Below the pieces are notes generated by a model. It searched no databases, had not been told where the DNA came from, and saw nothing but the letters and a program-made list of their open reading frames with translations. A program made the position numbers and the translations under genes. DNA of 64,000 nucleotides from Akkermansia muciniphila (GTDB taxonomy: Bacteria > Verrucomicrobiota > Verrucomicrobiia > Verrucomicrobiales > Akkermansiaceae): the NCBI RefSeq assembly GCF_900184965.1, contig NZ_FXYA01000215.1, positions 1-64,000 of the forward strand, in the 5' to 3' direction. Of the stretch, positions 1-64,000 are shown one piece after another (position 1 is the first letter of the stretch; every line of letters starts with the position of its first letter).

Positions 1-358
1 AAATGGAATCTTGCGATTTCATTTGCGCCATGCTTCAGCCGGCTCTTCCTTCAAGTTGTGTCTCTTGAAGGCCTCTTCGCTCTGCCTTGCACGGCGCGCG
101 TCACGACCTTTTTTCTTTCCCCTCGCTTCTACCAAACCACCCCTCTCAGAGCCAGGTCGCTCCTTCGGGCCTTTTACTCCTCCGGCACCTCTCGGCGCCC
201 TCGGAAAACCCTCGGCGGTTTTCGGTAGTCATTCCCTTGAAATCTTCTTATCGCCCCTGCTTCCAGGGAGCTCTCCGGGTGGCCGGCTCCAGCCGCTTCC
301 GTTACTCTTCCGAGTCCGTCTGCCGCCGGGCTTTTCATCCCGTCGCCGTGTTGGCGTG
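1..358 (-). ncRNA. GC-rich structured RNA, possibly rRNA operon leader (runs off left edge)
   Basis: Read leftward, this stretch is a series of short hairpins. Stem pairs in plus coordinates are 344-347/353-356, 304-307/312-315 (minus-strand loop GGAA), 284-287/292-295, 255-259/264-268, 204-210/217-223, 184-189/194-199 (minus-strand loop GAGA) and 48-55/64-71. A last one at 1-24 has a GCAA loop on the minus strand. The 184-199 stem closes with a G-U pair only on the minus strand, where an A-C mismatch would sit on the plus strand, and two or three loops are GNRA on that strand, so I read the RNA as leftward. It lies directly downstream of an rRNA-like promoter. No open frame here looks convincingly protein-coding. 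I find no RNase P, tmRNA or 6S signature. A long rRNA leader ahead of a 16S gene beyond the edge is the best guess; an independent structured RNA is the alternative. Confidence 0.45.
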
Positions 359-364
359 CCGAGA

Positions 365-420
365 ACTTTATCAACTTCCCCCTTTTTGTCAATTTTTTTC
401 GAGATGTTTTTTCATTTTTT
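365..420 (-). promoter_or_regulatory. Strong rRNA-type promoter with UP element, firing leftward
   Basis: On the minus strand a perfect -35 TTGACA (387-392) is followed after 16 bp by TAAAGT (365-370). Upstream lie phased A-tracts (393-418) like an UP element, and downstream a GC-rich discriminator. This architecture is typical of stable RNA promoters. Transcription would start near 358 and enter the hairpin-rich region at the left edge. Confidence 0.6.
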
Positions 421-675
421 CCCGCGCCTCATTCAGACCACCCCTGTCCATACAGCCATTAACACACATATAATCAATGAGATGCCGTTTTGTCATAATC
501 CCCCATCCTGTCGCGTCTTTTTTTGAACGCTTCCCTTTTTTCCCATCCCACTTCCCCGCCTCCCAGGGGAATTCAGCCCCCTTCCGCCCCTCTACAAGGA
601 AGGCTGGTTTTCCAAGCACACTCTATTCCCTCTCCATAGCGTCACTACTCTCACCAAAAAAATGCTCCTTCCCAT
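421..675. other. Intergenic stretch without recognised gene
   Basis: This pyrimidine-rich plus strand lies between the leftward promoter and the clpB terminator. A 76-codon minus-strand reading frame (389-619) crosses the promoter and has no recognisable domain, so I do not call it. Confidence 0.5.
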
Positions 676-716
676 TCGAACAATAAACAGGGGCGCAGCT
701 AATGCCGCGCCCCTGT
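676..716 (-). terminator. Rho-independent terminator of clpB
   Basis: A perfect 10-bp stem (687-696 with 707-716, ACAGGGGCGC/GCGCCCCTGT) has a 10-nt loop. On the minus strand it is followed by a T-rich tract. It sits about 40 bp beyond the clpB stop codon. Confidence 0.8.
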
Positions 717-753
717 CCGCTCCCGGCAATATACCGGCAAGCATGCTTTTCAG

Positions 754-3336
754 TTATTTTTTCTCCTTGGTGAAGTCCAGTTTGCCGTCTTTTTCCCTCA
801 CCACGATTTCCGTTCCTTCCGGGAAGTCTCCTTCCAGAAGCTTGAGACTGAGCGGGTCCAGAAGATCATGCTGAATGGCTCGTTTGAGAGGACGGGCTCC
901 ATACACAGGATCAAAACCATGATCCGCCACCAGAGCCGTAGCTTCCGGAGTCATGCGCAAAAACAGGCCCTTGGCTTCCAGACGCCTGCGGACACGCTGA
1001 AGCTGAATGTCCACAATGCCCTTGAGTTCCTGCGCCGTGAGCCGGTCAAAGATGATGATTTCATCAATGCGGTTCAGGAATTCCGGACGGAAGTGGCCGC
1101 GCAACGCTTCCAGAGCCTTGGCTTCCCTCTGTTCCGCATTGGCTTCATTGAGGATGTACTGGCTGCCGATGTTGGAGGTCATGATGATGACCGTGTTGCG
1201 GAAGTCAACCGTACGCCCCTGGCCGTCCGTAATGCGGCCGTCGTCCAGCACCTGGAGCAATACGTTGAAGACGTCCGGGTGAGCCTTTTCAATTTCATCG
1301 AAGAGAACCACGCAGTACGGACGACGGCGCACGGCTTCAGAGAGCTGACCGCCTTCTTCATACCCCACGTATCCGGGAGGCGCCCCGATGAGGCGCGCGA
1401 CGGAATGTTTTTCCATGTATTCGGACATGTCAATGCGGACGATGGCGTTCTCACTGTCAAAGAGGAATTCCGCCAGCGCCTTGCTGAGTTCCGTCTTGCC
1501 CACGCCGGTGGGTCCCAGGAACAGGAAAGAGCCGATGGGCCTGTTTTCATCCTGCAACCCGGCGCGGGCGCGTCTCACGGCGTCGGATACGGCCTTAACG
1601 GCCTGTTTCTGCCCGATTACGCGGGCGCCCAGACGCTCTTCCATGTGCACCAGCTTGGCACGCTCCCCTTCCTGCAGACGGGCGGCGGGAATGCCGGTCC
1701 AGGTGGCAACCACTTTGGCAATGTCTCCTTCCGTGACTTCCTCCTTCAGCAGCCCCCCATCTTCCTTCTGCATTTTGCTGAGCTTTTCCTTGCCTTCCGT
1801 CAGGGCGCGCTGGGCTTCCGGAAGTTCGCCATAGGTGATTTCCGACGCGCGGGTCAGGTCACCCATACGTTTGGCCCTTTCGCTTTCCAGTTTGAGGGTT
1901 TCTATTTTTTCCTGTTCCCTGCGGACGGCGTCCAGCACTTCTTTTTCGCTTTTCCATTTGGCAATCATGGAACCGGATTTTTCCTTCAAGTCGGCCAGGT
2001 CCTTGGTGATTTTTTCCAAACGGGCCTTGCTGTCGGCGTCTTCTTCCTTCGCCAGCGCCTGCCGCTCCATTTCAAGCTGCATGGCCTCACGTTCAATCTG
2101 ATCAATTTCCGTAGGCATGGAGTCCAGCTCAATTTTGAGGCGGGCTGCCGCTTCATCCACCAGGTCTACTGCCTTGTCAGGCAGAAAACGGTCGGAAATA
2201 TAACGGTCGGAAAGGGTGGCCGCCGCTACGATGGCAGCGTCCGTAATACGCACTCCATGGTGGACTTCATAGCGTTCTTTCAAGCCGCGCAGAATGGCGA
2301 TGGTATCTTCCACGCTGGGTTCGGAGACCATGACGGGCTGAAACCGGCGCTCCAGAGCCGCATCTTTTTCAATGTATTTGCGGTATTCGTCCAGTGTTGT
2401 CGCGCCGATGGTCCGCAGTTCCCCGCGGGCCAGGGCGGGCTTGAGCAGGTTGGAGGCATCCACCGCCCCTTCACTGGCGCCCGCGCCTACAATGGTGTGC
2501 AGTTCATCGATAAACAGAATGATTTCACCGTTGGAATCCGTTACTTCCTTAAGGAAGGATTTCAAGCGTTCTTCAAATTCACCGCGATATTTGGCTCCGG
2601 CAAGCATGGAGCCGATGTTGAGGGATACAATGCGCTTGTTGCGCATGCTTTCCGGCACGTCGCCGTTGACAATGCGCCGCGCCAGACCTTCCGCAATGGC
2701 GGTTTTGCCAACGCCGGGCTCCCCGATCAGGACGGGATTGTTTTTCGTCCTGCGGGAAAGAATCTGCAAAACGCGGCGGATTTCCGTATCGCGGCCGATG
2801 ACGGGGTCAATTTTACCGGCGCGGGCGCGGGCCGTCAGGTCCGTCCCATATTTTTCCAGCGTCTGGTATTTGCCTTCCGGGTTGTCGTCCGTCACGCGCT
2901 GGTTACCGCGCACTTCCTTCATGGCGGCCAGATAGTTATCCTTGGTCAGCCCAAAGGTGTCCGTCAACTGGTGCACTTTGTTTTGCGTGTCCAACGCCCC
3001 AAGCATGAAGTGTTCCACGCTGAGGTAGTCGTCTTTGAGCTTTTTGCGTTCCTCTTCCGCAGCCTGCATGACGGTAGCCAGGTCACGCCCCATCTGCGGC
3101 TGCGTGGTAGCGCCGCTTTGAGTAGGTTCGTGGGAAACCTCCCTTTGGGCTGCCTGGAGAAGCAGCCCCGGATCGCAAGAGGCTTTGCGGAGAATAGGGG
3201 AAAGAATTCCGCCTTCCTGCTCCAGTAACGCCACCAGAACGTCCAGAGAGGAAATTTCCGGTTTTCCAAGCCGGCCTGCAGTTTGCTGCGCCTGCATCAG
3301 CGCTTCCTGAAATTTTGTTGTTAGATTGTTAAGCAT
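754..3336 (-). CDS. clpB: ATP-dependent disaggregase ClpB
   Basis: This is a cytoplasmic Hsp100 hexameric chaperone that extracts polypeptides from aggregates together with DnaK. From the ATG at 3336 the protein has about 860 residues, the usual ClpB size. The Clp N-domain occupies about residues 1-145. The first AAA module has Walker A GEPGVGKT near residue 205 and the sequence [13 protein letters not shown]. The middle coiled-coil domain, absent from ClpA, covers about 400-520. The second AAA module has GPTGVGKTE near 600, followed by the ClpB C-terminal domain. The reading frame is open to 3372, but [10 protein letters not shown] is the normal family start. It stands alone with its own terminator. 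I see no CIRCE element upstream, only a short inverted repeat at 3387-3404. Confidence 0.97.
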
Positions 3337-3386
3337 GGTATGTTGGTATTTTAGACATAAGAATAACTCCAACCGTTGAATGGAAA

Positions 3387-3404
3387 AACAGGATTTTTCC
3401 TGTT
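3387..3404. repeat. 7-bp inverted repeat 50 bp upstream of clpB
   Basis: AACAGGA-TTTT-TCCTGTT forms a perfect hairpin between 3387 and 3404, about 50 bp before the clpB start. Read on the minus strand it is followed by a short T-run, so it could be an attenuator or terminator in the leader. It could equally be an operator. Confidence 0.4.
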
Positions 3405-4022
3405 ATCTAAAAATTTTTTACCCCTTCGGATCCCCCGCAATATCACCTGCACGCTCAACGAATTATTGGAAAGTCCGCCTTGAGCTGACGGAAAGCGGTG
3501 AGGGTGCCGATATGTTCATGCCGCTAAGGGAAGATTATTTGCAAATAATCTCATTCAGGATTGAAGAAACTTCATATCAGTCTAAAAAACCAAAGAGAGG
3601 ATATTGCACGACTGCCGATCCGCTGTCCCTGTCTTTCAACTGATTAAACCAAACCGACAAAAATCCAGTGTGAAAACCGCCCCGATAACCGGAGAAAGAC
3701 GCGGAACCAAGGCACCGGCTAATGCCGGACGATTTTTCCGCCAGGATATTCTCCGGACCGGGGCGGTCAATTACATCCCACTCATCGGGAACAATGTATC
3801 CAGCGCTGCGTTCAAGGTCATCACGTTGATTACGTTTCCCCCGCTTCTGTTCCGGGGGAATTGAAAAAACGGCGACCATCCTCCCTAATGTTTTAAATCC
3901 CGGGCGTATCCCCGGATACACCGGAGGCTTCCTCTGTCCGGGAAAAAGTTTAACAAATGAAGAACGGAAATGTTCCTTCCTTTCCTAATTGACAAACGAT
4001 TCCCTTTCTTTTTAATGGGTTA
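3405..4022. other. Divergent intergenic region clpB / secreted-protein operon
   Basis: About 620 bp hold no gene I can support. A 114-codon minus-strand frame (3577-3921) has no recognisable motif. Next to the rightward gene, TTGACA (3990-3995) lies about 28 bp before its ATG, so any -10 element would overlap the start region. I see no clear promoter for it. Confidence 0.4.
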
Positions 4023-5033
4023 ATGTTTATCAATCCGGCACACTGTCTGCCAGTGTCTCTTTGCACATGCGTGCTGCTTTCGGCAGCAAGCGCCTCCCTG
4101 CATGCGGAAACGGCTTACAGTACGCCCTGCGGCTATATCCAAACACCCCTGTACGCCAAAGCAACGGGTTATCTGGGTTTAGGGGTGCATCCGGAAGCCT
4201 TGGTACAGCACACCCTCAAAGAAGACAACATTGCCATTTCCGGCAATAAAGTCACCATCACGGATCCGGACGTCAATTTCAACGACCTGATGAATGAAAA
4301 CTCCGCCTATGTGCTGGTTCTTCACTTCGGCAATGAAGTCATGGCTCTTCCCTTAAACCGGGATGGATGGAAAAAACCGGGATCTTGCTGGACGGAACAT
4401 TCCATTAAAGTGGATGACCGCCTTCTTTCCGACCTGGTAAGAAAGGGAACTCCCCCCGATTCATACGCTCTGCGCAAAACGCGCACTCTGGATGATATTC
4501 TTGGCGTGGACAACCAGTTTGGCCTGAAAAGCGGCTCCGCCATGTCTGCGGACACCGTTAACATCTTTAATTCCGCAACCACCAAGCTTGCCGCTTATTA
4601 CTCCGGAAGCGAATGGAGAAGGAGGGGATCTACGGAAAATATCGGCGGCATGCCGGTGTTCAGCCATGAACCCCTGACCATTACGCGCAAGGCCGGTTCC
4701 GATGTTACAGCTGTGGTCGTTGGGGAAGTATCCCTGAAGAACCAGAAGCTGGTCGTTCCCACATTCAACTCCCTTCTTCACACCCGCCTGCCTCTTTCCC
4801 AGACCCTGGCTGAAACAGCTCTGCAATTGCCTGATGACGCCGTCATCAACATTCCCGCAGATGGCAAGAATGCCATGGTCAAGGTCGTCAACAACAACGG
4901 TTCCTGGAAACGTCAAGACAATGGAGAGGATGTTTCCAACGTCCCTTTCCATGGAGTTTTTTCCATCTACTATGAATCTTCCAAGACACCTTCCTACATC
5001 ACGGTGTCCAGCAAACATCAAACCAATAAATAA
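4023..5033 (+). CDS. Secreted hypothetical protein, TIGR02597-like
   Basis: A 336-residue protein begins with a signal peptide (hydrophobic stretch about residues 9-26, probable cleavage after SLHAE or nearby). No enzyme motif is visible. The opening with a TPxGYI segment after cleavage, the beta-rich sequence, and the position immediately before a PEP-CTERM gene resemble the TIGR02597 family, a group of secreted proteins recurring in Verrucomicrobia. That assignment is from memory of the family, not a search. Its stop lies 6 bp before the next start, so the two are co-transcribed and probably function together at the cell surface. Confidence 0.7.
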   Translation: MFINPAHCLPVSLCTCVLLSAASASLHAETAYSTPCGYIQTPLYAKATGYLGLGVHPEALVQHTLKEDNIAISGNKVTITDPDVNFNDLMNENSAYVLVLHFGNEVMALPLNRDGWKKPGSCWTEHSIKVDDRLLSDLVRKGTPPDSYALRKTRTLDDILGVDNQFGLKSGSAMSADTVNIFNSATTKLAAYYSGSEWRRRGSTENIGGMPVFSHEPLTITRKAGSDVTAVVVGEVSLKNQKLVVPTFNSLLHTRLPLSQTLAETALQLPDDAVINIPADGKNAMVKVVNNNGSWKRQDNGEDVSNVPFHGVFSIYYESSKTPSYITVSSKHQTNK

Positions 5034-5039
5034 CCAGCC

Positions 5040-5726
5040 ATGTTCTATCGCTCCCTTTTCACCAATGCTTTTACCGCCTGCGCTTTCTTTTCTGGAGGGA
5101 TTGCCCTGGCGGACAGTTTCAATATCAGCAATGATGATCCCTCCGCGTATTCCCTAACCAATTCCCTCGGAAATCCGCTGAATGCAGGCAATGCTGTTTT
5201 AGGCGCCTTCAACAGAAATACTTGGAGTTATGATGTGACCAGCCGGCAATGGAACTTACAAGGTAATTCGTATGCACAGGATCAACTGAAATACAGTGAT
5301 CTGATGAGCATACAGAACAATTTCACCAGCACGCTGACAAATATACCTGAAGAGCAAAATGGCAGCGTCACTGACGGCAGCTTTAATTTGTCTGGAGATT
5401 ATTCTTCTTATACCCCGACATCCCCCGTTTATTTAATGGTGACGGGACAGGATGGAGAAACAGCTTTTTTTGTCTTTAAAAACGCATCCAGCGACAGTCT
5501 GCTTAATTATGATAATATAAAGATATCCGGCAACGAGCCGTTCGATCTGTGGCTTACGACGAAGGAGCAGGCTCTCATAAACGATCTTGACTACTATACG
5601 GAATGCATCCTGGGAAATATCAATCTGGAAAACAATACCATCCAGCTTTTGATTCCGGAACCCGCAACAACCACCATGAGCTTGCTGGGCTTGACAGCCC
5701 TGATGGTACGCCGTAAACGGAAATAA
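5040..5726 (+). CDS. PEP-CTERM sorting-domain protein
   Basis: This 228-residue exported protein has an N-terminal signal peptide (cleavage probably after IALA). Its middle is Asn/Ser/Thr-rich and beta-structured, without a catalytic signature. The C-terminus has the classic tripartite sorting tail: PEPATT, a hydrophobic helix (MSLLGLTALMV) and a basic end RRKRK. Such tails are recognised by exosortase, which is not in this window. It follows the 4023-5033 gene after 6 bp and is closed by the terminator at 5745. The function is unknown; a surface or matrix protein is likely. Confidence 0.85.
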   Translation: MFYRSLFTNAFTACAFFSGGIALADSFNISNDDPSAYSLTNSLGNPLNAGNAVLGAFNRNTWSYDVTSRQWNLQGNSYAQDQLKYSDLMSIQNNFTSTLTNIPEEQNGSVTDGSFNLSGDYSSYTPTSPVYLMVTGQDGETAFFVFKNASSDSLLNYDNIKISGNEPFDLWLTTKEQALINDLDYYTECILGNINLENNTIQLLIPEPATTTMSLLGLTALMVRRKRK

Positions 5727-5744
5727 AAGTTTCCTCTTTCGTCA

Positions 5745-5782
5745 AACCTCTGTACGGGTATTTTCTGTACAGAGGTTTTTTG
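5745..5782 (+). terminator. Terminator of the secreted-protein operon
   Basis: An 11-bp stem AACCTCTGTAC (5745-5755) pairs with GTACAGAGGTT (5767-5777) and runs into a T-tract. Confidence 0.88.
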
Positions 5783-5848
5783 TGCCGTCAACTATTCGTA
5801 CTCCATTTCCCTCTGCATTTCCCGCCAGAATACCCATAGTGCCCGGCA

Positions 5849-5887
5849 ATAAAACGCCCCGCGCGCTCTGGAAAAGCGGCGGGGCGT
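5849..5887 (-). terminator. Terminator of the GH2 beta-galactosidase gene
   Basis: ACGCCCCGC (5854-5862) pairs with GCGGGGCGT (5879-5887). On the minus strand a TTTTATTG tract follows. It sits just beyond the glycosidase stop codon at 5915. Confidence 0.85.
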
Positions 5888-5914
5888 CTATTCACGCAGT
5901 GAAAACCGCGGGAG

Positions 5915-9775
<3,861 letters not shown>

Positions 9776-9845
9776 CTAATTCTAACAGCAAACTTGCCCT
9801 TTGCAAGCTGCTGTCACGTTTATGCGCGGCCTGCAAACGCAGCCG

Positions 9846-10907
9846 TTAAAAAGTATGCCGGAGCTGGAGAACGCCCACACACTGCATGGATTCCTGCTGG
9901 GTGTACTCCTTGGTCATGTAATGCAGGCCGAAAAGCAACTCTGAGCGCTTGTACCGGAGGCCGAAGCCATAGCCCCATTCTCCCACCACAGGATACTTGT
10001 TCACATACTTGGGGGAGGAACGAAACACCGTGCCATCCAGATACAGGTCATGGGCCACGGCCCGCACGGCGGCGTGAAGATAACCGTAGTACCCCCAGTT
10101 GGAAACGGACGTCCTGTTGTAAACGAAGGGAGGCGCGGCGCTGGTCGCGCCGCGAATGCTGTTCTCCGGAGAAGTATTGCCCAGATTATAGCCGAAGCGG
10201 AAAGACATGCCGCCCCCCGCTTGCACCATTACTGTGCCGGCGTCTGCGTGCCAGTAAGCCAGAGCGTCCGTTTCAAAACCAGAGCCGTAGCGCTTTTCCA
10301 GTCCGCGCAGGCGGTAATAACGCTTGAAAAACAAATTGGCGGTCATCTCTCCGGGGAGCTGGTTGGCCCAGCCGGGCCATTGCTCCATACCCCACAGTTT
10401 ATGAATAAAATGCTGGGAGCCTTTCGCCAGGGAATTCGTGCCCGTGGTACCCAGCTGCAATTCCAGGGAATTGGCCCTGTCTTCATTCTTAACCAGAGAA
10501 GTAAGCCCCAACGTCAGGCTTCCCACATAGGGATGCTGGTTGTACAGGGGATAGGTGGCTTTCTGCTCCGGAGTATACATAAGCTGAGTCAAGTCAAGTC
10601 CCCACTGCTGGCGCAAATTGGGAGAACCGTCCATTCCCATGAACCGGCGCCAGGAACCTGAAGCATTCGTACCCCCCAGAACCGTCCCCAGCATGCCGGA
10701 AAAAGTCTGGCTTCGGGATGTGGTGCCGGACATCCAGGCAAACCGGACGCCGTTGGTATAATTGTCATCATCTCCCACGAACATATCGTTTTCCAGATGA
10801 AAACTGATAACGGGGCCCTCCTGCGGAGCTTCCATCTGCTGGGTTCCTGCCTGAAGGGAAGCCACCGGCAACAGGGCGGCGCACATGCACAAAGCCGTAC
10901 ATTTCAT
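9846..10907 (-). CDS. LpxR-like outer membrane lipid A deacylase
   Basis: A 353-residue outer membrane beta-barrel of the DUF2219/LpxR family. LpxR enzymes remove the 3'-linked acyloxyacyl group from lipid A at the outer membrane. The ATG at 10907 precedes a signal peptide (MKCTALCMCAALLPVASLQA). Just after it comes the family signature: HLENDMFVGDDDNYTNG matches the calcium- and catalysis-linked Asn-Asp motif region, followed by YTNG. Alternating beta-strand sequence continues to a C-terminal Phe, as expected for Bam-assembled barrels. An imperfect hairpin (9786-9813) downstream may end the transcript. It is divergent from tatD. Substrate specificity in this organism is inferred. Confidence 0.8.
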   Translation of the reverse strand: MKCTALCMCAALLPVASLQAGTQQMEAPQEGPVISFHLENDMFVGDDDNYTNGVRFAWMSGTTSRSQTFSGMLGTVLGGTNASGSWRRFMGMDGSPNLRQQWGLDLTQLMYTPEQKATYPLYNQHPYVGSLTLGLTSLVKNEDRANSLELQLGTTGTNSLAKGSQHFIHKLWGMEQWPGWANQLPGEMTANLFFKRYYRLRGLEKRYGSGFETDALAYWHADAGTVMVQAGGGMSFRFGYNLGNTSPENSIRGATSAAPPFVYNRTSVSNWGYYGYLHAAVRAVAHDLYLDGTVFRSSPKYVNKYPVVGEWGYGFGLRYKRSELLFGLHYMTKEYTQQESMQCVGVLQLRHTF

Positions 10908-11030
10908 GCGGGGCAGTTTGTGCGTTTCACTTCCGTGTGGCAAGGAAAAATCAGGCATGCCCTGCGTTTGCTCTTTTCAAAGCCGGCAAATATCCACAAA
11001 CTTCCCCTGCCCTTCCGGGGTTTCTATGCC

Positions 11031-11846
11031 ATGATCATTGACACGCATTGCCATCTGGCCTCCTCCCAATTCGACCAGTCCCGCAGGGAAACCTACGTTC
11101 AGCATGCCCTTCAGGCAAACACTGACCGCATGATTACGCTGGGGGCACGGCCGGATGATTGGGAGATGAATATAGCATGGGCACGCCAGTTCCCGGGCGT
11201 AGTCTTCTGCGCGCTGGGCATCCATCCGGATGATGCCCATGAAACGCCGGAAGGCTGGACGGACCGTCTTTTCCGGATAGCGCAGGACATTCCTCTGGCC
11301 GCCATTGGGGAAACGGGGCTGGACTATTTCCATGTTCCCCCCCCGGGCTGGGAGCAGGAAAATTTCCGCCGCCTTCAGCAGAATATGCTGGAACAGCATT
11401 TTGACCTGGCGGCGCGCCTGGGCCTCAATATCGTCCTGCATACGCGGGACCGGAAAGGCTCCGCAAGCTTTGAGGACGCCCTGGCGATTGCCCGGAACTA
11501 CGCGGGCCGCGTGCGTCCCGTCTTTCATTGCTTCATCGGAAATGCCGCTCAGGCCACGCGAATCTTTGACGAACTGGACGGCATGGTCTCCTTCACCGGA
11601 GTGGCTACTTTTAAAAACGCCTCCGCAGTGGCGGAAACCGCAAGCTGGTGCCCGGAAAACCGTATCATGCTGGAAACGGATTCCCCCTACCTCAGTCCGG
11701 AACCCCTCCGGGGCCGCATGAATGAACCCGCCCATCTCATTCATACAGCCCGGTTCATCGCCGCTGCCAGAGGCATGAACCTGGAAGACCTGGCCCATGT
11801 GACGACCCGAAATGCGGAAACCTTTTATAATCTGGGCAAGGTCTGA
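11031..11846 (+). CDS. TatD family metal-dependent hydrolase
   Basis: A 271-residue cytoplasmic amidohydrolase-fold protein with the TatD metal ligands in order: DTHCHL at the N-terminus, the Glu of GETGLDY near residue 96, His in LHTRD and in FHCF, and Asp in ETDSPYL near residue 218. Family members are 3'-5' exonucleases or DNases (TatD, YcfH/YabD) with roles in DNA repair or RNA processing. The ATG at 11031 puts the metal site at residues 4-7, as is normal; the longer upstream frame overlaps the divergent lpxR-like gene and is not used. Confidence 0.9.
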   Translation: MIIDTHCHLASSQFDQSRRETYVQHALQANTDRMITLGARPDDWEMNIAWARQFPGVVFCALGIHPDDAHETPEGWTDRLFRIAQDIPLAAIGETGLDYFHVPPPGWEQENFRRLQQNMLEQHFDLAARLGLNIVLHTRDRKGSASFEDALAIARNYAGRVRPVFHCFIGNAAQATRIFDELDGMVSFTGVATFKNASAVAETASWCPENRIMLETDSPYLSPEPLRGRMNEPAHLIHTARFIAAARGMNLEDLAHVTTRNAETFYNLGKV

Positions 11847-11915
11847 AAAAAAATCCCGACAATCCGCGCTGCCGCCTTGAATCCGAAATCATAAATTAGT
11901 ATGAACAGGGCACAC

Positions 11916-12389
11916 ATGAAAACGCCATTTATTTTAACCTGCGCTGTTGCGCTGGTATTACCCTTCTCTTCCTGCTCCACCCAGAATTCCTCCACGGCCG
12001 GCTATGACACCGCAGAACCGGCCAGCGGCGAAATCCCGCCGTGGATCGCGGAAAGCTCTGATCCCGCTTACGAATCCGGCCATTACAGCCCGGTTCAGAA
12101 TTCTTCCAGCTACGCTTACAATCCTCCCGCCAAACCTTCCGTCACTAAAAAATCATCCGCGCGGAAGAGCACGTCCGGCACCAAATCCTCCCGCAGCACA
12201 GCTGCCAGAAAGAGCTCCTCCCGTAAATCCGCTCCCAAGGCCCGCACCTACACCGTGAAGAAAGGCGATACGCTGGGAGCCATCGCCCGCAGGAACGGCA
12301 CCTCCGTCAAGGCTCTCAAGAGGGCTAACGGCCTTAAGTCCGATCTGATTCACATCAACCAGAAGCTGACAATCCCGCGTTCCAAGTAA
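11916..12389 (+). CDS. LysM-domain lipoprotein
   Basis: A small envelope protein of 157 residues (162 if the ATG at 11901 is used). The second ATG gives a clean lipoprotein signal (MKTPFILTCAVALVLPFSSC) and has AGGG 6 nt upstream, so I prefer it. A Ser/Lys/Arg-rich, flexible linker (about residues 75-110) leads to one C-terminal LysM module (YTVKKGDTLGAIARRNG through INQKLTIP), which binds peptidoglycan glycan strands. The L,D-transpeptidase gene follows 30 bp later, so both probably act on the cell wall and share a transcript ending at 13224. Confidence 0.85.
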   Translation: MKTPFILTCAVALVLPFSSCSTQNSSTAGYDTAEPASGEIPPWIAESSDPAYESGHYSPVQNSSSYAYNPPAKPSVTKKSSARKSTSGTKSSRSTAARKSSSRKSAPKARTYTVKKGDTLGAIARRNGTSVKALKRANGLKSDLIHINQKLTIPRSK

Positions 12390-12419
12390 TCCGGGAAACC
12401 CCTCCCGGTTTCACCACTT

Positions 12420-13151
12420 ATGAAGCCTCTCTTTCTCCTGGCCGTCTTCCCCGTGGTTCTCATGGGGTGGATGTCCTGTTCCCACTCCGGCACGGGCCAT
12501 GCGGCCCTGCCGGATCCGCGCACCGTGGACAAATCCGTCCCGGAGTATAAAAACCCGTTTCATCCTTCTACGTACGCTCATTTCGTGGCCCGCAAGGACT
12601 ACCGGAAAACGTACGACGTCTATAAGGACGACACCCTGTTGAACCGCCAGCCGAAAAAATCCCGGAAAATCTTCGTCTGCCTGGACGAACAGCGGGGCCA
12701 GTATCTGGTGGACGGATTGGTCGCCATGGATTTCCCCCTCTCCTCCGGCGTCAAAGCCTATCCGACTAAAACGGGAGACTATACTGTGATCTCCAAAAAG
12801 GAAGACTACGCCTCCAACCTCTACGGCAAAATGTATGATGCCGAAGGCAAATGCATTAACTACAATGCCGAATCCACGGATCCCGTACCGGAAGGAGGCC
12901 GTTTTGACGGCTCTCCCATGCCCTACTGGCAGAGGCTTACCAATGCGGGCCTGGGCCTGCATGTAGGAAAAGTTCGGCGGCATCCTGTTTCTCATGGCTG
13001 CGTCCGTCTGCCGCGAAATGTTGCGGAAATCCTCTACAGGCAGACCAGCATAGGAACGCCCGTTACCATCCGGAAAACGCCGTTGCCCGTGCCGGAAGCG
13101 CAGAAAATCCCTCCCGCACAACAACAGGGATCCGGAGGCCGCAAGCAATAG
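12420..13151 (+). CDS. L,D-transpeptidase (YkuD family) lipoprotein
   Basis: A 243-residue exported enzyme with an N-terminal lipoprotein-like signal ending at GWMSC. The YkuD catalytic domain (about residues 75-215) carries the signature HPVSHGCVRLP, with the active-site Cys near residue 198. This fold makes 3-3 cross-links in peptidoglycan or attaches proteins to it. A short Pro/Gln-rich tail ends the protein. It lies 30 bp after the LysM lipoprotein gene, and the pair makes sense as a cell-wall remodelling unit. Confidence 0.9.
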   Translation: MKPLFLLAVFPVVLMGWMSCSHSGTGHAALPDPRTVDKSVPEYKNPFHPSTYAHFVARKDYRKTYDVYKDDTLLNRQPKKSRKIFVCLDEQRGQYLVDGLVAMDFPLSSGVKAYPTKTGDYTVISKKEDYASNLYGKMYDAEGKCINYNAESTDPVPEGGRFDGSPMPYWQRLTNAGLGLHVGKVRRHPVSHGCVRLPRNVAEILYRQTSIGTPVTIRKTPLPVPEAQKIPPAQQQGSGGRKQ

Positions 13152-13194
13152 CCTGCCGGAGCAATGCTCCCTTTAAAACACCACCTAATTTTAA

Positions 13195-13224
13195 AAAGGG
13201 CTGCCTGAAAAGCAGTCCTTTTTT
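13195..13224 (+). terminator. Terminator after the L,D-transpeptidase gene
   Basis: AAGGGCTGC (13196-13204) pairs with GCAGTCCTT (13212-13220), with one G-U pair, followed by six Ts. Confidence 0.85.
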
Positions 13225-13760
13225 CTATGCCGTTTTTTCCGAGGCATAAGCATAACGTACAAAAATTATCTTTCCTGAATTATTGCACTATTTTTGCGGG
13301 CCATACAACGAAAAGAAGCGTTTTGTAATCCTCATCGGAGGGCAAATAAAAATGCCGGATAAAATGACCGGGTAAAACCAACCACCTTATTCGGAATGCT
13401 CAGCATACCAGCAGGAACAGCGGTAGACCGGAATACTTGTCGGTCATGGAATCGGAAGCGACGGCATTGCCTCATAACAACATATGCATCCCTCTGCTGA
13501 TGCTGCTTTCATCACAAAAAGAAAACCACTCCCGCATCAAATAGGTGAAGGACGCCGTTAAAAAGATTTTTCTCAAGCATGCCACTGCACGCGCATAGAA
13601 TACCTGCAAGCGGACATTGACAACTTAACAGTTTGTCTTCCACGAACCGGCTACAGCCTTTAACAACCATTCAACAAAAGATGTTTTGTTGACAAAGTTT
13701 TTCTGGGAAAACGGCAGGATGGGGATTACCTTCTTCTGCAAGAACCCCTGAATTGTTGTT
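13225..13760. other. Intergenic region without recognised gene
   Basis: About 530 bp in which I see no supported reading frame, RNA or repeat. It precedes an interrupted gene, so it may hold that gene's old promoter. Confidence 0.4.
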
Positions 13761-14444
13761 ATGCCTGTATCTCCGGAGCGCATTCTGGAAAATTTGTTCC
13801 CCTTCTATCGGCAGGAAGAATTTCCCGTTCTCCTGCATCAATATAAAACGTGGTCGGAAAGCCGCCCGCTGGAAGGATGCCGGATTATTGACGCTTCTCC
13901 CGTATTCCGGAATACCTGCGCTAAATACGCTTCTCTTCTGGCCGCAGGAGCGAAGCTGACAGTAGCGATCTCTCCGGTAATGCCCCATGATCCAGATACA
14001 GTCGTATTGCTGGGGCAGTATGGAATTCCCGTGGTGGAAGCGGAACGGGCAGGCGGCTCTTACTGACGCAGCCAGGCGTGCTTTCTGCGCCGTTACGGCT
14101 ACAGGGAAGCGGAATGCCATGTCAGGGCTTATTGACCCGGTTATACTCTTATCTTCCGGCATTTTGCTTGCCAATATGGGCGTGGGGATGAATGGGGGCC
14201 GGAAATTCCAAAGAACCGCCTGCTGAACGAAGGTCGCCCTCTTAATTTTATTCTGCCGGATCCTACGCAAATGCGTTACATTGATCCTCCCCTGGCTCTT
14301 CACAACCAGGGCGCCCTGGAACTTGTTGCGGGCCGGGTCTTGCCGGGTCTTTTTCCACCGCCGCCGGAAATGGAAGAACGTTTTCTTTCCCTGATACGTT
14401 CCTGCGGTTCCATACCGTCTGGAATGCTGGACTGGATTTCCTGA
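13761..14444 (+). pseudogene. Conserved-looking gene interrupted by two in-frame TGA codons
   Basis: From the ATG at 13761 to the TGA at 14442-14444 one frame reads as protein for 228 codons, broken only by TGA at 14064-14066 and TGA at 14133-14135. The first 101 residues include GCRIIDASPVF, SLLAAGAKLTV and QYGIPVVEAER, giving a Rossmann-like alpha/beta feel. After the second stop the frame continues sensibly with YGRGDEWGPEIPKNRLLNEG, a Pro-rich segment and LIRSCGSIPSGMLDW. I do not recognise the family. The simplest reading is nonsense decay of a roughly 227-residue protein; UGA recoding is unlikely but explains the same pattern. Confidence 0.6.
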
Positions 14445-14546
14445 CTTATCACCTTGTCTTTTCCGAAACAAAGCGGTATCGTACAGAGTACGGTTGGGAA
14501 CTTAGCGTTCCATGGTCAGTCTGATGTTTCATTGACTTCGCAACTC

Positions 14547-14987
14547 ATGAATACTTATTACTTCTACCGCAGTTATCAGCTGGGAGGGAAAATCCTCGCA
14601 ACCCTGGGGTGCGGTCTGGCCTGGGCTTTTTTCGGTTCCGGCTGGTGGAACCTTCTTTTCGGCTTTCTTCTGCTGTTTCTGTGGCTTCCCGTTATCCTGG
14701 GCAGACCTTATTTTCTCACAATCACTTCTTCCTCCATCCTCTGGGGCAACAGCATTTCACGCAGGGAAATACCGTTGGAATTAATTGAACGCATAGGATG
14801 CACTCCAAATAATGAAGCAGAACCCGGATTGATGATCAAACTGAAGGACGGACGTATTCTGAATGTGGAACGCTCCTGTTTCCATTCCATGACCTCCGTT
14901 CGTGAAGCCATCCTTCAGGCATCCGGTTCTTATCCCTTTCATCTCGCTCCGGACTTGTTCGCTCCTCCTGGGCTGTTGAGCGAGTGA
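14547..14987 (+). CDS. Small membrane protein, PH-like domain candidate
   Basis: A 146-residue protein with two closely spaced hydrophobic helices (about residues 13-45, GGKILATLG through LWLPVIL), then a soluble beta-rich part (about 50-130: YFLTITSSSILWG, EIPLELIERIG, GLMIKLKDGRIL). This topology resembles bacterial PH-domain (YdbS/YcxB-type) membrane proteins, but I cannot assign it firmly. The ATG at 14547 is preferred over the in-frame ATG at 14454 because it directly precedes the hydrophobic region. Confidence 0.6.
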   Translation: MNTYYFYRSYQLGGKILATLGCGLAWAFFGSGWWNLLFGFLLLFLWLPVILGRPYFLTITSSSILWGNSISRREIPLELIERIGCTPNNEAEPGLMIKLKDGRILNVERSCFHSMTSVREAILQASGSYPFHLAPDLFAPPGLLSE

Positions 14988-15151
14988 TATGCAGCTCTCT
15001 GAATATTCTGTGGCCGTATCTTTTCATTCACCGATAATGGCATTCTTCCGCCGTCGCAGAGGTTTCCGGTGATAGTTCCTCGCACTCCATGTAGGAATCC
15101 TGCCTTTTCAAAGGAGGAGATTACAGTTTTCCCGTAATGGAAAATAAAAAA

Positions 15152-15167
15152 TGTTCCACGTAGAACA
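15152..15167. promoter_or_regulatory. parS-like site (one mismatch)
   Basis: TGTTCCACGTAGAACA differs from the perfect parS at 20672 (TGTTCCACGTGGAACA) at one base. It lies in the intergenic region downstream of dnaN. parS sites are bound by ParB and cluster near chromosome origins. Confidence 0.6.
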
Positions 15168-15171
15168 TTTG

Positions 15172-15180
15172 TGTGAATAA
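15172..15180 (-). promoter_or_regulatory. DnaA box
   Basis: TTATTCACA on the minus strand fits the TTATNCACA DnaA box. The surrounding 11-mer GTGTGAATAAC is identical to one in the origin-like region at 18671. It sits 5 bp from the parS-like site. Confidence 0.5.
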
Positions 15181-15207
15181 CATCTTTATCCCTCACACTT
15201 TCAGTAA

Positions 15208-15243
15208 ATAAAAAACAGGCGCCATGTTGCCACGGCGCCTGTT
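15208..15243 (-). terminator. Terminator of dnaN
   Basis: AACAGGCGCC (15214-15223) pairs with GGCGCCTGTT (15234-15243), a 10-bp stem with a 10-nt loop. On the minus strand TTTTTATTT follows. Confidence 0.88.
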
Positions 15244-15274
15244 CCTCTGTATGAACGATTTTGTGCCACCAAAA

Positions 15275-16375
15275 TCAATTGGGAGATCTCATCGGCATGA
15301 GCACATACAGGAACTCATCTCCGATCTTCAAGACGCCCGGGCTCATTTCATCAATGAGATTCAGCGTAATAATCGTATCCCCGGCCATCGTCTTCAGGGG
15401 AGCCATGAAGAAATCCGGATTGAAGGAAATGGAAAGCGGCCTTCCGGCATAAGTGATCGTCATGGATTCATGGGCTTCACCCACGCCTTCCGCACTGGAA
15501 GCCACTTCCAGCTCGTTTTCACGGAAGTTCAGCTTGATATTCGTACTCTTGTCCACGGAAAGGAGGGAGACGCGGCGCACCGTTTCCAGCAGTTCTCCAC
15601 AGGGAAGTTCAATGCTTTCCTTGCAGTCCGTCGGGATTACCTGGCGGTAGTTCGGGTAATTGCCGTCAATCAGCTTGCTGATCAGTAACGTATCATTGAT
15701 TTCAAAAGCGGCCTGGTTGCGGGTGAAACGGATGGTGGCGGTTCCCACTTCATCCAGCAGGCGGCGGAGTTCACCAACAGCCTTGGTGGGCAGGATAGCG
15801 TCCAGCTGCTGTTCTTCCGGGAATTCCAGGGCGGTTTCCGCCAGGGCCAGACGGCGGCCGTCTGTGGCCACCAGGGTCATTTTGCCGTTACGGAAGGAGA
15901 GGGAAATGCCGTTCAGCACGTAGCGGGTCGTATCCGTGGAAATAGCGTATTCCGTGCGGCGGATGCAGTCCCGCAATACATTCTGGTCCACCTGGTACAC
16001 GGTTGCCTGTTCAAAGGACGGCAATTCCGGAAATTCATCCGCCGGAAGACCGTTCAGCTTAAACTGGGAGCGGCCGCATTCCACAGCAGCCTGGTTGCGC
16101 TGGTTGACATCCACCTGAACTTCGGCTTCAGGAAGTTCGCTGATGATGCTCACCAGCTTTTTAGCGGGCAGGGTCACGGAGCCTTCACGCAGCACATTCG
16201 CGGGAACTACGCCAGTAATGCATACGTCAAGATCAGTAGCCGTAAAACGTACCTGGCCGTTTTCAGCTTCAATCTTGACGTTGGAAAGAATAGGCAGCGT
16301 CGTCTTGGAAGACACGACGCTGGCAACCTGTCTCAGCCCGTCGAGAAATACTTGCTTGGAAATGGTAAACTTCAT
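15275..16375 (-). CDS. dnaN: DNA polymerase III beta subunit (sliding clamp)
   Basis: The 366-residue processivity clamp of the replicative polymerase has three repeated clamp domains along the full length. It begins MKFTISKQVFLDGLRQV and ends with the conserved YVLMPMR motif that helps form the partner-binding pocket. Length is normal for the family. It is monocistronic, with its own terminator at 15208, and is not next to dnaA or recF as in many bacteria. It does lie within 3-6 kb of the DnaA-box cluster and the parS sites. Confidence 0.97.
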   Translation of the reverse strand: MKFTISKQVFLDGLRQVASVVSSKTTLPILSNVKIEAENGQVRFTATDLDVCITGVVPANVLREGSVTLPAKKLVSIISELPEAEVQVDVNQRNQAAVECGRSQFKLNGLPADEFPELPSFEQATVYQVDQNVLRDCIRRTEYAISTDTTRYVLNGISLSFRNGKMTLVATDGRRLALAETALEFPEEQQLDAILPTKAVGELRRLLDEVGTATIRFTRNQAAFEINDTLLISKLIDGNYPNYRQVIPTDCKESIELPCGELLETVRRVSLLSVDKSTNIKLNFRENELEVASSAEGVGEAHESMTITYAGRPLSISFNPDFFMAPLKTMAGDTIITLNLIDEMSPGVLKIGDEFLYVLMPMRSPN

Positions 16376-16597
16376 GTGTTTGTGCTTTTATCTGCCTCGC
16401 ATCTTCTCATAACTGCCTTTCATAGTTCAAGCCATTTCTCCGTCAAACCCTAATATTTGGCAGTATTTTTTTAAAAGCATACTATATATAGTAATATGTG
16501 ATTTCTCCGGGCATATCTTGCATGAATAGGTTTTTTAGATTATTTAAGCATTCTTAAAAATCCATTCCAGGGAATCAGATTTCTTCAATATCCTTGT

Positions 16598-16614
16598 GCG
16601 GATTATAAATCCGG
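16598..16614 (+). repeat. Palindromic element, copy 1 (CGGATT-N3-AATCCG)
   Basis: GCGGATTATAAATCCGG contains the perfect palindrome CGGATT-ATA-AATCCG. Its exact reverse complement recurs at 16766-16782, and a near copy lies at 50211 upstream of another PEP-CTERM gene. It looks like an operator for a dimeric regulator. Confidence 0.6.
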
Positions 16615-16765
16615 GGTCAAATTATTTTTCTGAAAACAAATCATTTAACGGAAAAAAGATTACGGAGAAAATAAAAGAAGAGAAAACAGAAACGGCGTTC
16701 CTGGTGGAAAGAAAACGTACATCTCCAATAAACTTGCCGCATCTTGCGGAAAAAAGAGACAGTAT

Positions 16766-16782
16766 CCGGATTTATAATCCGC
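16766..16782 (-). repeat. Palindromic element, copy 2 (exact inverted copy)
   Basis: CCGGATTTATAATCCGC is the exact reverse complement of 16598-16614, 45 bp before the GTG start of the PEP-CTERM gene. The two copies lie 168 bp apart in inverted orientation. Confidence 0.6.
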
Positions 16783-16826
16783 TACCCTCCCATCGGATTG
16801 ATTGTAACCCATATTTCAAAATTTCC

Positions 16827-17555
16827 GTGAAACGCTCATTGATTATTTTATCTTTACTGGCAGCGGCAGGCATGACCCACGCGGCTACTCCTGTCTATTC
16901 CTGGGAATGGACTGCGGAAGGAGCACAAATAACCGCCCCCAACTGGAACGGCTCCTTCAATTACACTTCCGGTAATGATTACGCCACGTTCGGCAGCGGT
17001 TCCGGCACTCCCTATAACGCAAACATAACGGGTATCACAGGCAGTTTTACCGTGAGCTTTGACCTGAAAAACCTGAGTTCCACCAGCAACGGGTGGAAAG
17101 ACATTTTCAGCCTGTACACCAATGGGACGGTCTCCGGAGAATCCAACAGCATGGTGCTGGAATTCGCTGACAACGGAGAACTTTACTTCTACAACAAGGG
17201 GTTCGGCGGCCAAACCGGCGGAAATATCAATACGGGGTTGACCTGGACAGATCTCCAGCAGGACAACTGGAATAATCTAAGCATCATTTCCGATCTTTCC
17301 TCTCAAACGCTTTCCATTTACGTCAACGGCGCTTTGGCAGGCACGATTACCGAGTGGAATCCATCCTCCCCTGCCCTGACAGGCTCCCAGTTTGGGGCTT
17401 CTTTCGGAAATACCCGCCCCATGAACGGCACTTTGGATGTCAACAACATCAAATTTTACGACGGCGTCGTGCTTCCCGTGCCGGAAGCATCCACGGTTTC
17501 CCTGGGCCTGCTGGGGCTGGCCGCCCTGATGATGCGCCGTCGCCGGTGCTGCTGA
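16827..17555 (+). CDS. PEP-CTERM protein with LamG-like domain
   Basis: A 242-residue exported protein. I chose the GTG at 16827 because it gives a compact signal peptide (VKRSLIILSLLAAAGMTHA); the longer frame from 16596 adds a charged, low-complexity extension that would bury it. The mature part has the pattern of a concanavalin/LamG beta-sandwich: ITGSFTVSFDLKN, DIFSLYTNG, LSIYVNGALAGTI and LDVNNIKFYDG. The tail is a clear exosortase signal: PVPEAST, a hydrophobic helix and RRRRCC. Carbohydrate or matrix binding at the surface is an inference. Two identical palindromes in its upstream region suggest dedicated regulation. Confidence 0.85.
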   Translation: MKRSLIILSLLAAAGMTHAATPVYSWEWTAEGAQITAPNWNGSFNYTSGNDYATFGSGSGTPYNANITGITGSFTVSFDLKNLSSTSNGWKDIFSLYTNGTVSGESNSMVLEFADNGELYFYNKGFGGQTGGNINTGLTWTDLQQDNWNNLSIISDLSSQTLSIYVNGALAGTITEWNPSSPALTGSQFGASFGNTRPMNGTLDVNNIKFYDGVVLPVPEASTVSLGLLGLAALMMRRRRCC

Positions 17556-17578
17556 AGCAACTTTAACCATTCACCAAA

Positions 17579-17618
17579 GGCCGCATGCCGGGAGACGTTT
17601 TTCCGCATGCGGCCTTTT
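17579..17618 (+). terminator. Terminator of the LamG-like PEP-CTERM gene
   Basis: GGCCGCATGC (17579-17588) pairs perfectly with GCATGCGGCC (17605-17614), followed by TTTT. The convergent gene at 17625 could use the same hairpin in reverse. Confidence 0.85.
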
Positions 17619-17624
17619 CGGCAT

Positions 17625-18353
17625 TCAGGAAATTTCCATTCTGCCATTCACGTCCCCCGTGAATACTTCCCCCGGCCTGGTCCAAGTACCGGGAGAAAGA
17701 ACCCGCCCCGGCAAAACAACGGTATTGGCGCCCAGCCGCACATGGCTTCCAATGACGGCTCCAAGTTTGTTTCTTCCAGTAAATTCCAGCCTCCCTCCCG
17801 CCATCATTTTGTGTTCGCCGCCATCATGGCGAAAATTGGAACATACCGTTCCGGCGCCGAAGTTAACGTCATTGCCAATGATGGAATCCCCCGCATAACT
17901 CAAATGAGGGATCAATGTGCCGTCGCCGATAATACAATTTTTCAGTTCCACTCCCTGCCCTACTACGCAGTTATTCCCCAGAGACACATAACCCCTCAAA
18001 TGGCAATTAGGCCCTATGCGGCAGCCATCTCCCGCCCATACGGTCCCTTCCACAACCACACCCGGCATGATGACGGTCCCGTCCCCCACCCGGAGCGCTC
18101 CCATAACACAAACCCCTTCCCTCCCGGAGAAATTCTCCCATTCCATCTTCTCCATCACTTTTTCCTGCCATTCCAGCAGATCCCAGGGATAAACGAGACG
18201 CTCTATTGCTGCCTCCTTCCGCGTGAATACCCGCGTCAATCCGCTTTCCCCGCCTTTCCGGGCCAGCAAATGCCCCTCTTCACTCCTTGCCTCCCCTGCC
18301 CCGCAGGAGGCAAGCCATATGGCCGCCTCTGGGGAAAAATCATGCATGGACAC
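17625..18353 (-). CDS. Left-handed beta-helix acyltransferase/nucleotidyltransferase-like protein, probably frameshifted
   Basis: The 242 residues from the GTG at 18353 contain a long hexapeptide-repeat beta-helix (GDGTVIMPGVVVEGT through GAVIGSHVRLGANTVVLPG), like the C-terminal half of GlmU and related UDP-sugar pyrophosphorylase/acyltransferases. Coding character continues upstream of 18353 without a start codon (REAGFEAVFDPETPVWEEKG) to a TAG near 18447. A second frame (up to 18591) supplies plausible N-terminal sequence (KVAKLIYIPERDH, FHGFSVAGVNIARLL). Joining them needs a one-base shift around 18440-18450. So either the gene is a frameshift mutant or its start is unusual. The beta-helix part itself is intact. 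Confidence 0.65.
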   Translation of the reverse strand: MSMHDFSPEAAIWLASCGAGEARSEEGHLLARKGGESGLTRVFTRKEAAIERLVYPWDLLEWQEKVMEKMEWENFSGREGVCVMGALRVGDGTVIMPGVVVEGTVWAGDGCRIGPNCHLRGYVSLGNNCVVGQGVELKNCIIGDGTLIPHLSYAGDSIIGNDVNFGAGTVCSNFRHDGGEHKMMAGGRLEFTGRNKLGAVIGSHVRLGANTVVLPGRVLSPGTWTRPGEVFTGDVNGRMEIS

Positions 18354-18591
18354 CTCTATGATTTCCCCTTTTTCTTCCCAAACCGGAGTTTCCGGATCGA
18401 AAACCGCTTCAAAGCCCGCCTCCCGAAGGCGGGCAGCGCAGTAGACGGGCTATATTCACTCCAGCCACAGAAAAGCCGTGGAAGGGCGCTTCAGGGCTTG
18501 TAGCGGGAAAAGTATGATCCCTCTCCGGAATATAAATCAATTTGGCAACCTTCACAAAAGAATGGTATGCTTTCCTCCGTGGCCTCTGCAA

Positions 18592-18845
18592 GGAAGAATG
18601 CGCGAATCTGTTTTACAGCCGCGCCTGCCAATAACCCTGTGAAAGAATAAGTCAATTAACTGCGAATATGGTGTGAATAACTTATTCAGATGTTATCCAC
18701 ATTTTTGCGTGACAAATTTATTAACAGTTGGAATGAGATTTAATGCTTTCATTTTCAGTAAATTGAAATCTTATTCACACTAGACACACGATAGAAGAAG
18801 AAGGAATTTAATATTGTTAAACCTAATATTCTTCAATCACACAAC
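18592..18845. other. Candidate replication origin (DnaA-box cluster)
   Basis: This AT-rich gene-free stretch contains three boxes fitting TTATNCACA: TTATTCACA on the minus strand at 18672-18680, TTATCCACA at 18693-18701 and TTATTCACA at 18771-18779. A one-mismatch copy TTATTCAGA lies at 18682-18690. Between and beyond them lie AT-rich segments (18711-18767, 18800-18830) suited to unwinding. dnaN lies on one side and mnmG with a perfect parS on the other. dnaA itself is not in the window, so this is a candidate, not a proven oriC. Confidence 0.6.
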
Positions 18846-18852
18846 GTGATTG
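18834..18852. repeat. 7-bp hairpin at the start of ribD leader
   Basis: CAATCAC (18834-18840) pairs with GTGATTG (18846-18852) around a 5-nt loop, at the edge between the origin-like region and ribD. Its role is unknown. Confidence 0.35.
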
Positions 18853-18869
18853 TCCTTCTTCCGGTTTTC

Positions 18870-19940
18870 ATGCTACAAAACGGCGTGAATACGAAAAACC
18901 AGGATGACCGTTGGATGAGTATGGCCATAAAACTGGCCTCAAATGGGATCGGACTTACGAGCCCGAATCCCTGCGTGGGAGCGGTCATTGTACATGAAAA
19001 CCGGGTAATCGGTTCAGGATTTCATAAAAAAGCCGGTTTGCCCCATGCGGAAAGAGAGGCCATTGCTGACGGAGCGGCGAGAGGCAATGCAGCCCTGTTC
19101 GCTGATTCGACTTTGTATGTTACTCTGGAACCATGCAGCACTTCCGGAAAAACGCCGCCTTGTACGGATGCTATTTTGCAATATCGTTTCAAACGGGTGG
19201 TTTATGGTTCGGAAGACCCCAATCCCAAGCACCGCGGCGCTGCAGCTGATATTCTTGAGCAGGCCGGCATCAAGGTTACCCGCGGGGTTCTGGAAAAGGA
19301 ATGTGATCATTTAATCCGGGGATTCAGGTTGAACATGCTGGAAGGACGTCCCTGGGTAATTGCGAAAAGCGCCATGTCTCTGGATGGCCGCATTTCCCGC
19401 AGTCCGGAACGCTCCCAATGGCTGACGAATGAAAAATCCAGGTCTTTTGTACATACCCTGCGTGCCGAATGCGATGCGGTTCTCACCGGAGGGAATACCG
19501 TTCGTCTGGACAATCCGTCCCTGACCATTAGGAAACCGGATCGTGCTGTTTCTCTCCTCAAGGAACAACCCTGGCGTATTATTCTGACCCGTGATGTCGC
19601 TTCCATACCTGCGGATTCCATTTGTTTGACGGATGAATTTCGTGACCGCACCTTGATTGTGGAGAATGTTTTTAATTATTTGGAATTATTAAAAAAATTA
19701 TATGATGATAAAAAAATAGGGACTCTCCTTCTGGAAGCGGGAGGCTGTCTGGTCCGGGAATTCTTGAAAGCCCGTTTGGTCGATGAGTGGGTGGGATTTT
19801 ATGCTCCCATCATTATCGGCGGCGGTGCGGACGGCGTAGCGTCCGGTCCGTTTCTGGAGCATGAAGCCTGTCTTGAACAGCCTGTTGTGAATGCCTTTGG
19901 AGATGATGTGTGCATCAGGGGAGATATCTGTTACCGTTAA
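18870..19940 (+). CDS. ribD: Bifunctional riboflavin deaminase/reductase RibD
   Basis: Catalyses two consecutive steps of riboflavin synthesis: deamination of the diaminopyrimidinone phosphate, then NADPH-dependent reduction of its ribosyl group. The N-terminal zinc deaminase domain shows TSPNPCVGAVIV, the HAERE catalytic motif and the zinc-binding PCSTSGKTPPC. The C-terminal reductase domain starts near residue 145 (GRPWVIAKSAMSLDGRI) and has LLLEAGG and the GADGVASGP region. The start is uncertain: the frame opens with GTG at 18846, ATG at 18870 gives about 356 residues, and GTG at 18885 is also possible. No other rib genes are nearby. Confidence 0.92.
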   Translation: MLQNGVNTKNQDDRWMSMAIKLASNGIGLTSPNPCVGAVIVHENRVIGSGFHKKAGLPHAEREAIADGAARGNAALFADSTLYVTLEPCSTSGKTPPCTDAILQYRFKRVVYGSEDPNPKHRGAAADILEQAGIKVTRGVLEKECDHLIRGFRLNMLEGRPWVIAKSAMSLDGRISRSPERSQWLTNEKSRSFVHTLRAECDAVLTGGNTVRLDNPSLTIRKPDRAVSLLKEQPWRIILTRDVASIPADSICLTDEFRDRTLIVENVFNYLELLKKLYDDKKIGTLLLEAGGCLVREFLKARLVDEWVGFYAPIIIGGGADGVASGPFLEHEACLEQPVVNAFGDDVCIRGDICYR

Positions 19941-20400
19941 TGGACGAGGGCTTTGTCTATTGATTATCTGAAGAATTTGAGACTTGGGAAAGTAACTTTC
20001 ATTTCCGGGTAGATTTTACTATTCAGTCCTTTTTGCTCCCCTTACTTCTTGGAGTGATCTTCTCATGCTGTTTTTTTGTTATCGACAGTATGTCAATGAT
20101 TTGTAATGGATAAATTGATCAATTAGAGAGACCGGTATTCAATAATACTCAAGGGATAATTCCATTTCTTTTTGCAACAGGCAGAGGAATGATGATTACT
20201 CAGAGAGAAAAAGGATCTGCTGTCGCACAAAAAGAATTCAGGGAACAGGATTGAATCTCTTTTATCAATTCCGCGCAATAACGACAGGGCGATACAATGG
20301 GATCATATACGGATCAGGGAAGCTTCTGTCATGTTTTTCCCATCATCCAGGCTCCGCATATCTCTCAGATTAAATTTCTGAATGAAAGAGGCACAGGATA
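19941..20400. other. Intergenic region between ribD and mnmG
   Basis: About 460 bp between two convergent gene ends. I find no supported reading frame, tRNA or strong terminator hairpin here. Confidence 0.4.
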
Positions 20401-22287
20401 TTATGTTTGCTGCCTGCTGCGTTTTTGCAGATGCACGAGCAACAGGGCAATATCTGCCGGGGTAATTCCGGGAATGCGGGAGGCCTGTCCGATAGTTGCG
20501 GGACGTATATTGCCCAGCTTGATGACAGCCTCTTTTTTTAAGGCGTGGACATGTTCGTAATCAATATCGGCGGGAATAGTTTTATTTTCCATCCGTATGA
20601 TTTTTTCCGCCTGTTTTTTCTGCCTTTCAATATGTCCTTCGTACTGTATATCCGTGGCAATGGCATCCAAATGTTCCACGTGGAACATTTTTTTCAGTTC
20701 TTCAGGCAATAGGGTCCAGTCGTTGCCGGGCCTTTTAAGCCATGTGGAGAGAGAAACCCCTTCGTGTTTGAGGGCGGCTGCTTTTGTTATTCCTTCATCA
20801 ATGGCGTTTTTCCTGTCTTCCGCTTTTTGGGCCGTTTCACGGGTAATAAGGCCCGTTTCAAAAGCCAGAGGGGCCAACCGAAGGTCTGCGTTATCCTGGC
20901 GCAGCAGCAGGCGGAATTCTGCCCGGCTGGTGAACATGCGGTAAGGTTCATCGGTTCCCTTGGTAACGAGGTCATCTATCATGACGCCGATGTAAGCCTG
21001 ATCACGGCGCAGCACCAGAGAAGGTTTGCCCAGGGTTTTCAGGGCGGCGTTCGCTCCCGCCATCAAACCTTGCGCCGCGGCTTCTTCATAGCCGGATGTG
21101 CCGTTGATTTGACCTGCAAAATACAGGTTTTCCACCAGTTTTGTTTCCAGTGTGGGATGCAATTGCGTAGGAGGACAGAAGTCATATTCCACCGCATATC
21201 CCGGACGGATCAGCTGCGCGTTTTCCAAACCGGGAATGGTATGAATGAAATCGCACTGAGCAGAGTAGGGCAGGGAAGTGGAAACTCCGTTAAGGTAGAA
21301 TTCCTCCGTACTGCGGCCTTCCGGTTCCAGGAATACCTGATGGTTCGTTTTTTCCGCAAAGCGCACGATTTTATCTTCTATGGAGGGACAATACCGGGGG
21401 CCTACGCCTTCAATGATACCGCTGTAAAGAGGGCTGAATTTTAAATTTTTCCGGATAATGTCGTGCGTCGCCTGGTTGGTGTAGGTGATCCAGCAGGGCA
21501 TTTGCTTCATCCGGAAATTTTCATCTCCCCATGTGTTCAAAGTGCAAAAAGGTTCGGAATCACGTTTCAGTATATCGCGGGAACGGTAACTGAACAGGGC
21601 TTCCGGAGTATCTCCAGGCTGCATTTCGCAGACGGAAAAGTCAATGGACTTTCCATTGACGCGGGGAGAAGTTCCCGTTTTAAGCCGTTCCACCTGAAAA
21701 CCCAGCATGGCAAGATCGGCGGAAAGGCTGGAAGAAGCGCAACCCATTCGGCCGCCTGTTATGTGCTGAAGGCCTACATGAAGCAATCCCTTCATGAATG
21801 TCCCGGAGCAGATAATCACGCTGCGGGCATGAATGGCGCAGTCCAGAGAAGTAACAACTCCCGTTACCTGTTGTTCCCCGTTGACGAGCAATCTGACCAC
21901 ATCTCCCTGAAACAGGCGTATGCCCGGGGCGGTTTCCAGAACCATTTTCATTCTTGTGCGGTAGGCTGTTTTATCGCACTGGGCGCGGGGAGCGCGCACG
22001 CTGGGCCCCTTGGAGGCGTTAAGCATCCGGAATTGAATGGCGGTGGCATCCGTGTTCAATCCCATGGCTCCGCCCAGGGCGTCTATTTCCCGGACGATAT
22101 GCCCTTTAGCAAGTCCCCCGATAGCCGGGTTGCAGGACATTTGCCCAATGGTATCCAGGTTATGGGTCAGGACGGCGACGGAACACCCCAGACGGGATGC
22201 TGCCAGCGCCGCCTCAATACCTGCGTGCCCGGCGCCGACGACGAGAACGTCAAACAGGGGGAAAACGGAAGAAGAGGAGGAGTTCAT
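20401..22287 (-). CDS. mnmG: tRNA uridine-5-carboxymethylaminomethyl synthase subunit MnmG
   Basis: The FAD-binding partner of MnmE (GidA) installs the cmnm5 group on U34 of several tRNAs. At 628 residues it has the normal length. The N-terminal dinucleotide fold reads [42 protein letters not shown]-type sequence and [16 protein letters not shown] are all family hallmarks, and the C-terminal helical domain ends the protein. The parS palindrome at 20672-20687 is embedded in the coding sequence and encodes MFHVEH. The start overlaps the holA stop by one base (TGATG), so the two are translationally coupled. Confidence 0.97.
20672..20687. promoter_or_regulatory. parS centromere site within mnmG
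   Basis: TGTTCCACGTGGAACA is a perfect 16-bp palindrome identical to well-known bacterial parS sequences and is translated as MFHVEH. ParB binds such sites for chromosome segregation, and they usually lie near the origin. Confidence 0.88.
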
Positions 22288-23450
22288 CAGGATGCGGAAC
22301 AGATGGCAAGACGATGCAGAATCAGGCGGGGATCAAGAGAGGAGGACACTAGGGCTTTATCTGCTTTCATGCATTCTTTCAAAGTTTGCTTCAGCCGTTC
22401 CGTCTTGAATTTGGAAGCGTTCTGCGCCGCCAGAAAAAGCGGGTAAGCATTGGGAGAGCCGTCTTTTTTCAGGGGAATTAACGCGGCTGCATAAGAGGGC
22501 AGAGAAGAAATGCGGGCCGTAAATTCCTTGAAATTGGTGGGCTTCAGGTTGAATGCGTCACATAAAAGTCTGGCGGCCAGCAGATTCCTTAGAGTAGGGA
22601 TGAATGCGGCGCGCATGATGGTGATGGCGTTTTCACCGCGTTCCAGTTGAAAGTCAATCAGAGAGATAGCCGCGTCGCTTTTCTTGTTTTCCAGAGCCCG
22701 GGAAATTTCAAAAATAACGCCTGTGCGCGTCAGCGGAACCATGCGCTCTACATCCTCCGGCATTACGGTGCGTCTGCCCGCTCCCAGATAAAGATCCAGT
22801 TTTTCAATTTCAGAAATGATTTGGCGGGAGGATTCGCTGACGCGGTGAATGAACAGTTCCAGGGCAGCGGAATCGAAATTCATACCTCGCGCTGCCGTTT
22901 CCTTATTAATGAGGGGCATTAAACTGCCTTCCCATCCTGCTTTGGTGATGTCCGGCTTGTTCAATTCTTCCGACACGGCGGATTGAAGCAGGAATTTGTT
23001 GAAGGAACGGCGCTTGTCAAATTCGGAGGCGGAAATAAGCAGCAGGACGTCCGGCCCCAGGCCGCTTTCTAGCAATTGCCTGAAGGAGTCCAGAGCCGCT
23101 TCCGTAGTGGAGGAACGTCCCGTGACGGAGTCTCCCAGAAAATTGCAGTTCTTCATCCAGACTACTTTGCGTCCCGGAAAAAATGGGAGGGTCCGCAGAG
23201 CTTCCGTAACCTGGCGTACCACCTGAGCCGCTTCATCGGAATCACCGCAGGCCGCTTCCAGAATTTCATGGGAAAATTCGTTCGTGCCTTCCGTCAGAGC
23301 GGCAAAAATGCCGGAAGCCTTTTCACGCACCATTCCTTCATCCGTGCCGAAGACGAGATGAATGGCTTGTTGTTGTAAAGCGCTGGAACCCATAAAACCG
23401 TAACCGCATGATATCATAAAGTACGGTTTGTTGAAAGGCGTATTTGTCAT
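22287..23450 (-). CDS. holA: DNA polymerase III delta subunit-like protein
   Basis: A 387-residue protein with the arrangement of the clamp-loader delta subunit: an N-terminal AAA-like fold starting near [16 protein letters not shown], a central segment [20 protein letters not shown], and a helical C-terminal domain ([42 protein letters not shown]). Delta lacks a Walker A motif, and none is seen here. It opens the beta clamp encoded by dnaN. It is longer than the usual 330-345 residues because of insertions in the first half. It is coupled to mnmG by a one-base overlap. Confidence 0.85.
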
Positions 23451-23604
23451 TTGCAGGTTTTTTCATTTGAAGAGAAAAGGCTTAAATAGTATCAATGGAA
23501 TCGGAATGTCAAAAAGCGGCTGAAGCTTGACGGGCTCCGTTTTCAGGCATCCCCTTGTGATCAAGCCGCAAATCGTTTGATCGTTATTACGGCAGGGCAT
23601 TTCC

Positions 23605-25107
23605 ATGAGATCGACCATATGGACACGGGCTTTACTTGTCATCATGATGACGGTTATGATGACCGTGGTCTCCGTTGCCTATTGGAGATGGAACAGCCGT
23701 GTTACGGAGAAAAATGTTTCCTTCCGGTCGGAGGTGTTTACCCTGGCCCAGCAGCCTGAACTGAAGAAGGAGGATATTCCTGTTTTGCACCAGCTCAATG
23801 AGGAATATTCACGCGTTGCCCGGTTGGTGGAACGGGTATTGGTCAGCATAGATACTACAGGCGTGACAAGCGTTCCACAGCCTTCCGAGGACGGTGATTC
23901 CATGATTGAAAAAAGGCTGACGGTTCATGGTTTGGGTTCCGGCGTCATTGTTACTGAAGAAGGACATATTATTACCGCTTATCATGTCATTCAGAACAAG
24001 CATGCTCTGCGCGTTACGCTGAGTAATGGGAAAAGCGTTTCCGTACGTCTGGTGGGAGTGGACCCGGAACTGGACATTGCCGTGTTGCAGGTGGAAAACC
24101 CGATGACCTTTACCCCCCTTCCGTTCGGCAACAGTGATGAAATTGCGCCCGGCATGATTGTCCTGGCATGCGGCAATCCCTATGGGCTGGGCACGACGGT
24201 TTCCCGAGGCATTATCAGCTCCCGTGAACGCAAGTTGGTGGATTCCGGCATTAACTTGATCCAGACGGACGCCAGCATCTTTCCGGGGAATTCAGGCGGC
24301 CCCCTCATCAACATCCGCGGGGAAGTCATCGGCATCAACAAATCGGTGCTTCCCAACGTGGAGAAAAATTACGCCGGCATTGGGTTTGCCATTCCCTCCA
24401 ATCTGGTGATGCACAGCTTTGAGCAGATTTGCAAGCATGGACGACCCATGAAAGGGTATCTGGGACTGGACATTGTGCGCAATACTCCTCCGCTTCGCAG
24501 CTTCCTGAATTACCATGAGGCTGGAGGCGCGGTCATCAACATCGTGAATCATGGCTCTCCGGCGGAGCAGGCAGGTCTTCAAACGGGTGACGTAATACTG
24601 AGTTTCAACGAAGTTCCCATCCAGACGGATGAGGAAGTGAAGGAGCGCATTGAAAATCTTTCCATCGGCGACAAGTTCCGGCTGAAAATCTGGCGCAAGG
24701 GGCAAAAGATGAACGTCACCCTGAAGGTGGGAGACAGTATTTTAAAGAATGTTCCTTCTCCTTGGGAAGACTTCATGGAAGGAGTGGGAATGCATTTGCG
24801 TGAACTGACTGCGGAGGAGCAGTCTATCGGCGCCCGGGGACTGCTGGTCATTCAGGTAAATCCGAAGAAATCCGTAGGGCAGATATTGCAGGCCGGCGAT
24901 ATGGTCTTTGCCGTAAATCACCAGAGTGTCAGCACCAAGGAAGCTTTGGTCAAAGCCCTTAGGGAAGGGCCGGCGTTGCTGACCGTTTCCCGCGACGGGC
25001 AGCAATTCAATGTGAAAGTGGATGCGCGCCCTGTTTCTGAAAAAACATTGCTTCCCCGCATCCCTGAGGCGACAGAAGGCAACGCCATTATACCGCACGA
25101 GCTTTGA
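23605..25107 (+). CDS. HtrA/DegP-type serine protease with two PDZ domains
   Basis: A 500-residue envelope protease for unfolded or damaged proteins. An N-terminal hydrophobic segment (about residues 8-27) anchors or exports it. The trypsin-like domain has the catalytic triad His127 (ITAYHVIQ), Asp157 (ELDIAVLQ) and Ser230 (PGNSGGPL). PDZ1 covers about 270-375 (GYLGLDIV through LKIWRKGQ) and a second PDZ about 390-470 (GARGLLVIQVNPKKSVGQILQAGD). It is transcribed alone, divergent from holA. Confidence 0.93.
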   Translation: MRSTIWTRALLVIMMTVMMTVVSVAYWRWNSRVTEKNVSFRSEVFTLAQQPELKKEDIPVLHQLNEEYSRVARLVERVLVSIDTTGVTSVPQPSEDGDSMIEKRLTVHGLGSGVIVTEEGHIITAYHVIQNKHALRVTLSNGKSVSVRLVGVDPELDIAVLQVENPMTFTPLPFGNSDEIAPGMIVLACGNPYGLGTTVSRGIISSRERKLVDSGINLIQTDASIFPGNSGGPLINIRGEVIGINKSVLPNVEKNYAGIGFAIPSNLVMHSFEQICKHGRPMKGYLGLDIVRNTPPLRSFLNYHEAGGAVINIVNHGSPAEQAGLQTGDVILSFNEVPIQTDEEVKERIENLSIGDKFRLKIWRKGQKMNVTLKVGDSILKNVPSPWEDFMEGVGMHLRELTAEEQSIGARGLLVIQVNPKKSVGQILQAGDMVFAVNHQSVSTKEALVKALREGPALLTVSRDGQQFNVKVDARPVSEKTLLPRIPEATEGNAIIPHEL

Positions 25108-25228
25108 TCCGGCCTGAGCGGTTCCCGCCGGAATCTCCGTTCGGGAAAACGTTTTCCGGCATCGCCGTCCGCAGGCTTGACTGGCAGTCAAAAGCGCTTA
25201 CAATGCATCACCTTTAAGAAATTAAATT

Positions 25229-25711
25229 ATGACTCGTCATACTATCTCCGTACTTGTTGAAAACAAATTCGGCGTGCTTGCCCGCATTGCCGGTTTGTTT
25301 AGTGGACGGGGCTACAATATTCATTCGTTGAACGTTGCCCCTAGCCAGGACCCGCGCTTTTCACGGATGACCATCGTCGTACGCGAAAAGGAGGATGTTC
25401 TGGACCAGATTATCAAACATCTGGAAAAACTGGTCAACACGGTGGAAGTAGTAGATTTCCGCAATACGGACAATGTGTACCGGGAAACGGTACTGACCCG
25501 CATAGGCGTGGATTCCGCCACGCGGCATGAAGTCATTGAGTTCTGCCAGATACTGGACGCCCACATTGTGGATGTCACGCGGGAGGCCCTGACCATTGAA
25601 GTGACAGGTGGCGAGCACAAGATAGACCGTTTCCTGTCCCTCATTGAGCATTATGATGTGCAGATGCTGACCCGGAGCGGTCGCATCGCCCTCCCCAAAC
25701 CCTGTCAGTAA
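25229..25711 (+). CDS. ilvN: Acetolactate synthase small (regulatory) subunit
   Basis: The 160-residue regulatory subunit of acetohydroxyacid synthase, which makes acetolactate for valine, leucine and isoleucine. The N-terminal ACT domain is clear (HTISVLVENKFGVLARIAGLFSGRGYNI), and the C-terminal ACT-like half ends in the normal place. ACT domains bind valine for feedback control. The catalytic subunit gene is not adjacent, which is unusual since ilvB and ilvN are often paired. The terminator at 25736 closes the gene. Confidence 0.95.
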   Translation: MTRHTISVLVENKFGVLARIAGLFSGRGYNIHSLNVAPSQDPRFSRMTIVVREKEDVLDQIIKHLEKLVNTVEVVDFRNTDNVYRETVLTRIGVDSATRHEVIEFCQILDAHIVDVTREALTIEVTGGEHKIDRFLSLIEHYDVQMLTRSGRIALPKPCQ

Positions 25712-25735
25712 AAGAACCTTCAGGCTTTCTTCTTC

Positions 25736-25766
25736 AACCCTGCAGGACGTTCTTGCAGGGTTTTTT
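25736..25766 (+). terminator. Terminator of ilvN
   Basis: AACCCTGCA (25736-25744) pairs with TGCAGGGTT (25754-25762), followed by Ts to 25766. It ends only 13 bp before hrpA. Confidence 0.88.
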
Positions 25767-25778
25767 CTTCTCTTTATC

Positions 25779-28700
25779 ATGAACATTACTTATCCGGATC
25801 TCCCCATTTCCCGCCGCCGGAATGACATTCTGGCGGCGATGCGGGAGCATCAGGTCATTGTCGTAGTGGGGGAGACGGGCTCCGGTAAGACTACCCAGCT
25901 TCCCAAAATGGCCATGGAGCTTGCCGGGGAGGCGCGGGGCAGAGTAGGGTGCACCCAGCCCAGAAGACTGGCTGCTGCTTCCGTTTCCCGCCGAGTGGCG
26001 GAAGAATTAAACTGCGACCTGGGAGGTCTGGTGGGTTACCAGGTGCGCTTTGAGGAAAAAACCGGGCCGGATACGCGCCTGAAGTTCATGACGGATGGGA
26101 TTCTTCTGGCGGAAACGCAGCATGATCCGGATCTGCACCAATATCATACCCTGATTTTGGATGAGGCGCATGAACGCAGCCTCAACATTGATTTTCTGCT
26201 CGGGTATCTGCGGCTTTTGCTGGGCAGGCGGAGGGACTTGCGGCTGGTCATCAGTTCCGCGACGCTGGATGCCGGAGGGTTTTCCGAATTCTTCGGAGGC
26301 GCGCCTATTATTCAGGTAGAAGGCCGTACTTATCCGGTGGATGTCCACTATCTGCCGCCGCTGCATGACGATGAGGAACTCCCGGCTCATGTGGCGCGTG
26401 CCGTGGATTGGCTGGATACTCTGGACGATCGCGGGGATGTGCTTGTCTTCCTTCCCGGAGAACGGGAAATACGTGAAGTGGCGGAAAAACTGGAAGGCCG
26501 GAATTTGAGAAATACGCGCATTCTGCCTCTGTTCGCCAGGCTGGGCCTGGCGGACCAGCAGAGGATTTTTCATCCGGAGCGGGGATACCGCCGCATCGTG
26601 CTGGCTACGAATGTGGCGGAAACGTCCCTGACAATCCCCGGCATCATTTACGTGATTGACTCCGGCCTGGCGCGCGTCAGCCGCTATAGCCCGGCGCGCC
26701 AAGTGCAGCGGCTTCAGATAGAACCCGTCTCCAGGGCCAGCGCACGCCAGCGCGCCGGCCGTTGCGGCCGTGTATGCGAAGGCGTGTGCATCCGCCTGTA
26801 CAGTGAGAAGGACTGGGAAGACAGGCCGGAATTTACGGATCCGGAAATCAGGCGCAGCGCACTGGCCGGAGCGCTTCTCCGGATGAAAGACCTGGGGTTG
26901 CCGGAAATGCCGGAGTTTCCTCTTCCGGATCCTCCTTCATGCAAACTGGTGACGGAAGGTTACCGCGCCTTGCGGGAGATCGGCGCCCTGGACAAAGCCC
27001 GGCAGCTCACGCCTGTAGGCAGGAAGCTGGCGCGGTTGCCCATTGACCCGCGGCTGGCCCGCATGCTGCTGGAAGCGCAGCATGAACAGGCCCTGCCGGA
27101 AATGCTGGTCATTGTAGCCGGCCTGGGCGTCATGGATCCCCGCGAACGCCCTGCGGATGCCGTTCAGAAAGCGGACCAGGCCCATGCTCAGTGGAAGGAA
27201 GAAGACAGCGACTTCCTGTCCCTGCTCAAGTTGTGGAAGGCTGCATGGCAATTCCGGGAGGGAAAGCGCTGGCGCAAAAACCAGCTTCGGAAATGGTGCG
27301 GGAAAAATTTCCTCAATTTCAACCGCATGATGGAATGGTTCAATTTATGGGAAGACCTTTCCAGGCTGGTCAGGGAAACCCTGAAATGCAAGATTTCCCC
27401 TTTGGAAGAGGAAGCGGAGCGGCAGGCTTCCTTTGCCATGATTCACCGGAGCATTCTGGCGGGCGTTCCGCGCCAGTTCGGCCTTTGGGATGCGGACAAC
27501 CGGGAATATCGCGGCGCCGGAGGGCGTTCCTTCGGCATTTTTCCCGGTTCTGCTCTGTTCCGCCGTAAAAAAAGGAGTGAGTGGGTCATGGGCGTGGAGC
27601 TGGTGGACACCACGCGCCTGTGGATGCGCCGCGCCTCCATTTTGGAACCGGAATGGGTGGAACAGGTAGCGCCCCATCTGTGCGAATCACACTATTCCGG
27701 AGCGCGGTGGGACAGGGAACAGGGCGCCGTTTACGCCGTGGAACGCGTCGTGTGCGGCGGCTTGCGCATCATTGATAACAGGCGTGTGCACTATGGCCGT
27801 ATCAATCCCGTCCATGCGCGGGAAATCATGATACGCGAAGGGCTGTTGGGCGGCGGTTTCCGTGCGAAACCCGCCTGTATCAGGCATTTGGAAACGCTCC
27901 GGGAGGAAGTTCGGCAGATAGAACTGAAATTGCGCCGCCCGGACCAAGTCTGGTGCGAGGAAGGAGTTTTTGAATTCTTTAACAGGCTTGTTCCGTCGGA
28001 CTGCTGTACGGCCAGGGCCTTTTTGCGATGGGCCGCCGGTGTGGAAAAGAAAAACCCGGAAGCTCTGCATGTTCCGCCGCAGGAAGCCATGTACGAATTC
28101 TGGGGGAAAGATCTGCTGGATGGTTTTCCGGATGAAATCACCTGTAACGGCGCGGAATACGTCGTGTATTACCAGAACGATCCCGGCGCGGAAGATGACG
28201 GCGTGACCCTGGGCGTTCATATCGACCAGTTGCCGGATATTCCCGAATGGTTGCCGGAGTGGGGGGTTCCGGGCCATCTGGCCCAGCGGGCGGAATGTCT
28301 GCTGCGCACTCTTCCCAAGGATTTGCGCGTCTTTCTCCAGCCCATCAGCCAAAAGGCAGCCTACTTTGCGGAACTGAGGCATGGCCTGGAACCGGATGGA
28401 CCGCTGGCAGGGAAACTGGCGGAATTTGTGGAAGTGGAAACGGGAAAATTTTGCGCGCCCTCCTTTTTTGATATGAACCGTCTTCCTGCGGAGCTGGTTA
28501 CGAAAATATGGGTGTGCGATGATGAAGGAGAGGAGCTTGCCATGGGCACGGATGTTGCGGAACTGAATAACCGCCTGGGTAAAAAGCTTTCCCGCCGGTT
28601 CCAGAAAACAGCGGAGGATATCATGTCCGTAACCGGCATGAGGGAATGGCTCTGCGGAGATTTGGAATACACGGTGGATGTGGCGGGAAGGCCGGGTTAT

Positions 28701-29474
28701 GTGGCTCTGGTGGATGAAGGCGCATCCGTGGGCGTCCGTGTTTTTGAGGATGAACTGCGCGCTGCGGAATCCCACCGGGAAGGATGCCTGCGTTTCATGC
28801 GCCTGCGCCAGACGGACCAGCTTAACCATCTCCGCAAAAAATTTCCGTTGAAGATGGAAGGAAAGCTCTCTCTCCAGATGCTCGGACGGGAACCGTCTAC
28901 CAATGCGGAAGACCTCGTGGACGTTGCTGCGGAGACAGCTATGGGCCGTCCTTTGCCGCGCACGGCGGAACAATTCGCTGCTGCGGAAATGAATCTGCGA
29001 CAAAACCTTTTTGACGCGGCGCATAACGTGGCGGATATATGGGAACTGGTGGCAGGTACGGAACATGCCGTCAGAGACTTTATGGCGTTGCAAAAGGGCG
29101 TGCGCCATACGGAGCGCATCACGACTGACCTTCGGCGCCAGCTTGACTGGTTATTGCGCCCCCGTTTCCTGTGGGCGCATGGAGCGGAACGCTTGCCGGA
29201 CCTGAAACGGTACATGCAGGGAATTGCGGAGCGCATCAGGCGCATCGGCCAGCAACCCCTTGCCAAGGAGCTGGAACGCTTGGACCTCTTTGAACGCGTC
29301 TATTTTCCCTGGCGTCAGGTTTTGGAGAAACATGCCGGAGACCTGCGCTGGATGCAATACGGTTATTTGCTGGAAGAATACCGCCTGGCCATTTTCGCTC
29401 CCGCCATTTCCGTCAAAGGCCGCGTCTCTGAAAAACGTCTGATAGCTTCTTTTGAGGCGTTATCAAACCAGTAA
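25779..29474 (+). CDS. hrpA: DEAH-box ATP-dependent RNA helicase HrpA
   Basis: A 1231-residue cytoplasmic helicase, close to the roughly 1300 residues of proteobacterial HrpA. Motif I is GETGSGKTTQLP (about residues 31-42), motif II DEAHERSLN, motif III SSATLD and motif VI QRAGRCGR. The helicase-associated and OB-fold regions follow (about 370-620). The long C-terminal part corresponds to the DUF3418 domain typical of bacterial HrpA. HrpA acts on mRNA and has been linked to rescue of stalled or collided ribosomes. It starts 13 bp after the ilvN terminator. Confidence 0.95.
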   Translation: MNITYPDLPISRRRNDILAAMREHQVIVVVGETGSGKTTQLPKMAMELAGEARGRVGCTQPRRLAAASVSRRVAEELNCDLGGLVGYQVRFEEKTGPDTRLKFMTDGILLAETQHDPDLHQYHTLILDEAHERSLNIDFLLGYLRLLLGRRRDLRLVISSATLDAGGFSEFFGGAPIIQVEGRTYPVDVHYLPPLHDDEELPAHVARAVDWLDTLDDRGDVLVFLPGEREIREVAEKLEGRNLRNTRILPLFARLGLADQQRIFHPERGYRRIVLATNVAETSLTIPGIIYVIDSGLARVSRYSPARQVQRLQIEPVSRASARQRAGRCGRVCEGVCIRLYSEKDWEDRPEFTDPEIRRSALAGALLRMKDLGLPEMPEFPLPDPPSCKLVTEGYRALREIGALDKARQLTPVGRKLARLPIDPRLARMLLEAQHEQALPEMLVIVAGLGVMDPRERPADAVQKADQAHAQWKEEDSDFLSLLKLWKAAWQFREGKRWRKNQLRKWCGKNFLNFNRMMEWFNLWEDLSRLVRETLKCKISPLEEEAERQASFAMIHRSILAGVPRQFGLWDADNREYRGAGGRSFGIFPGSALFRRKKRSEWVMGVELVDTTRLWMRRASILEPEWVEQVAPHLCESHYSGARWDREQGAVYAVERVVCGGLRIIDNRRVHYGRINPVHAREIMIREGLLGGGFRAKPACIRHLETLREEVRQIELKLRRPDQVWCEEGVFEFFNRLVPSDCCTARAFLRWAAGVEKKNPEALHVPPQEAMYEFWGKDLLDGFPDEITCNGAEYVVYYQNDPGAEDDGVTLGVHIDQLPDIPEWLPEWGVPGHLAQRAECLLRTLPKDLRVFLQPISQKAAYFAELRHGLEPDGPLAGKLAEFVEVETGKFCAPSFFDMNRLPAELVTKIWVCDDEGEELAMGTDVAELNNRLGKKLSRRFQKTAEDIMSVTGMREWLCGDLEYTVDVAGRPGYVALVDEGASVGVRVFEDELRAAESHREGCLRFMRLRQTDQLNHLRKKFPLKMEGKLSLQMLGREPSTNAEDLVDVAAETAMGRPLPRTAEQFAAAEMNLRQNLFDAAHNVADIWELVAGTEHAVRDFMALQKGVRHTERITTDLRRQLDWLLRPRFLWAHGAERLPDLKRYMQGIAERIRRIGQQPLAKELERLDLFERVYFPWRQVLEKHAGDLRWMQYGYLLEEYRLAIFAPAISVKGRVSEKRLIASFEALSNQ

Positions 29475-29562
29475 AACAGACTGGCGGCTGACTGGTAAGG
29501 CAGCTTGGCCGTTTTTCTGAAATGGGGAGGAGTACCCCCCCAGTTTACTTGCGGAGAATGGT

Positions 29563-30267
29563 TTACAATCCCTTGGATAATTGGGCGAATTCAATCAGGT
29601 TTGTTTCCTTGCCGAACAGGACCAGAATGTCGTGGTCTTCAAAAATGAGATCCGGGGAAGGAGTGCCGATGACGGGAATGCGCGGGATGGACAGGATTTC
29701 CCGGCGGCCCTGCGGAGTCTGGGCTTCCCCGCGGCGGATGGTGAGCAGGTTGAGGTGGTGTTCCGTGCGCAGGCCCACATCCCGCAGGAGCTTGCCCACC
29801 CAGATGCGCGGCACGGCTATTTCCACGATGCTGTGGTTTTCATCCATGGGGGACACGCGCAGGAATTCCGGGGATTCCAGCTGGCTGGCAAGCTGCTTGG
29901 AAGCCACGCGGGACAGGTTGATGAGCGCATACACGTTCATCTGGCTTAAAATATGTTCGTGCACCGGACTCATGACGCGGGCGTAAATATAGCGGACGCC
30001 CATTTTCTGAAGGTGCGTGACGACGAGGAGATTTTCTTCAAAACTGTCCCCGATGGCGACGATGACGGCGGACTGGTCGTCCAGTTCCAATTCACGCAAA
30101 GCGGCCGGATTAGTGTAATCCGTCACCACGGCATAGGTCACCAGATCCTTGATTTGCTCCAATTCTTCATCCGTGGAGGCGACAGCCACTACTTCAATAT
30201 TGCGGGCGGAAAGTTCTGTGCAGAGTTCCTGTCCAAACTGGCCCAGGCCGATAACGGTGTATCTCAT
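29563..30267 (-). CDS. Trk/Ktr potassium uptake regulatory subunit (RCK domain)
   Basis: A 234-residue cytoplasmic gating subunit of a potassium transporter. The N-terminal RCK/TrkA-N Rossmann fold begins YTVIGLGQFGQELC, with NAD/ATP-binding character, and includes VVTDYTNPAALRELEL. The C-terminal TrkA-C domain covers about residues 140-225. One RCK unit per chain makes it KtrA/C-like rather than the double TrkA. It lies 10 bp after the channel subunit gene in the same direction, forming a two-gene operon. Confidence 0.92.
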   Translation of the reverse strand: MRYTVIGLGQFGQELCTELSARNIEVVAVASTDEELEQIKDLVTYAVVTDYTNPAALRELELDDQSAVIVAIGDSFEENLLVVTHLQKMGVRYIYARVMSPVHEHILSQMNVYALINLSRVASKQLASQLESPEFLRVSPMDENHSIVEIAVPRIWVGKLLRDVGLRTEHHLNLLTIRRGEAQTPQGRREILSIPRIPVIGTPSPDLIFEDHDILVLFGKETNLIEFAQLSKGL

Positions 30268-30277
30268 AATGGTATAT

Positions 30278-32026
30278 TCAGGTTAACGGGATTTTGACGG
30301 ATGGATAGCGGTAATGCCGCGGAGTGGGGGCGCCGGCCAGCGCAATGAGAAAAGCGAAGAGCCCCACGCGACCGGCGAGCATGTTGATGATAAGAAGATA
30401 TTTGGAAGGATCGCTTAAATCTGGGGTGATGCCCCGCGACACGCCTACCGTAGCAAAAGCGCTGCAGTTTTCAAAGAAGATATCCAGCGAGCTCATGGAG
30501 GGCTCCAGGGCGCAAATCAGGACGGTAAAGCAGCCGATCCAGGCGCAGGAGACTACTACGGTAATCACGCAGCGCGCTACGGTGCGCTGGTCGATGCGGC
30601 GGCGGAAAAATTCCACATGATCCCTGCCGCGGAGGATGCGCAGTATTTCCGCGCCTGCAATGGCGCAGGTAGTGGTTCTCATGCCGCCTGCCGTCCCGCC
30701 GGGGCTGCCTCCCACCACCATCAGACCGCACATAATGAGGCTGGCCGCGGGCAGATAGCGGCTGTAATCGCTGATGTTGAATCCCGCCGTGCGGGCCGTA
30801 ACGCTGTCGAAAAGACAAATCCAGAGGTGTTCCCACAACGGTTCCGCGGCATGGGGAGAGGAAACGGCAAAGATAGCCAGGGCGCCTCCCGCCAGAAGAA
30901 TCCCCGTGGAAATCATCACCAGCTTGAAATAAGGGGTCCACTGCATGTGCAGGCGGCGGTGTTTGGAAAAGAAGCGGTTCGCCAGGCGTGAATTAATTTC
31001 CTTGTAAATGCCGAATCCCAGGCCGCCGCATATGATCAGCGCCATGATAACCGCCTGCCCGCTGTGGCACAGGCGGATGCCCGGTTCCATCAAATTCATC
31101 GGGAAAGTTGAAAAACCTGCATTGCAGAAGGCGGAAACGGAGTGGAACAGGGAATGCCACCACAAAGGTTCCCCCATCAGGTTGATGTCCTTCCCTTCCC
31201 AGGAGAAATAAAGAAGGACGGCACCGCACAGTTCAATGAACAACGTGCTGACCACAATAGTGGTGATAAAGGAGACGACGGCCCCCAGATTGTCTTCATC
31301 AAGCAGATCCGTCAGCAGCACGCGGTCCCTCAGGGAAAAACCCTGGCCCGCCACCATGGCTACGAAGTAGGCGAACGTCATGATGCCGAATCCGCCAATC
31401 TGGATAAGGGCAAGCGTGAACAGTTCCCCCAGCGGAGTGAAAGTATGGGCAAAATCTACGGTGTTCAGACCGGTGACGCATACTGCGCTGGTGCTGGTGA
31501 ACAGGACATCCGTAAAACTGAGCGTAATACCCGGATATGTGGAATTAGGCAGCAGAAGCAATCCGGCGCCTGCCAGGATGACCACACCCAGGGAGGCTAC
31601 AAACTGCATGGCGGGGGCCATGAGAGGCCGGCCTCTCTTTTGCTTGCCCACCAGCCATTCAAAAATCCTGGTCAGGGACATCAGCGTGGGAATGGCAATC
31701 AGCCCGGCCGTAATCACCAGGCGGGAAAGTTCCGTGAACCTCATGTATCCCGCTTCCTGTTGTTCCCTGGCAATCAGGAGAAAAATCATGAGGCAGCTGG
31801 CGATTTGGAAAATCAGGAGCCTCAGGGAAGGGCGGTTGATTTCCTTCCGGAAATAGGATCCCAGAATGCCCGTCAGGTGGCCCAGCGTGGCGACGGCTGC
31901 AATCAGGCGTGACCATTCATATTCCGTCCGCGTCAGGGGCCATCCCAGCTCCCAGACCACCGCCCCCAGAAGAATGGCAATACAGACGGCTGCAAGTTTG
32001 GTGAATCCCGAGCGTGTGGTAGTCAT
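30278..32026 (-). CDS. Trk/Ktr potassium transporter membrane subunit
   Basis: A 582-residue inner-membrane protein of the TrkH/KtrB superfamily, which has four M1-P-M2 repeats around a K+ path. Selectivity-filter-like loops include TSTSAVCVTGLNT, HSVSAFCNAGFST, DSVTARTAGFN and ENCSAFATVGVS, each with the key Gly. About four extra N-terminal helices make it longer than KtrB (about 450). The loop GGSPGGTAGGMRTTT before the last repeat is typical. Together with the downstream RCK subunit it forms the uptake system. Confidence 0.93.
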   Translation of the reverse strand: MTTTRSGFTKLAAVCIAILLGAVVWELGWPLTRTEYEWSRLIAAVATLGHLTGILGSYFRKEINRPSLRLLIFQIASCLMIFLLIAREQQEAGYMRFTELSRLVITAGLIAIPTLMSLTRIFEWLVGKQKRGRPLMAPAMQFVASLGVVILAGAGLLLLPNSTYPGITLSFTDVLFTSTSAVCVTGLNTVDFAHTFTPLGELFTLALIQIGGFGIMTFAYFVAMVAGQGFSLRDRVLLTDLLDEDNLGAVVSFITTIVVSTLFIELCGAVLLYFSWEGKDINLMGEPLWWHSLFHSVSAFCNAGFSTFPMNLMEPGIRLCHSGQAVIMALIICGGLGFGIYKEINSRLANRFFSKHRRLHMQWTPYFKLVMISTGILLAGGALAIFAVSSPHAAEPLWEHLWICLFDSVTARTAGFNISDYSRYLPAASLIMCGLMVVGGSPGGTAGGMRTTTCAIAGAEILRILRGRDHVEFFRRRIDQRTVARCVITVVVSCAWIGCFTVLICALEPSMSSLDIFFENCSAFATVGVSRGITPDLSDPSKYLLIINMLAGRVGLFAFLIALAGAPTPRHYRYPSVKIPLT

Positions 32027-32333
32027 GGATGGAGATGCCTGATGCGGAGTTTACCACCTGGGCATGGGAAGAAAAGCTCTTAGGCCGTTTTATACATGCG
32101 GGCGAGAAGGGGCGGATGCCGCGTTGCGTTGTTTCACGGCGGGGCAGGGCCGCTGGAAAATGGGTTAATGGCATTGATAAATTTCAATCAATTTTTCTTA
32201 TTGGCGTATACGAGCGGCAGGGCTGCCGAAAAGGGCATCAGATCAAAAAGGAGAGATTTTTTATCAAAAGGCATCCCGCGGCAAGCCGTATTTTAGGCTT
32301 TTCCTTTAGCGGCCGTGATGGCTTGATAGGGCC
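32027..32333. other. Divergent intergenic region between the potassium operon and hisF
   Basis: About 300 bp that should hold both promoters. I see no tRNA, riboswitch or strong hairpin. Confidence 0.4.
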
Positions 32334-33101
32334 GTGCTGGCTAAAAGAATTATTCCGTGTCTGGACGTAACGAACGGCAGGGTCGTCAAGGGGACCAATT
32401 TCATCAATCTGAGGGATGCCGGGGATCCGGTAGAATGCGCCAGGGCGTATGATGCCCAGCAGGCGGACGAACTTGTTTTTCTGGATATTACCGCTTCTTC
32501 CGATGGCCGTGCCACCATGGCGGACGTTGTGCGCCGCACGGCGGCATGCTGTTTTATGCCGCTGACGGTGGGCGGCGGCATCCGTTCCGTGAAGGATATG
32601 CGCGAAATGCTTCTGGCGGGTGCGGACAAGGTCTCCCTGAATACGGCGGCTATCAATCGGCCGGAATTGATTAATGAAGGTGCGGCGGCTTTCGGGAGCC
32701 AGTGCATCGTCGTCGCTATTGACGCCAAACGCCAGACTTCCGGCAAGTGGGGCGTTTCCACCCATGGGGGAAGGAAGTTCGTGGGGTTGGATGCCGTGGA
32801 ATGGGCCGTGGAGGCGGAACGCCGCGGGGCCGGGGAAATCTTATTGACCAGCATGGACGCGGACGGGGCCAAAACAGGTTATGATATTGAGTTGACCCGC
32901 GCCGTAAGCAGTGCGGTGCGCATTCCGGTAATCGCCAGCGGGGGAGCGGGTAATTTGGACCACATGGTGGATGTGCTGGTGGAAGGAAAGGCGGATGCCG
33001 TGCTGGCGGCTTCCATTTTCCACTTCGGGGAATATACGGTGCCGGAAGCCAAGGCTTACTTTGCTTCCAAAGGGATACCCGTACGTCCTCTGGCGGAATA
33101 G
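32334..33101 (+). CDS. hisF: Imidazole glycerol phosphate synthase cyclase subunit HisF
   Basis: A 255-residue (beta/alpha)8 barrel that, with HisH, converts PRFAR and ammonia to imidazole glycerol phosphate and AICAR in histidine synthesis. The catalytic Asp residues are in IPCLDVT (position 11) and VVAIDAK (about 130). The phosphate-binding GGGIR and SGGAG motifs are present. Translation starts at GTG, giving the standard N-terminus [11 protein letters not shown]. No other his gene is next to it. Confidence 0.96.
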
Positions 33102-33154
33102 CGGCAACGATTTTTCTTTTGAAAGAAAAGGGAATTCCGGCGTATATATAAAGT

Positions 33155-35287
33155 ATGCGCCGTCTTTTTTTCCCTCTATGCTCCGCCATTGCCTTAACGT
33201 CTTTTGTCCAGGCCCAGTCCCTAGAGAGGCATCCCCTGTATGAACCCGCCCTGGTTTCCGCAGGAACCCCAAGCGATGCGGGTAATTTATTTGCCGGAGC
33301 CAAAGTAACCGCTTCCGGTCATTACGGCAGTGACCGTCCGGAACTGGCCGTGGACGGGCAGGCGAATAACGCCGGCAAATACTGGGGTTGCGAGGGCATT
33401 CCCGTCTGGCTTCAAATAGATATGGGAAAACCCCGCACGCTTTCCGCCCTGCATGTATGGCCCTATTGGGAGGGAGGGCGCATTTACAAATATAAAATAG
33501 AAGGATCCGAAGACGGGAAGAATTGGAACATGTTGGCGGATCAGTCTTCCAACAGCATTGCCGCCACTTCGGAAGGCGTTCCCTTCAAATTCAATCCGCA
33601 GACGGTCCGTTACGTTAAAATCACTTTTTTAGACAATAGCGCCGGCAATGATAAGGGGGGGCACCTGGTGGAAATCAAAGGGTACGGCCCCGATGCCGCC
33701 CTGAGCCTGCAAGCTGCAGCGGTGAAGGATTATGACCGTATTCCTTACAACGGCGCTCCCGGGCAGGAAATGCTTCAGGATGCCGTGCGTCTCTCCGGCT
33801 GGAGAGGCGAACGCGCCGGCGGGCAGATTGCCGTCTGGTCTTCCCGGGCGCAGCCCCAGTTATCGGCCTCCTGCGCCGGGGTAAAAAACGCTGCCGGACA
33901 GGTTATCCCTGTCCGGACGTCCATGATACGCTACACCAGGGGCGGCAACAGGCTGATTTCAGATATCATCGGCAGCGAAAACAGCTGCGATCTGCAGGCC
34001 GGAGGCGTGCGTCCGGTGTGGGTGGAAGTCAATATACCCCCGTCTGCCAAACCCGGCGTGTACAAAGGAAAAATAGTGGTTTCCGCTGAAAGCGGCTCTC
34101 CCGTCAGCGTGCCGGTAATTCTGGAGGTGGCGCCGGAATCCCTGCCCGCTCCCGCTCATTGGCAAGTTCATCTGGACTTGTGGCAGCATCCGCAGGCCGT
34201 GGCCCGCTGGCATGATGTGGAACCGTGCTCTCCGGAGCATTTCGCGCTGATGAAACCGGTGATGAAGAGGCTGGCGGACGCCGGGCAGAAGGCCATTACA
34301 TGCTCCCTGATTGATGAAGCCTGGAATGCCCAGACTTATGACTGGTTCCCGCCCATGATTGAATGGGTCAGAGGCAAAAACGGAACCATGCGCTGGAATT
34401 ACGCCAATTTTGACAAGTGGGTTTCCTTCATGATGAACGAGGTGGGCGTTAAGGGGCAGATATCCTGCTACACCATGATTCCCTGGAACATGAAAATCCG
34501 TTATCTGGATGAGGCGACCGGAAAGTACAAGTTTCTGGACCTTAAACCGAATGATTCCTCTTACGAAGCTATCTGGGGGCCTTTCCTGACGGATTTCCGC
34601 AAACACGTCAAGAGCAAAGGATGGCTGGACAAAACCTGCATCGGACTGGATGAACGGCCGGACGCAATGGTCAAAGCGGCCAAGAACGTGCTGGACAAGT
34701 ATGCCCCGGAATTCAAAATCGTTTCCGCCGTCAACCGGCCTACGGCCATGACCCGGGACGTTTATGACGTCTCTCCCGTTATTGACCATGCAGGCACAGT
34801 CACGGGCGATTTGCTGGCGCAGCGCAAGAAGGAAGGGAAAAAGACGACGTTCTACGTCTGTGTTCATCCCAAAAAGCCTAACACCTTCACTATTTCCCCG
34901 CTGGCGGAGGCGGAATGGCTTCCCCTCTTTGCGGCCGCCAATCATCTGGACGGCTTTTTGAGATGGGCTTATAATTCCTGGAACCGCAATCCGTTTGAAA
35001 AAACGGATTTTGGGAACTGGCCCGCGGGAGACTGCTACCTGGTTTATCCCGGCAATCTCAGTTCCCTGCGGTTTGAAAAACTGCGGGATGGCCTGGAAGA
35101 ATTTGAAAAGGTCAATATCCTGCGCGCCCGGGCCGCGAAAAATCCTAAGGCGAAAGCCGCTGTAGCCCGCATGGATGAAGAGCTTTCCAGGCTCTTTACC
35201 GTGGAAAAAAGCCGTGGGAATTCCCATGAGGATGATGTGCGGAAAGCCCGTGAAATCATCCGTAAAACGGCGGAAATTTCCCGCTGA
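33155..35287 (+). CDS. Secreted GH123-like glycosidase with F5/8C domain
   Basis: A 710-residue exported protein: signal peptide to about residue 20, an F5/8 type C (discoidin-like) module about 45-180, a beta-sandwich about 200-325, and a TIM-barrel-like region (about 335-650) of the DUF4091/GH123 group. The adjacent Asp499-Glu500 in IGLDERPDAM matches the Asp-Glu pair used by GH123 beta-N-acetylgalactosaminidases for substrate-assisted catalysis. GalNAc is the root sugar of mucin O-glycans, so mucin use is a reasonable inference. It follows hisF after 53 bp but is unrelated in function. Confidence 0.82.
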   Translation: MRRLFFPLCSAIALTSFVQAQSLERHPLYEPALVSAGTPSDAGNLFAGAKVTASGHYGSDRPELAVDGQANNAGKYWGCEGIPVWLQIDMGKPRTLSALHVWPYWEGGRIYKYKIEGSEDGKNWNMLADQSSNSIAATSEGVPFKFNPQTVRYVKITFLDNSAGNDKGGHLVEIKGYGPDAALSLQAAAVKDYDRIPYNGAPGQEMLQDAVRLSGWRGERAGGQIAVWSSRAQPQLSASCAGVKNAAGQVIPVRTSMIRYTRGGNRLISDIIGSENSCDLQAGGVRPVWVEVNIPPSAKPGVYKGKIVVSAESGSPVSVPVILEVAPESLPAPAHWQVHLDLWQHPQAVARWHDVEPCSPEHFALMKPVMKRLADAGQKAITCSLIDEAWNAQTYDWFPPMIEWVRGKNGTMRWNYANFDKWVSFMMNEVGVKGQISCYTMIPWNMKIRYLDEATGKYKFLDLKPNDSSYEAIWGPFLTDFRKHVKSKGWLDKTCIGLDERPDAMVKAAKNVLDKYAPEFKIVSAVNRPTAMTRDVYDVSPVIDHAGTVTGDLLAQRKKEGKKTTFYVCVHPKKPNTFTISPLAEAEWLPLFAAANHLDGFLRWAYNSWNRNPFEKTDFGNWPAGDCYLVYPGNLSSLRFEKLRDGLEEFEKVNILRARAAKNPKAKAAVARMDEELSRLFTVEKSRGNSHEDDVRKAREIIRKTAEISR

Positions 35288-35365
35288 CTTTTCCGCGGAG
35301 GAAAAAGAAACCGCTGCATTTCCATCTCTTTCCGGGAGCTTGGTTCAGACGCCGGACAGGGAGAA

Positions 35366-35686
35366 TCAGCGGTTTCTTCTTTGATATTGAGATCCCCATT
35401 CCTCCATGGAGGCCAGGATGGGGCGCAGGCTGCGTCCCAGTTCCGTAAGAGTGTACTCCACGCGCGGAGGCACCTCAGCGTACACCTTTCGCGTAAGGAG
35501 ACCATCCTTTTCCATGGAACGCAGGTTCGCGGTCAGGACCTTCTGCGTCACAGGACCAACGGACTTGCGGAGCTCTCCAAACCGCCGGGTGCCTTGGAGC
35601 AGATCACGGAGGATGAGCACTTTCCAGCGGGAGGAAATCAGTTGGAGAGTCGTTTCAACAGGACATGATGAAATATGATAAGTCAT
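35366..35686 (-). CDS. HxlR-family transcriptional regulator
   Basis: A 106-residue winged-helix DNA-binding protein. The HxlR signature is evident: an N-terminal Cys in CPVETTLQLISSRWK, then ILRDLLQGTRRFGELRK, TQKVLTANLRSMEKDGLL and VEYTLTELG. Many HxlR proteins sense electrophiles or oxidants through that Cys. It is transcribed divergently from the cupin gene, which is the likely target. Confidence 0.93.
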   Translation of the reverse strand: MTYHISSCPVETTLQLISSRWKVLILRDLLQGTRRFGELRKSVGPVTQKVLTANLRSMEKDGLLTRKVYAEVPPRVEYTLTELGRSLRPILASMEEWGSQYQRRNR

Positions 35687-35810
35687 TTATTTTAAGATAT
35701 GGTTTCTTTCAGGAACCTAGGGCACTATTTTCTGCCTACTTTACAGAAAGAATGTTGCCGCCTATTTTAATAAGCGCCTGCCGTTACGGCAAGCATCAAC
35801 AGATAATGTC
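35687..35810. promoter_or_regulatory. Divergent HxlR/cupin promoter region
   Basis: A 124-bp region between divergent genes. It holds TTCTG-N9-CAGAA (35730-35734/35744-35748) and a looser GGTT-N9-AACC (35701-35717), either of which could be the regulator's operator. Confidence 0.45.
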
Positions 35811-36248
35811 ATGAACAAGATCATCACAGCCAATTACAGGGAGGCGGAGCCTCAGGTTATCAGCCGGGACGGCAATTCCTTTGCGGTAAAACCCGTCATT
35901 CAGGAAGCGGATGCCGGAAAATGTGCGGCCAGTTTCGTGGAAGTGGAGCCGGGGGCGTACGCCTATGGCTATCATTACCATGAAGTGAATGAAGAGGTAT
36001 TTTATATCATCAGGGGCCATGCCGTTGTGCGTACTCCTGAGGGTGAAATAAGTTTGAAAGAAGGGGATGCGATTGCATTCCCCGCCAGTCCGGAGGGAGC
36101 GCATGTTATCCGCAACGGATCCGCAACGGAGAAGCTGGTCTATCTGGATGTGGGCACCCGCCTGACGCCCGATGTGGTCCACTTTCCGGATACGGCATCC
36201 GGAATGGTATGCTCTTTCTCCGGTGTGCACCATTTCCGGGAATCTTGA
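35811..36248 (+). CDS. Cupin-domain protein
   Basis: A 145-residue single-domain cupin. The metal-binding motif 1 reads YHYHEVNEEVFYIIRG (His, His, Glu) and motif 2 FPASPEGAHVIRN carries the last His. Such small cupins are dioxygenases, isomerases or small-molecule sensors; the substrate cannot be told from sequence. The divergent HxlR regulator suggests induction by a reactive compound. A terminator follows at 36292. Confidence 0.88.
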   Translation: MNKIITANYREAEPQVISRDGNSFAVKPVIQEADAGKCAASFVEVEPGAYAYGYHYHEVNEEVFYIIRGHAVVRTPEGEISLKEGDAIAFPASPEGAHVIRNGSATEKLVYLDVGTRLTPDVVHFPDTASGMVCSFSGVHHFRES

Positions 36249-36291
36249 AGAAGCATTCCTGCTTTAACTCCTTTTTCCGGTTTCTCCGCTG

Positions 36292-36324
36292 GCGCGGCCC
36301 GCAGGAAAGAAGGGCCGCGCTTTT
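36292..36324 (+). terminator. Terminator of the cupin gene
   Basis: GCGCGGCCC (36292-36300) pairs with GGGCCGCGC (36312-36320), followed by TTTT. Confidence 0.85.
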
Positions 36325-36616
36325 CTGGTGGGAGGGCGCGAGGGAACCGGTATTTCCCTGGCCGCATGAAGTGCTCGCCTTTGCCCTGGGCATGTCGGCA
36401 GCGGAGGCTGCGGCTGTATGGAAGCCTTTAGAACCTCCGTTCGGAAATGGAGCCCTATAATAGGGCGTTCTTATTCTGTGTTGCAGGGGTGGAAAGACTG
36501 AATTCCGGTTTTCAGGGAAGGCGGCTCTGGCTCGGAAAGCCTGCTTGCACGGCTTCATGGTGGAAAAACGGCCCCTCCCAAATATTCATGGTTTGTTTCC
36601 CATGAAATATCCGGCA

Positions 36617-36656
36617 GTAAAAAACGCCCCTGCCGGATACACCGGACAGGGGCGTT
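36617..36656 (-). terminator. Terminator of nifJ
   Basis: AACGCCCCTG (36623-36632) pairs with CAGGGGCGTT (36647-36656), with an additional inner CCGG/CCGG pairing. On the minus strand a TTTTTT-type tract follows. It lies 20 bp past the stop codon. Confidence 0.88.
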
Positions 36657-36676
36657 GAAGTTAAGCGGCCTTTGCC

Positions 36677-39600
36677 TTATTCTGCGGGCTTGTCGGCACC
36701 CATGCCGGCAATGCTCTGGTACAGGTTCCAGCGGTGCCAGACATCCTTCTGGGCTTCTTCAAGGAGTTTTTCAAATCCTTCCTTATTGGTCTTCGCCAGA
36801 AGCTTGAAGCGGTTTTCGCTGAGCAGCACATCACGCAGATCGCCCTTCGGGCCCTTGCCTTCCACAATCAGCGGATTCTTGCCCTGGCGGGTCAGGTCCG
36901 GATTATAGCGGTAGAGCAGAACCCGGCCGGAATCCACCCATGCCTTCTGTTGCTGCAGGCCCTTGGCCATATTGATGCCGTGGGAGATGCAGTGGGAGTA
37001 GGCGATGATGAGAGCCGGGCCGTCATAGGCTTCCGCTTCCACAAAGGCTTTCAGCGTGTGTTCGTCCTTGGCGCCGAGGGCGACGGAGGCCACGTACACG
37101 TTGCCGTAAGTCATGGCCATGAGCCCCAGATCCTTCTTCACGCCGGGCTTGCCGGTCGTGGCGAATTTGGCTACTGCGGCGCGCGGGGTGGATTTGGAGC
37201 ACTGGCCGCCGGTATTGGAGTATACTTCCGTATCCATGACCAGCACCTTCACATTCCGTCCGCTGGCCAGGATGTGGTCCAGGCCGCCGTAGCCGATGTC
37301 GTAGGCCCAGCCGTCGCCGCCCAGAATCCACACGCTCTTGCGGACGAGTTTGTCCGCAAGGGTCAGGAGACGAGCGCATTCCGGCTTGCCGGCGATTTTC
37401 TTCTTGAGTTCTTCAATGTTTTCACGCTGTTGGGCGATGTCCGCCTCATCCTTCTGCGGATTGGACAGTATCCGGTCCACCAGTTCCTGGCCCACGACGC
37501 CGGCGGCTTCATGAAGAAGCTCAATGGCGTGTTCCATCTGCTTGTCCAGGGAGACGCGGAAGCCAAGACCGAATTCGGCGTTATCTTCAAACAGGGAGTT
37601 GGCCCAGGCGGGGCCGCGTCCTTCGGAGTCATGGGACCACGGGGTGGTGGGCAGGTTGCCGCCGTAGATGGAGGAGCAGCCCGTAGCGTTGGCTACCACC
37701 AGGCGGTTGCCGAAGAGCTGAGAGAGCATTTTTACATACGGAGTTTCACCGCAGCCGGCGCAGGCGCCGGAGAATTCGAACAGCGGGCGCAGCACCTGCA
37801 TGGAGCGGATGTTATCCGTCTTTACCTTGGTGCGGTCCACGTCCGGAAGGCTCAGGAAGAAGTTCCAGTTGGCTTCTTCCTTGTCGTGAATCTTCCCGGC
37901 CGGAACCATGGTCAGGGCCTTGTGCGTCGGGTCCGTCTTGCTCTTGGCGGGGCAGACGTCCGCGCAGAGCGTACAGCCCGTACAGTCGTTCGGGGAAATC
38001 TGAATGACGAATTTTTCTCCCTTCCAGTCCGGATGCTTGGCATCCAGGCATTCAAACCTTTCCGGAGCGTTCGCAAGGGCGTCAGGAGAGAAGAATTTGC
38101 TGCGGATGACCGCGTGCGGACAAACGGCGGTGCACTTGCCGCACTGGATGCAAAGGGTCGGATCCCATTCCGGCAGGTCCAGGGCCAGATTGCGCTTTTC
38201 GTACTGGGACGTGCCGTTCGGGAACGTGCCGTCCACAGGCATTTGGCTGACCGGGATGCTGTCGCCTTCGCCGCACATCATCTTGCCGAGGATGTTTTGG
38301 ACGTAGTCCGGAGCGTCCGGGGACATGGCGGACGGAATGGCGTGTCCGTTGACAGTCTTGCCGGTTGTGTCCACCTGATGCAGATTTTCCAGCGTGGCGT
38401 CCACGGCGGCAATGTTTTTGTCAACAACATCCTGCCCCTTCTTGGCGTAGGTTTTGGCAATGGCCTTTTTGATGTAGCCGATAGCTTCATCCGCGGGAAT
38501 CACGCTGGCCAGCTTGAAGAAGCAGGTCTGCATGATCATGTTGATGCGGCCGCCCATGCCTGTCTTACGCGCTACGGCAAAGGCGTCAATCGTGTAGAGC
38601 TTGATGTTCTTGTCCAGAATCTGCTGCTGCATGCGGGCGGGCAGCGTGTCCCAAAGCTTGTCCGCAGGATGCGGGCTGTTCATCAGGAAAGTGGCGCCGT
38701 TGGCGGCATTCTTCAGAAAATCGAACAGATCCAGCAGGGAGGGCTGGTGCAGAGCCAGGAAGTTTGCCTTGGTGATCAGGTATGTGGACTTGATCGGACG
38801 GGGGCCGAAGCGCAGGTGGGAAATGGTGGAGGAGCCTGATTTCTTGGAGTCGTATACGAAGTAGCCCTGCACATACAGGTCCGTATGCTGGCCGATGATC
38901 TTGATAGCGTCCTTGTTGGCGCCCACGGTGCCGTCGGACCCGAGGCCGAAGAACATGGCCCGCGTCACGTCGTCCGCTTCCGTGGAATAATCTTCATCAT
39001 ACGGAAGGCTGGTTCCCAGCACGTCGTCGTTGATGCCGATGGTGAAATGGTTCTTGGGAGTGTCCAGAGCCAGGTTGTCATAGACGCCCTTGACCATGGC
39101 GGGGGTGAATTCCTTGGAGGAGAGGCCATAGCGTCCGCCTACCACCTTGGGCATGCCGTCGGTGAAGGGCAGCGTGCCGTTGGCCTGGGCGTCGAAGAGG
39201 GCCTGGATGATGTCCTGGTGGAGCGGTTCTCCCTGGGAGCCGGGTTCCTTGGTGCGGTCCAGTACGGCAATTTTCCTGACCGTAGCGGGAAGCGCCTTGA
39301 CAAGTTCGGTGGCGGGGAAGGGACGGAACAGGCGCACCTTCAGCACGCCCACTTTGGCGTTTTCCCGGGTCATCATGGCTTCTACCGTTTCTTCCACGGC
39401 TTCAGCGCCGGATCCCATCAGGATAATGACGCGTTCGGCGTCCGGAGCGCCGGTGTAGTCCACCAGATGGTAGGAACGGCCGGTAAGTTCCGCGAACCTG
39501 TCCATGGCGTTCTGGACAATGGCCGGGGTGGCTTCATAGAAACGGTTGACCGTTTCACGTCCCTGGAAGTAAACGTCCGGGTTTTGGGCAGTGCCGCGCA

Positions 39601-40255
39601 GGACGGGAGCATCGGGAGTCAGAGCCCGTTCCCGGAAGGAATCCAGCCATTCCTGCTTGATCATGCCGTTCAGGGTGTCGTCCGTGATGTTTGCAATCTT
39701 GCCGATTTCGTGGGACGTGCGGAAACCGTCAAAGAAGTTGATGAAAGGAATGCGGGATTCCAACGTGGCGGCGTGGGAAATGACGGCGAAGTCCGCCGCT
39801 TCCTGGGTGGAGGAGCCGCACAGCATGGCCCATCCGCAGGAACGGGCGCTCATCACGTCACTGTGGTCGCCGAAGATGGAGAGGGCCTGGTAGGCCAGGG
39901 AGCGGGCGGCCACGTGGAACACGGCGGGAGTCAGTTCCCCTGCGATTTTGAACATGTTCGGGATCATCAGCAGGAGCCCCTGGGATGCGGTGAACGTGGT
40001 TGCCAGCGCTCCGGTCTGGAGGGCGCCGTGAACGGTGCCTGCCGCGCCGCCTTCACTCTGCATTTCCACCACGGAGGGAACGGTGCCCCACAGGTTCTTC
40101 TTGTTGACGGCGGCCCAGCTTTCAGCTGATTCGCCCATCGGAGAAGATGGTGTAATGGGGTAAATGGCAATGACTTCAGAAAAACGATAGGCTACGGAGG
40201 CTACGGCTTCGTTAGCGTCAATCGTGCTGTAAGTTACGGTTGTCTGATCACTCAT
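36677..40255 (-). CDS. nifJ: Pyruvate:ferredoxin (flavodoxin) oxidoreductase
   Basis: A 1192-residue single-chain enzyme that converts pyruvate and CoA to acetyl-CoA and CO2 with reduction of ferredoxin, central to anaerobic metabolism. Domains appear in the usual order: the N-terminal alpha part (ITPSSPMGESAE, near residue 35), domain II about 260-410, the gamma part with YDSKKSGSSTISHLRFGP, and a 2[4Fe-4S] ferredoxin module near 690-760 (CIQCGKCTAVCP and CTGCTLCADVCP). The thiamine-diphosphate domain has GGDGWAYDIGYGG and NTGGQ. The proximal-cluster Cys pair CAGCGET is present. It is monocistronic with its own terminator. Confidence 0.97.
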   Translation of the reverse strand: MSDQTTVTYSTIDANEAVASVAYRFSEVIAIYPITPSSPMGESAESWAAVNKKNLWGTVPSVVEMQSEGGAAGTVHGALQTGALATTFTASQGLLLMIPNMFKIAGELTPAVFHVAARSLAYQALSIFGDHSDVMSARSCGWAMLCGSSTQEAADFAVISHAATLESRIPFINFFDGFRTSHEIGKIANITDDTLNGMIKQEWLDSFRERALTPDAPVLRGTAQNPDVYFQGRETVNRFYEATPAIVQNAMDRFAELTGRSYHLVDYTGAPDAERVIILMGSGAEAVEETVEAMMTRENAKVGVLKVRLFRPFPATELVKALPATVRKIAVLDRTKEPGSQGEPLHQDIIQALFDAQANGTLPFTDGMPKVVGGRYGLSSKEFTPAMVKGVYDNLALDTPKNHFTIGINDDVLGTSLPYDEDYSTEADDVTRAMFFGLGSDGTVGANKDAIKIIGQHTDLYVQGYFVYDSKKSGSSTISHLRFGPRPIKSTYLITKANFLALHQPSLLDLFDFLKNAANGATFLMNSPHPADKLWDTLPARMQQQILDKNIKLYTIDAFAVARKTGMGGRINMIMQTCFFKLASVIPADEAIGYIKKAIAKTYAKKGQDVVDKNIAAVDATLENLHQVDTTGKTVNGHAIPSAMSPDAPDYVQNILGKMMCGEGDSIPVSQMPVDGTFPNGTSQYEKRNLALDLPEWDPTLCIQCGKCTAVCPHAVIRSKFFSPDALANAPERFECLDAKHPDWKGEKFVIQISPNDCTGCTLCADVCPAKSKTDPTHKALTMVPAGKIHDKEEANWNFFLSLPDVDRTKVKTDNIRSMQVLRPLFEFSGACAGCGETPYVKMLSQLFGNRLVVANATGCSSIYGGNLPTTPWSHDSEGRGPAWANSLFEDNAEFGLGFRVSLDKQMEHAIELLHEAAGVVGQELVDRILSNPQKDEADIAQQRENIEELKKKIAGKPECARLLTLADKLVRKSVWILGGDGWAYDIGYGGLDHILASGRNVKVLVMDTEVYSNTGGQCSKSTPRAAVAKFATTGKPGVKKDLGLMAMTYGNVYVASVALGAKDEHTLKAFVEAEAYDGPALIIAYSHCISHGINMAKGLQQQKAWVDSGRVLLYRYNPDLTRQGKNPLIVEGKGPKGDLRDVLLSENRFKLLAKTNKEGFEKLLEEAQKDVWHRWNLYQSIAGMGADKPAE

Positions 40256-40563
40256 AAGTCTGCACGGATAGTTATAAGATTGATAAATAAGGTGCGTCTT
40301 AACGAGGATATTTATAACATGTCTGATGCCAAAGGTAAAAGCAATTATGCGTATGTGGGGTTTTGCGGGTCATTTTTTAATAATAAGACCAGTTTCTTTT
40401 CAATTCCTTTGAATATCGTGTTTTATGTGGTTCTGTCCGGGCTTTTTGCAAGAGCGGCGGGAAGGCCGGGGCGTGTTCCGGATCAACCCCGGCTGCCAAA
40501 AATGCTCCTCTGCCTGACAATGCGCTAGCCAAAACGGAAGCAAGCCTTTAGAATCCCCGCACT
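40256..40563. other. Divergent intergenic region nifJ / lysS
   Basis: About 310 bp, AT-rich next to nifJ, expected to hold both promoters. I see no RNA gene and no supported reading frame. Confidence 0.4.
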
Positions 40564-42045
40564 ATGTCCGAACAACAGCAGGCACATCCGACCACGACGG
40601 AATCCGAACTTATTGCCGTGCGCCGCGACAAGCTCGCCAAAATCCGCGAGCTGGGAATTGATCCCTATGGCGCAAGATTTGACGTGACCACCACTCCCGC
40701 CGGGTTGAAAGCCGATTTCCAGGAAGACAAACAGGTAGCCGTCGCCGGCCGCCTTCTGGCTATTCGCGACATGGGCAAGTCCCAGTTTTTCGTCATTGGG
40801 GACGTACGGGGGAAAATCCAGGGGTTCCTGCATAAGAATGAGGTGGATGAAACTACCTGGAAGCTTTGGAAGCTCCTGGATCGCGGGGACTGGGTCGGCA
40901 TTAAGGGAACCACGTTCCTGACCCGTACCGGAGAACCTACCGTGAAGGTATCCGGACTGACCATTCTTTCCAAAAGCCTCCGTCCCCTGCCGGACAAATG
41001 GCACGGATTGGCGGACAAGGAGGTCACCTACCGCAAGCGCCACCTGGACCTTATTTCCAATGAGGAAAGCGCCACCCTGTTCGTTACGCGCTCCCTCATG
41101 ATTGCGGAAATCCGCCGCTTTCTCCAGGAACGCGGGTATCTGGAAGTGGAGACCCCCATGCTTCAGGATGTGGCCGGTGGCGCCGCCGCCAAGCCGTTTG
41201 AAACGTACCATAACGCGCTGGATATGCCGTTGACATTGCGCATTGCCCCGGAGCTTTTCCTCAAGCGTCTGATGGTGGGCGGCTTCACCAAAATTTTCGA
41301 ACTCAACCGCAGTTTCCGTAATGAAGGCATTGACCGCCGCCACAACCCGGAATTCACCATGCTGGAAGCCTATTGCGCCTGCGGCGATTTTGAAACCATG
41401 GCGAATATGGTGGAGGAACTCATCTGCCATCTGGCGGAAAAATTCTGCGGGGGCCTTCAGATTGACCACAAGGACGCGGAGGGCAACGTGCTTTACACCA
41501 TCGACCTCACCCGTCCCTGGAAACGCGCCGACTATCAGGACCTGATCCGCGGCGTGGCGGGAGAAGACTGGTTTGACATTTCCCCCGAAGCGCGTCGCGC
41601 CCGCTGTGAAGAGCTGGGAGTGGAAATCAGCCCGGATATGAAAGATGTGGACGTTTCCCAGCAGGTTTATGAAAAACTGGTGGAGGAAAAGACCATGAAC
41701 CCCTGCTTCGTTACCCACGTGGCCAAGGATCTGGTCCCCCTCGCCAAACTGAACCGGGAAAATCCGGATGTGGTGGACGTTTATGAACTGGTGATCAACG
41801 GGCAGGAAATTTCCCCCGGCTATTCGGAATTGAACGATCCTGACGTGCAAAAGGAACGCTTGGAACACCAGGCTGCCGGAGAGACCCAGCGTGTGGACTA
41901 TGATTTCATTGAAACGCTGGAATACGGAATGCCCTCCGCAGGCGGCATCGGCATCGGTATCGACCGCGTCGTCATGATGCTGACGGGGGCTTCCTCCATC
42001 CGCGACGTGTTGCTCTTCCCGCAGCTGAAACGTAAGGACAGTTAA
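40564..42045 (+). CDS. lysS: Lysyl-tRNA synthetase, class II
   Basis: A 493-residue synthetase that charges tRNA-Lys. The N-terminal OB-fold anticodon-binding domain covers about residues 55-155 (VAVAGRLLAIRDMGKSQF). The class II core has motif 2 FRNEGIDRRHNPEFTMLEAY (about 256-275) and motif 3 GIGIGIDRVVMMLTG near the C-terminus. Length and start match the family. The phosphatase gene follows after 16 bp. Confidence 0.97.
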   Translation: MSEQQQAHPTTTESELIAVRRDKLAKIRELGIDPYGARFDVTTTPAGLKADFQEDKQVAVAGRLLAIRDMGKSQFFVIGDVRGKIQGFLHKNEVDETTWKLWKLLDRGDWVGIKGTTFLTRTGEPTVKVSGLTILSKSLRPLPDKWHGLADKEVTYRKRHLDLISNEESATLFVTRSLMIAEIRRFLQERGYLEVETPMLQDVAGGAAAKPFETYHNALDMPLTLRIAPELFLKRLMVGGFTKIFELNRSFRNEGIDRRHNPEFTMLEAYCACGDFETMANMVEELICHLAEKFCGGLQIDHKDAEGNVLYTIDLTRPWKRADYQDLIRGVAGEDWFDISPEARRARCEELGVEISPDMKDVDVSQQVYEKLVEEKTMNPCFVTHVAKDLVPLAKLNRENPDVVDVYELVINGQEISPGYSELNDPDVQKERLEHQAAGETQRVDYDFIETLEYGMPSAGGIGIGIDRVVMMLTGASSIRDVLLFPQLKRKDS

Positions 42046-42061
42046 TCCAAACCACCGTTGC

Positions 42062-42847
42062 ATGGCTTCCAGCACCCTGGATATTCTGGATTGCGCTTCC
42101 GCCCAATGGATCGGCAAACGCCGCGAACAGGAAGACGTGGTTAAAAGTCTTCCCGCCGCCGGCGGGACGCTGGGCATTGTGTGCGACGGCATGGGAGGGC
42201 ATCTTCGCGGGGATCGTGCCTCCTGTGTGGTAGCGCAGGAATTTGCCGCAGTCTTTGCGGAAAGCGGCATAGAGGATATCCCGGAACGTTTAACGGCTGC
42301 TCTGCATGCGGCCAACAGGGCGTTGGCCGCCATTCAGAAGGAACCGGAGGAATCCGGGACCACGTTGCTGGCCGTCTTCATCCGCGACCATTTCCTGTGG
42401 TGGATCAGTGTGGGAGACTCCCCCCTTTATTTATGGAGCGGGGCAGACAGTTTCCGCATGGACCGCCTGAATGAAGACCATTCCATGAGACCGATTGCGG
42501 ATTGCCTTTACCGGAAAGGGAAAATGTCCCTTCAAGGCGCGCTTCGGCAGCGTTCCGTTCTCCGTTCCGCCGTCATGGGCGGTCCCATGGAACTGGTGGA
42601 TATCAGCGCCATGCCCCTGCTTCTGCATCCGGGAGATGCGGTGCTGGCCTGTTCGGATGGCCTGCAGGTTTGGAGCGAGCTGTTGAGAGAACCTTCTTTC
42701 CTGGCTCTTCAAAAGGCCAGGGATTGTTCCAGCCGTGAGCTGGTGGAAACTATCATGGAACAGGTGAAGGATATGCTGGAGCCTCAGCAGGATAATGCTT
42801 CCGTCTGGGCCGCCGTCATGCGAAAACCCTGTGCGGGCGCGAAATAA
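42062..42847 (+). CDS. PP2C-family protein phosphatase
   Basis: A 261-residue metal-dependent Ser/Thr phosphatase. Metal-binding Asp residues occur in the family positions: KRREQEDVV, CDGMGGHLRGD, SVGDSPLYLW, LACSDGL and PQQDNASV. This compact form without extra domains resembles Stp/PrpC-type phosphatases that oppose Hanks-type kinases; no kinase is nearby. It lies 16 bp after lysS and is probably co-transcribed. Confidence 0.9.
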   Translation: MASSTLDILDCASAQWIGKRREQEDVVKSLPAAGGTLGIVCDGMGGHLRGDRASCVVAQEFAAVFAESGIEDIPERLTAALHAANRALAAIQKEPEESGTTLLAVFIRDHFLWWISVGDSPLYLWSGADSFRMDRLNEDHSMRPIADCLYRKGKMSLQGALRQRSVLRSAVMGGPMELVDISAMPLLLHPGDAVLACSDGLQVWSELLREPSFLALQKARDCSSRELVETIMEQVKDMLEPQQDNASVWAAVMRKPCAGAK

Positions 42848-43098
42848 GCTGATTCCGGCAAAGGAAATGCGGGAGCATGGTTTTGTACGGGCGGAAAATG
42901 TCCGCGTTGTTTTTATTGCGCTTTGAACAAGGCTTTTTCCGCAGGCAGGGAGACGGAGAATGCTGAAGATGCGGAGTTGAAGGAAGCTTCAGGCATGGAG
43001 CTCTTTTACAGGAGCGGCTCCTCCGGAAAGAACTGGGCCGGAATTGATTTCCCCATTGTCATTTGACTGGCGGAGGGGTAGAATACAATCCACACAAC

Positions 43099-43743
43099 AT
43101 GATCGCCTGGATAGTTTTCTATTACCTGATTGGAGCGGTTCCGTTCGGCTACCTTGCCGGCAGAGTCAAAGGAATTGACCTGAGGCAGCAGGGTTCCTGC
43201 AACATAGGCGCTACCAACGCGTGGCGCGTGCTGGGCTGGAAATGGGGCCTTTCCGTTTTCATTCTGGACTTTTTAAAGGGATTCATTCCTGTATTCGGCG
43301 CTTTGAACTGGCTGCCGTTCCTGACGGGGGATGCGGGCGGCTGGGATTTCAACGTTTTGGTCGTTCTCTCCTGTTTCGCTGTTATACTCGGTCATACTTA
43401 CACCTGTTTCCTGAAATTCAGGGGAGGAAAAGGCGTAGCGACAACCGCGGGGGTTTTATTTGCCCTCAATCCGGTGGTGGCCTGTGTGGCTCTGGCTTCT
43501 TGGCTGGTGGTTATGGGAATCTCCGGCATCGTGTCCCTGGCCAGCTTGGTGGCCGCTGTGGTGATGATCGCCGCCGGATGGTGGATTTATCCGCTTTGCC
43601 AAGCCGGGGCAGTCTCCCCCCAGATACTTTACGTCGCCTTTTTCACGTTAGTGGGCGCGCTGGTGATTCTCAAGCACCGTTCCAATATCATCAGGCTTCT
43701 CAACGGAACGGAGCACTCCTTCTATTCCAAAAAGTCCAAGTAA
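43099..43743 (+). CDS. plsY: Glycerol-3-phosphate acyltransferase PlsY
   Basis: A 214-residue inner-membrane enzyme that transfers an acyl group from acyl-phosphate to glycerol-3-phosphate, the first step of phospholipid synthesis. It has five to seven hydrophobic helices and the conserved motifs GSCNIGATNAWR, HTYTCFLKFRGGKGVATTAG, and a C-terminal ILKHRSNIIRLLNGTE. The ATG at 43099 is chosen over an in-frame upstream codon because it starts at the first helix (MIAWIVFYYLIG). gpsA starts one base after the stop. Confidence 0.96.
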   Translation: MIAWIVFYYLIGAVPFGYLAGRVKGIDLRQQGSCNIGATNAWRVLGWKWGLSVFILDFLKGFIPVFGALNWLPFLTGDAGGWDFNVLVVLSCFAVILGHTYTCFLKFRGGKGVATTAGVLFALNPVVACVALASWLVVMGISGIVSLASLVAAVVMIAAGWWIYPLCQAGAVSPQILYVAFFTLVGALVILKHRSNIIRLLNGTEHSFYSKKSK

Positions 43744-43744
43744 G

Positions 43745-44755
43745 ATGATGAATCGGTTACATAAAATAGCAGTCATTGGCGCCGGTTCCTGGGGCACGGC
43801 CCTCTCCATGGTTCTGGCGACCCGGGAATGTGAAGTCGTCCTGTGGACGCCGGAAGAGGCTCAGGCCAGGCAGCTGGCCGAAACAAGGCGCAGCCCGGTC
43901 CTTTCGAAAACCGCCCTTCCTCTGGCCCCCAATATTCATCCTACTTGCGACCTGGATCAGGCAAGGGACGCGGAGCTCATTGTGGTAGTGGTCCCTTCCG
44001 TGGCCATGCGTTCCGTGGCCCAGCAGCTGCGCAGCCTGCCGGTGCTGCCGGATGCCGTCATCGTCTCCTGCACCAAGGGCATTGAACAGGGAACCCATAA
44101 AAGAATGACGGAAATCCTCCAGGAATATCTGCCCTCCAACCCCATAGGCGTGCTTTCCGGTCCCAATCATGCGGAAGATATCTGCCTGGGCCTTCCGTCC
44201 GCTTCCCTGATTGGATTTGAAGATCCCAAATATGCGGATTGGGCGCAGCAGATATTTGCATCCAAAACCTTCCGTGTTTATTCCGCTACGGATATCATCG
44301 GCATGCAGCTGGGCGGAACCATTAAAAACGTCTTTGCCATCGGGGCCGGCTTATGTGAAGGGCTGAATCTGGGGGACAACGCCCAGGCCGCTCTGCTGAC
44401 CCGCGGCCTGGCTGAAATGACGCGCATCGGCGTCGCCAGCGGGGGCCGCAGGGAAACCTTCATGGGCCTTTCCGGAGTAGGCGATCTGATCGTTACCTGC
44501 TATTCCCGCCACTCCCGCAACCAGACGGTGGGGCGGAGACTGGCGGAAGGGAAAAGTCTCCAGGAAATCCTGGATACCCTGGGCATGGTGGCGGAAGGGG
44601 TGCCCAACACCCTTTCCGTCTATGAAATTGCGCGGAAGCTGGATGTCAGGACTCCCCTGATTGACGCCGTTTATTCCGTTCTTTATGAATCCAAGCCGCC
44701 GATGGAAGCGCTTGCGGAACTTATGACGCGTGACCCCCGGCCGGAGTCGGATTGA
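43745..44755 (+). CDS. gpsA: Glycerol-3-phosphate dehydrogenase [NAD(P)+]
   Basis: A 336-residue cytoplasmic enzyme that reduces dihydroxyacetone phosphate to glycerol-3-phosphate, the substrate of the adjacent PlsY. The N-terminal Rossmann motif is AVIGAGSWGTALS. SCTKGIEQ, SGPNHAEDI and KNVFAIGAGLCEGLNLGDNAQAAL are family hallmarks, including the catalytic Lys. Two ATGs occur in tandem (43745 and 43748). The plsY-gpsA pair is a natural phospholipid operon. Confidence 0.97.
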   Translation: MMNRLHKIAVIGAGSWGTALSMVLATRECEVVLWTPEEAQARQLAETRRSPVLSKTALPLAPNIHPTCDLDQARDAELIVVVVPSVAMRSVAQQLRSLPVLPDAVIVSCTKGIEQGTHKRMTEILQEYLPSNPIGVLSGPNHAEDICLGLPSASLIGFEDPKYADWAQQIFASKTFRVYSATDIIGMQLGGTIKNVFAIGAGLCEGLNLGDNAQAALLTRGLAEMTRIGVASGGRRETFMGLSGVGDLIVTCYSRHSRNQTVGRRLAEGKSLQEILDTLGMVAEGVPNTLSVYEIARKLDVRTPLIDAVYSVLYESKPPMEALAELMTRDPRPESD

Positions 44756-44812
44756 TTTTCTGTTTTTTTGAGTTGCTTTTCCTCGACAAATTATACTATA
44801 TAAACAATCAGT

Positions 44813-45247
44813 ATGAAACGTGCCATCATCTCAGCTTTTTTTGCCGCCGGCGTCCTTGGCGTCGCCAGCGCGGACATTCAGGCTCCCCCCGCTTCCGAAT
44901 ACACCCCCACTCGCAAGCTGGGCCGCGCCATCGCCAACCTTATTTATTCCGTTGAAGAAATTCCGCTGGGAATCATCAACTGGACGAGCCGCGAAGGAGA
45001 TTATGCCGGTTTTTCCGTAGGCATTGTTGATGGCACCGCTACCATGTTTGAGCGCATGGGCTACGGAATCTATGAACTTGTCACCTTCTGGGCTCCCACT
45101 TACAAATGCACGTACAAGCCTCCGTATCAGGGACGTTGCGGCATGAGCGGCCTCAAGGAGTACAATCCCAATGGCGGTCTGAGCGAATTCCCTGCGGAAC
45201 TCAGCTTCCAGAGCTACTACAAGTATTCACGCCAGCAGCGTGACTAA
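44813..45247 (+). CDS. Exosortase system-associated protein, TIGR04073 type
   Basis: A 144-residue exported protein with signal peptide MKRAIISAFFAAGVLGVASA. The sequence TRKLGRAIANLIYSVEEIP, followed by AGFSVGIVDGTATMFERMGYGIYELVTFW, is what I recall for the TIGR04073 family, which co-occurs with exosortase/PEP-CTERM systems. Function is unknown. It is monogenic, with its own terminator at 45271. The PEP-CTERM proteins in this window fit the same system. Confidence 0.78.
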   Translation: MKRAIISAFFAAGVLGVASADIQAPPASEYTPTRKLGRAIANLIYSVEEIPLGIINWTSREGDYAGFSVGIVDGTATMFERMGYGIYELVTFWAPTYKCTYKPPYQGRCGMSGLKEYNPNGGLSEFPAELSFQSYYKYSRQQRD

Positions 45248-45270
45248 AGCCGGGCTGTTAAAAATCTCAG

Positions 45271-45306
45271 AAGGGCTGTCCGTTTGCTTGCGGGCAGCCC
45301 TTTTTT
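45271..45306 (+). terminator. Terminator of the TIGR04073-type gene
   Basis: AAGGGCTGTCCG (45271-45282) pairs with CGGGCAGCCCTT (45291-45302) with one mismatch, then Ts to 45306. Confidence 0.88.
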
Positions 45307-45388
45307 CATGCAGTAGCCCTGACAATAGCCGCCATTGACGGGGAAGGGAGGAAAACGTATTCTTCCATGCCGGAAAGGCTTCCATATT

Positions 45389-46207
45389 ATGAATAAAACC
45401 GCTGCTTTCATCGGCTTAGGCGCTGCCGTCTTCATGACAGCTCCCTCATTTGCCCAGGATTCCCATCTTTCCCTGACCAGACAGAGCGTTGCCAGCATGC
45501 ATGAAATTGCGGCAGCCTTGGATAAGGTGACGGATGAACCCGGCGCGGCCGCTGCTGTGGAAACAGTTAAAAAAGTGCGCGAAAAACTGCTGGATCTTGG
45601 AAAAAGGCAGCTGGAACTTCCCGGCGCTACACTTCAGGAGCAGGCTCAGGTTTCTGCCCAGATGACGGAAGTGCAGAAAATTTCCGGCAAATTGGTAGAA
45701 TCCCTGGCCCGTTTAAAGAAGGAAGGACTGCTTACGCCCGATTTGCAAAAGGCCCTGGCGGATTTGCGGTCTGTCCAGACGGAACTGGCGCAGGCTTCCC
45801 GGGACAAGGCCGAGCATGCGGAGCCATTCCCGGAGGATGCGGAGGGCAACACGCATGAAACCCTGCTGGTCAAAACTGTGGATGAAGTCAGAAAGCTTCA
45901 TGATTCCCTGGCCAAGGCAAAGGATGAAGAAACCAGCAAGGCTGCTGTGAAACAGATTGGCCGTTACCGGGAGGCTCTGCTGGACGTCGCCAAAAAACAG
46001 GCCGCCCTGCCGCCTCTCACCCGCAACCAGCAGGCCAAGCTGATGGGAGTGCAGCAGCAGCTTGTGGAAATGATGCAGCCCATTGTCAAGCATGTGACGG
46101 CCATCATGCTTTCTCCGGATGCTTCCAGGAGCCTGAAGGAAGCTGTGAATTCCCTTTCCGAATTGCCTAAGGAAGTTCAAAAAATCCGTGAAGAGGCGGT
46201 TAAGTGA
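45389..46207 (+). CDS. Exported coiled-coil protein of unknown function
   Basis: A 272-residue protein: signal peptide (MNKTAAFIGLGAAVFMTAPSFA), then an almost wholly alpha-helical, charged sequence with heptad-like spacing. It contains two related halves, each with a segment like ETVKKVREKLLDLGKRQLELP (first half) and VKQIGRYREALLDVAKKQAALP (second half), so it looks like an internal duplication. No catalytic motif is seen. The ATG at 45389 is used because the signal peptide starts there; the frame is open further upstream. Confidence 0.65.
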   Translation: MNKTAAFIGLGAAVFMTAPSFAQDSHLSLTRQSVASMHEIAAALDKVTDEPGAAAAVETVKKVREKLLDLGKRQLELPGATLQEQAQVSAQMTEVQKISGKLVESLARLKKEGLLTPDLQKALADLRSVQTELAQASRDKAEHAEPFPEDAEGNTHETLLVKTVDEVRKLHDSLAKAKDEETSKAAVKQIGRYREALLDVAKKQAALPPLTRNQQAKLMGVQQQLVEMMQPIVKHVTAIMLSPDASRSLKEAVNSLSELPKEVQKIREEAVK

Positions 46208-46277
46208 ACTTTTTAGGGGATGCGTCCTTTTGAGCTGGTCAAAAATTATAATTGTTCTAAATTGACTGTCCTGAGAA

Positions 46278-47339
46278 ATGCGACCGGTTTTTAGTGAAAC
46301 AGATCTCAATGAACGCCCCTTCCTGGTTTTCTGGGAAGTGACGCGCGCTTGCGCGCTTGCGTGCAGACATTGCCGCGCCGTAGCCCAGCCGCGTCCCCAC
46401 CCGGATGAATTGACCCATGAGGAGGCATTGCGCCTGATTGACCAGTTGGCGGAACTGCGGCCTCCCATGCTGGTGCTGACGGGCGGCGACCCGGTCATGA
46501 GGCCGGATATTCTGGAATTGATCCGTGCGGCTTCCGGCAAGGGGCTGCATGTGGCCTTGAGCCCTGCTGCTACCGCCCGGCTTCTGCACACGGATTTCCG
46601 TGCGTTGAAAGAAGCCGGAGTCCAGAGCATGTCGTTGAGCCTGGACGGCGCGCATGAGAGTACCCATGACGCTTTCCGCGGCGTTCCCCACACGTATGAA
46701 CGGACTCTCCGGGCAGCGGAAATGGCGAAGGAAGCCGGCATGCACTTGCAAATCAACACCACCATCACCAGGAGCACGCTGGGAGAATTTGACGACTTTG
46801 TGGAGCTGATGAATAGGATGAAACCGGGCATGTGGAGCGTGTTTCTTCTGGTGCCCACAGGCCGCGCCGCCATGGATGAAATGCCTGCCGCGGAAGAAGT
46901 GGAAGCCGTCTGGAAAAAACTGAGCAGGATAAGCCATGAGGTATCCTTCGGCGTTAAAACTACGGAAGGACACCATTACCGCCGCGTGGCGCTTCAGGAA
47001 GCCCGCGCCCAGGGCAGCAAGCCTGCCCGCCGCGCCATCCCCACCCGGGACGGCAAAGGCATTATGTTTATTTCCCATACCGGGGAAATCCAGCCCTCCG
47101 GTTTTCTGCCCATGACGGCAGGGAACGTCCGGACGGATGACCCTGGAGAAATCTACCGCACGCACCCTCTTTTCCTCAAGCTCCGGGATGACAATGCGTT
47201 GCAGGGCAAATGCGGACGGTGTGAGTACCGTTCCATCTGCGGAGGGTCCCGGTCCCGCGCCTATGCCGTTTACGGAGACATGATGGCGGAAGACAACCTC
47301 TGCCCTTATCAGCCCAGGCTTTCACAACACCATGATTAA
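46278..47339 (+). CDS. Radical SAM/SPASM protein, AhbD-like
   Basis: A 353-residue iron-sulfur enzyme. The radical SAM cluster motif is CALACRHC (about residues 25-32), preceded by VFWEVTRA, with the GGDP motif near 74. A C-terminal SPASM-like Cys cluster (CGRCEYRSICGG, then a final Cys) binds auxiliary clusters. It resembles AhbD/NirJ2 enzymes; AhbD converts iron-coproporphyrin to heme by oxidative decarboxylation. The next gene overlaps by 8 bp and resembles AhbC. Other members of this superfamily modify peptides, so the substrate is inferred from the pairing. Confidence 0.72.
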   Translation: MRPVFSETDLNERPFLVFWEVTRACALACRHCRAVAQPRPHPDELTHEEALRLIDQLAELRPPMLVLTGGDPVMRPDILELIRAASGKGLHVALSPAATARLLHTDFRALKEAGVQSMSLSLDGAHESTHDAFRGVPHTYERTLRAAEMAKEAGMHLQINTTITRSTLGEFDDFVELMNRMKPGMWSVFLLVPTGRAAMDEMPAAEEVEAVWKKLSRISHEVSFGVKTTEGHHYRRVALQEARAQGSKPARRAIPTRDGKGIMFISHTGEIQPSGFLPMTAGNVRTDDPGEIYRTHPLFLKLRDDNALQGKCGRCEYRSICGGSRSRAYAVYGDMMAEDNLCPYQPRLSQHHD

Positions 47340-48579
47340 TATTACCAGACTTTGGACAGGGGCGGAACAGCCCGCGGACCATTTGAGATACGGACAGGGC
47401 CACGGGCACGGTCGTTTTGCAGGGGGCGCCGTGGATTCCTGTGCGCCGGCTTCGTCCCGCGTGCGCAAGCCCATTGTGGTCTGGAACATTACGCGCACCT
47501 GCAATCTCAAATGCGTACACTGTTATGCGGATGCCTCAGCCCGGAAATTTGAGGGGGAGCTGGATTGGGACCAGTGCTGCGCGGTTATTGATGATTTGGC
47601 GGGCTACAAGGTGAACGCCCTCCTTTTTTCCGGAGGGGAGCCGCTGGTGCATCCACGTTTTATGGAATTGCTGGAACGTGCCACCGGGAAAGGGCTGAAG
47701 GTGACCATTTCCACAAACGGCACCCGCATCACGCCGGAGGCCGCAGCGCGGTTCAAGGAACTGGGCGTGGCGTACGTAGGCATTTCCCTGGACGGCATTG
47801 GCGCCGTCCATGACAAATTCCGCGGCGTGGAAGGTTCTTTTGAACAGGCGGTGCGCGGGTTCAGGCTTTGCAGTGAAGTGGGGCAGAAGACAGGCCTGCG
47901 CCTGACGCTGACCCGCAACAATGTGCAGTGCATGGGCCGGATTTTGGACTTTATTGACGCCAACGACATCCAGCGCGTCTGTTTTTACCATCTGGTTCCC
48001 ACTGGCCGCGGCGTGGAAGTGCAAACCCTGACCCAGGAAGAAGCGCGGAATGCCATGGATACGCTGATTGCCCGTGTGGAGGAATGGAAAGCGGAGGGGA
48101 AAAACCGTGAAGTGCTGACTGTGACTCAGCCTGCGGACGGCATTTACCTGCTTTTGCGCCAGCTCCGGGAAGGCTCCCCTCTGGCGAAGGAAACCCTTGG
48201 CCTGCTCCAGTGGAATGGCGGCGGCGCGAACAGTTCCGGCCGGGGCATCGCCAACATTGACACGCAGGGAGCCGTGCATCCGGACCAGTTCTGGCAATCC
48301 GTTACTCTGGGCAATGTGAAGAATGACCGGTTTTCCGATTTATGGGACGCCAGGGCCGGAGCCGCGGTGGAGATGCTGCCTGAGCTGCGCGGCTCCGACG
48401 ACCCTCTGGAACGGCAGAAAAAGATTGAAGGCCGTTGCGGCCGCTGCGTTCACTTCGCCCTGTGCGGCGGAGGCTTCCGAACCCGTGCCGCGTTTGCCAA
48501 TGGGCACTGGTACGGATCAGATCCCGGCTGCTATCTGACGGAAGAGGAAATTGCCACCCCCCTGCCGGAAATCAGGTAA
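47332..48579 (+). CDS. ahbC: Radical SAM/SPASM protein, AhbC-like (12,18-didecarboxysiroheme deacetylase)
   Basis: A 415-residue enzyme beginning MINITRLWTG with LRYGQGHGHG, then KPIVVWNITRTCNLKCVHCYA, an N-terminal pattern I associate specifically with AhbC/NirJ1. AhbC removes the two acetate side chains of didecarboxysiroheme to give iron-coproporphyrin. The radical SAM Cys triplet is CNLKCVHC (about 62-69), GGEP is present, and the C-terminal cluster-binding region has CGRCVHFALCGGG. Its overlap with the AhbD-like gene suggests the last two steps of the siroheme route to heme are encoded here. Siroheme-forming genes are outside the window. Confidence 0.75.
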   Translation: MINITRLWTGAEQPADHLRYGQGHGHGRFAGGAVDSCAPASSRVRKPIVVWNITRTCNLKCVHCYADASARKFEGELDWDQCCAVIDDLAGYKVNALLFSGGEPLVHPRFMELLERATGKGLKVTISTNGTRITPEAAARFKELGVAYVGISLDGIGAVHDKFRGVEGSFEQAVRGFRLCSEVGQKTGLRLTLTRNNVQCMGRILDFIDANDIQRVCFYHLVPTGRGVEVQTLTQEEARNAMDTLIARVEEWKAEGKNREVLTVTQPADGIYLLLRQLREGSPLAKETLGLLQWNGGGANSSGRGIANIDTQGAVHPDQFWQSVTLGNVKNDRFSDLWDARAGAAVEMLPELRGSDDPLERQKKIEGRCGRCVHFALCGGGFRTRAAFANGHWYGSDPGCYLTEEEIATPLPEIR

Positions 48580-48839
48580 TCATGCGCCCGGCTTCATTCG
48601 CCGGAAAACGGTTGGTTCCGGGAAAAGGCCATTGGCGGAATTGCCGCTTTATTCCATCGTAGGAGCGTCCCGCGCGCAGGTAAAACGACCTTGCCTTTGC
48701 AGCTGATTTGCCGGGAACAGGGAGTTTTATGCCGGGAAAAAATATGGGAGCGCGCTTCGGCAGGGAATGGGGCGGATTTGGCCATACGTCTGGTTTTCCC
48801 TGCTTTACAAGGCAGGCGGCATGGCATAGCATGCCCCGC

Positions 48840-50132
48840 ATGATGAATCGGGAATTGAGACCGGAAACCCTGTGCGTGCAGGCGGGCTGGGCGCCTAAAA
48901 AGGGCGAACCCCGCGTATTGCCCATTTACCAGAGCACGACGTTCAAGTATGAGACCAGCGAACAAATGGCAAAATTGTTCGATCTGGAAGAATCCGGCTT
49001 CTTTTATACACGCCTCCAGAACCCCACCAACGAGGCGGTTGCCAGAAAAATCGCTGAACTGGAAGGCGGTGTGGCCGCCATTCTGACGTCTTCCGGCCAG
49101 GCGGCTTCCTTCTTTGCCGTTTTCAATATTTGCGAGGCTGGAGATCATATCGTCAGCGCTGCGGCCATTTACGGAGGCACATACAACCTCTTTGCCGTCA
49201 CATTCCGGAAAATGGGCATTGAAGTTACTTTCGTGGACCAGGACGCCCCGGCGGAGGAAATCGCCAAAGCGTTCCGTCCCAATACGAAGGCTTTCTTTGC
49301 GGAGACTATTTCCAATCCTACGCTTTGCGTGCTGGATATTCGTAAAATGGCGGACATTGCCCATGCGCACGGCGTTCCCCTCATTGTGGACAATACCTTT
49401 GCCACTCCCATTAATTGCCGTCCGTTTGAATGGGGCGCGGATATCGTCACCCACTCCACTACCAAGTACATGGACGGCCATGCCGCCGCCGTAGGCGGCG
49501 TGATTGTGGACAGCGGCAATTTTGACTGGGAGGCGCACAGGGATCAATTCCCGGGGTTGACGGAACCGGACCCCTCCTACCACGGTCTCTCCTACAGCAA
49601 AAGCTTCGGCAAGGGCGCCTACATCACCAAGGCGACTGTCCAGCTCATGCGCGATCTGGGTTCCATCCAGTCCCCGCAGAACGCCTTTTTGCTCAACCTG
49701 GGCCTGGAAACCCTCCACCTGCGCGTGCCGCGGCATTGTGAAAACGCGCAAAAAGTGGCGGAATTCCTGCAAGGGCAGGAAGATGTTGCTTGGATCAACT
49801 ATCCGGGGCTTTCTTCCAATGAGTATTATGAACTGGCGCAGAAGCAATTCCGCGGCGGCCAATCCTGCGGCGTAGTAACCTTCGGCATCAAGGGAGGCCG
49901 TGAGCGTTCCATCAAGTTTATGGACAGTCTGAAACTGGCCGCTATCGTGACCCATGTAGCAGATTCCCGCACCTGCGTTCTCCATCCCGCCAGTCATACG
50001 CACCGTCAGTTGACGGATGAACAGCTCATGGAGGCGGGCGTACGACCCGACCTCATCCGGTTTTCCGTAGGGACGGAAGCTGCGGAAGACATTATTGCGG
50101 ATCTCAAACAGGCTTTGGAAGTTATTCGTTAA
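48840..50132 (+). CDS. metY: O-acetylhomoserine sulfhydrylase (MetY type)
   Basis: A 430-residue PLP enzyme of the Cys/Met metabolism family that makes homocysteine from O-acetylhomoserine and sulfide. LCVQAGWAPKKG, PIYQSTTFKY, SGFFYTRLQNPTNEA and the PLP lysine in HSTTKYMDGH (about residue 205) are seen. Length is typical of MetY (about 430) rather than MetB or MetZ. The ATGs at 48840 and 48843 are equally good; the frame is open upstream to 48708 but that part is not family-like. A terminator follows at 50150. Confidence 0.92.
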   Translation: MMNRELRPETLCVQAGWAPKKGEPRVLPIYQSTTFKYETSEQMAKLFDLEESGFFYTRLQNPTNEAVARKIAELEGGVAAILTSSGQAASFFAVFNICEAGDHIVSAAAIYGGTYNLFAVTFRKMGIEVTFVDQDAPAEEIAKAFRPNTKAFFAETISNPTLCVLDIRKMADIAHAHGVPLIVDNTFATPINCRPFEWGADIVTHSTTKYMDGHAAAVGGVIVDSGNFDWEAHRDQFPGLTEPDPSYHGLSYSKSFGKGAYITKATVQLMRDLGSIQSPQNAFLLNLGLETLHLRVPRHCENAQKVAEFLQGQEDVAWINYPGLSSNEYYELAQKQFRGGQSCGVVTFGIKGGRERSIKFMDSLKLAAIVTHVADSRTCVLHPASHTHRQLTDEQLMEAGVRPDLIRFSVGTEAAEDIIADLKQALEVIR

Positions 50133-50149
50133 AGTTTCTTCTTGGAGAG

Positions 50150-50181
50150 AGCCGCCTCACTGTTGCTGAGGCGGCTTTTTT
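50150..50181 (+). terminator. Terminator of metY
   Basis: AGCCGCCTCA (50150-50159) pairs with TGAGGCGGCT (50167-50176), followed by TTTTTT. Confidence 0.9.
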
Positions 50182-50210
50182 CATTATCAGGGATTGGATA
50201 AAGGGAACAG

Positions 50211-50225
50211 CGGATTGTAAATCCT
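50211..50225 (+). repeat. Near copy of the CGGATT-N3-AATCCG palindrome
   Basis: CGGATTGTAAATCCT matches the elements at 16598 and 16766 in both half-sites except the last base. It lies 20 bp before a decayed PEP-CTERM gene. Confidence 0.5.
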
Positions 50226-50244
50226 CTAACTAACGCAAAGCGTT

Positions 50245-50941
50245 ATGAGAGTTCATCATTATATTTTGTCAGCCAGTTGCGCATGTATGATGTCCGTCCA
50301 GGCGGCTACGGTTATTGCCGAGCTTCCTGAATCGCAAAGCGTAATACAGACCGCCACTATGGCGAGAACATCAGGGCAAGAGCTTCTGAACAAAGTAAAG
50401 GACCTGCAAAATGGAATATATGCCGGCGGCAATAACAATTCCATTTCAAATTGGGGGATAAATAATGAAGGCGCTTGGGTGAATGAGGACAATGCAGGAA
50501 CCATTACATTATGCGGACGTGTCGGAGTTAGCGGGGATTCCTTCGCCATGGTTCTTGGAGGGTCGCAGTAGGGTGATTCCGTTTCTTCCATTACGTTTTC
50601 CTGCAATACTCCTTCTTCCGTCATCACCAGTTATTCCGTGGTGCTTGCCGTATATGATTCCACCGGCAGTCTGGTTGAGGAGCTCTCCAGGGTACAGAAT
50701 TTTTCATTTACTTCTACATCGGAAACAACAACAGTTTCTCTGGATATGTCGGATGCTCCCCCTTACCTGGGAAGAAGGGTATAAGGTAGTCGCCGGGGTG
50801 CGCGGTGGCGCTGGAACCGCTACTTCCGCTTATACAATTACAGGTATACAGGTTTCCTATGAAACGGTTCCCGAGCCTGCCGCCGCGTCTTTGGGCCTGC
50901 TGGGTCTGGGAGCTATGCTGTTGCGCCGCAGACGCTCATAG
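50245..50941 (+). pseudogene. Decayed PEP-CTERM protein gene (nonsense plus frameshift)
   Basis: The frame begins MRVHHYILSASCACMMSVQA (signal peptide) and runs to a TAG at 50569-50571. Protein-like sequence continues in the same frame (GDSVSSITFSCNTPSS, VVLAVYDSTGSLVEEL) to about 50765. There an extra C in a C5 run (50759-50763) shifts the frame; removing one C gives SDAPLTWEEGYKVVAGVRGG. This leads to a perfect sorting tail PVPEPAAA-like/hydrophobic/RRRRS ending at 50941. Two independent lesions make an intact product impossible without readthrough and frameshifting. The ancestral protein was about 230 residues. Confidence 0.82.
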
Positions 50942-50961
50942 TAAATACCTTCTTTATTCGG

Positions 50962-50990
50962 GAGGCAGCTGAAAAGCTGCCTCTTTTTTA
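50962..50990 (+). terminator. Terminator after the decayed PEP-CTERM gene
   Basis: GAGGCAGCT-GAAA-AGCTGCCTC (50962-50983) is followed by TTTTTT. Confidence 0.9.
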
Positions 50991-51047
50991 TTTTTAGCAC
51001 GAGAATAATTTTTGGCTGACTGCGAAAGAAAAGGGATTAATGGCGCT

Positions 51048-52583
51048 CTAATCCCTCAGTGATTGTTCGAAAGCCCGGTACTGCACGGCTTCGTACAAAT
51101 GTGCATCCTGAATATCGGAAGTTCCTTCCAAATCCGCGATGGTCCGGGCCACCTTGAGAATGCGGTCGTAGGCTCTGGCGGAAAGGGACAGTTCTTCCAC
51201 GGCGCGGAGCAGGATGGACCGTCCTTCCGGCTGCAGGCGGCAATATTTCTGGAGCGCTTTTCCGGAAAGGGCCGCATTATTGCGGAAAGGCGTTCCTGCG
51301 TATCTGCTGGCCTGGAGCCGCCGTGCGGCCGCCACGCGTTCCCGGATACTGGCGGAACATTCTCCGGCAGGCGCGGAGGCCAGAATAGAGGGATCCACGT
51401 CGGGAACTTCCATCAGCAGGTCAAACCGGTCCAGCAGCGGGCCTGAAATCTTGCGGCGGTAGCGCGCGATCTGCGCCGGGGGGCAGGTGCAGGCCCGTCT
51501 CCTGTCTCCCAGATAACCGCAGGGACACGGGTTCATGGCGGCAGCCAACATGAAACGGCACGGGAATGTCATGGTGCCGGAAGCGCGGGAAATAACTACC
51601 TGGCCGGTTTCCAGCGGCTGCCGCAGGGTTTCCAGAGCGGAGCGGCGGAATTCCGGCAATTCATCCAGAAAGAGAACGCCGTTGTGGGCCAGGGATACTT
51701 CTCCCGGCGTGATGTTTGCTCCTCCCCCCATCAGCCCGACATCGGAAATGGTGTGGTGGGGAGCCCGGAACGGACGCTGATCCACCAGGCCATTCCCCCG
51801 TTTCAACAGGCCGCATACGGAATGGATTTTGCTGGTTTCCAACGCTTCCTCCGGACTCAGCGGCGGAAGAATGGTCGGGAGCCTTTGCGCCAGCATGGAT
51901 TTGCCGGACCCCGGAGAGCCGCAAAGCAGGATATTATGGCCTCCTGCCGCCGCAATCTCCATGGCGCGGCGTGCATAAGGCTGCCCCTTGATTTCGTCAA
52001 AATCCACAGCGGCGTCTTTGTCCCGGGAAGCGCGCACCTCTTGCCCTGAACCCGTAAATGGAGGCGGCAGAGCGTCGGAAGTAAGCAAATGCCATGCTTC
52101 CCTCAGGGAAGAAACGGGATAAATCTCCACGCCCTGCACGGGCAGCCCTTCACAGGCGTTGGCGTGCGGCAGCATGATGCGTCTCCTGCCCATGCGCCGT
52201 GCTTCCGTGATTTGCGGCAGAATGCCTTGCACGGGGCGGACGGTTCCGTCCAGGGCCAGTTCTCCTACAATGCACCAGGCAGAAGCGTCCATCTCCTTTT
52301 CCGCCGCTCCCGCAACCATTCCCAGGGCGATGGGAAGGTCAAATCCGGGGCCCTGCTTCCTTAAATCCGCCGGGGCCAGATTGACGACGAAGACGCCCTG
52401 CTGAAAAGGAAGGCCGCTGTTTTGTATGGCCGTGTCCACGCGCTGCCCGCTTTCTTTCACGGCTGCATCCGGAAGGCCGACAATAAAGGTGCGTTTTTCC
52501 GCCATGGGGCGGAAATCCACTTCCACCTCCACTTCTACCCCATCTACGCCCAGGACGGTGGAGGAATACAGTCGCGTCATCAT
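51048..52583 (-). CDS. comM: YifB/ComM family Mg-chelatase-like AAA+ ATPase
   Basis: A 511-residue protein of the ComM/YifB family. ComM is a hexameric helicase that promotes branch migration when transformed DNA recombines. The N-terminal ribosomal-S5-like/Lon-like domain covers about residues 20-165. The AAA module has Walker A CGSPGSGKSMLAQRLP (about 219) and Walker B NGVLFLDELPEF. A zinc-binding-type Cys segment is present (CPCGYLGDRRRACTC). The C-terminal helical domain ends the protein. The gene is monocistronic or first of a leftward cluster; the role in natural transformation is inferred from the family. Confidence 0.93.
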   Translation of the reverse strand: MMTRLYSSTVLGVDGVEVEVEVDFRPMAEKRTFIVGLPDAAVKESGQRVDTAIQNSGLPFQQGVFVVNLAPADLRKQGPGFDLPIALGMVAGAAEKEMDASAWCIVGELALDGTVRPVQGILPQITEARRMGRRRIMLPHANACEGLPVQGVEIYPVSSLREAWHLLTSDALPPPFTGSGQEVRASRDKDAAVDFDEIKGQPYARRAMEIAAAGGHNILLCGSPGSGKSMLAQRLPTILPPLSPEEALETSKIHSVCGLLKRGNGLVDQRPFRAPHHTISDVGLMGGGANITPGEVSLAHNGVLFLDELPEFRRSALETLRQPLETGQVVISRASGTMTFPCRFMLAAAMNPCPCGYLGDRRRACTCPPAQIARYRRKISGPLLDRFDLLMEVPDVDPSILASAPAGECSASIRERVAAARRLQASRYAGTPFRNNAALSGKALQKYCRLQPEGRSILLRAVEELSLSARAYDRILKVARTIADLEGTSDIQDAHLYEAVQYRAFEQSLRD

Positions 52584-52657
52584 TCGTCCATGCTAGGGAA
52601 TGGATGACAGAAAAGGAAGGAAAATAACGAAAAATATAAAAATATCTAACAAATAGT

Positions 52658-53572
52658 TCAGCGACGGGAAGCGCGCCGGAGAATTTCCCGTTCCTCCTCC
52701 GTCAGGCTGGACAGGCCGGACCTGGATATTTTTTCCATGATTTCATCCACTTCTTTTTCAGAGGGGCTGGCCTGCGCCGGGCGGCGGCCGGAAAGCTCAG
52801 GGGAATAGTGGAAAGAAGAGGCCGCCCTCCGTCTGGAAGAAGACAGCTTTTCCTTCCATAGAATCAGCAATGTCAGGATAAATCCGGCGAACATGCCGCC
52901 CAGGTGGCCGGCTTCCCCGCCCGCATTGTTCCATTGGAAAATAATGACGGCCGCGGCAATGCCGAGAACGGCCAGGGCAAACTGGCGCACGCTCAGATTA
53001 ACCGGGGGAAACAGAAGCTGTACCCGGGCATGGGGAAAGAGCACCGCGCATGCGGCCATGATGCCATAAATGGAACCGGAGGCCCCCACCATGGGAATGA
53101 AGCGCCATTCCGGATCAAAGAATCCCATGTACCCCAGCAGGGAGGAAAACAGAGCCGCCGCCACGCCGCAAAACAGGTAATACAGCAGGAAACGCCCATG
53201 GCCGAAACGTTCCTCTACAACCGGGCCGAAAAACCACAGGGCAATCATGTTGAACATGATGTGCCCCAGATTGGCGTGAAGAAACTGGTAGGTGAACAAC
53301 CGCCACAATTCCCCCTCGTGAAAACACGTATATTCGCTGTAAGCCCCGTAGAGCTGGATCAAGTCCAAATGAACGGGCGGGTAAATGTTCCTTGGGATGT
53401 CCACCTGGAAGAAGAACCCCAGGATAAAGACAACTACATTGAGCAGAATCAGCCAGTGCACCATGACGGCGCTGCGCTGGTCAAACAGACGCTCCCGTAC
53501 CGTATCTCCCCAGTTCTCTTTCTCCGCTCGCATATAAGGCCGCATGTAATCGCGTTCAGAGCCTTTTGACAA
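52658..53572 (-). CDS. Rhomboid family intramembrane serine protease
   Basis: A 304-residue membrane protease. Six hydrophobic helices occupy about residues 38-240. The catalytic Ser is in GASGSIYG (about 168) and the catalytic His in AGHLGGMFAG (about 220). LHANLGHIMFNMIALWFFG is the typical helix-2 HxxxN region. The soluble C-terminal tail (about 245-304) ends in a short helical motif, SEKEVDEIMEKISRSGLSSLTEEER, often seen in rhomboids of this group. Its substrate is unknown. Confidence 0.92.
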   Translation of the reverse strand: MSKGSERDYMRPYMRAEKENWGDTVRERLFDQRSAVMVHWLILLNVVVFILGFFFQVDIPRNIYPPVHLDLIQLYGAYSEYTCFHEGELWRLFTYQFLHANLGHIMFNMIALWFFGPVVEERFGHGRFLLYYLFCGVAAALFSSLLGYMGFFDPEWRFIPMVGASGSIYGIMAACAVLFPHARVQLLFPPVNLSVRQFALAVLGIAAAVIIFQWNNAGGEAGHLGGMFAGFILTLLILWKEKLSSSRRRAASSFHYSPELSGRRPAQASPSEKEVDEIMEKISRSGLSSLTEEEREILRRASRR

Positions 53573-53617
53573 GGAAAATAGCTGTTCCGTTCAAGGCAGG
53601 GCGACTGGCATCCCGCA

Positions 53618-54658
53618 TCATTTCCAGAGCGCGGCAGGCAGCAGATCCGGCGGCAGGTCCGCTCCGTGCACGAGATGCCCGGCAAGCTGGGCGGCGGACC
53701 ATGGGGACGTGGTCACCCCCTTGCTGCCGAGCCCGGAGAAGACGAACTGGCCGTCCAGCCCGGGAATGGGGCCGGCGACCGGCTGGCTGCGGCGGATGAT
53801 GGGGCGGACGGCGGCTCGGGCGCGGATGACGTCCATGTTCCCTGAATAGCGTTTAACCAGATCCAGCATCAATTCCTGGACGGCGGGGGCTTCCGGAATG
53901 CCGGGCGCATCCCACGCCCACGCGTAAGTGGCCCCGAAGCGCCAGAAAGAACCGTTATGAACCAGCCAGTGCCCGAAATGCAGGACGCCGGCATGCCAGT
54001 CCAGCTCTTTCAAATCCAAATCCAGAATAGTTCCTTTGGAGGGGCGCCCCTTCAGCGGAGACATGTCCGGATGGAGTCCGGCTTCCCAGCCGGTACACCA
54101 GACGATGTGGGAAAACGTGCGGCCGTTCCAGCGGAAGAGGCCGTCTGCGTCCGGCCGGATATCTGCGGGGGACACATCCGCTTCCACAAAACGGCCCTGT
54201 TCCATAAAGAACCGCCGCATGGCGGTAACCATGTTCTCCACGTGCAACACGGCGGAGCCTCGCGTATAAGCGGCTTTTCCGCGCCCTTCCCAGTGTTCCG
54301 GCCATGGAAAAAGAGGCCCGGCATAGGCGCAGGATTCCTGAGCCGTCTGGCGTTCCTGCCAGATTTCAAACTGGTCCTCCGTCTCCACTTCACGGAAAAT
54401 CGGAGTTTTCTGCCACCAGGACCCGCCCAATTCCCGTTCCGTCTCCGGGTAAAAGGCTTCTGCCGCCGCCAGGCATTCTTCCTGCCGCCATCCGGGCCGG
54501 AAGGCGCGGCCTGTCAGAGGGTTCACCAATCCGGCCGCCACCCGGGAGGCCGTTTCCGCCACGGGGCGGTCTGCGACCGTGAAATCCGCGCCGAGGCGTT
54601 TCAATTCCCACGCCAGACAGCTTCCGGCAATTCCCTGGCCAATGATAAGGATGTTCAT
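53618..54658 (-). CDS. FAD-dependent oxidoreductase (DAO family)
   Basis: A 346-residue flavoprotein with an N-terminal dinucleotide fold ILIIGQGIAGSCLAWELKRLG and a C-terminal FAD contact (PVAGPIPGLDGQFVFSGLGSKG), as in D-amino-acid oxidase/MnmC-C/glycine oxidase relatives. RVAAGLVNPLTGRAFRPGW resembles the MnmC FAD domain and similar proteins. The substrate is not evident. The ATG at 54658 is used because the FAD motif starts there; the upstream 29 codons are not family-like. It lies about 105 bp after leuB in the same direction. Confidence 0.8.
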   Translation of the reverse strand: MNILIIGQGIAGSCLAWELKRLGADFTVADRPVAETASRVAAGLVNPLTGRAFRPGWRQEECLAAAEAFYPETERELGGSWWQKTPIFREVETEDQFEIWQERQTAQESCAYAGPLFPWPEHWEGRGKAAYTRGSAVLHVENMVTAMRRFFMEQGRFVEADVSPADIRPDADGLFRWNGRTFSHIVWCTGWEAGLHPDMSPLKGRPSKGTILDLDLKELDWHAGVLHFGHWLVHNGSFWRFGATYAWAWDAPGIPEAPAVQELMLDLVKRYSGNMDVIRARAAVRPIIRRSQPVAGPIPGLDGQFVFSGLGSKGVTTSPWSAAQLAGHLVHGADLPPDLLPAALWK

Positions 54659-54720
54659 GATAGATGGATGAAGAACCGGAAAATCCCGGAAATGAGAGAG
54701 GAAAACGGAGGGAAGGGATG

Positions 54721-54742
54721 CCGCAGGGGAAGGGGCCTGCGG
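54721..54742 (-). repeat. Hairpin between leuB and the FAD oxidoreductase gene
   Basis: CCGCAGG (54721-54727) pairs with CCTGCGG (54736-54742), 22 bp after the leuB stop. No T-tract follows on the minus strand, so it is at best a weak terminator. Confidence 0.4.
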
Positions 54743-54763
54743 CACCGGAAGAATGGGCTCTGC

Positions 54764-55900
<1,137 letters not shown>

Positions 55901-56039
55901 TCAAAGGTCAAGAAAACACCGTTGCCATGACCGCGCCGCGGAAATCTTTTTGCGTCAAAAAGCCTGCAAGAGTAAAAAAGTACTTGCCAAACGCCTGCGC
56001 CTCCAGTAAAAACCCTTCCGCGTTCCATGGAATGCAAAC

Positions 56040-56114
56040 TCCCCTGTAGCTCAGCGGTAGAGCGGGTGACTGTTAATCACTAGGTCGTTGGTTCGAGCCC
56101 AACCGGGGGAGCCA
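56040..56114 (+). tRNA. tRNA-Asn (GTT anticodon), CCA encoded
   Basis: The cloverleaf is complete. The acceptor stem TCCCCTG (56040-56046) pairs with CGGGGGA (56104-56110). The D-arm GCTC-AGCGGTAG-AGC follows, then the anticodon loop CTGTTAA with GTT, the T-arm with GTTCGAG, discriminator G at 56111 and an encoded CCA at 56112-56114. A strong terminator follows at 56125. tRNA genes of this kind are common integration targets, and the genes to the right look accessory. Confidence 0.96.
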
Positions 56115-56124
56115 CTAATTTTCT

Positions 56125-56163
56125 AAGCCCTGTAATTTTAATGGATTACAGGGCTTCTTTTTT
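56125..56163 (+). terminator. Terminator of tRNA-Asn
   Basis: A perfect 12-bp stem AAGCCCTGTAAT (56125-56136) / ATTACAGGGCTT (56145-56156) is followed by CTTTTTT. Confidence 0.92.
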
Positions 56164-56898
56164 GCCTGTTTTGAGGCTGAAAGTGTAAAAAACCACGGAA
56201 AAACAGCCATAAATGCTGGCCGTATATCATTTTTTGATTCCGTTTTGGCGTAACATTGGCGTTTCAGAGAAAATCATGAAACGCCTGAAGCGCTAATCTG
56301 GCGGCATGTTTAAGGAGTGCGCCGGAGATTCATGTTCTGTCGGGATCCCGGGTTGTAACAAGGAAAAGGGGGGCTTTTCCCGGCCACGATCATTTTAAGC
56401 GGATTATCGTTTCTGCGTCTCCTATTCCGGGACCGTGTATGCCGCCGCAGCTTTGTGCATTCTGAACATGGCGGGGATGCCGTGGAGAGGGAAAGAAGGT
56501 CATGACGCCATAGGCAAGGCGTTTCGGTAATGGCGTTACTCGCTAAAAAGCGCGGGTATTTTGAGAAGAAGAGCGATGACAATAAAATTACTGAAATAAT
56601 TGCAGTAAAAACATTGACCTGCCGCAATAATTCAGTAGGTTGGTATTGCTGACGGAAAATAGCGGACGATAAGATGCTGCGCGTTTGAAAACATGAAAAA
56701 ACATGATGTTGCTTATTTATGCAGGAATAAAAGCGCTGCAATCCTGTTTGAAAGAACAGGGGATATCCCTATGAACTGCAGGCTTCAAGAGCGGTTTCAG
56801 GGAAAATGCATGGCTTCCGGCGACCGTATCCGGGGCGGCGTGTTCTCATCCGGCAGGGAGCTGGCGGCGGATGGCGGAAACCAGGCTTTGGAAAAATT
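56164..56898. other. Gene-poor DNA between tRNA-Asn and the IbrA-like gene
   Basis: About 735 bp hold no convincing gene. A perfect 8-bp inverted repeat GGCGTTTC (56258-56265) / GAAACGCC (56278-56285) is present. Composition varies, being AT-rich near 56560-56720. Frames at 56310-56741 (minus) and 56693-56902 (plus) have no recognisable motif. I looked for, and did not find, a repeat of the tRNA 3' end or an integrase motif. The stretch may be decayed mobile-element DNA. Confidence 0.4.
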
Positions 56899-58194
56899 GT
56901 GAAAACATATCTGGATAAAAATGTTTATGAGGCGGCTTTAGAACGCATTGCCTATTGTTTCCGGGAGTTTGACAATGTCCTGGTGTCCTTTTCGGGCGGC
57001 AAGGACAGCGGCGTCATGCTTAATCTCTGCTATCGTTACGCCGCCGAACAGGGCCTGCTGGACAAACTGTCCATGTACCACCTTGATTATGAGGCCCAAT
57101 ACCAGATGACGACCGAGTATGTGACCAGAACATTTCTGGAGCAATTCCCCGGCATCCGTAAAATGTGGTATTGTGTGCCGATCAGGGCCCAGTCCGCATG
57201 CTCCCTGGGGGAACCCTATTGGACGCCGTGGAGCGCCGCCCAAAAAAAACTGTGGGTGCGGCCCATGCCGGAGAATCCCTATGTAGTCAACGAAAAGAAT
57301 CTGGACGTTCCGTTCCGGCACGGCATGGTGGACTATGAATTCCAGGATAAGCTTTCACGCCATTTTGCCAAAAAACACGGAAGCACTGCCGTCATGGTAG
57401 GGCTGCGGGCGGATGAAAGTCTCAACAGATACGCCGCCGTTGCCCGCGGCAATAAGAGGACGTCTTATGAGGGAAGGAAGTGGATTACACGGGCTGATGC
57501 CATAACCGTCAGCGCCTACCCTCTTTATGACTGGCGCGTCAGTGACGTCTGGACGGCCAATGCCCGCTTTGGTTTTGACTACAACCGCCTTTATGACCTC
57601 CTGTACCAGGCAGGCCTCACGATCGGGCAGATGCGGGTGGCGAGCCCGTTCAATGACTGCGCCCAGGAAAGCCTGAAGCTTTATAAAGTTATTGATCCTG
57701 CCAACTGGGCGCGCATGGTCGGCCGCGTCAACGGCGTCAATTTTACGGGTTTGTACGGAGGCACGACGGCCATGGGCTGGAAAACCATTAAACTGCCGCC
57801 CGGCCATACCTGGAAGTCTTATTATGAATTCCTGCTTTCTACAATGAACAGGAAAACGGCGGAACACTACAACAACATTTTGGAAAGGTCCAAAAAGTAC
57901 TGGATGAAAGGGGGCACCGTCGATCCCGGAACTGCCGATGAAGTGCTGGCCGCCTATCCGCTGGCGACCGTGACGGGAAAGTCGGGCCGTTACGTCGACC
58001 GCGACGTCGTCCGGTTCATGGGCTACCCTGACGACATGCCGGTCAGCAATTTCCGGCAGGTGCCTTCCTACAAGCGTATGTGCATCTGCATCATGAAGAA
58101 CGACTACTTTTGCAAGTACGCCGGGTTCGGCCCAACCAAGGGAGCGATTGCCCGGCGCCGGGCCGCCGTCAATAAATATCGCAACATTTTATGA
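56899..58194 (+). CDS. ibrA: IbrA-like PP-loop protein (PAPS reductase family, DUF3440)
   Basis: A 431-residue protein of the PP-loop/PAPS-reductase superfamily. The ATP-PP motif SFSGGKDSGVML lies near residue 28. The C-terminal half corresponds to the DUF3440 region of IbrA. I start it at the GTG at 56899, which brings the PP-loop to the usual distance from the N-terminus; the frame is open to 56806. In E. coli, IbrA and IbrB together raise expression of immunoglobulin-binding eib genes and are prophage-linked; the biochemistry is not settled. The IbrB-like gene overlaps the stop by 4 bp (ATGA), so the two are tightly coupled. Location beside a tRNA suggests horizontal transfer. Confidence 0.82.
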   Translation: MKTYLDKNVYEAALERIAYCFREFDNVLVSFSGGKDSGVMLNLCYRYAAEQGLLDKLSMYHLDYEAQYQMTTEYVTRTFLEQFPGIRKMWYCVPIRAQSACSLGEPYWTPWSAAQKKLWVRPMPENPYVVNEKNLDVPFRHGMVDYEFQDKLSRHFAKKHGSTAVMVGLRADESLNRYAAVARGNKRTSYEGRKWITRADAITVSAYPLYDWRVSDVWTANARFGFDYNRLYDLLYQAGLTIGQMRVASPFNDCAQESLKLYKVIDPANWARMVGRVNGVNFTGLYGGTTAMGWKTIKLPPGHTWKSYYEFLLSTMNRKTAEHYNNILERSKKYWMKGGTVDPGTADEVLAAYPLATVTGKSGRYVDRDVVRFMGYPDDMPVSNFRQVPSYKRMCICIMKNDYFCKYAGFGPTKGAIARRRAAVNKYRNIL

Positions 58195-58706
58195 AAAGCT
58201 CCTATCAATCCCCCGTTTACCAAATCCGGCGCGTTCCTCTGGACCAGATACGTTCCAACGCTTACAACCCGAACAGCGTGGCGCCCCCCGAAATGAAGCT
58301 GCTCTACCAGAGCATCAAGGAGGACGGCTATACGATGCCCATTGTCTGCTATAAGCTGGAGGACGGGACCTATGAAATCGTGGACGGTTTCCACCGCTGC
58401 CAGATTATGAAAACCTACCGCGATATTTACGAACGGGAGGGCGGCATGATGCCGGTGGCCGTAATCGACAAGCCTCTTGGAAACCGCATGGCTTCCACCA
58501 TCAGGCACAACCGTGCCCGAGGATCTCATAATATCGCCCTCATGACCAGTATTATCCAGGAGTTGACGGAGGCGGGCATGTCAGATGCGTGGATACTTAA
58601 AAACCTGGGAATGGACGCGGAAGAATTGCTGCGCCTCAAGCAGCTCAGCGGGATTGCCTCCCTGTTCCGGGAGGGGGAATTCAGCCAGGCATGGGAATCG
58701 AAATAA
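58191..58706 (+). CDS. ibrB: IbrB-like ParB-domain protein
   Basis: A 171-residue protein with a ParB/Srx-like N-terminal domain: VPLDQIRSNAYNPNSVAPPEMKLL, SIKEDGYTMPIVCY and the nucleotide-site motif EIVDGFHRCQIM (about residues 62-73). A short C-terminal helical segment with a possible HTH (MSDAWILKNLGMDAEELLRL) follows. ParB-type domains bind CTP or other nucleotides and DNA. It overlaps the IbrA-like gene by 4 bp, and the partnership of a PP-loop ATPase with a ParB-fold protein is the conserved feature of this pair. Confidence 0.83.
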   Translation: MKSSYQSPVYQIRRVPLDQIRSNAYNPNSVAPPEMKLLYQSIKEDGYTMPIVCYKLEDGTYEIVDGFHRCQIMKTYRDIYEREGGMMPVAVIDKPLGNRMASTIRHNRARGSHNIALMTSIIQELTEAGMSDAWILKNLGMDAEELLRLKQLSGIASLFREGEFSQAWESK

Positions 58707-58722
58707 TATCGCCCCGGAATCC

Positions 58723-58917
58723 ATGAATCAATATGTCGCTCAACTTCTGGAAGCCGTTCAGAAGAAAACGGGCTGTGACACGAGCGGAGCCGTGCGCTGG
58801 CTGGCGAAGCAGGCCGGAGTATCGGAAAGAACGGCGTGGTACTGGAAACAGCAGGAGAAATTGAGAAAGGCAACGGAAAAGAATCTCGGCAGAATAGCAG
58901 AAGAATTGAAGAAATGA
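58723..58917 (+). CDS. Small HTH protein, third gene of the IbrAB-like operon
   Basis: A 64-residue basic protein starting 16 bp after the IbrB-like gene. The centre reads AVRWLAKQAGVSERTAWYWKQQEKL, a helix-turn-helix of the kind found in phage Cro/CII-like or resolvase-type DNA-binding proteins. The C-terminal helix is Lys/Glu-rich. It may regulate the operon or target its partners to DNA. The assignment of the ATG at 58723 is natural; the upstream extension is out of character. Confidence 0.7.
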   Translation: MNQYVAQLLEAVQKKTGCDTSGAVRWLAKQAGVSERTAWYWKQQEKLRKATEKNLGRIAEELKK

Positions 58918-59123
58918 GTAAGATGATTCATCCCATGCCGTTGAATGCTGCGGGGCGTCCGGTTCTCCTTGCTGAACTTGCAGTCCATTCCCCATGGCCG
59001 CATGGTTGATTGCCTGTGGATGCCGGAGAGGTTTCCCTTCGTTCCCGGTCGCATGAACAGTGCGGGAACAGTTCCTCTAAAGAATAGTTGCGGCCTGATA
59101 TTTTTTAGATTATATCATTTTTC

Positions 59124-59633
59124 ATGAAATGGCTTTTGGTTTTCCTGATAAGTTCCTGCATGGCTTTTGCCGAAAGTATGAGGGGAGTCGTGATTAACGT
59201 GATTGACGGCGACACGGTCATCCTTCTGGAAAAGACGCCTGAACAAATGCGTACGCACCGGATACGGCTTGAGGGAATTGATACGCCGGAAAGGGGGCAG
59301 GACGGGTATGAAGGCGCCAAGGAATACCTGGAAAAGCTGATTTGGGGAGAGACGGTTACAGTCCGGTATACCGGGAATGACAGGTACGGCCGTATTTTAG
59401 GGGAAATATGGCATGGAAAAATGTTCGTCAACGAAGAGATGGTAAAGGAAGGATGGGCGTGGATTTATAAAAATTTTTCCGCCAGCCGGAAGCTCGTTTC
59501 TCTTGAAAGAGATGCCAGAAAGGCCCAAAAAGGCATCTGGTCTGACCCGAATCCCATATCTCCGTGGGAATGGAAAGCAGCAAAAAGAAAGGAAAAATCT
59601 GACAGAAAAAACACCGGGGAAATTTCTTATTAA
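59124..59633 (+). CDS. Secreted thermonuclease-like (SNase) protein
   Basis: A 169-residue protein with signal peptide MKWLLVFLISSCMAFA and a staphylococcal-nuclease OB-fold: VINVIDGDTVILL, then the catalytic RIRLEGIDTPERG (Arg and the Glu/Asp cluster) and NDRYGRILGEIW with the second catalytic Arg. EMVKEGWAWIYKNF completes the fold. The C-terminus is Lys/Glu-rich. It would degrade extracellular DNA or RNA. It follows the IbrAB-like operon after about 200 bp and could belong to the same accessory island. Confidence 0.88.
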   Translation: MKWLLVFLISSCMAFAESMRGVVINVIDGDTVILLEKTPEQMRTHRIRLEGIDTPERGQDGYEGAKEYLEKLIWGETVTVRYTGNDRYGRILGEIWHGKMFVNEEMVKEGWAWIYKNFSASRKLVSLERDARKAQKGIWSDPNPISPWEWKAAKRKEKSDRKNTGEISY

Positions 59634-59728
59634 GCCGTTTTCCGTGAAAACGGTCCCGTTAATAATGCTGCTGAACAGGGAATGTTCAATAAGCAGGAAC
59701 AACGGGCGTTTTTAACGGCGGGCGTGGT

Positions 59729-59980
59729 TCAGGAGCGTTTCCGTTGTGTCCCGCCCGTCTGCGCCGGTTCAAAGATGGCGGGAAGGGGAGTGTTTGCCCC
59801 GGAGCCTTGCCGGGGCCATGTTTCAGGGTTGGCGCGGTAAGGCAGGAGATAGTACACAGCTTTCTGGATGGAAGCACCGGCGGGCGTTTTCCGGTAACGG
59901 TAGTTTTTGTCGCCCATGCGTTCTGCAAGATGCACCAGGTATCCCCGTGCTAAAACCTCCGGAATGCCATTACCTGCTAT
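59729..59980 (-). pseudogene. C-terminal remnant of an alginate-lyase-like protein
   Basis: On the minus strand an 83-codon segment without an ATG start in a sensible place reads VHLAERMGDKNYRYR, ASIQKAVYYLLPYRANPETWP, then a short Pro-rich tail and a stop. The pattern SIxKAxxYLLPY...WP matches the C-terminal end of alginate-lyase-family (PF05426-type) polysaccharide lyases as I remember them. The remainder of such a gene (about 300 codons) is missing upstream, where an in-frame stop and unrelated sequence occur. I regard it as a fragment left by deletion. Confidence 0.45.
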
Positions 59981-60103
59981 TCAAGCAGGAATCTTTTTCC
60001 GGGACAACCGGGAAATGGAGCCATGCCCTGATTTCTTTGCAGAGCCGTTTCCGGCCGCTTTCCCGGTTATCCGGAGGTGTGGCCTGCGGATAGGGATTCC
60101 GCA

Positions 60104-61003
60104 TCAGGCCAGATGCATGCCGCCGGTAACGCCAAAGACCTCCGCAGTAATGAAGCTGGATTCCTGGGAGGCGAGAAAGACGTACAGTCCGGAGAGCTCT
60201 ACAGGCTGGCCTGCCCTTCTGAGGGGCGTTTTCCGTCCGAATTCCGGCAGGTCTTTCTGCAGCTGGCCTCCGGTTACTTGCAGAGCTGTCCAGATGGGGC
60301 CGGGAGCCACCACATTGACCCGGATGCCTTTGGGAGCGACCTGCTTGGCCAGGGCGCGGCTGAACGCGATGATAGCCGCTTTCGTGGAGGCATAGTCCAC
60401 CAGGTTCTTGCCGGGCTGGTAGGCCTGGATGGATGAGCAGGTAATGATGCTCGTCCCCGGCTTGAGATGCGGAAGGGCTTCCCTGGCAATCCAGAACAGA
60501 GAGAACACATTTACTTCAAATGTCTTGGTTAATTGTTCCGTGGTAATATCACGAATATCTTCCACCGCCACTTGCTTGCCGGCTGCCAGGGCCATGATGT
60601 CCAGCCCACCAAGTTTTTCCAGGGCATCCCTGACGAGTTTTTTACAAAAGGCTTCATCGCTGAGGTCTCCCGGCAGCAGGACGGCCTTCCGGCCCTCCTT
60701 TCTGATGAGTTCCGCCACTTCTTCAGCATCGCTTTGTTCTTCAGGAAGATAGTTCAAGGCTACGTCGGCTCCTTCGCGCGCGTAGGCAATAGCCGCCGCC
60801 CGGCCTATGCCCGAATCTCCCCCTGTGACCAGGGCTTTTCGGCCACGGAGCCTGTTGCAGCCATGGTAGCTCTGTTCCCCGGAATCCGGCACGGGTTTCA
60901 TTTCGGATTGCAGGCCGGGGGCTTTCTGCTGTTGTTGTTCATATCCTTCCTGGCGGAATTCGCCGCGCGGGTCCTGTATTTTATTAATGTCTTCTGTGTT
61001 CAT
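60104..61003 (-). CDS. SDR family oxidoreductase (YghA/general-stress type)
   Basis: A 299-residue short-chain dehydrogenase. An N-terminal charged extension (about 50 residues, [15 protein letters not shown]) is typical of the YghA/YdaD general-stress group. The NAD(P) motif is [10 protein letters not shown] (about residue 60), followed by the Ser/Tyr/Lys active site with YASTKAA (about 211), and GPIWTALQ. It reduces aldehydes or related carbonyls in other bacteria; the substrate here is unknown. The start at 61003 is chosen because the 30 upstream codons are not family-like. Confidence 0.9.
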
Positions 61004-61365
61004 TTTATCATCAGTTATATTTTGGGACGGAGTTGACGGAAGGGGAAAAGCGCTGCCATGCGGGAAATGACCGGCAGCATTTTTTCCCGGCATTCTTCAT
61101 TTCCTATCCGTGATGACCTGGATTCGAACGGCCTGTTCAGGGGAAGACATGTTTTTATTTCAATATGTCATTGATATTTATTTATATAGGAATTTTATGC
61201 ATGTTGTTTTTATAGACCGGAGAAAGATGTTTGATTTTCAGATTTTTTGAATCTGGTTGAATTTCCCAATCCGCCTTAAAGAAAAACATCCTTGGGATGC
61301 TTGATAATTTTCGAATAATTAAATTTCTTTTTAAAAGCGGAAAAACGGAATGAAAGAAAACGGAA
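61004..61365. other. Intergenic region without recognised gene
   Basis: About 360 bp, AT-rich from 61140 to 61350. No reading frame or RNA is supported. Confidence 0.4.
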
Positions 61366-61626
61366 TCAGTTTTCCTCCTGTTCCAGTTTCACTTTCCTGG
61401 CCAGGATTTTTTTCATGACGGCACGGCGATCTCTTTCCGGTATTTCAACGGGATTGCCGCGATAGTCGCCGGTCATGGCGGCCAGGGCCCCTCCTACATG
61501 GCGCATATTGAAAATCGGCAGTTTCCAGGTGGAAGGCTTTTCCGGATCGGGAACGTAGGCAAAGTCGGAAGCGGGATGTTCCTCTCCGTCCACTTTTTTC
61601 ATTTTGGATTCATGGTTGCAGTCCAT
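61366..61626 (-). CDS. Small protein of unknown function (DUF6582-like pattern)
   Basis: An 86-residue protein with SDFAYVPDPEKPSTWKLPI and HVGGALAAM then EIPERDRRAVMKKILARKVKLEQEE. The arrangement (FAYVPDPEKPSTWKLPI... HVxxALA... R..V..KI) is reminiscent of short domains found at the ends of phage or mobile-element proteins, and of DUF6582, but I recall this only by pattern. The start is uncertain: ATG at 61626 is chosen, with ATG at 61602 and 61656 also possible. It is surrounded by AT-rich DNA and has no operon partners. Confidence 0.6.
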   Translation of the reverse strand: MDCNHESKMKKVDGEEHPASDFAYVPDPEKPSTWKLPIFNMRHVGGALAAMTGDYRGNPVEIPERDRRAVMKKILARKVKLEQEEN

Positions 61627-61855
61627 GAGTAATGGACAACCGCCCTTGCCGGCCATGGTGGAAAAGCTCCGGGATAAGACACGGAAATCCGCCCGTCCAG
61701 CAATAATCAATCTGGGAAGGCATTTTATTTCTGGTTGATTTCTTTTTCCCGCAGAGCGTGCCGGCGCCGCCCATTTTCCGCTTCCGCGTTTTACCCTTTA
61801 CAAGAGGGCTGTGATAGATAAGCATATTTTCATTAATTTATAATTATTCTTATTT

Positions 61856-62323
61856 ATGGAAAATATATATCATCATACCCGGCTTCCGGAAGGGCGCATT
61901 CCCGCCCTGCGCGTGGAACCCATGCCTGCGGACACCAATCAAAGCGGGGAAGTATTCGGCGGCTGGGTGATGAGCCAGGTGGACCTGGCGGGAGCCAATA
62001 CCGCCATGCGCTATGCGTTAAGCCGCTATATCGTGACGCGTGCGGTAAGCAGCCTGACGTTTGAAGCTCCCGTGCTGGTGGGCGACGTCGTTTCCTTTTA
62101 TGCGGAGATTATCAGGGTGGGCCGCACTTCCATTACCGTGAAGGTGGAGGTGTACGCGGAACGCCTGACGAAGCTCTGCAATAACATTGCCAAGATTACA
62201 GAGGCGGAGCTGGTTTATGTAGCCTTGGGGGAGGATAAGAAACCGATTACTCTGGAAGAGTCCCGCGCCCGGTTTGCGCAGTGCTGTTCCCTTGAGGCGG
62301 AAGGCCTCTCTTCCTGTTCCTGA
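61856..62323 (+). CDS. Acyl-CoA thioesterase (YciA-like hotdog fold)
   Basis: A 155-residue hotdog-fold enzyme that hydrolyses acyl-CoA esters. The family core is visible: MPADTNQSGEVFGGWVMSQVDLAGANTAM with the catalytic Asp/Gly-rich helix start, VSSLTFEAPVLVGDVVSFYAEIIRVGRTSITVKVEVYAE, and AELVYVALGEDKKP. It is probably cytoplasmic and tetra- or hexameric. It converges with the MFS gene; no clear terminator lies between them. Confidence 0.92.
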   Translation: MENIYHHTRLPEGRIPALRVEPMPADTNQSGEVFGGWVMSQVDLAGANTAMRYALSRYIVTRAVSSLTFEAPVLVGDVVSFYAEIIRVGRTSITVKVEVYAERLTKLCNNIAKITEAELVYVALGEDKKPITLEESRARFAQCCSLEAEGLSSCS

Positions 62324-62345
62324 ACAGGGGCGGAGGTTTTCCCCT

Positions 62346-63755
62346 TCAGGCTGCTTTTCTGCGTTTGCGGGTGATTCCCTTGTCTTTGTCCACCAGGGCG
62401 AAGATGAAGGAGCTGGCCGCGGCAATGGCGCCGATGGTGGCGAAAGTGGCATGAAAGGCGGCTTCCACAGCTTTCCCGGAGGTAGCCGCATGGCCGCCGA
62501 AACTGTCCAGCAGCAGGGAGGCCACGGCAATACTGACAGCAATGGAGAGCTGCATGATTGTGGAAAGCAGGGAGTTTCCGCTGCTGGCGTCTGCATTGGG
62601 GAGGTCAATCAGCGTCAGGGTGTTCATGCAGGTGAACTGAATGGAGTTGGCCCCGCCCAGCATTGCGAGCATGCCCAGAAGAATGAGTTCATGGGTTCCG
62701 GGGCCTGCAAAATGGAAGGAGGCCAGCAGAACGCCTATGGTAAAGGTATTGACGACCATGATGTTCCGGTAACCAAATTTCCCGAGCAGACGCGGCGCAA
62801 CCGTTTTTGCCAGTAAATTGCTCAGGGCCAGCGGAATCAGGGACAGGCCGGATTGAAGGGCGGAATAACCGAGCACCACCTGAAAGAAAAGCGGGATCAG
62901 GTACGGCAGGCAGCTTCCGCCCAGGCGGCAGACGATGTTGCCGGCGATTCCGATGGCAAAGTTTCTGATGCGGAACAGAGCCGGGCTGAAGATGGGGGCT
63001 TTTGAACGGAACGCCAGCGTCCAGTACAGAAGCTGGAGAATGCCTCCGGCTGACGTGAGGATGGCCATGCGCGTCTTATCGGTTACGCCTCCCGCGGAGG
63101 AGAGGCCCATTGTAGCCAGCACGGCGGAGGAGGAGAAGAGGAAGAACCCCCGCCAGTCGAATTTTTGTTCCCGAACCGCTTTCAGGTCCGGCATCAGCTT
63201 CCGGGTGGCCCACAGGCCCGCCATGCCAACCGGGATGTTGATCAGGAATATCCAGTGCCAGGAAGCGTACTGCGCGATGATGCCGCCCAGCACCGGCCCC
63301 AGAAGGGGACCCAGCAGCGCAGGAATCGTCACAATGTTCAGGACATTGACGAACATGGAACGGGGATAGGAGCGCAGGACGACAAGGCGCCCGACGGGCA
63401 TCAGGAAGGCGCCGCCTATTCCCTGGATGACGCGGCATGCCGTCATCATGGGAATGGAGGTGGAAAGGGCGCACAGGAGGGACCCCGCAGAAAAAACAGA
63501 GATGGCCAGCAGGAAAGTACGGCGGGAGCCCAGCTTGTCGGAGATCCATCCGGAGGCCGGTATCAGGACGCAGACGGTGAGCGTATAGGCCGTTACCAGG
63601 GAGTGGAGTTGCAGCGGATGGCTGTTGAAGCTGCGGGCAATGGTGGGAATGGCCGTGTTCAGGATGGTGGCATCCAGCATTTGCATAAAGAATGCCGATG
63701 CCACAAGAAAGGGCAGGTAGCGCAGAGCTTTGGAGGATGTCGGCAGTTTTTCCAT
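62346..63755 (-). CDS. MFS multidrug exporter, DHA2-like (14-TM class)
   Basis: A 469-residue inner-membrane drug:proton antiporter-like protein. Residues 10-30 start TM1 (LPFLVASAFFMQMLDATILNTAIP), matching the DHA2 motif D1 LDxTIxNxAxP. GWISDKLGSRR is motif A in loop 2-3, and GIGGAFLMPVGRLVV is near motif B. About 13-14 hydrophobic helices can be counted. It is close to MdtD/HsrA types. The ATG at 63755 is preferred; the 38 upstream codons overlap the neighbouring acyltransferase gene in another frame. Substrates are unknown. Confidence 0.88.
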   Translation of the reverse strand: MEKLPTSSKALRYLPFLVASAFFMQMLDATILNTAIPTIARSFNSHPLQLHSLVTAYTLTVCVLIPASGWISDKLGSRRTFLLAISVFSAGSLLCALSTSIPMMTACRVIQGIGGAFLMPVGRLVVLRSYPRSMFVNVLNIVTIPALLGPLLGPVLGGIIAQYASWHWIFLINIPVGMAGLWATRKLMPDLKAVREQKFDWRGFFLFSSSAVLATMGLSSAGGVTDKTRMAILTSAGGILQLLYWTLAFRSKAPIFSPALFRIRNFAIGIAGNIVCRLGGSCLPYLIPLFFQVVLGYSALQSGLSLIPLALSNLLAKTVAPRLLGKFGYRNIMVVNTFTIGVLLASFHFAGPGTHELILLGMLAMLGGANSIQFTCMNTLTLIDLPNADASSGNSLLSTIMQLSIAVSIAVASLLLDSFGGHAATSGKAVEAAFHATFATIGAIAAASSFIFALVDKDKGITRKRRKAA

Positions 63756-63817
63756 GAAAGACCGCCGGCAGTATCCGGCCTGGCTCCATCCGGGGCAAGG
63801 CAGATGTTTGTTCCGCT

Positions 63818-64000
63818 TTACGCCCCGGGTTCCGGAGGGCGTCGCTTCAGCACGCGTTTGGAGAGCCATGCGCGCACGGGCTCGTCATAAAGCTTCAGGC
63901 ACCCGCAGGCTACGGCAATGCAGAGGAGTAAGACGCCAGCCGCCACGGGGAGCGCACGGGAAAGAGGGACTTCCGCGTCGTGAACCCAGGCCAGGTAGAG
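63818..64000 (-). CDS. C-terminus of an acyltransferase-3 family membrane protein (partial)
   Basis: The last 60 codons of a leftward gene that begins beyond the right edge. They show a hydrophobic final helix (AAGVLLLCIAVACGCL) followed by LYDEPVRAWLSKRVLKRRPPEPGA, the YExPxRxWLxxR ending typical of OafA/YrhL-type O-acyltransferases that acetylate polysaccharides. The stop codon is at 63818-63820. Confidence 0.6.
   Translation of the reverse strand, partial: LYLAWVHDAEVPLSRALPVAAGVLLLCIAVACGCLKLYDEPVRAWLSKRVLKRRPPEPGA

Follow-up and report, generated by a model that had tools for sequence, protein, structure and literature searches.

The region at 18592-18845 is very probably the chromosomal origin of replication (oriC) of a member of the A. 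muciniphila group of Akkermansia, and in all likelihood it is an origin ordinary in kind, the unusual features being its distance from dnaA and its neighbour, ribD. It lies within the 64,000 nucleotides analysed here, hereafter the window, which comprise bases 1-64000 of contig C2 in a 2.86 Mb assembly of 215 contigs (G000). The elements of the region, and the genes and sites around it, are the following.

15152-15167, plus strand: second parS-like site, TGTTCCACGTAGAACA, on the dnaN side (sequence match)
15172-15180, minus strand: lone DnaA box next to the parS-like site above, which close relatives have conserved
15275-16375, minus strand: dnaN (DNA polymerase III beta), 2.3 kb left of the box cluster
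17625-18353, minus strand: hexapeptide-repeat gene, immediate left neighbour (gene search)
18672-18680, minus strand: DnaA box TTATTCACA, left arm of the inverted pair
18682-18690, plus strand: weak DnaA box TTATTCAGA (one mismatch), retained in most muciniphila-group loci read
18693-18701, plus strand: DnaA box TTATCCACA, right arm of the inverted pair
18718-18726, plus strand: weak DnaA box TTATTAACA, an exact box in six aligned muciniphila-group relatives
18771-18779, plus strand: DnaA box TTATTCACA of the unwinding core (sequence, alignment)
18780-18788, plus strand: degenerate tandem DnaA box CTAGACACA (two mismatches), abutting the 18771 box, with a tandem layout in relatives
18792-18806, plus strand: triplet repeat TAG-AAG-AAG-AAG-GAA (DnaA-trio type), 12 bp past the 18771 box
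18804-18831, no strand: AT-rich stretch (82% AT), likely duplex-unwinding element, strongly conserved in aligned muciniphila-group loci
18885-19940, plus strand: ribD, immediate right neighbour (start inferred from alignment)
20401-22287, minus strand: mnmG/gidA, 1.6 kb right of the box cluster
20672-20687, plus strand: parS-like site TGTTCCACGTGGAACA inside mnmG (sequence match)
22287-23450, minus strand: holA-like gene (DNA polymerase III delta), on the right side beyond mnmG

The earlier note, which had proposed an oriC here, described three boxes and a near-match within 110 bp of AT-rich, gene-free DNA, and this description holds. Three exact TTATNCACA boxes, namely 18672-18680 (minus strand), 18693-18701 and 18771-18779 (both plus strand), span 108 bp, and two one-mismatch sites, at 18682-18690 and 18718-18726, belong to the same cluster. 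The whole window contains four exact TTATNCACA sites against 0.72 expected, a number that none of 100 shuffles reached, while its 33 one-mismatch sites are at chance level (29.8 expected). Locally, three exact sites occur in 430 bp, and because shuffles of this 430-bp region average 0.023, with a maximum of one in 1000 rounds, the cluster is real rather than a chance occurrence. It lies in non-coding, AT-rich DNA of the kind looked for in an oriC, the interval 18592-18845 being 66.5% AT and the window 45.3%. As for genes, alignment suggests that ribD starts at the GTG at 18885 and that the open reading frame start at 18846 is over-extended; with this start, the space from about 18504 to 18884 is gene-free. 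The inverted pair of boxes, searched as TGTGNATAA-N(4-34)-TTATNCACA, is present as a single genome-wide copy in G000, G004 and G017, always at the ribD-linked locus. The same pattern was matched in eight of 59 genomes, and a reversed control pattern in none of the genomes listed; the match adjoins ribD in G007, G023 and G036, and sits elsewhere in G008 and G014.

Among the eight loci aligned, the best conserved stretch is 18771-18831 rather than the inverted pair. This putative unwinding core reads, in order, TTATTCACA, the weaker CTAGACACA, three bases, the five triplets (TAGAAGAAGAAG, DnaA-trio type), and GAATTTAATATTGTTAAACCTAATATTC, which accounts for the 82% AT; the first box is TTGTTCACA in most muciniphila-group relatives, and G015 is more divergent. 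The basal unwinding system (BUS) of the B. subtilis type, which is described as widespread, has one or two DnaA boxes, a spacer with a peak at about 10-13 bp and three or more A-centred triplets (PMC8287927). The Akkermansia core is like the system outlined there in its tandem boxes, its 12-bp spacer after TTATTCACA, which is within a limit of 16 bp, its at least three central-A triplets (18792-18806) and the AT-rich DNA beyond. It is unlike it in adjoining ribD instead of dnaA, and in that GATGATGATGAA-type triplets replace TAG/AAG in many Akkermansia outside the muciniphila group. A strict rule for the core was defined as a box with at most two mismatches (canonical, or either of the two changed forms discussed below), 0-16 bp, and four A-centred triplets with a repeated neighbour. 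Beside ribD, 48 of 66 genus genomes have a sequence obeying this rule, or 45 if only the canonical box is allowed, as does one of 20 order-mates (G057); in shuffles such sequences appeared in 1.55 of 66 on average and in at most four. The 18 genus genomes without such a sequence include G015, one of the genomes used for skew; most of the 18 have shorter or irregular triplets as judged by eye, and G008 and G097 have no clear ones.

The GC skew of the window is mostly negative on the left and mostly positive on the right, with the turn at about 18.5-19 kb. Beyond the window, contig C2 is positive in eight of eight sampled stretches, out to 430 kb, and the five stretches taken from C32, the contig that carries dnaA, are negative except for near-zero values in the first 20 kb. 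Since the window's own assembly is fragmented, skew was further sampled in single-contig genomes, covering about 11% of G060, 23% of G004 and 14% of G015. First, in G060, which has the same species label and a single contig of 2,650,075 bp, skew was sampled in 15 stretches, each about 20 kb long, and is negative up to ribD (-0.075/-0.080 at 953.0-972.9 kb) and positive just past it (+0.077/+0.078 at 973.4-993.4 kb), the opposite change falling between about 2.17 and 2.35 Mb. Second, in G004 (3,175,525 bp; 60 stretches, namely 59 of 12,000 plus one of 18,001, for a total of 726 kb), the cumulative minimum at 1.23-1.28 Mb is the site of the homologous cluster, whose match begins at 1,237,728, and the maximum is near 2.8 Mb, with little change as far as about 3.0 Mb. 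Third, in the more distant genus member G015 (a single contig of 3,497,179 bp), skew turns at about 422-426 kb, adjoining its ribD (425.3 kb), with a negative patch again at about 465-490 kb. Thus the minimum falls at the locus in the sampled stretches of all three genomes, which is the outcome expected under one half of the refuting test that the earlier note had set, the half that concerns skew.

The linked markers dnaN, mnmG and parS are all present. The earlier note placed dnaN on one side and mnmG with a parS site on the other, and these are indeed nearby, but the immediate neighbours are the hexapeptide-repeat gene and ribD. The two parS-like sites have two and three mismatches to TGTTTCACGTGAAACA, and none and one to TGTTCCACGTGGAACA, so that by sequence they are palindromes near TGTTTCACGTGAAACA clustered at the proposed origin. 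In the 726 kb sampled of G004, and likewise in the 300 kb sampled of G060, sites with at most two mismatches number just two, both at the locus, the pair lying within 4 kb of the ribD-linked cluster. Downstream of dnaN, the parS-like palindrome and the lone DnaA box are kept together (15152-15180) in close relatives.

A dnaA gene often marks the origin, and its adjacency is common, though not required for an oriC. Here, in agreement with the earlier note, dnaA is not adjacent: it is located on C32 in G000, and the DnaA match starts at base 385 in G060, at base 422 in G004 and at 2.81 Mb in G015, which puts dnaA 1.0-1.2 Mb from the origin, and closer to the terminus, in these three single-contig genomes. 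Coordinate 1 lies within 2.3 kb of dnaA in five of six single-contig genomes (G004, G059, G060, G063 and G066, not G015), which looks like an assembly convention; in the two dnaA-start genomes sampled, G004 and G060, it is nearer the terminus than the origin.

It is conceivable, albeit very improbable, that the true origin is nonetheless at dnaA, and that the cluster is a titrating or regulatory site, similar to datA or DARS, or part of the ribD promoter. Clusters of DnaA boxes with such titrating or regulatory roles are known in E. coli, a four-box cluster is found elsewhere in G008 and G014, and the dnaA locus has one or two exact boxes in six of 36 genus genomes (G013, G014, G025, G026, G027 and G034). 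However, it is the ribD-linked locus, not dnaA, that has the skew minimum, the parS-like sites and the box-trio-AT core. Moreover, no TTATNCACA occurs near dnaA in G000 (40-60 kb of C32), G004 (bases 1-3000) or G015 (20 kb around the gene), and the skew to either side of the gene is negative in G060, and about zero before it and negative after it in G004. Given this lack of boxes and of any turn to positive, a dnaA-linked origin was rejected. Less probable still is a real skew minimum with the firing site elsewhere in 15-21 kb, for example at the dnaN-side 15172 box and parS-like site, which are conserved and within the kilobase resolution of skew, but that site has a single box, and outside the muciniphila group the cluster stays at ribD while the dnaN-linked DNA read is without one.

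With an oriC at 18592-18845 as the preferred reading, we infer a conventional order of events. DnaA, encoded about 1 Mb away, would bind the inverted pair and its neighbouring boxes (18672-18726), as well as the tandem boxes (18771-18788), from which a DnaA oligomer would extend along one strand over the triplets at 18792-18806. The AT-rich stretch at 18804-18831 would then be melted by DnaA, the helicase would load and two forks would leave, and the flanking parS-like sites (15152 and 20672) may let ParB segregate the new origins.

To see how far this arrangement extends, the sequence preceding ribD was compared across 66 genomes of the genus and 20 from other families of the order. The motif TTATNCAC occurs upstream of ribD in 59 of the 66, and twice or more in 52; the seven genus genomes without it are five of one clade plus G094 (L306) and G097 (L282), which have a canonical DnaA helix and boxes that look degenerate. 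None of the 17 ribD-anchored order-mates has it (G052 with 57 upstream bases only), and the sole exact TTATNCACA among the 20 order-mates, in G042, is about 1.5 kb upstream of ribD. This comparison had no ribD anchor for G041, G044, G058, G061, G062 and G063, whose N-terminal motif is missing. Judging from these loci, ribD is the neighbour that the probable origin keeps throughout the genus, with dnaA located away from it. Among the loci read, dnaN adjoins the origin in the muciniphila group only, and as an anchor it was discarded, given that dnaN-linked DNA (often a short contig) outside this group has no cluster whereas ribD-linked DNA has one. The unwinding core at 18771-18831, the second parS-like site and ribD as an apparently constant neighbour go beyond what the earlier note contained.

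In 12 of 22 order-mates the matches to dnaA and dnaN are no more than about 1 kb apart, compared with none of 35 genus genomes in which both were found, most of these 35 being drafts whose contig breaks could hide some links. These counts suggest that dnaA and the origin became separated in the Akkermansia lineage. For another verrucomicrobium, Methylacidiphilum infernorum, the origin was assigned by GC skew to 250 nt upstream of dnaA (PMC2474590). The two cases share a phylum and the use of skew, and differ in that the M. infernorum origin is beside dnaA and that of Akkermansia remote from it.

Akkermansia has itself been mapped: a study combining Hi-C with GC skew, parS sites and read coverage placed the origins of 12 gut bacteria, among them A. 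muciniphila YL44 (PMC10197239). It cautions that the origin is not systematically found at dnaA, and it reports ParABS homologs in its 12 genomes, YL44 included. A rough origin of A. muciniphila YL44 is therefore already published. It resembles ours in genus and in its placement by skew and parS; the maps are at 5 kb, and the portion of the text consulted names no boxes, trios or neighbour genes. A sequence-level account of the Akkermansia origin was not among the matches listed from the open literature, as far as titles and the starts of abstracts tell, and DoriC may hold a prediction.

Most interesting in these data is that DnaA and its boxes seem to have changed in concert within a related clade, formed by G001, G003, G031, G083 and G086 (ribD-upstream loci L211, L209, L206, L291 and L298, respectively). 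First, the arrays upstream of ribD in G001, G003 and G031 contain no TTATNCAC, and have 14 CTGACA repeats versus four in 33 other genus genomes; when G083 is included, the count rises to 19, against 1.2 expected and a maximum of five in 1000 shuffles. The repeats occupy the DnaA-box positions of aligned relatives and adjoin the kept triplet/AT core, with variable bases preceding CTGACA (TTG, TTA, AAA, GAA and others; an example form is TTGCTGACA). The array of G086 has four TTATTGACA (0.015 expected) and, again, no TTATNCAC.

Second, the DnaA of G001, G003 and G031 reads GGRSHATVLNA, with RDH kept in 43 other alignment rows, and G083 is as G001, so that four clade members have this form in place of GGRDHGTV.HA. 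Mapped on domain IV of E. coli DnaA (1j1v), the changes are D433S, T435A (G in most of the genus) and H439N, and residues 433, 435 and 439 are listed as box contacts (PMC7561715; PMC5043019). The canonical GRDH.TV motif is present in 69 of 76 genus genomes, the seven without it being the five clade members, G086 by absence of the motif alone, plus G012 and G035, for which no DnaA domain IV was found. A pattern for the altered motif was matched in seven of 76 genomes, and within dnaA only in G001, G003, G031 and G083.

Third, at least four CTGACA or TTATTGACA with no TTATNCAC were found in all five of the genomes lacking the canonical helix motif versus none of 56 ribD-anchored genomes with a canonical helix, where the largest counts are two CTGACA (G009) and two TTATTGACA (G030). 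A tree built on 54 RibD rows, of which 37 belong to the genus, and from which the same six genomes were dropped for want of the N-terminal motif, groups the five as one clade (100/99), with G086 branching first; one clade is a single event, and hence five out of five are not five independent observations.

Taken together, these observations make it probable that the code between initiator and origin was rewritten within one genus, by loss of the helix motif and change in place of the ribD-linked boxes. On this reading, TTATTCACA would have given way to TTATTGACA in G086, the first to branch, and to a CTGACA core in the other four, with the triplet/AT core staying as it was. The co-change, even as one evolutionary event, suggests a tie between DnaA and the ribD-linked locus. 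It is unlikely, though clearly less so than the two displaced origins considered above, that boxes and helix changed separately, with CTGACA and TTATTGACA binding another protein and DnaA acting elsewhere. Such a scenario would be in line with the single event that the clade amounts to statistically, with up to three YTGACA also in canonical-helix genomes (G002, G009, G030 and G076) and with short-range skew near the clade loci, which has no clear pattern in G001 and G003 and only rises towards zero in G031. The dnaA loci of G001, G003, G031 and G083, moreover, have neither TTRCTGACA nor TTATTGACA. Against it, the repeats replace boxes at aligned array positions, beside a triplet/AT core that was kept, and arrays of at least four changed boxes go with absence of the canonical helix motif in every case and with its presence in none of the 56.

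A diverged DnaA box or box preference has been described for Thermotoga maritima (PMC10316083) and for Epsilonproteobacteria (PMC5043019), where, as in the clade studied here, it departs from the E. coli form. Those differences are between phyla or classes, whereas the probable change in Akkermansia is within one genus, at an alignable locus and with an intermediate form. Among the matches listed, judged by titles and the starts of abstracts, there was no DnaA-box specificity switch within a genus. If the co-change is true, an essential protein that must read several sites simultaneously would have altered its specificity naturally and stepwise, and the sister clade offers a test of how an essential initiator shifts specificity when several sites must change together. 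If the placement of the origin is true, growth-rate estimates, replichore analyses and origin annotation that are anchored at dnaA would, for this much-studied gut genus, be off by about 1 Mb, and the ribD-linked origin, with its compact box-trio core, becomes a candidate for replicating vectors.

The off-ribD matches in G008 and G014 are clusters of four exact DnaA boxes, as two inverted pairs (L161, at about 3077 of G008:C98; L162, at about 673 of G014:C110). They adjoin transporter-like, transposase or SGNH genes, with a transposase in one case, and might serve to titrate DnaA or belong to a different replicon. The DnaN of the window is 96-99% identical to five database records; the dnaN of L074 (JAETQD010000032.1), a contig titled as a Clostridium sp. 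MAG, is 98% identical to that of the window, and this contig is probably mis-binned. The hexapeptide-repeat gene encodes 242 aa in the window versus 389 aa in G015, and 17607-18503 holds three stops, so the window's copy is possibly truncated. Across the origin in G023, the gene (L158:1592-2269) is without a Pfam match and unlike the hexapeptide-repeat neighbour of the muciniphila group.
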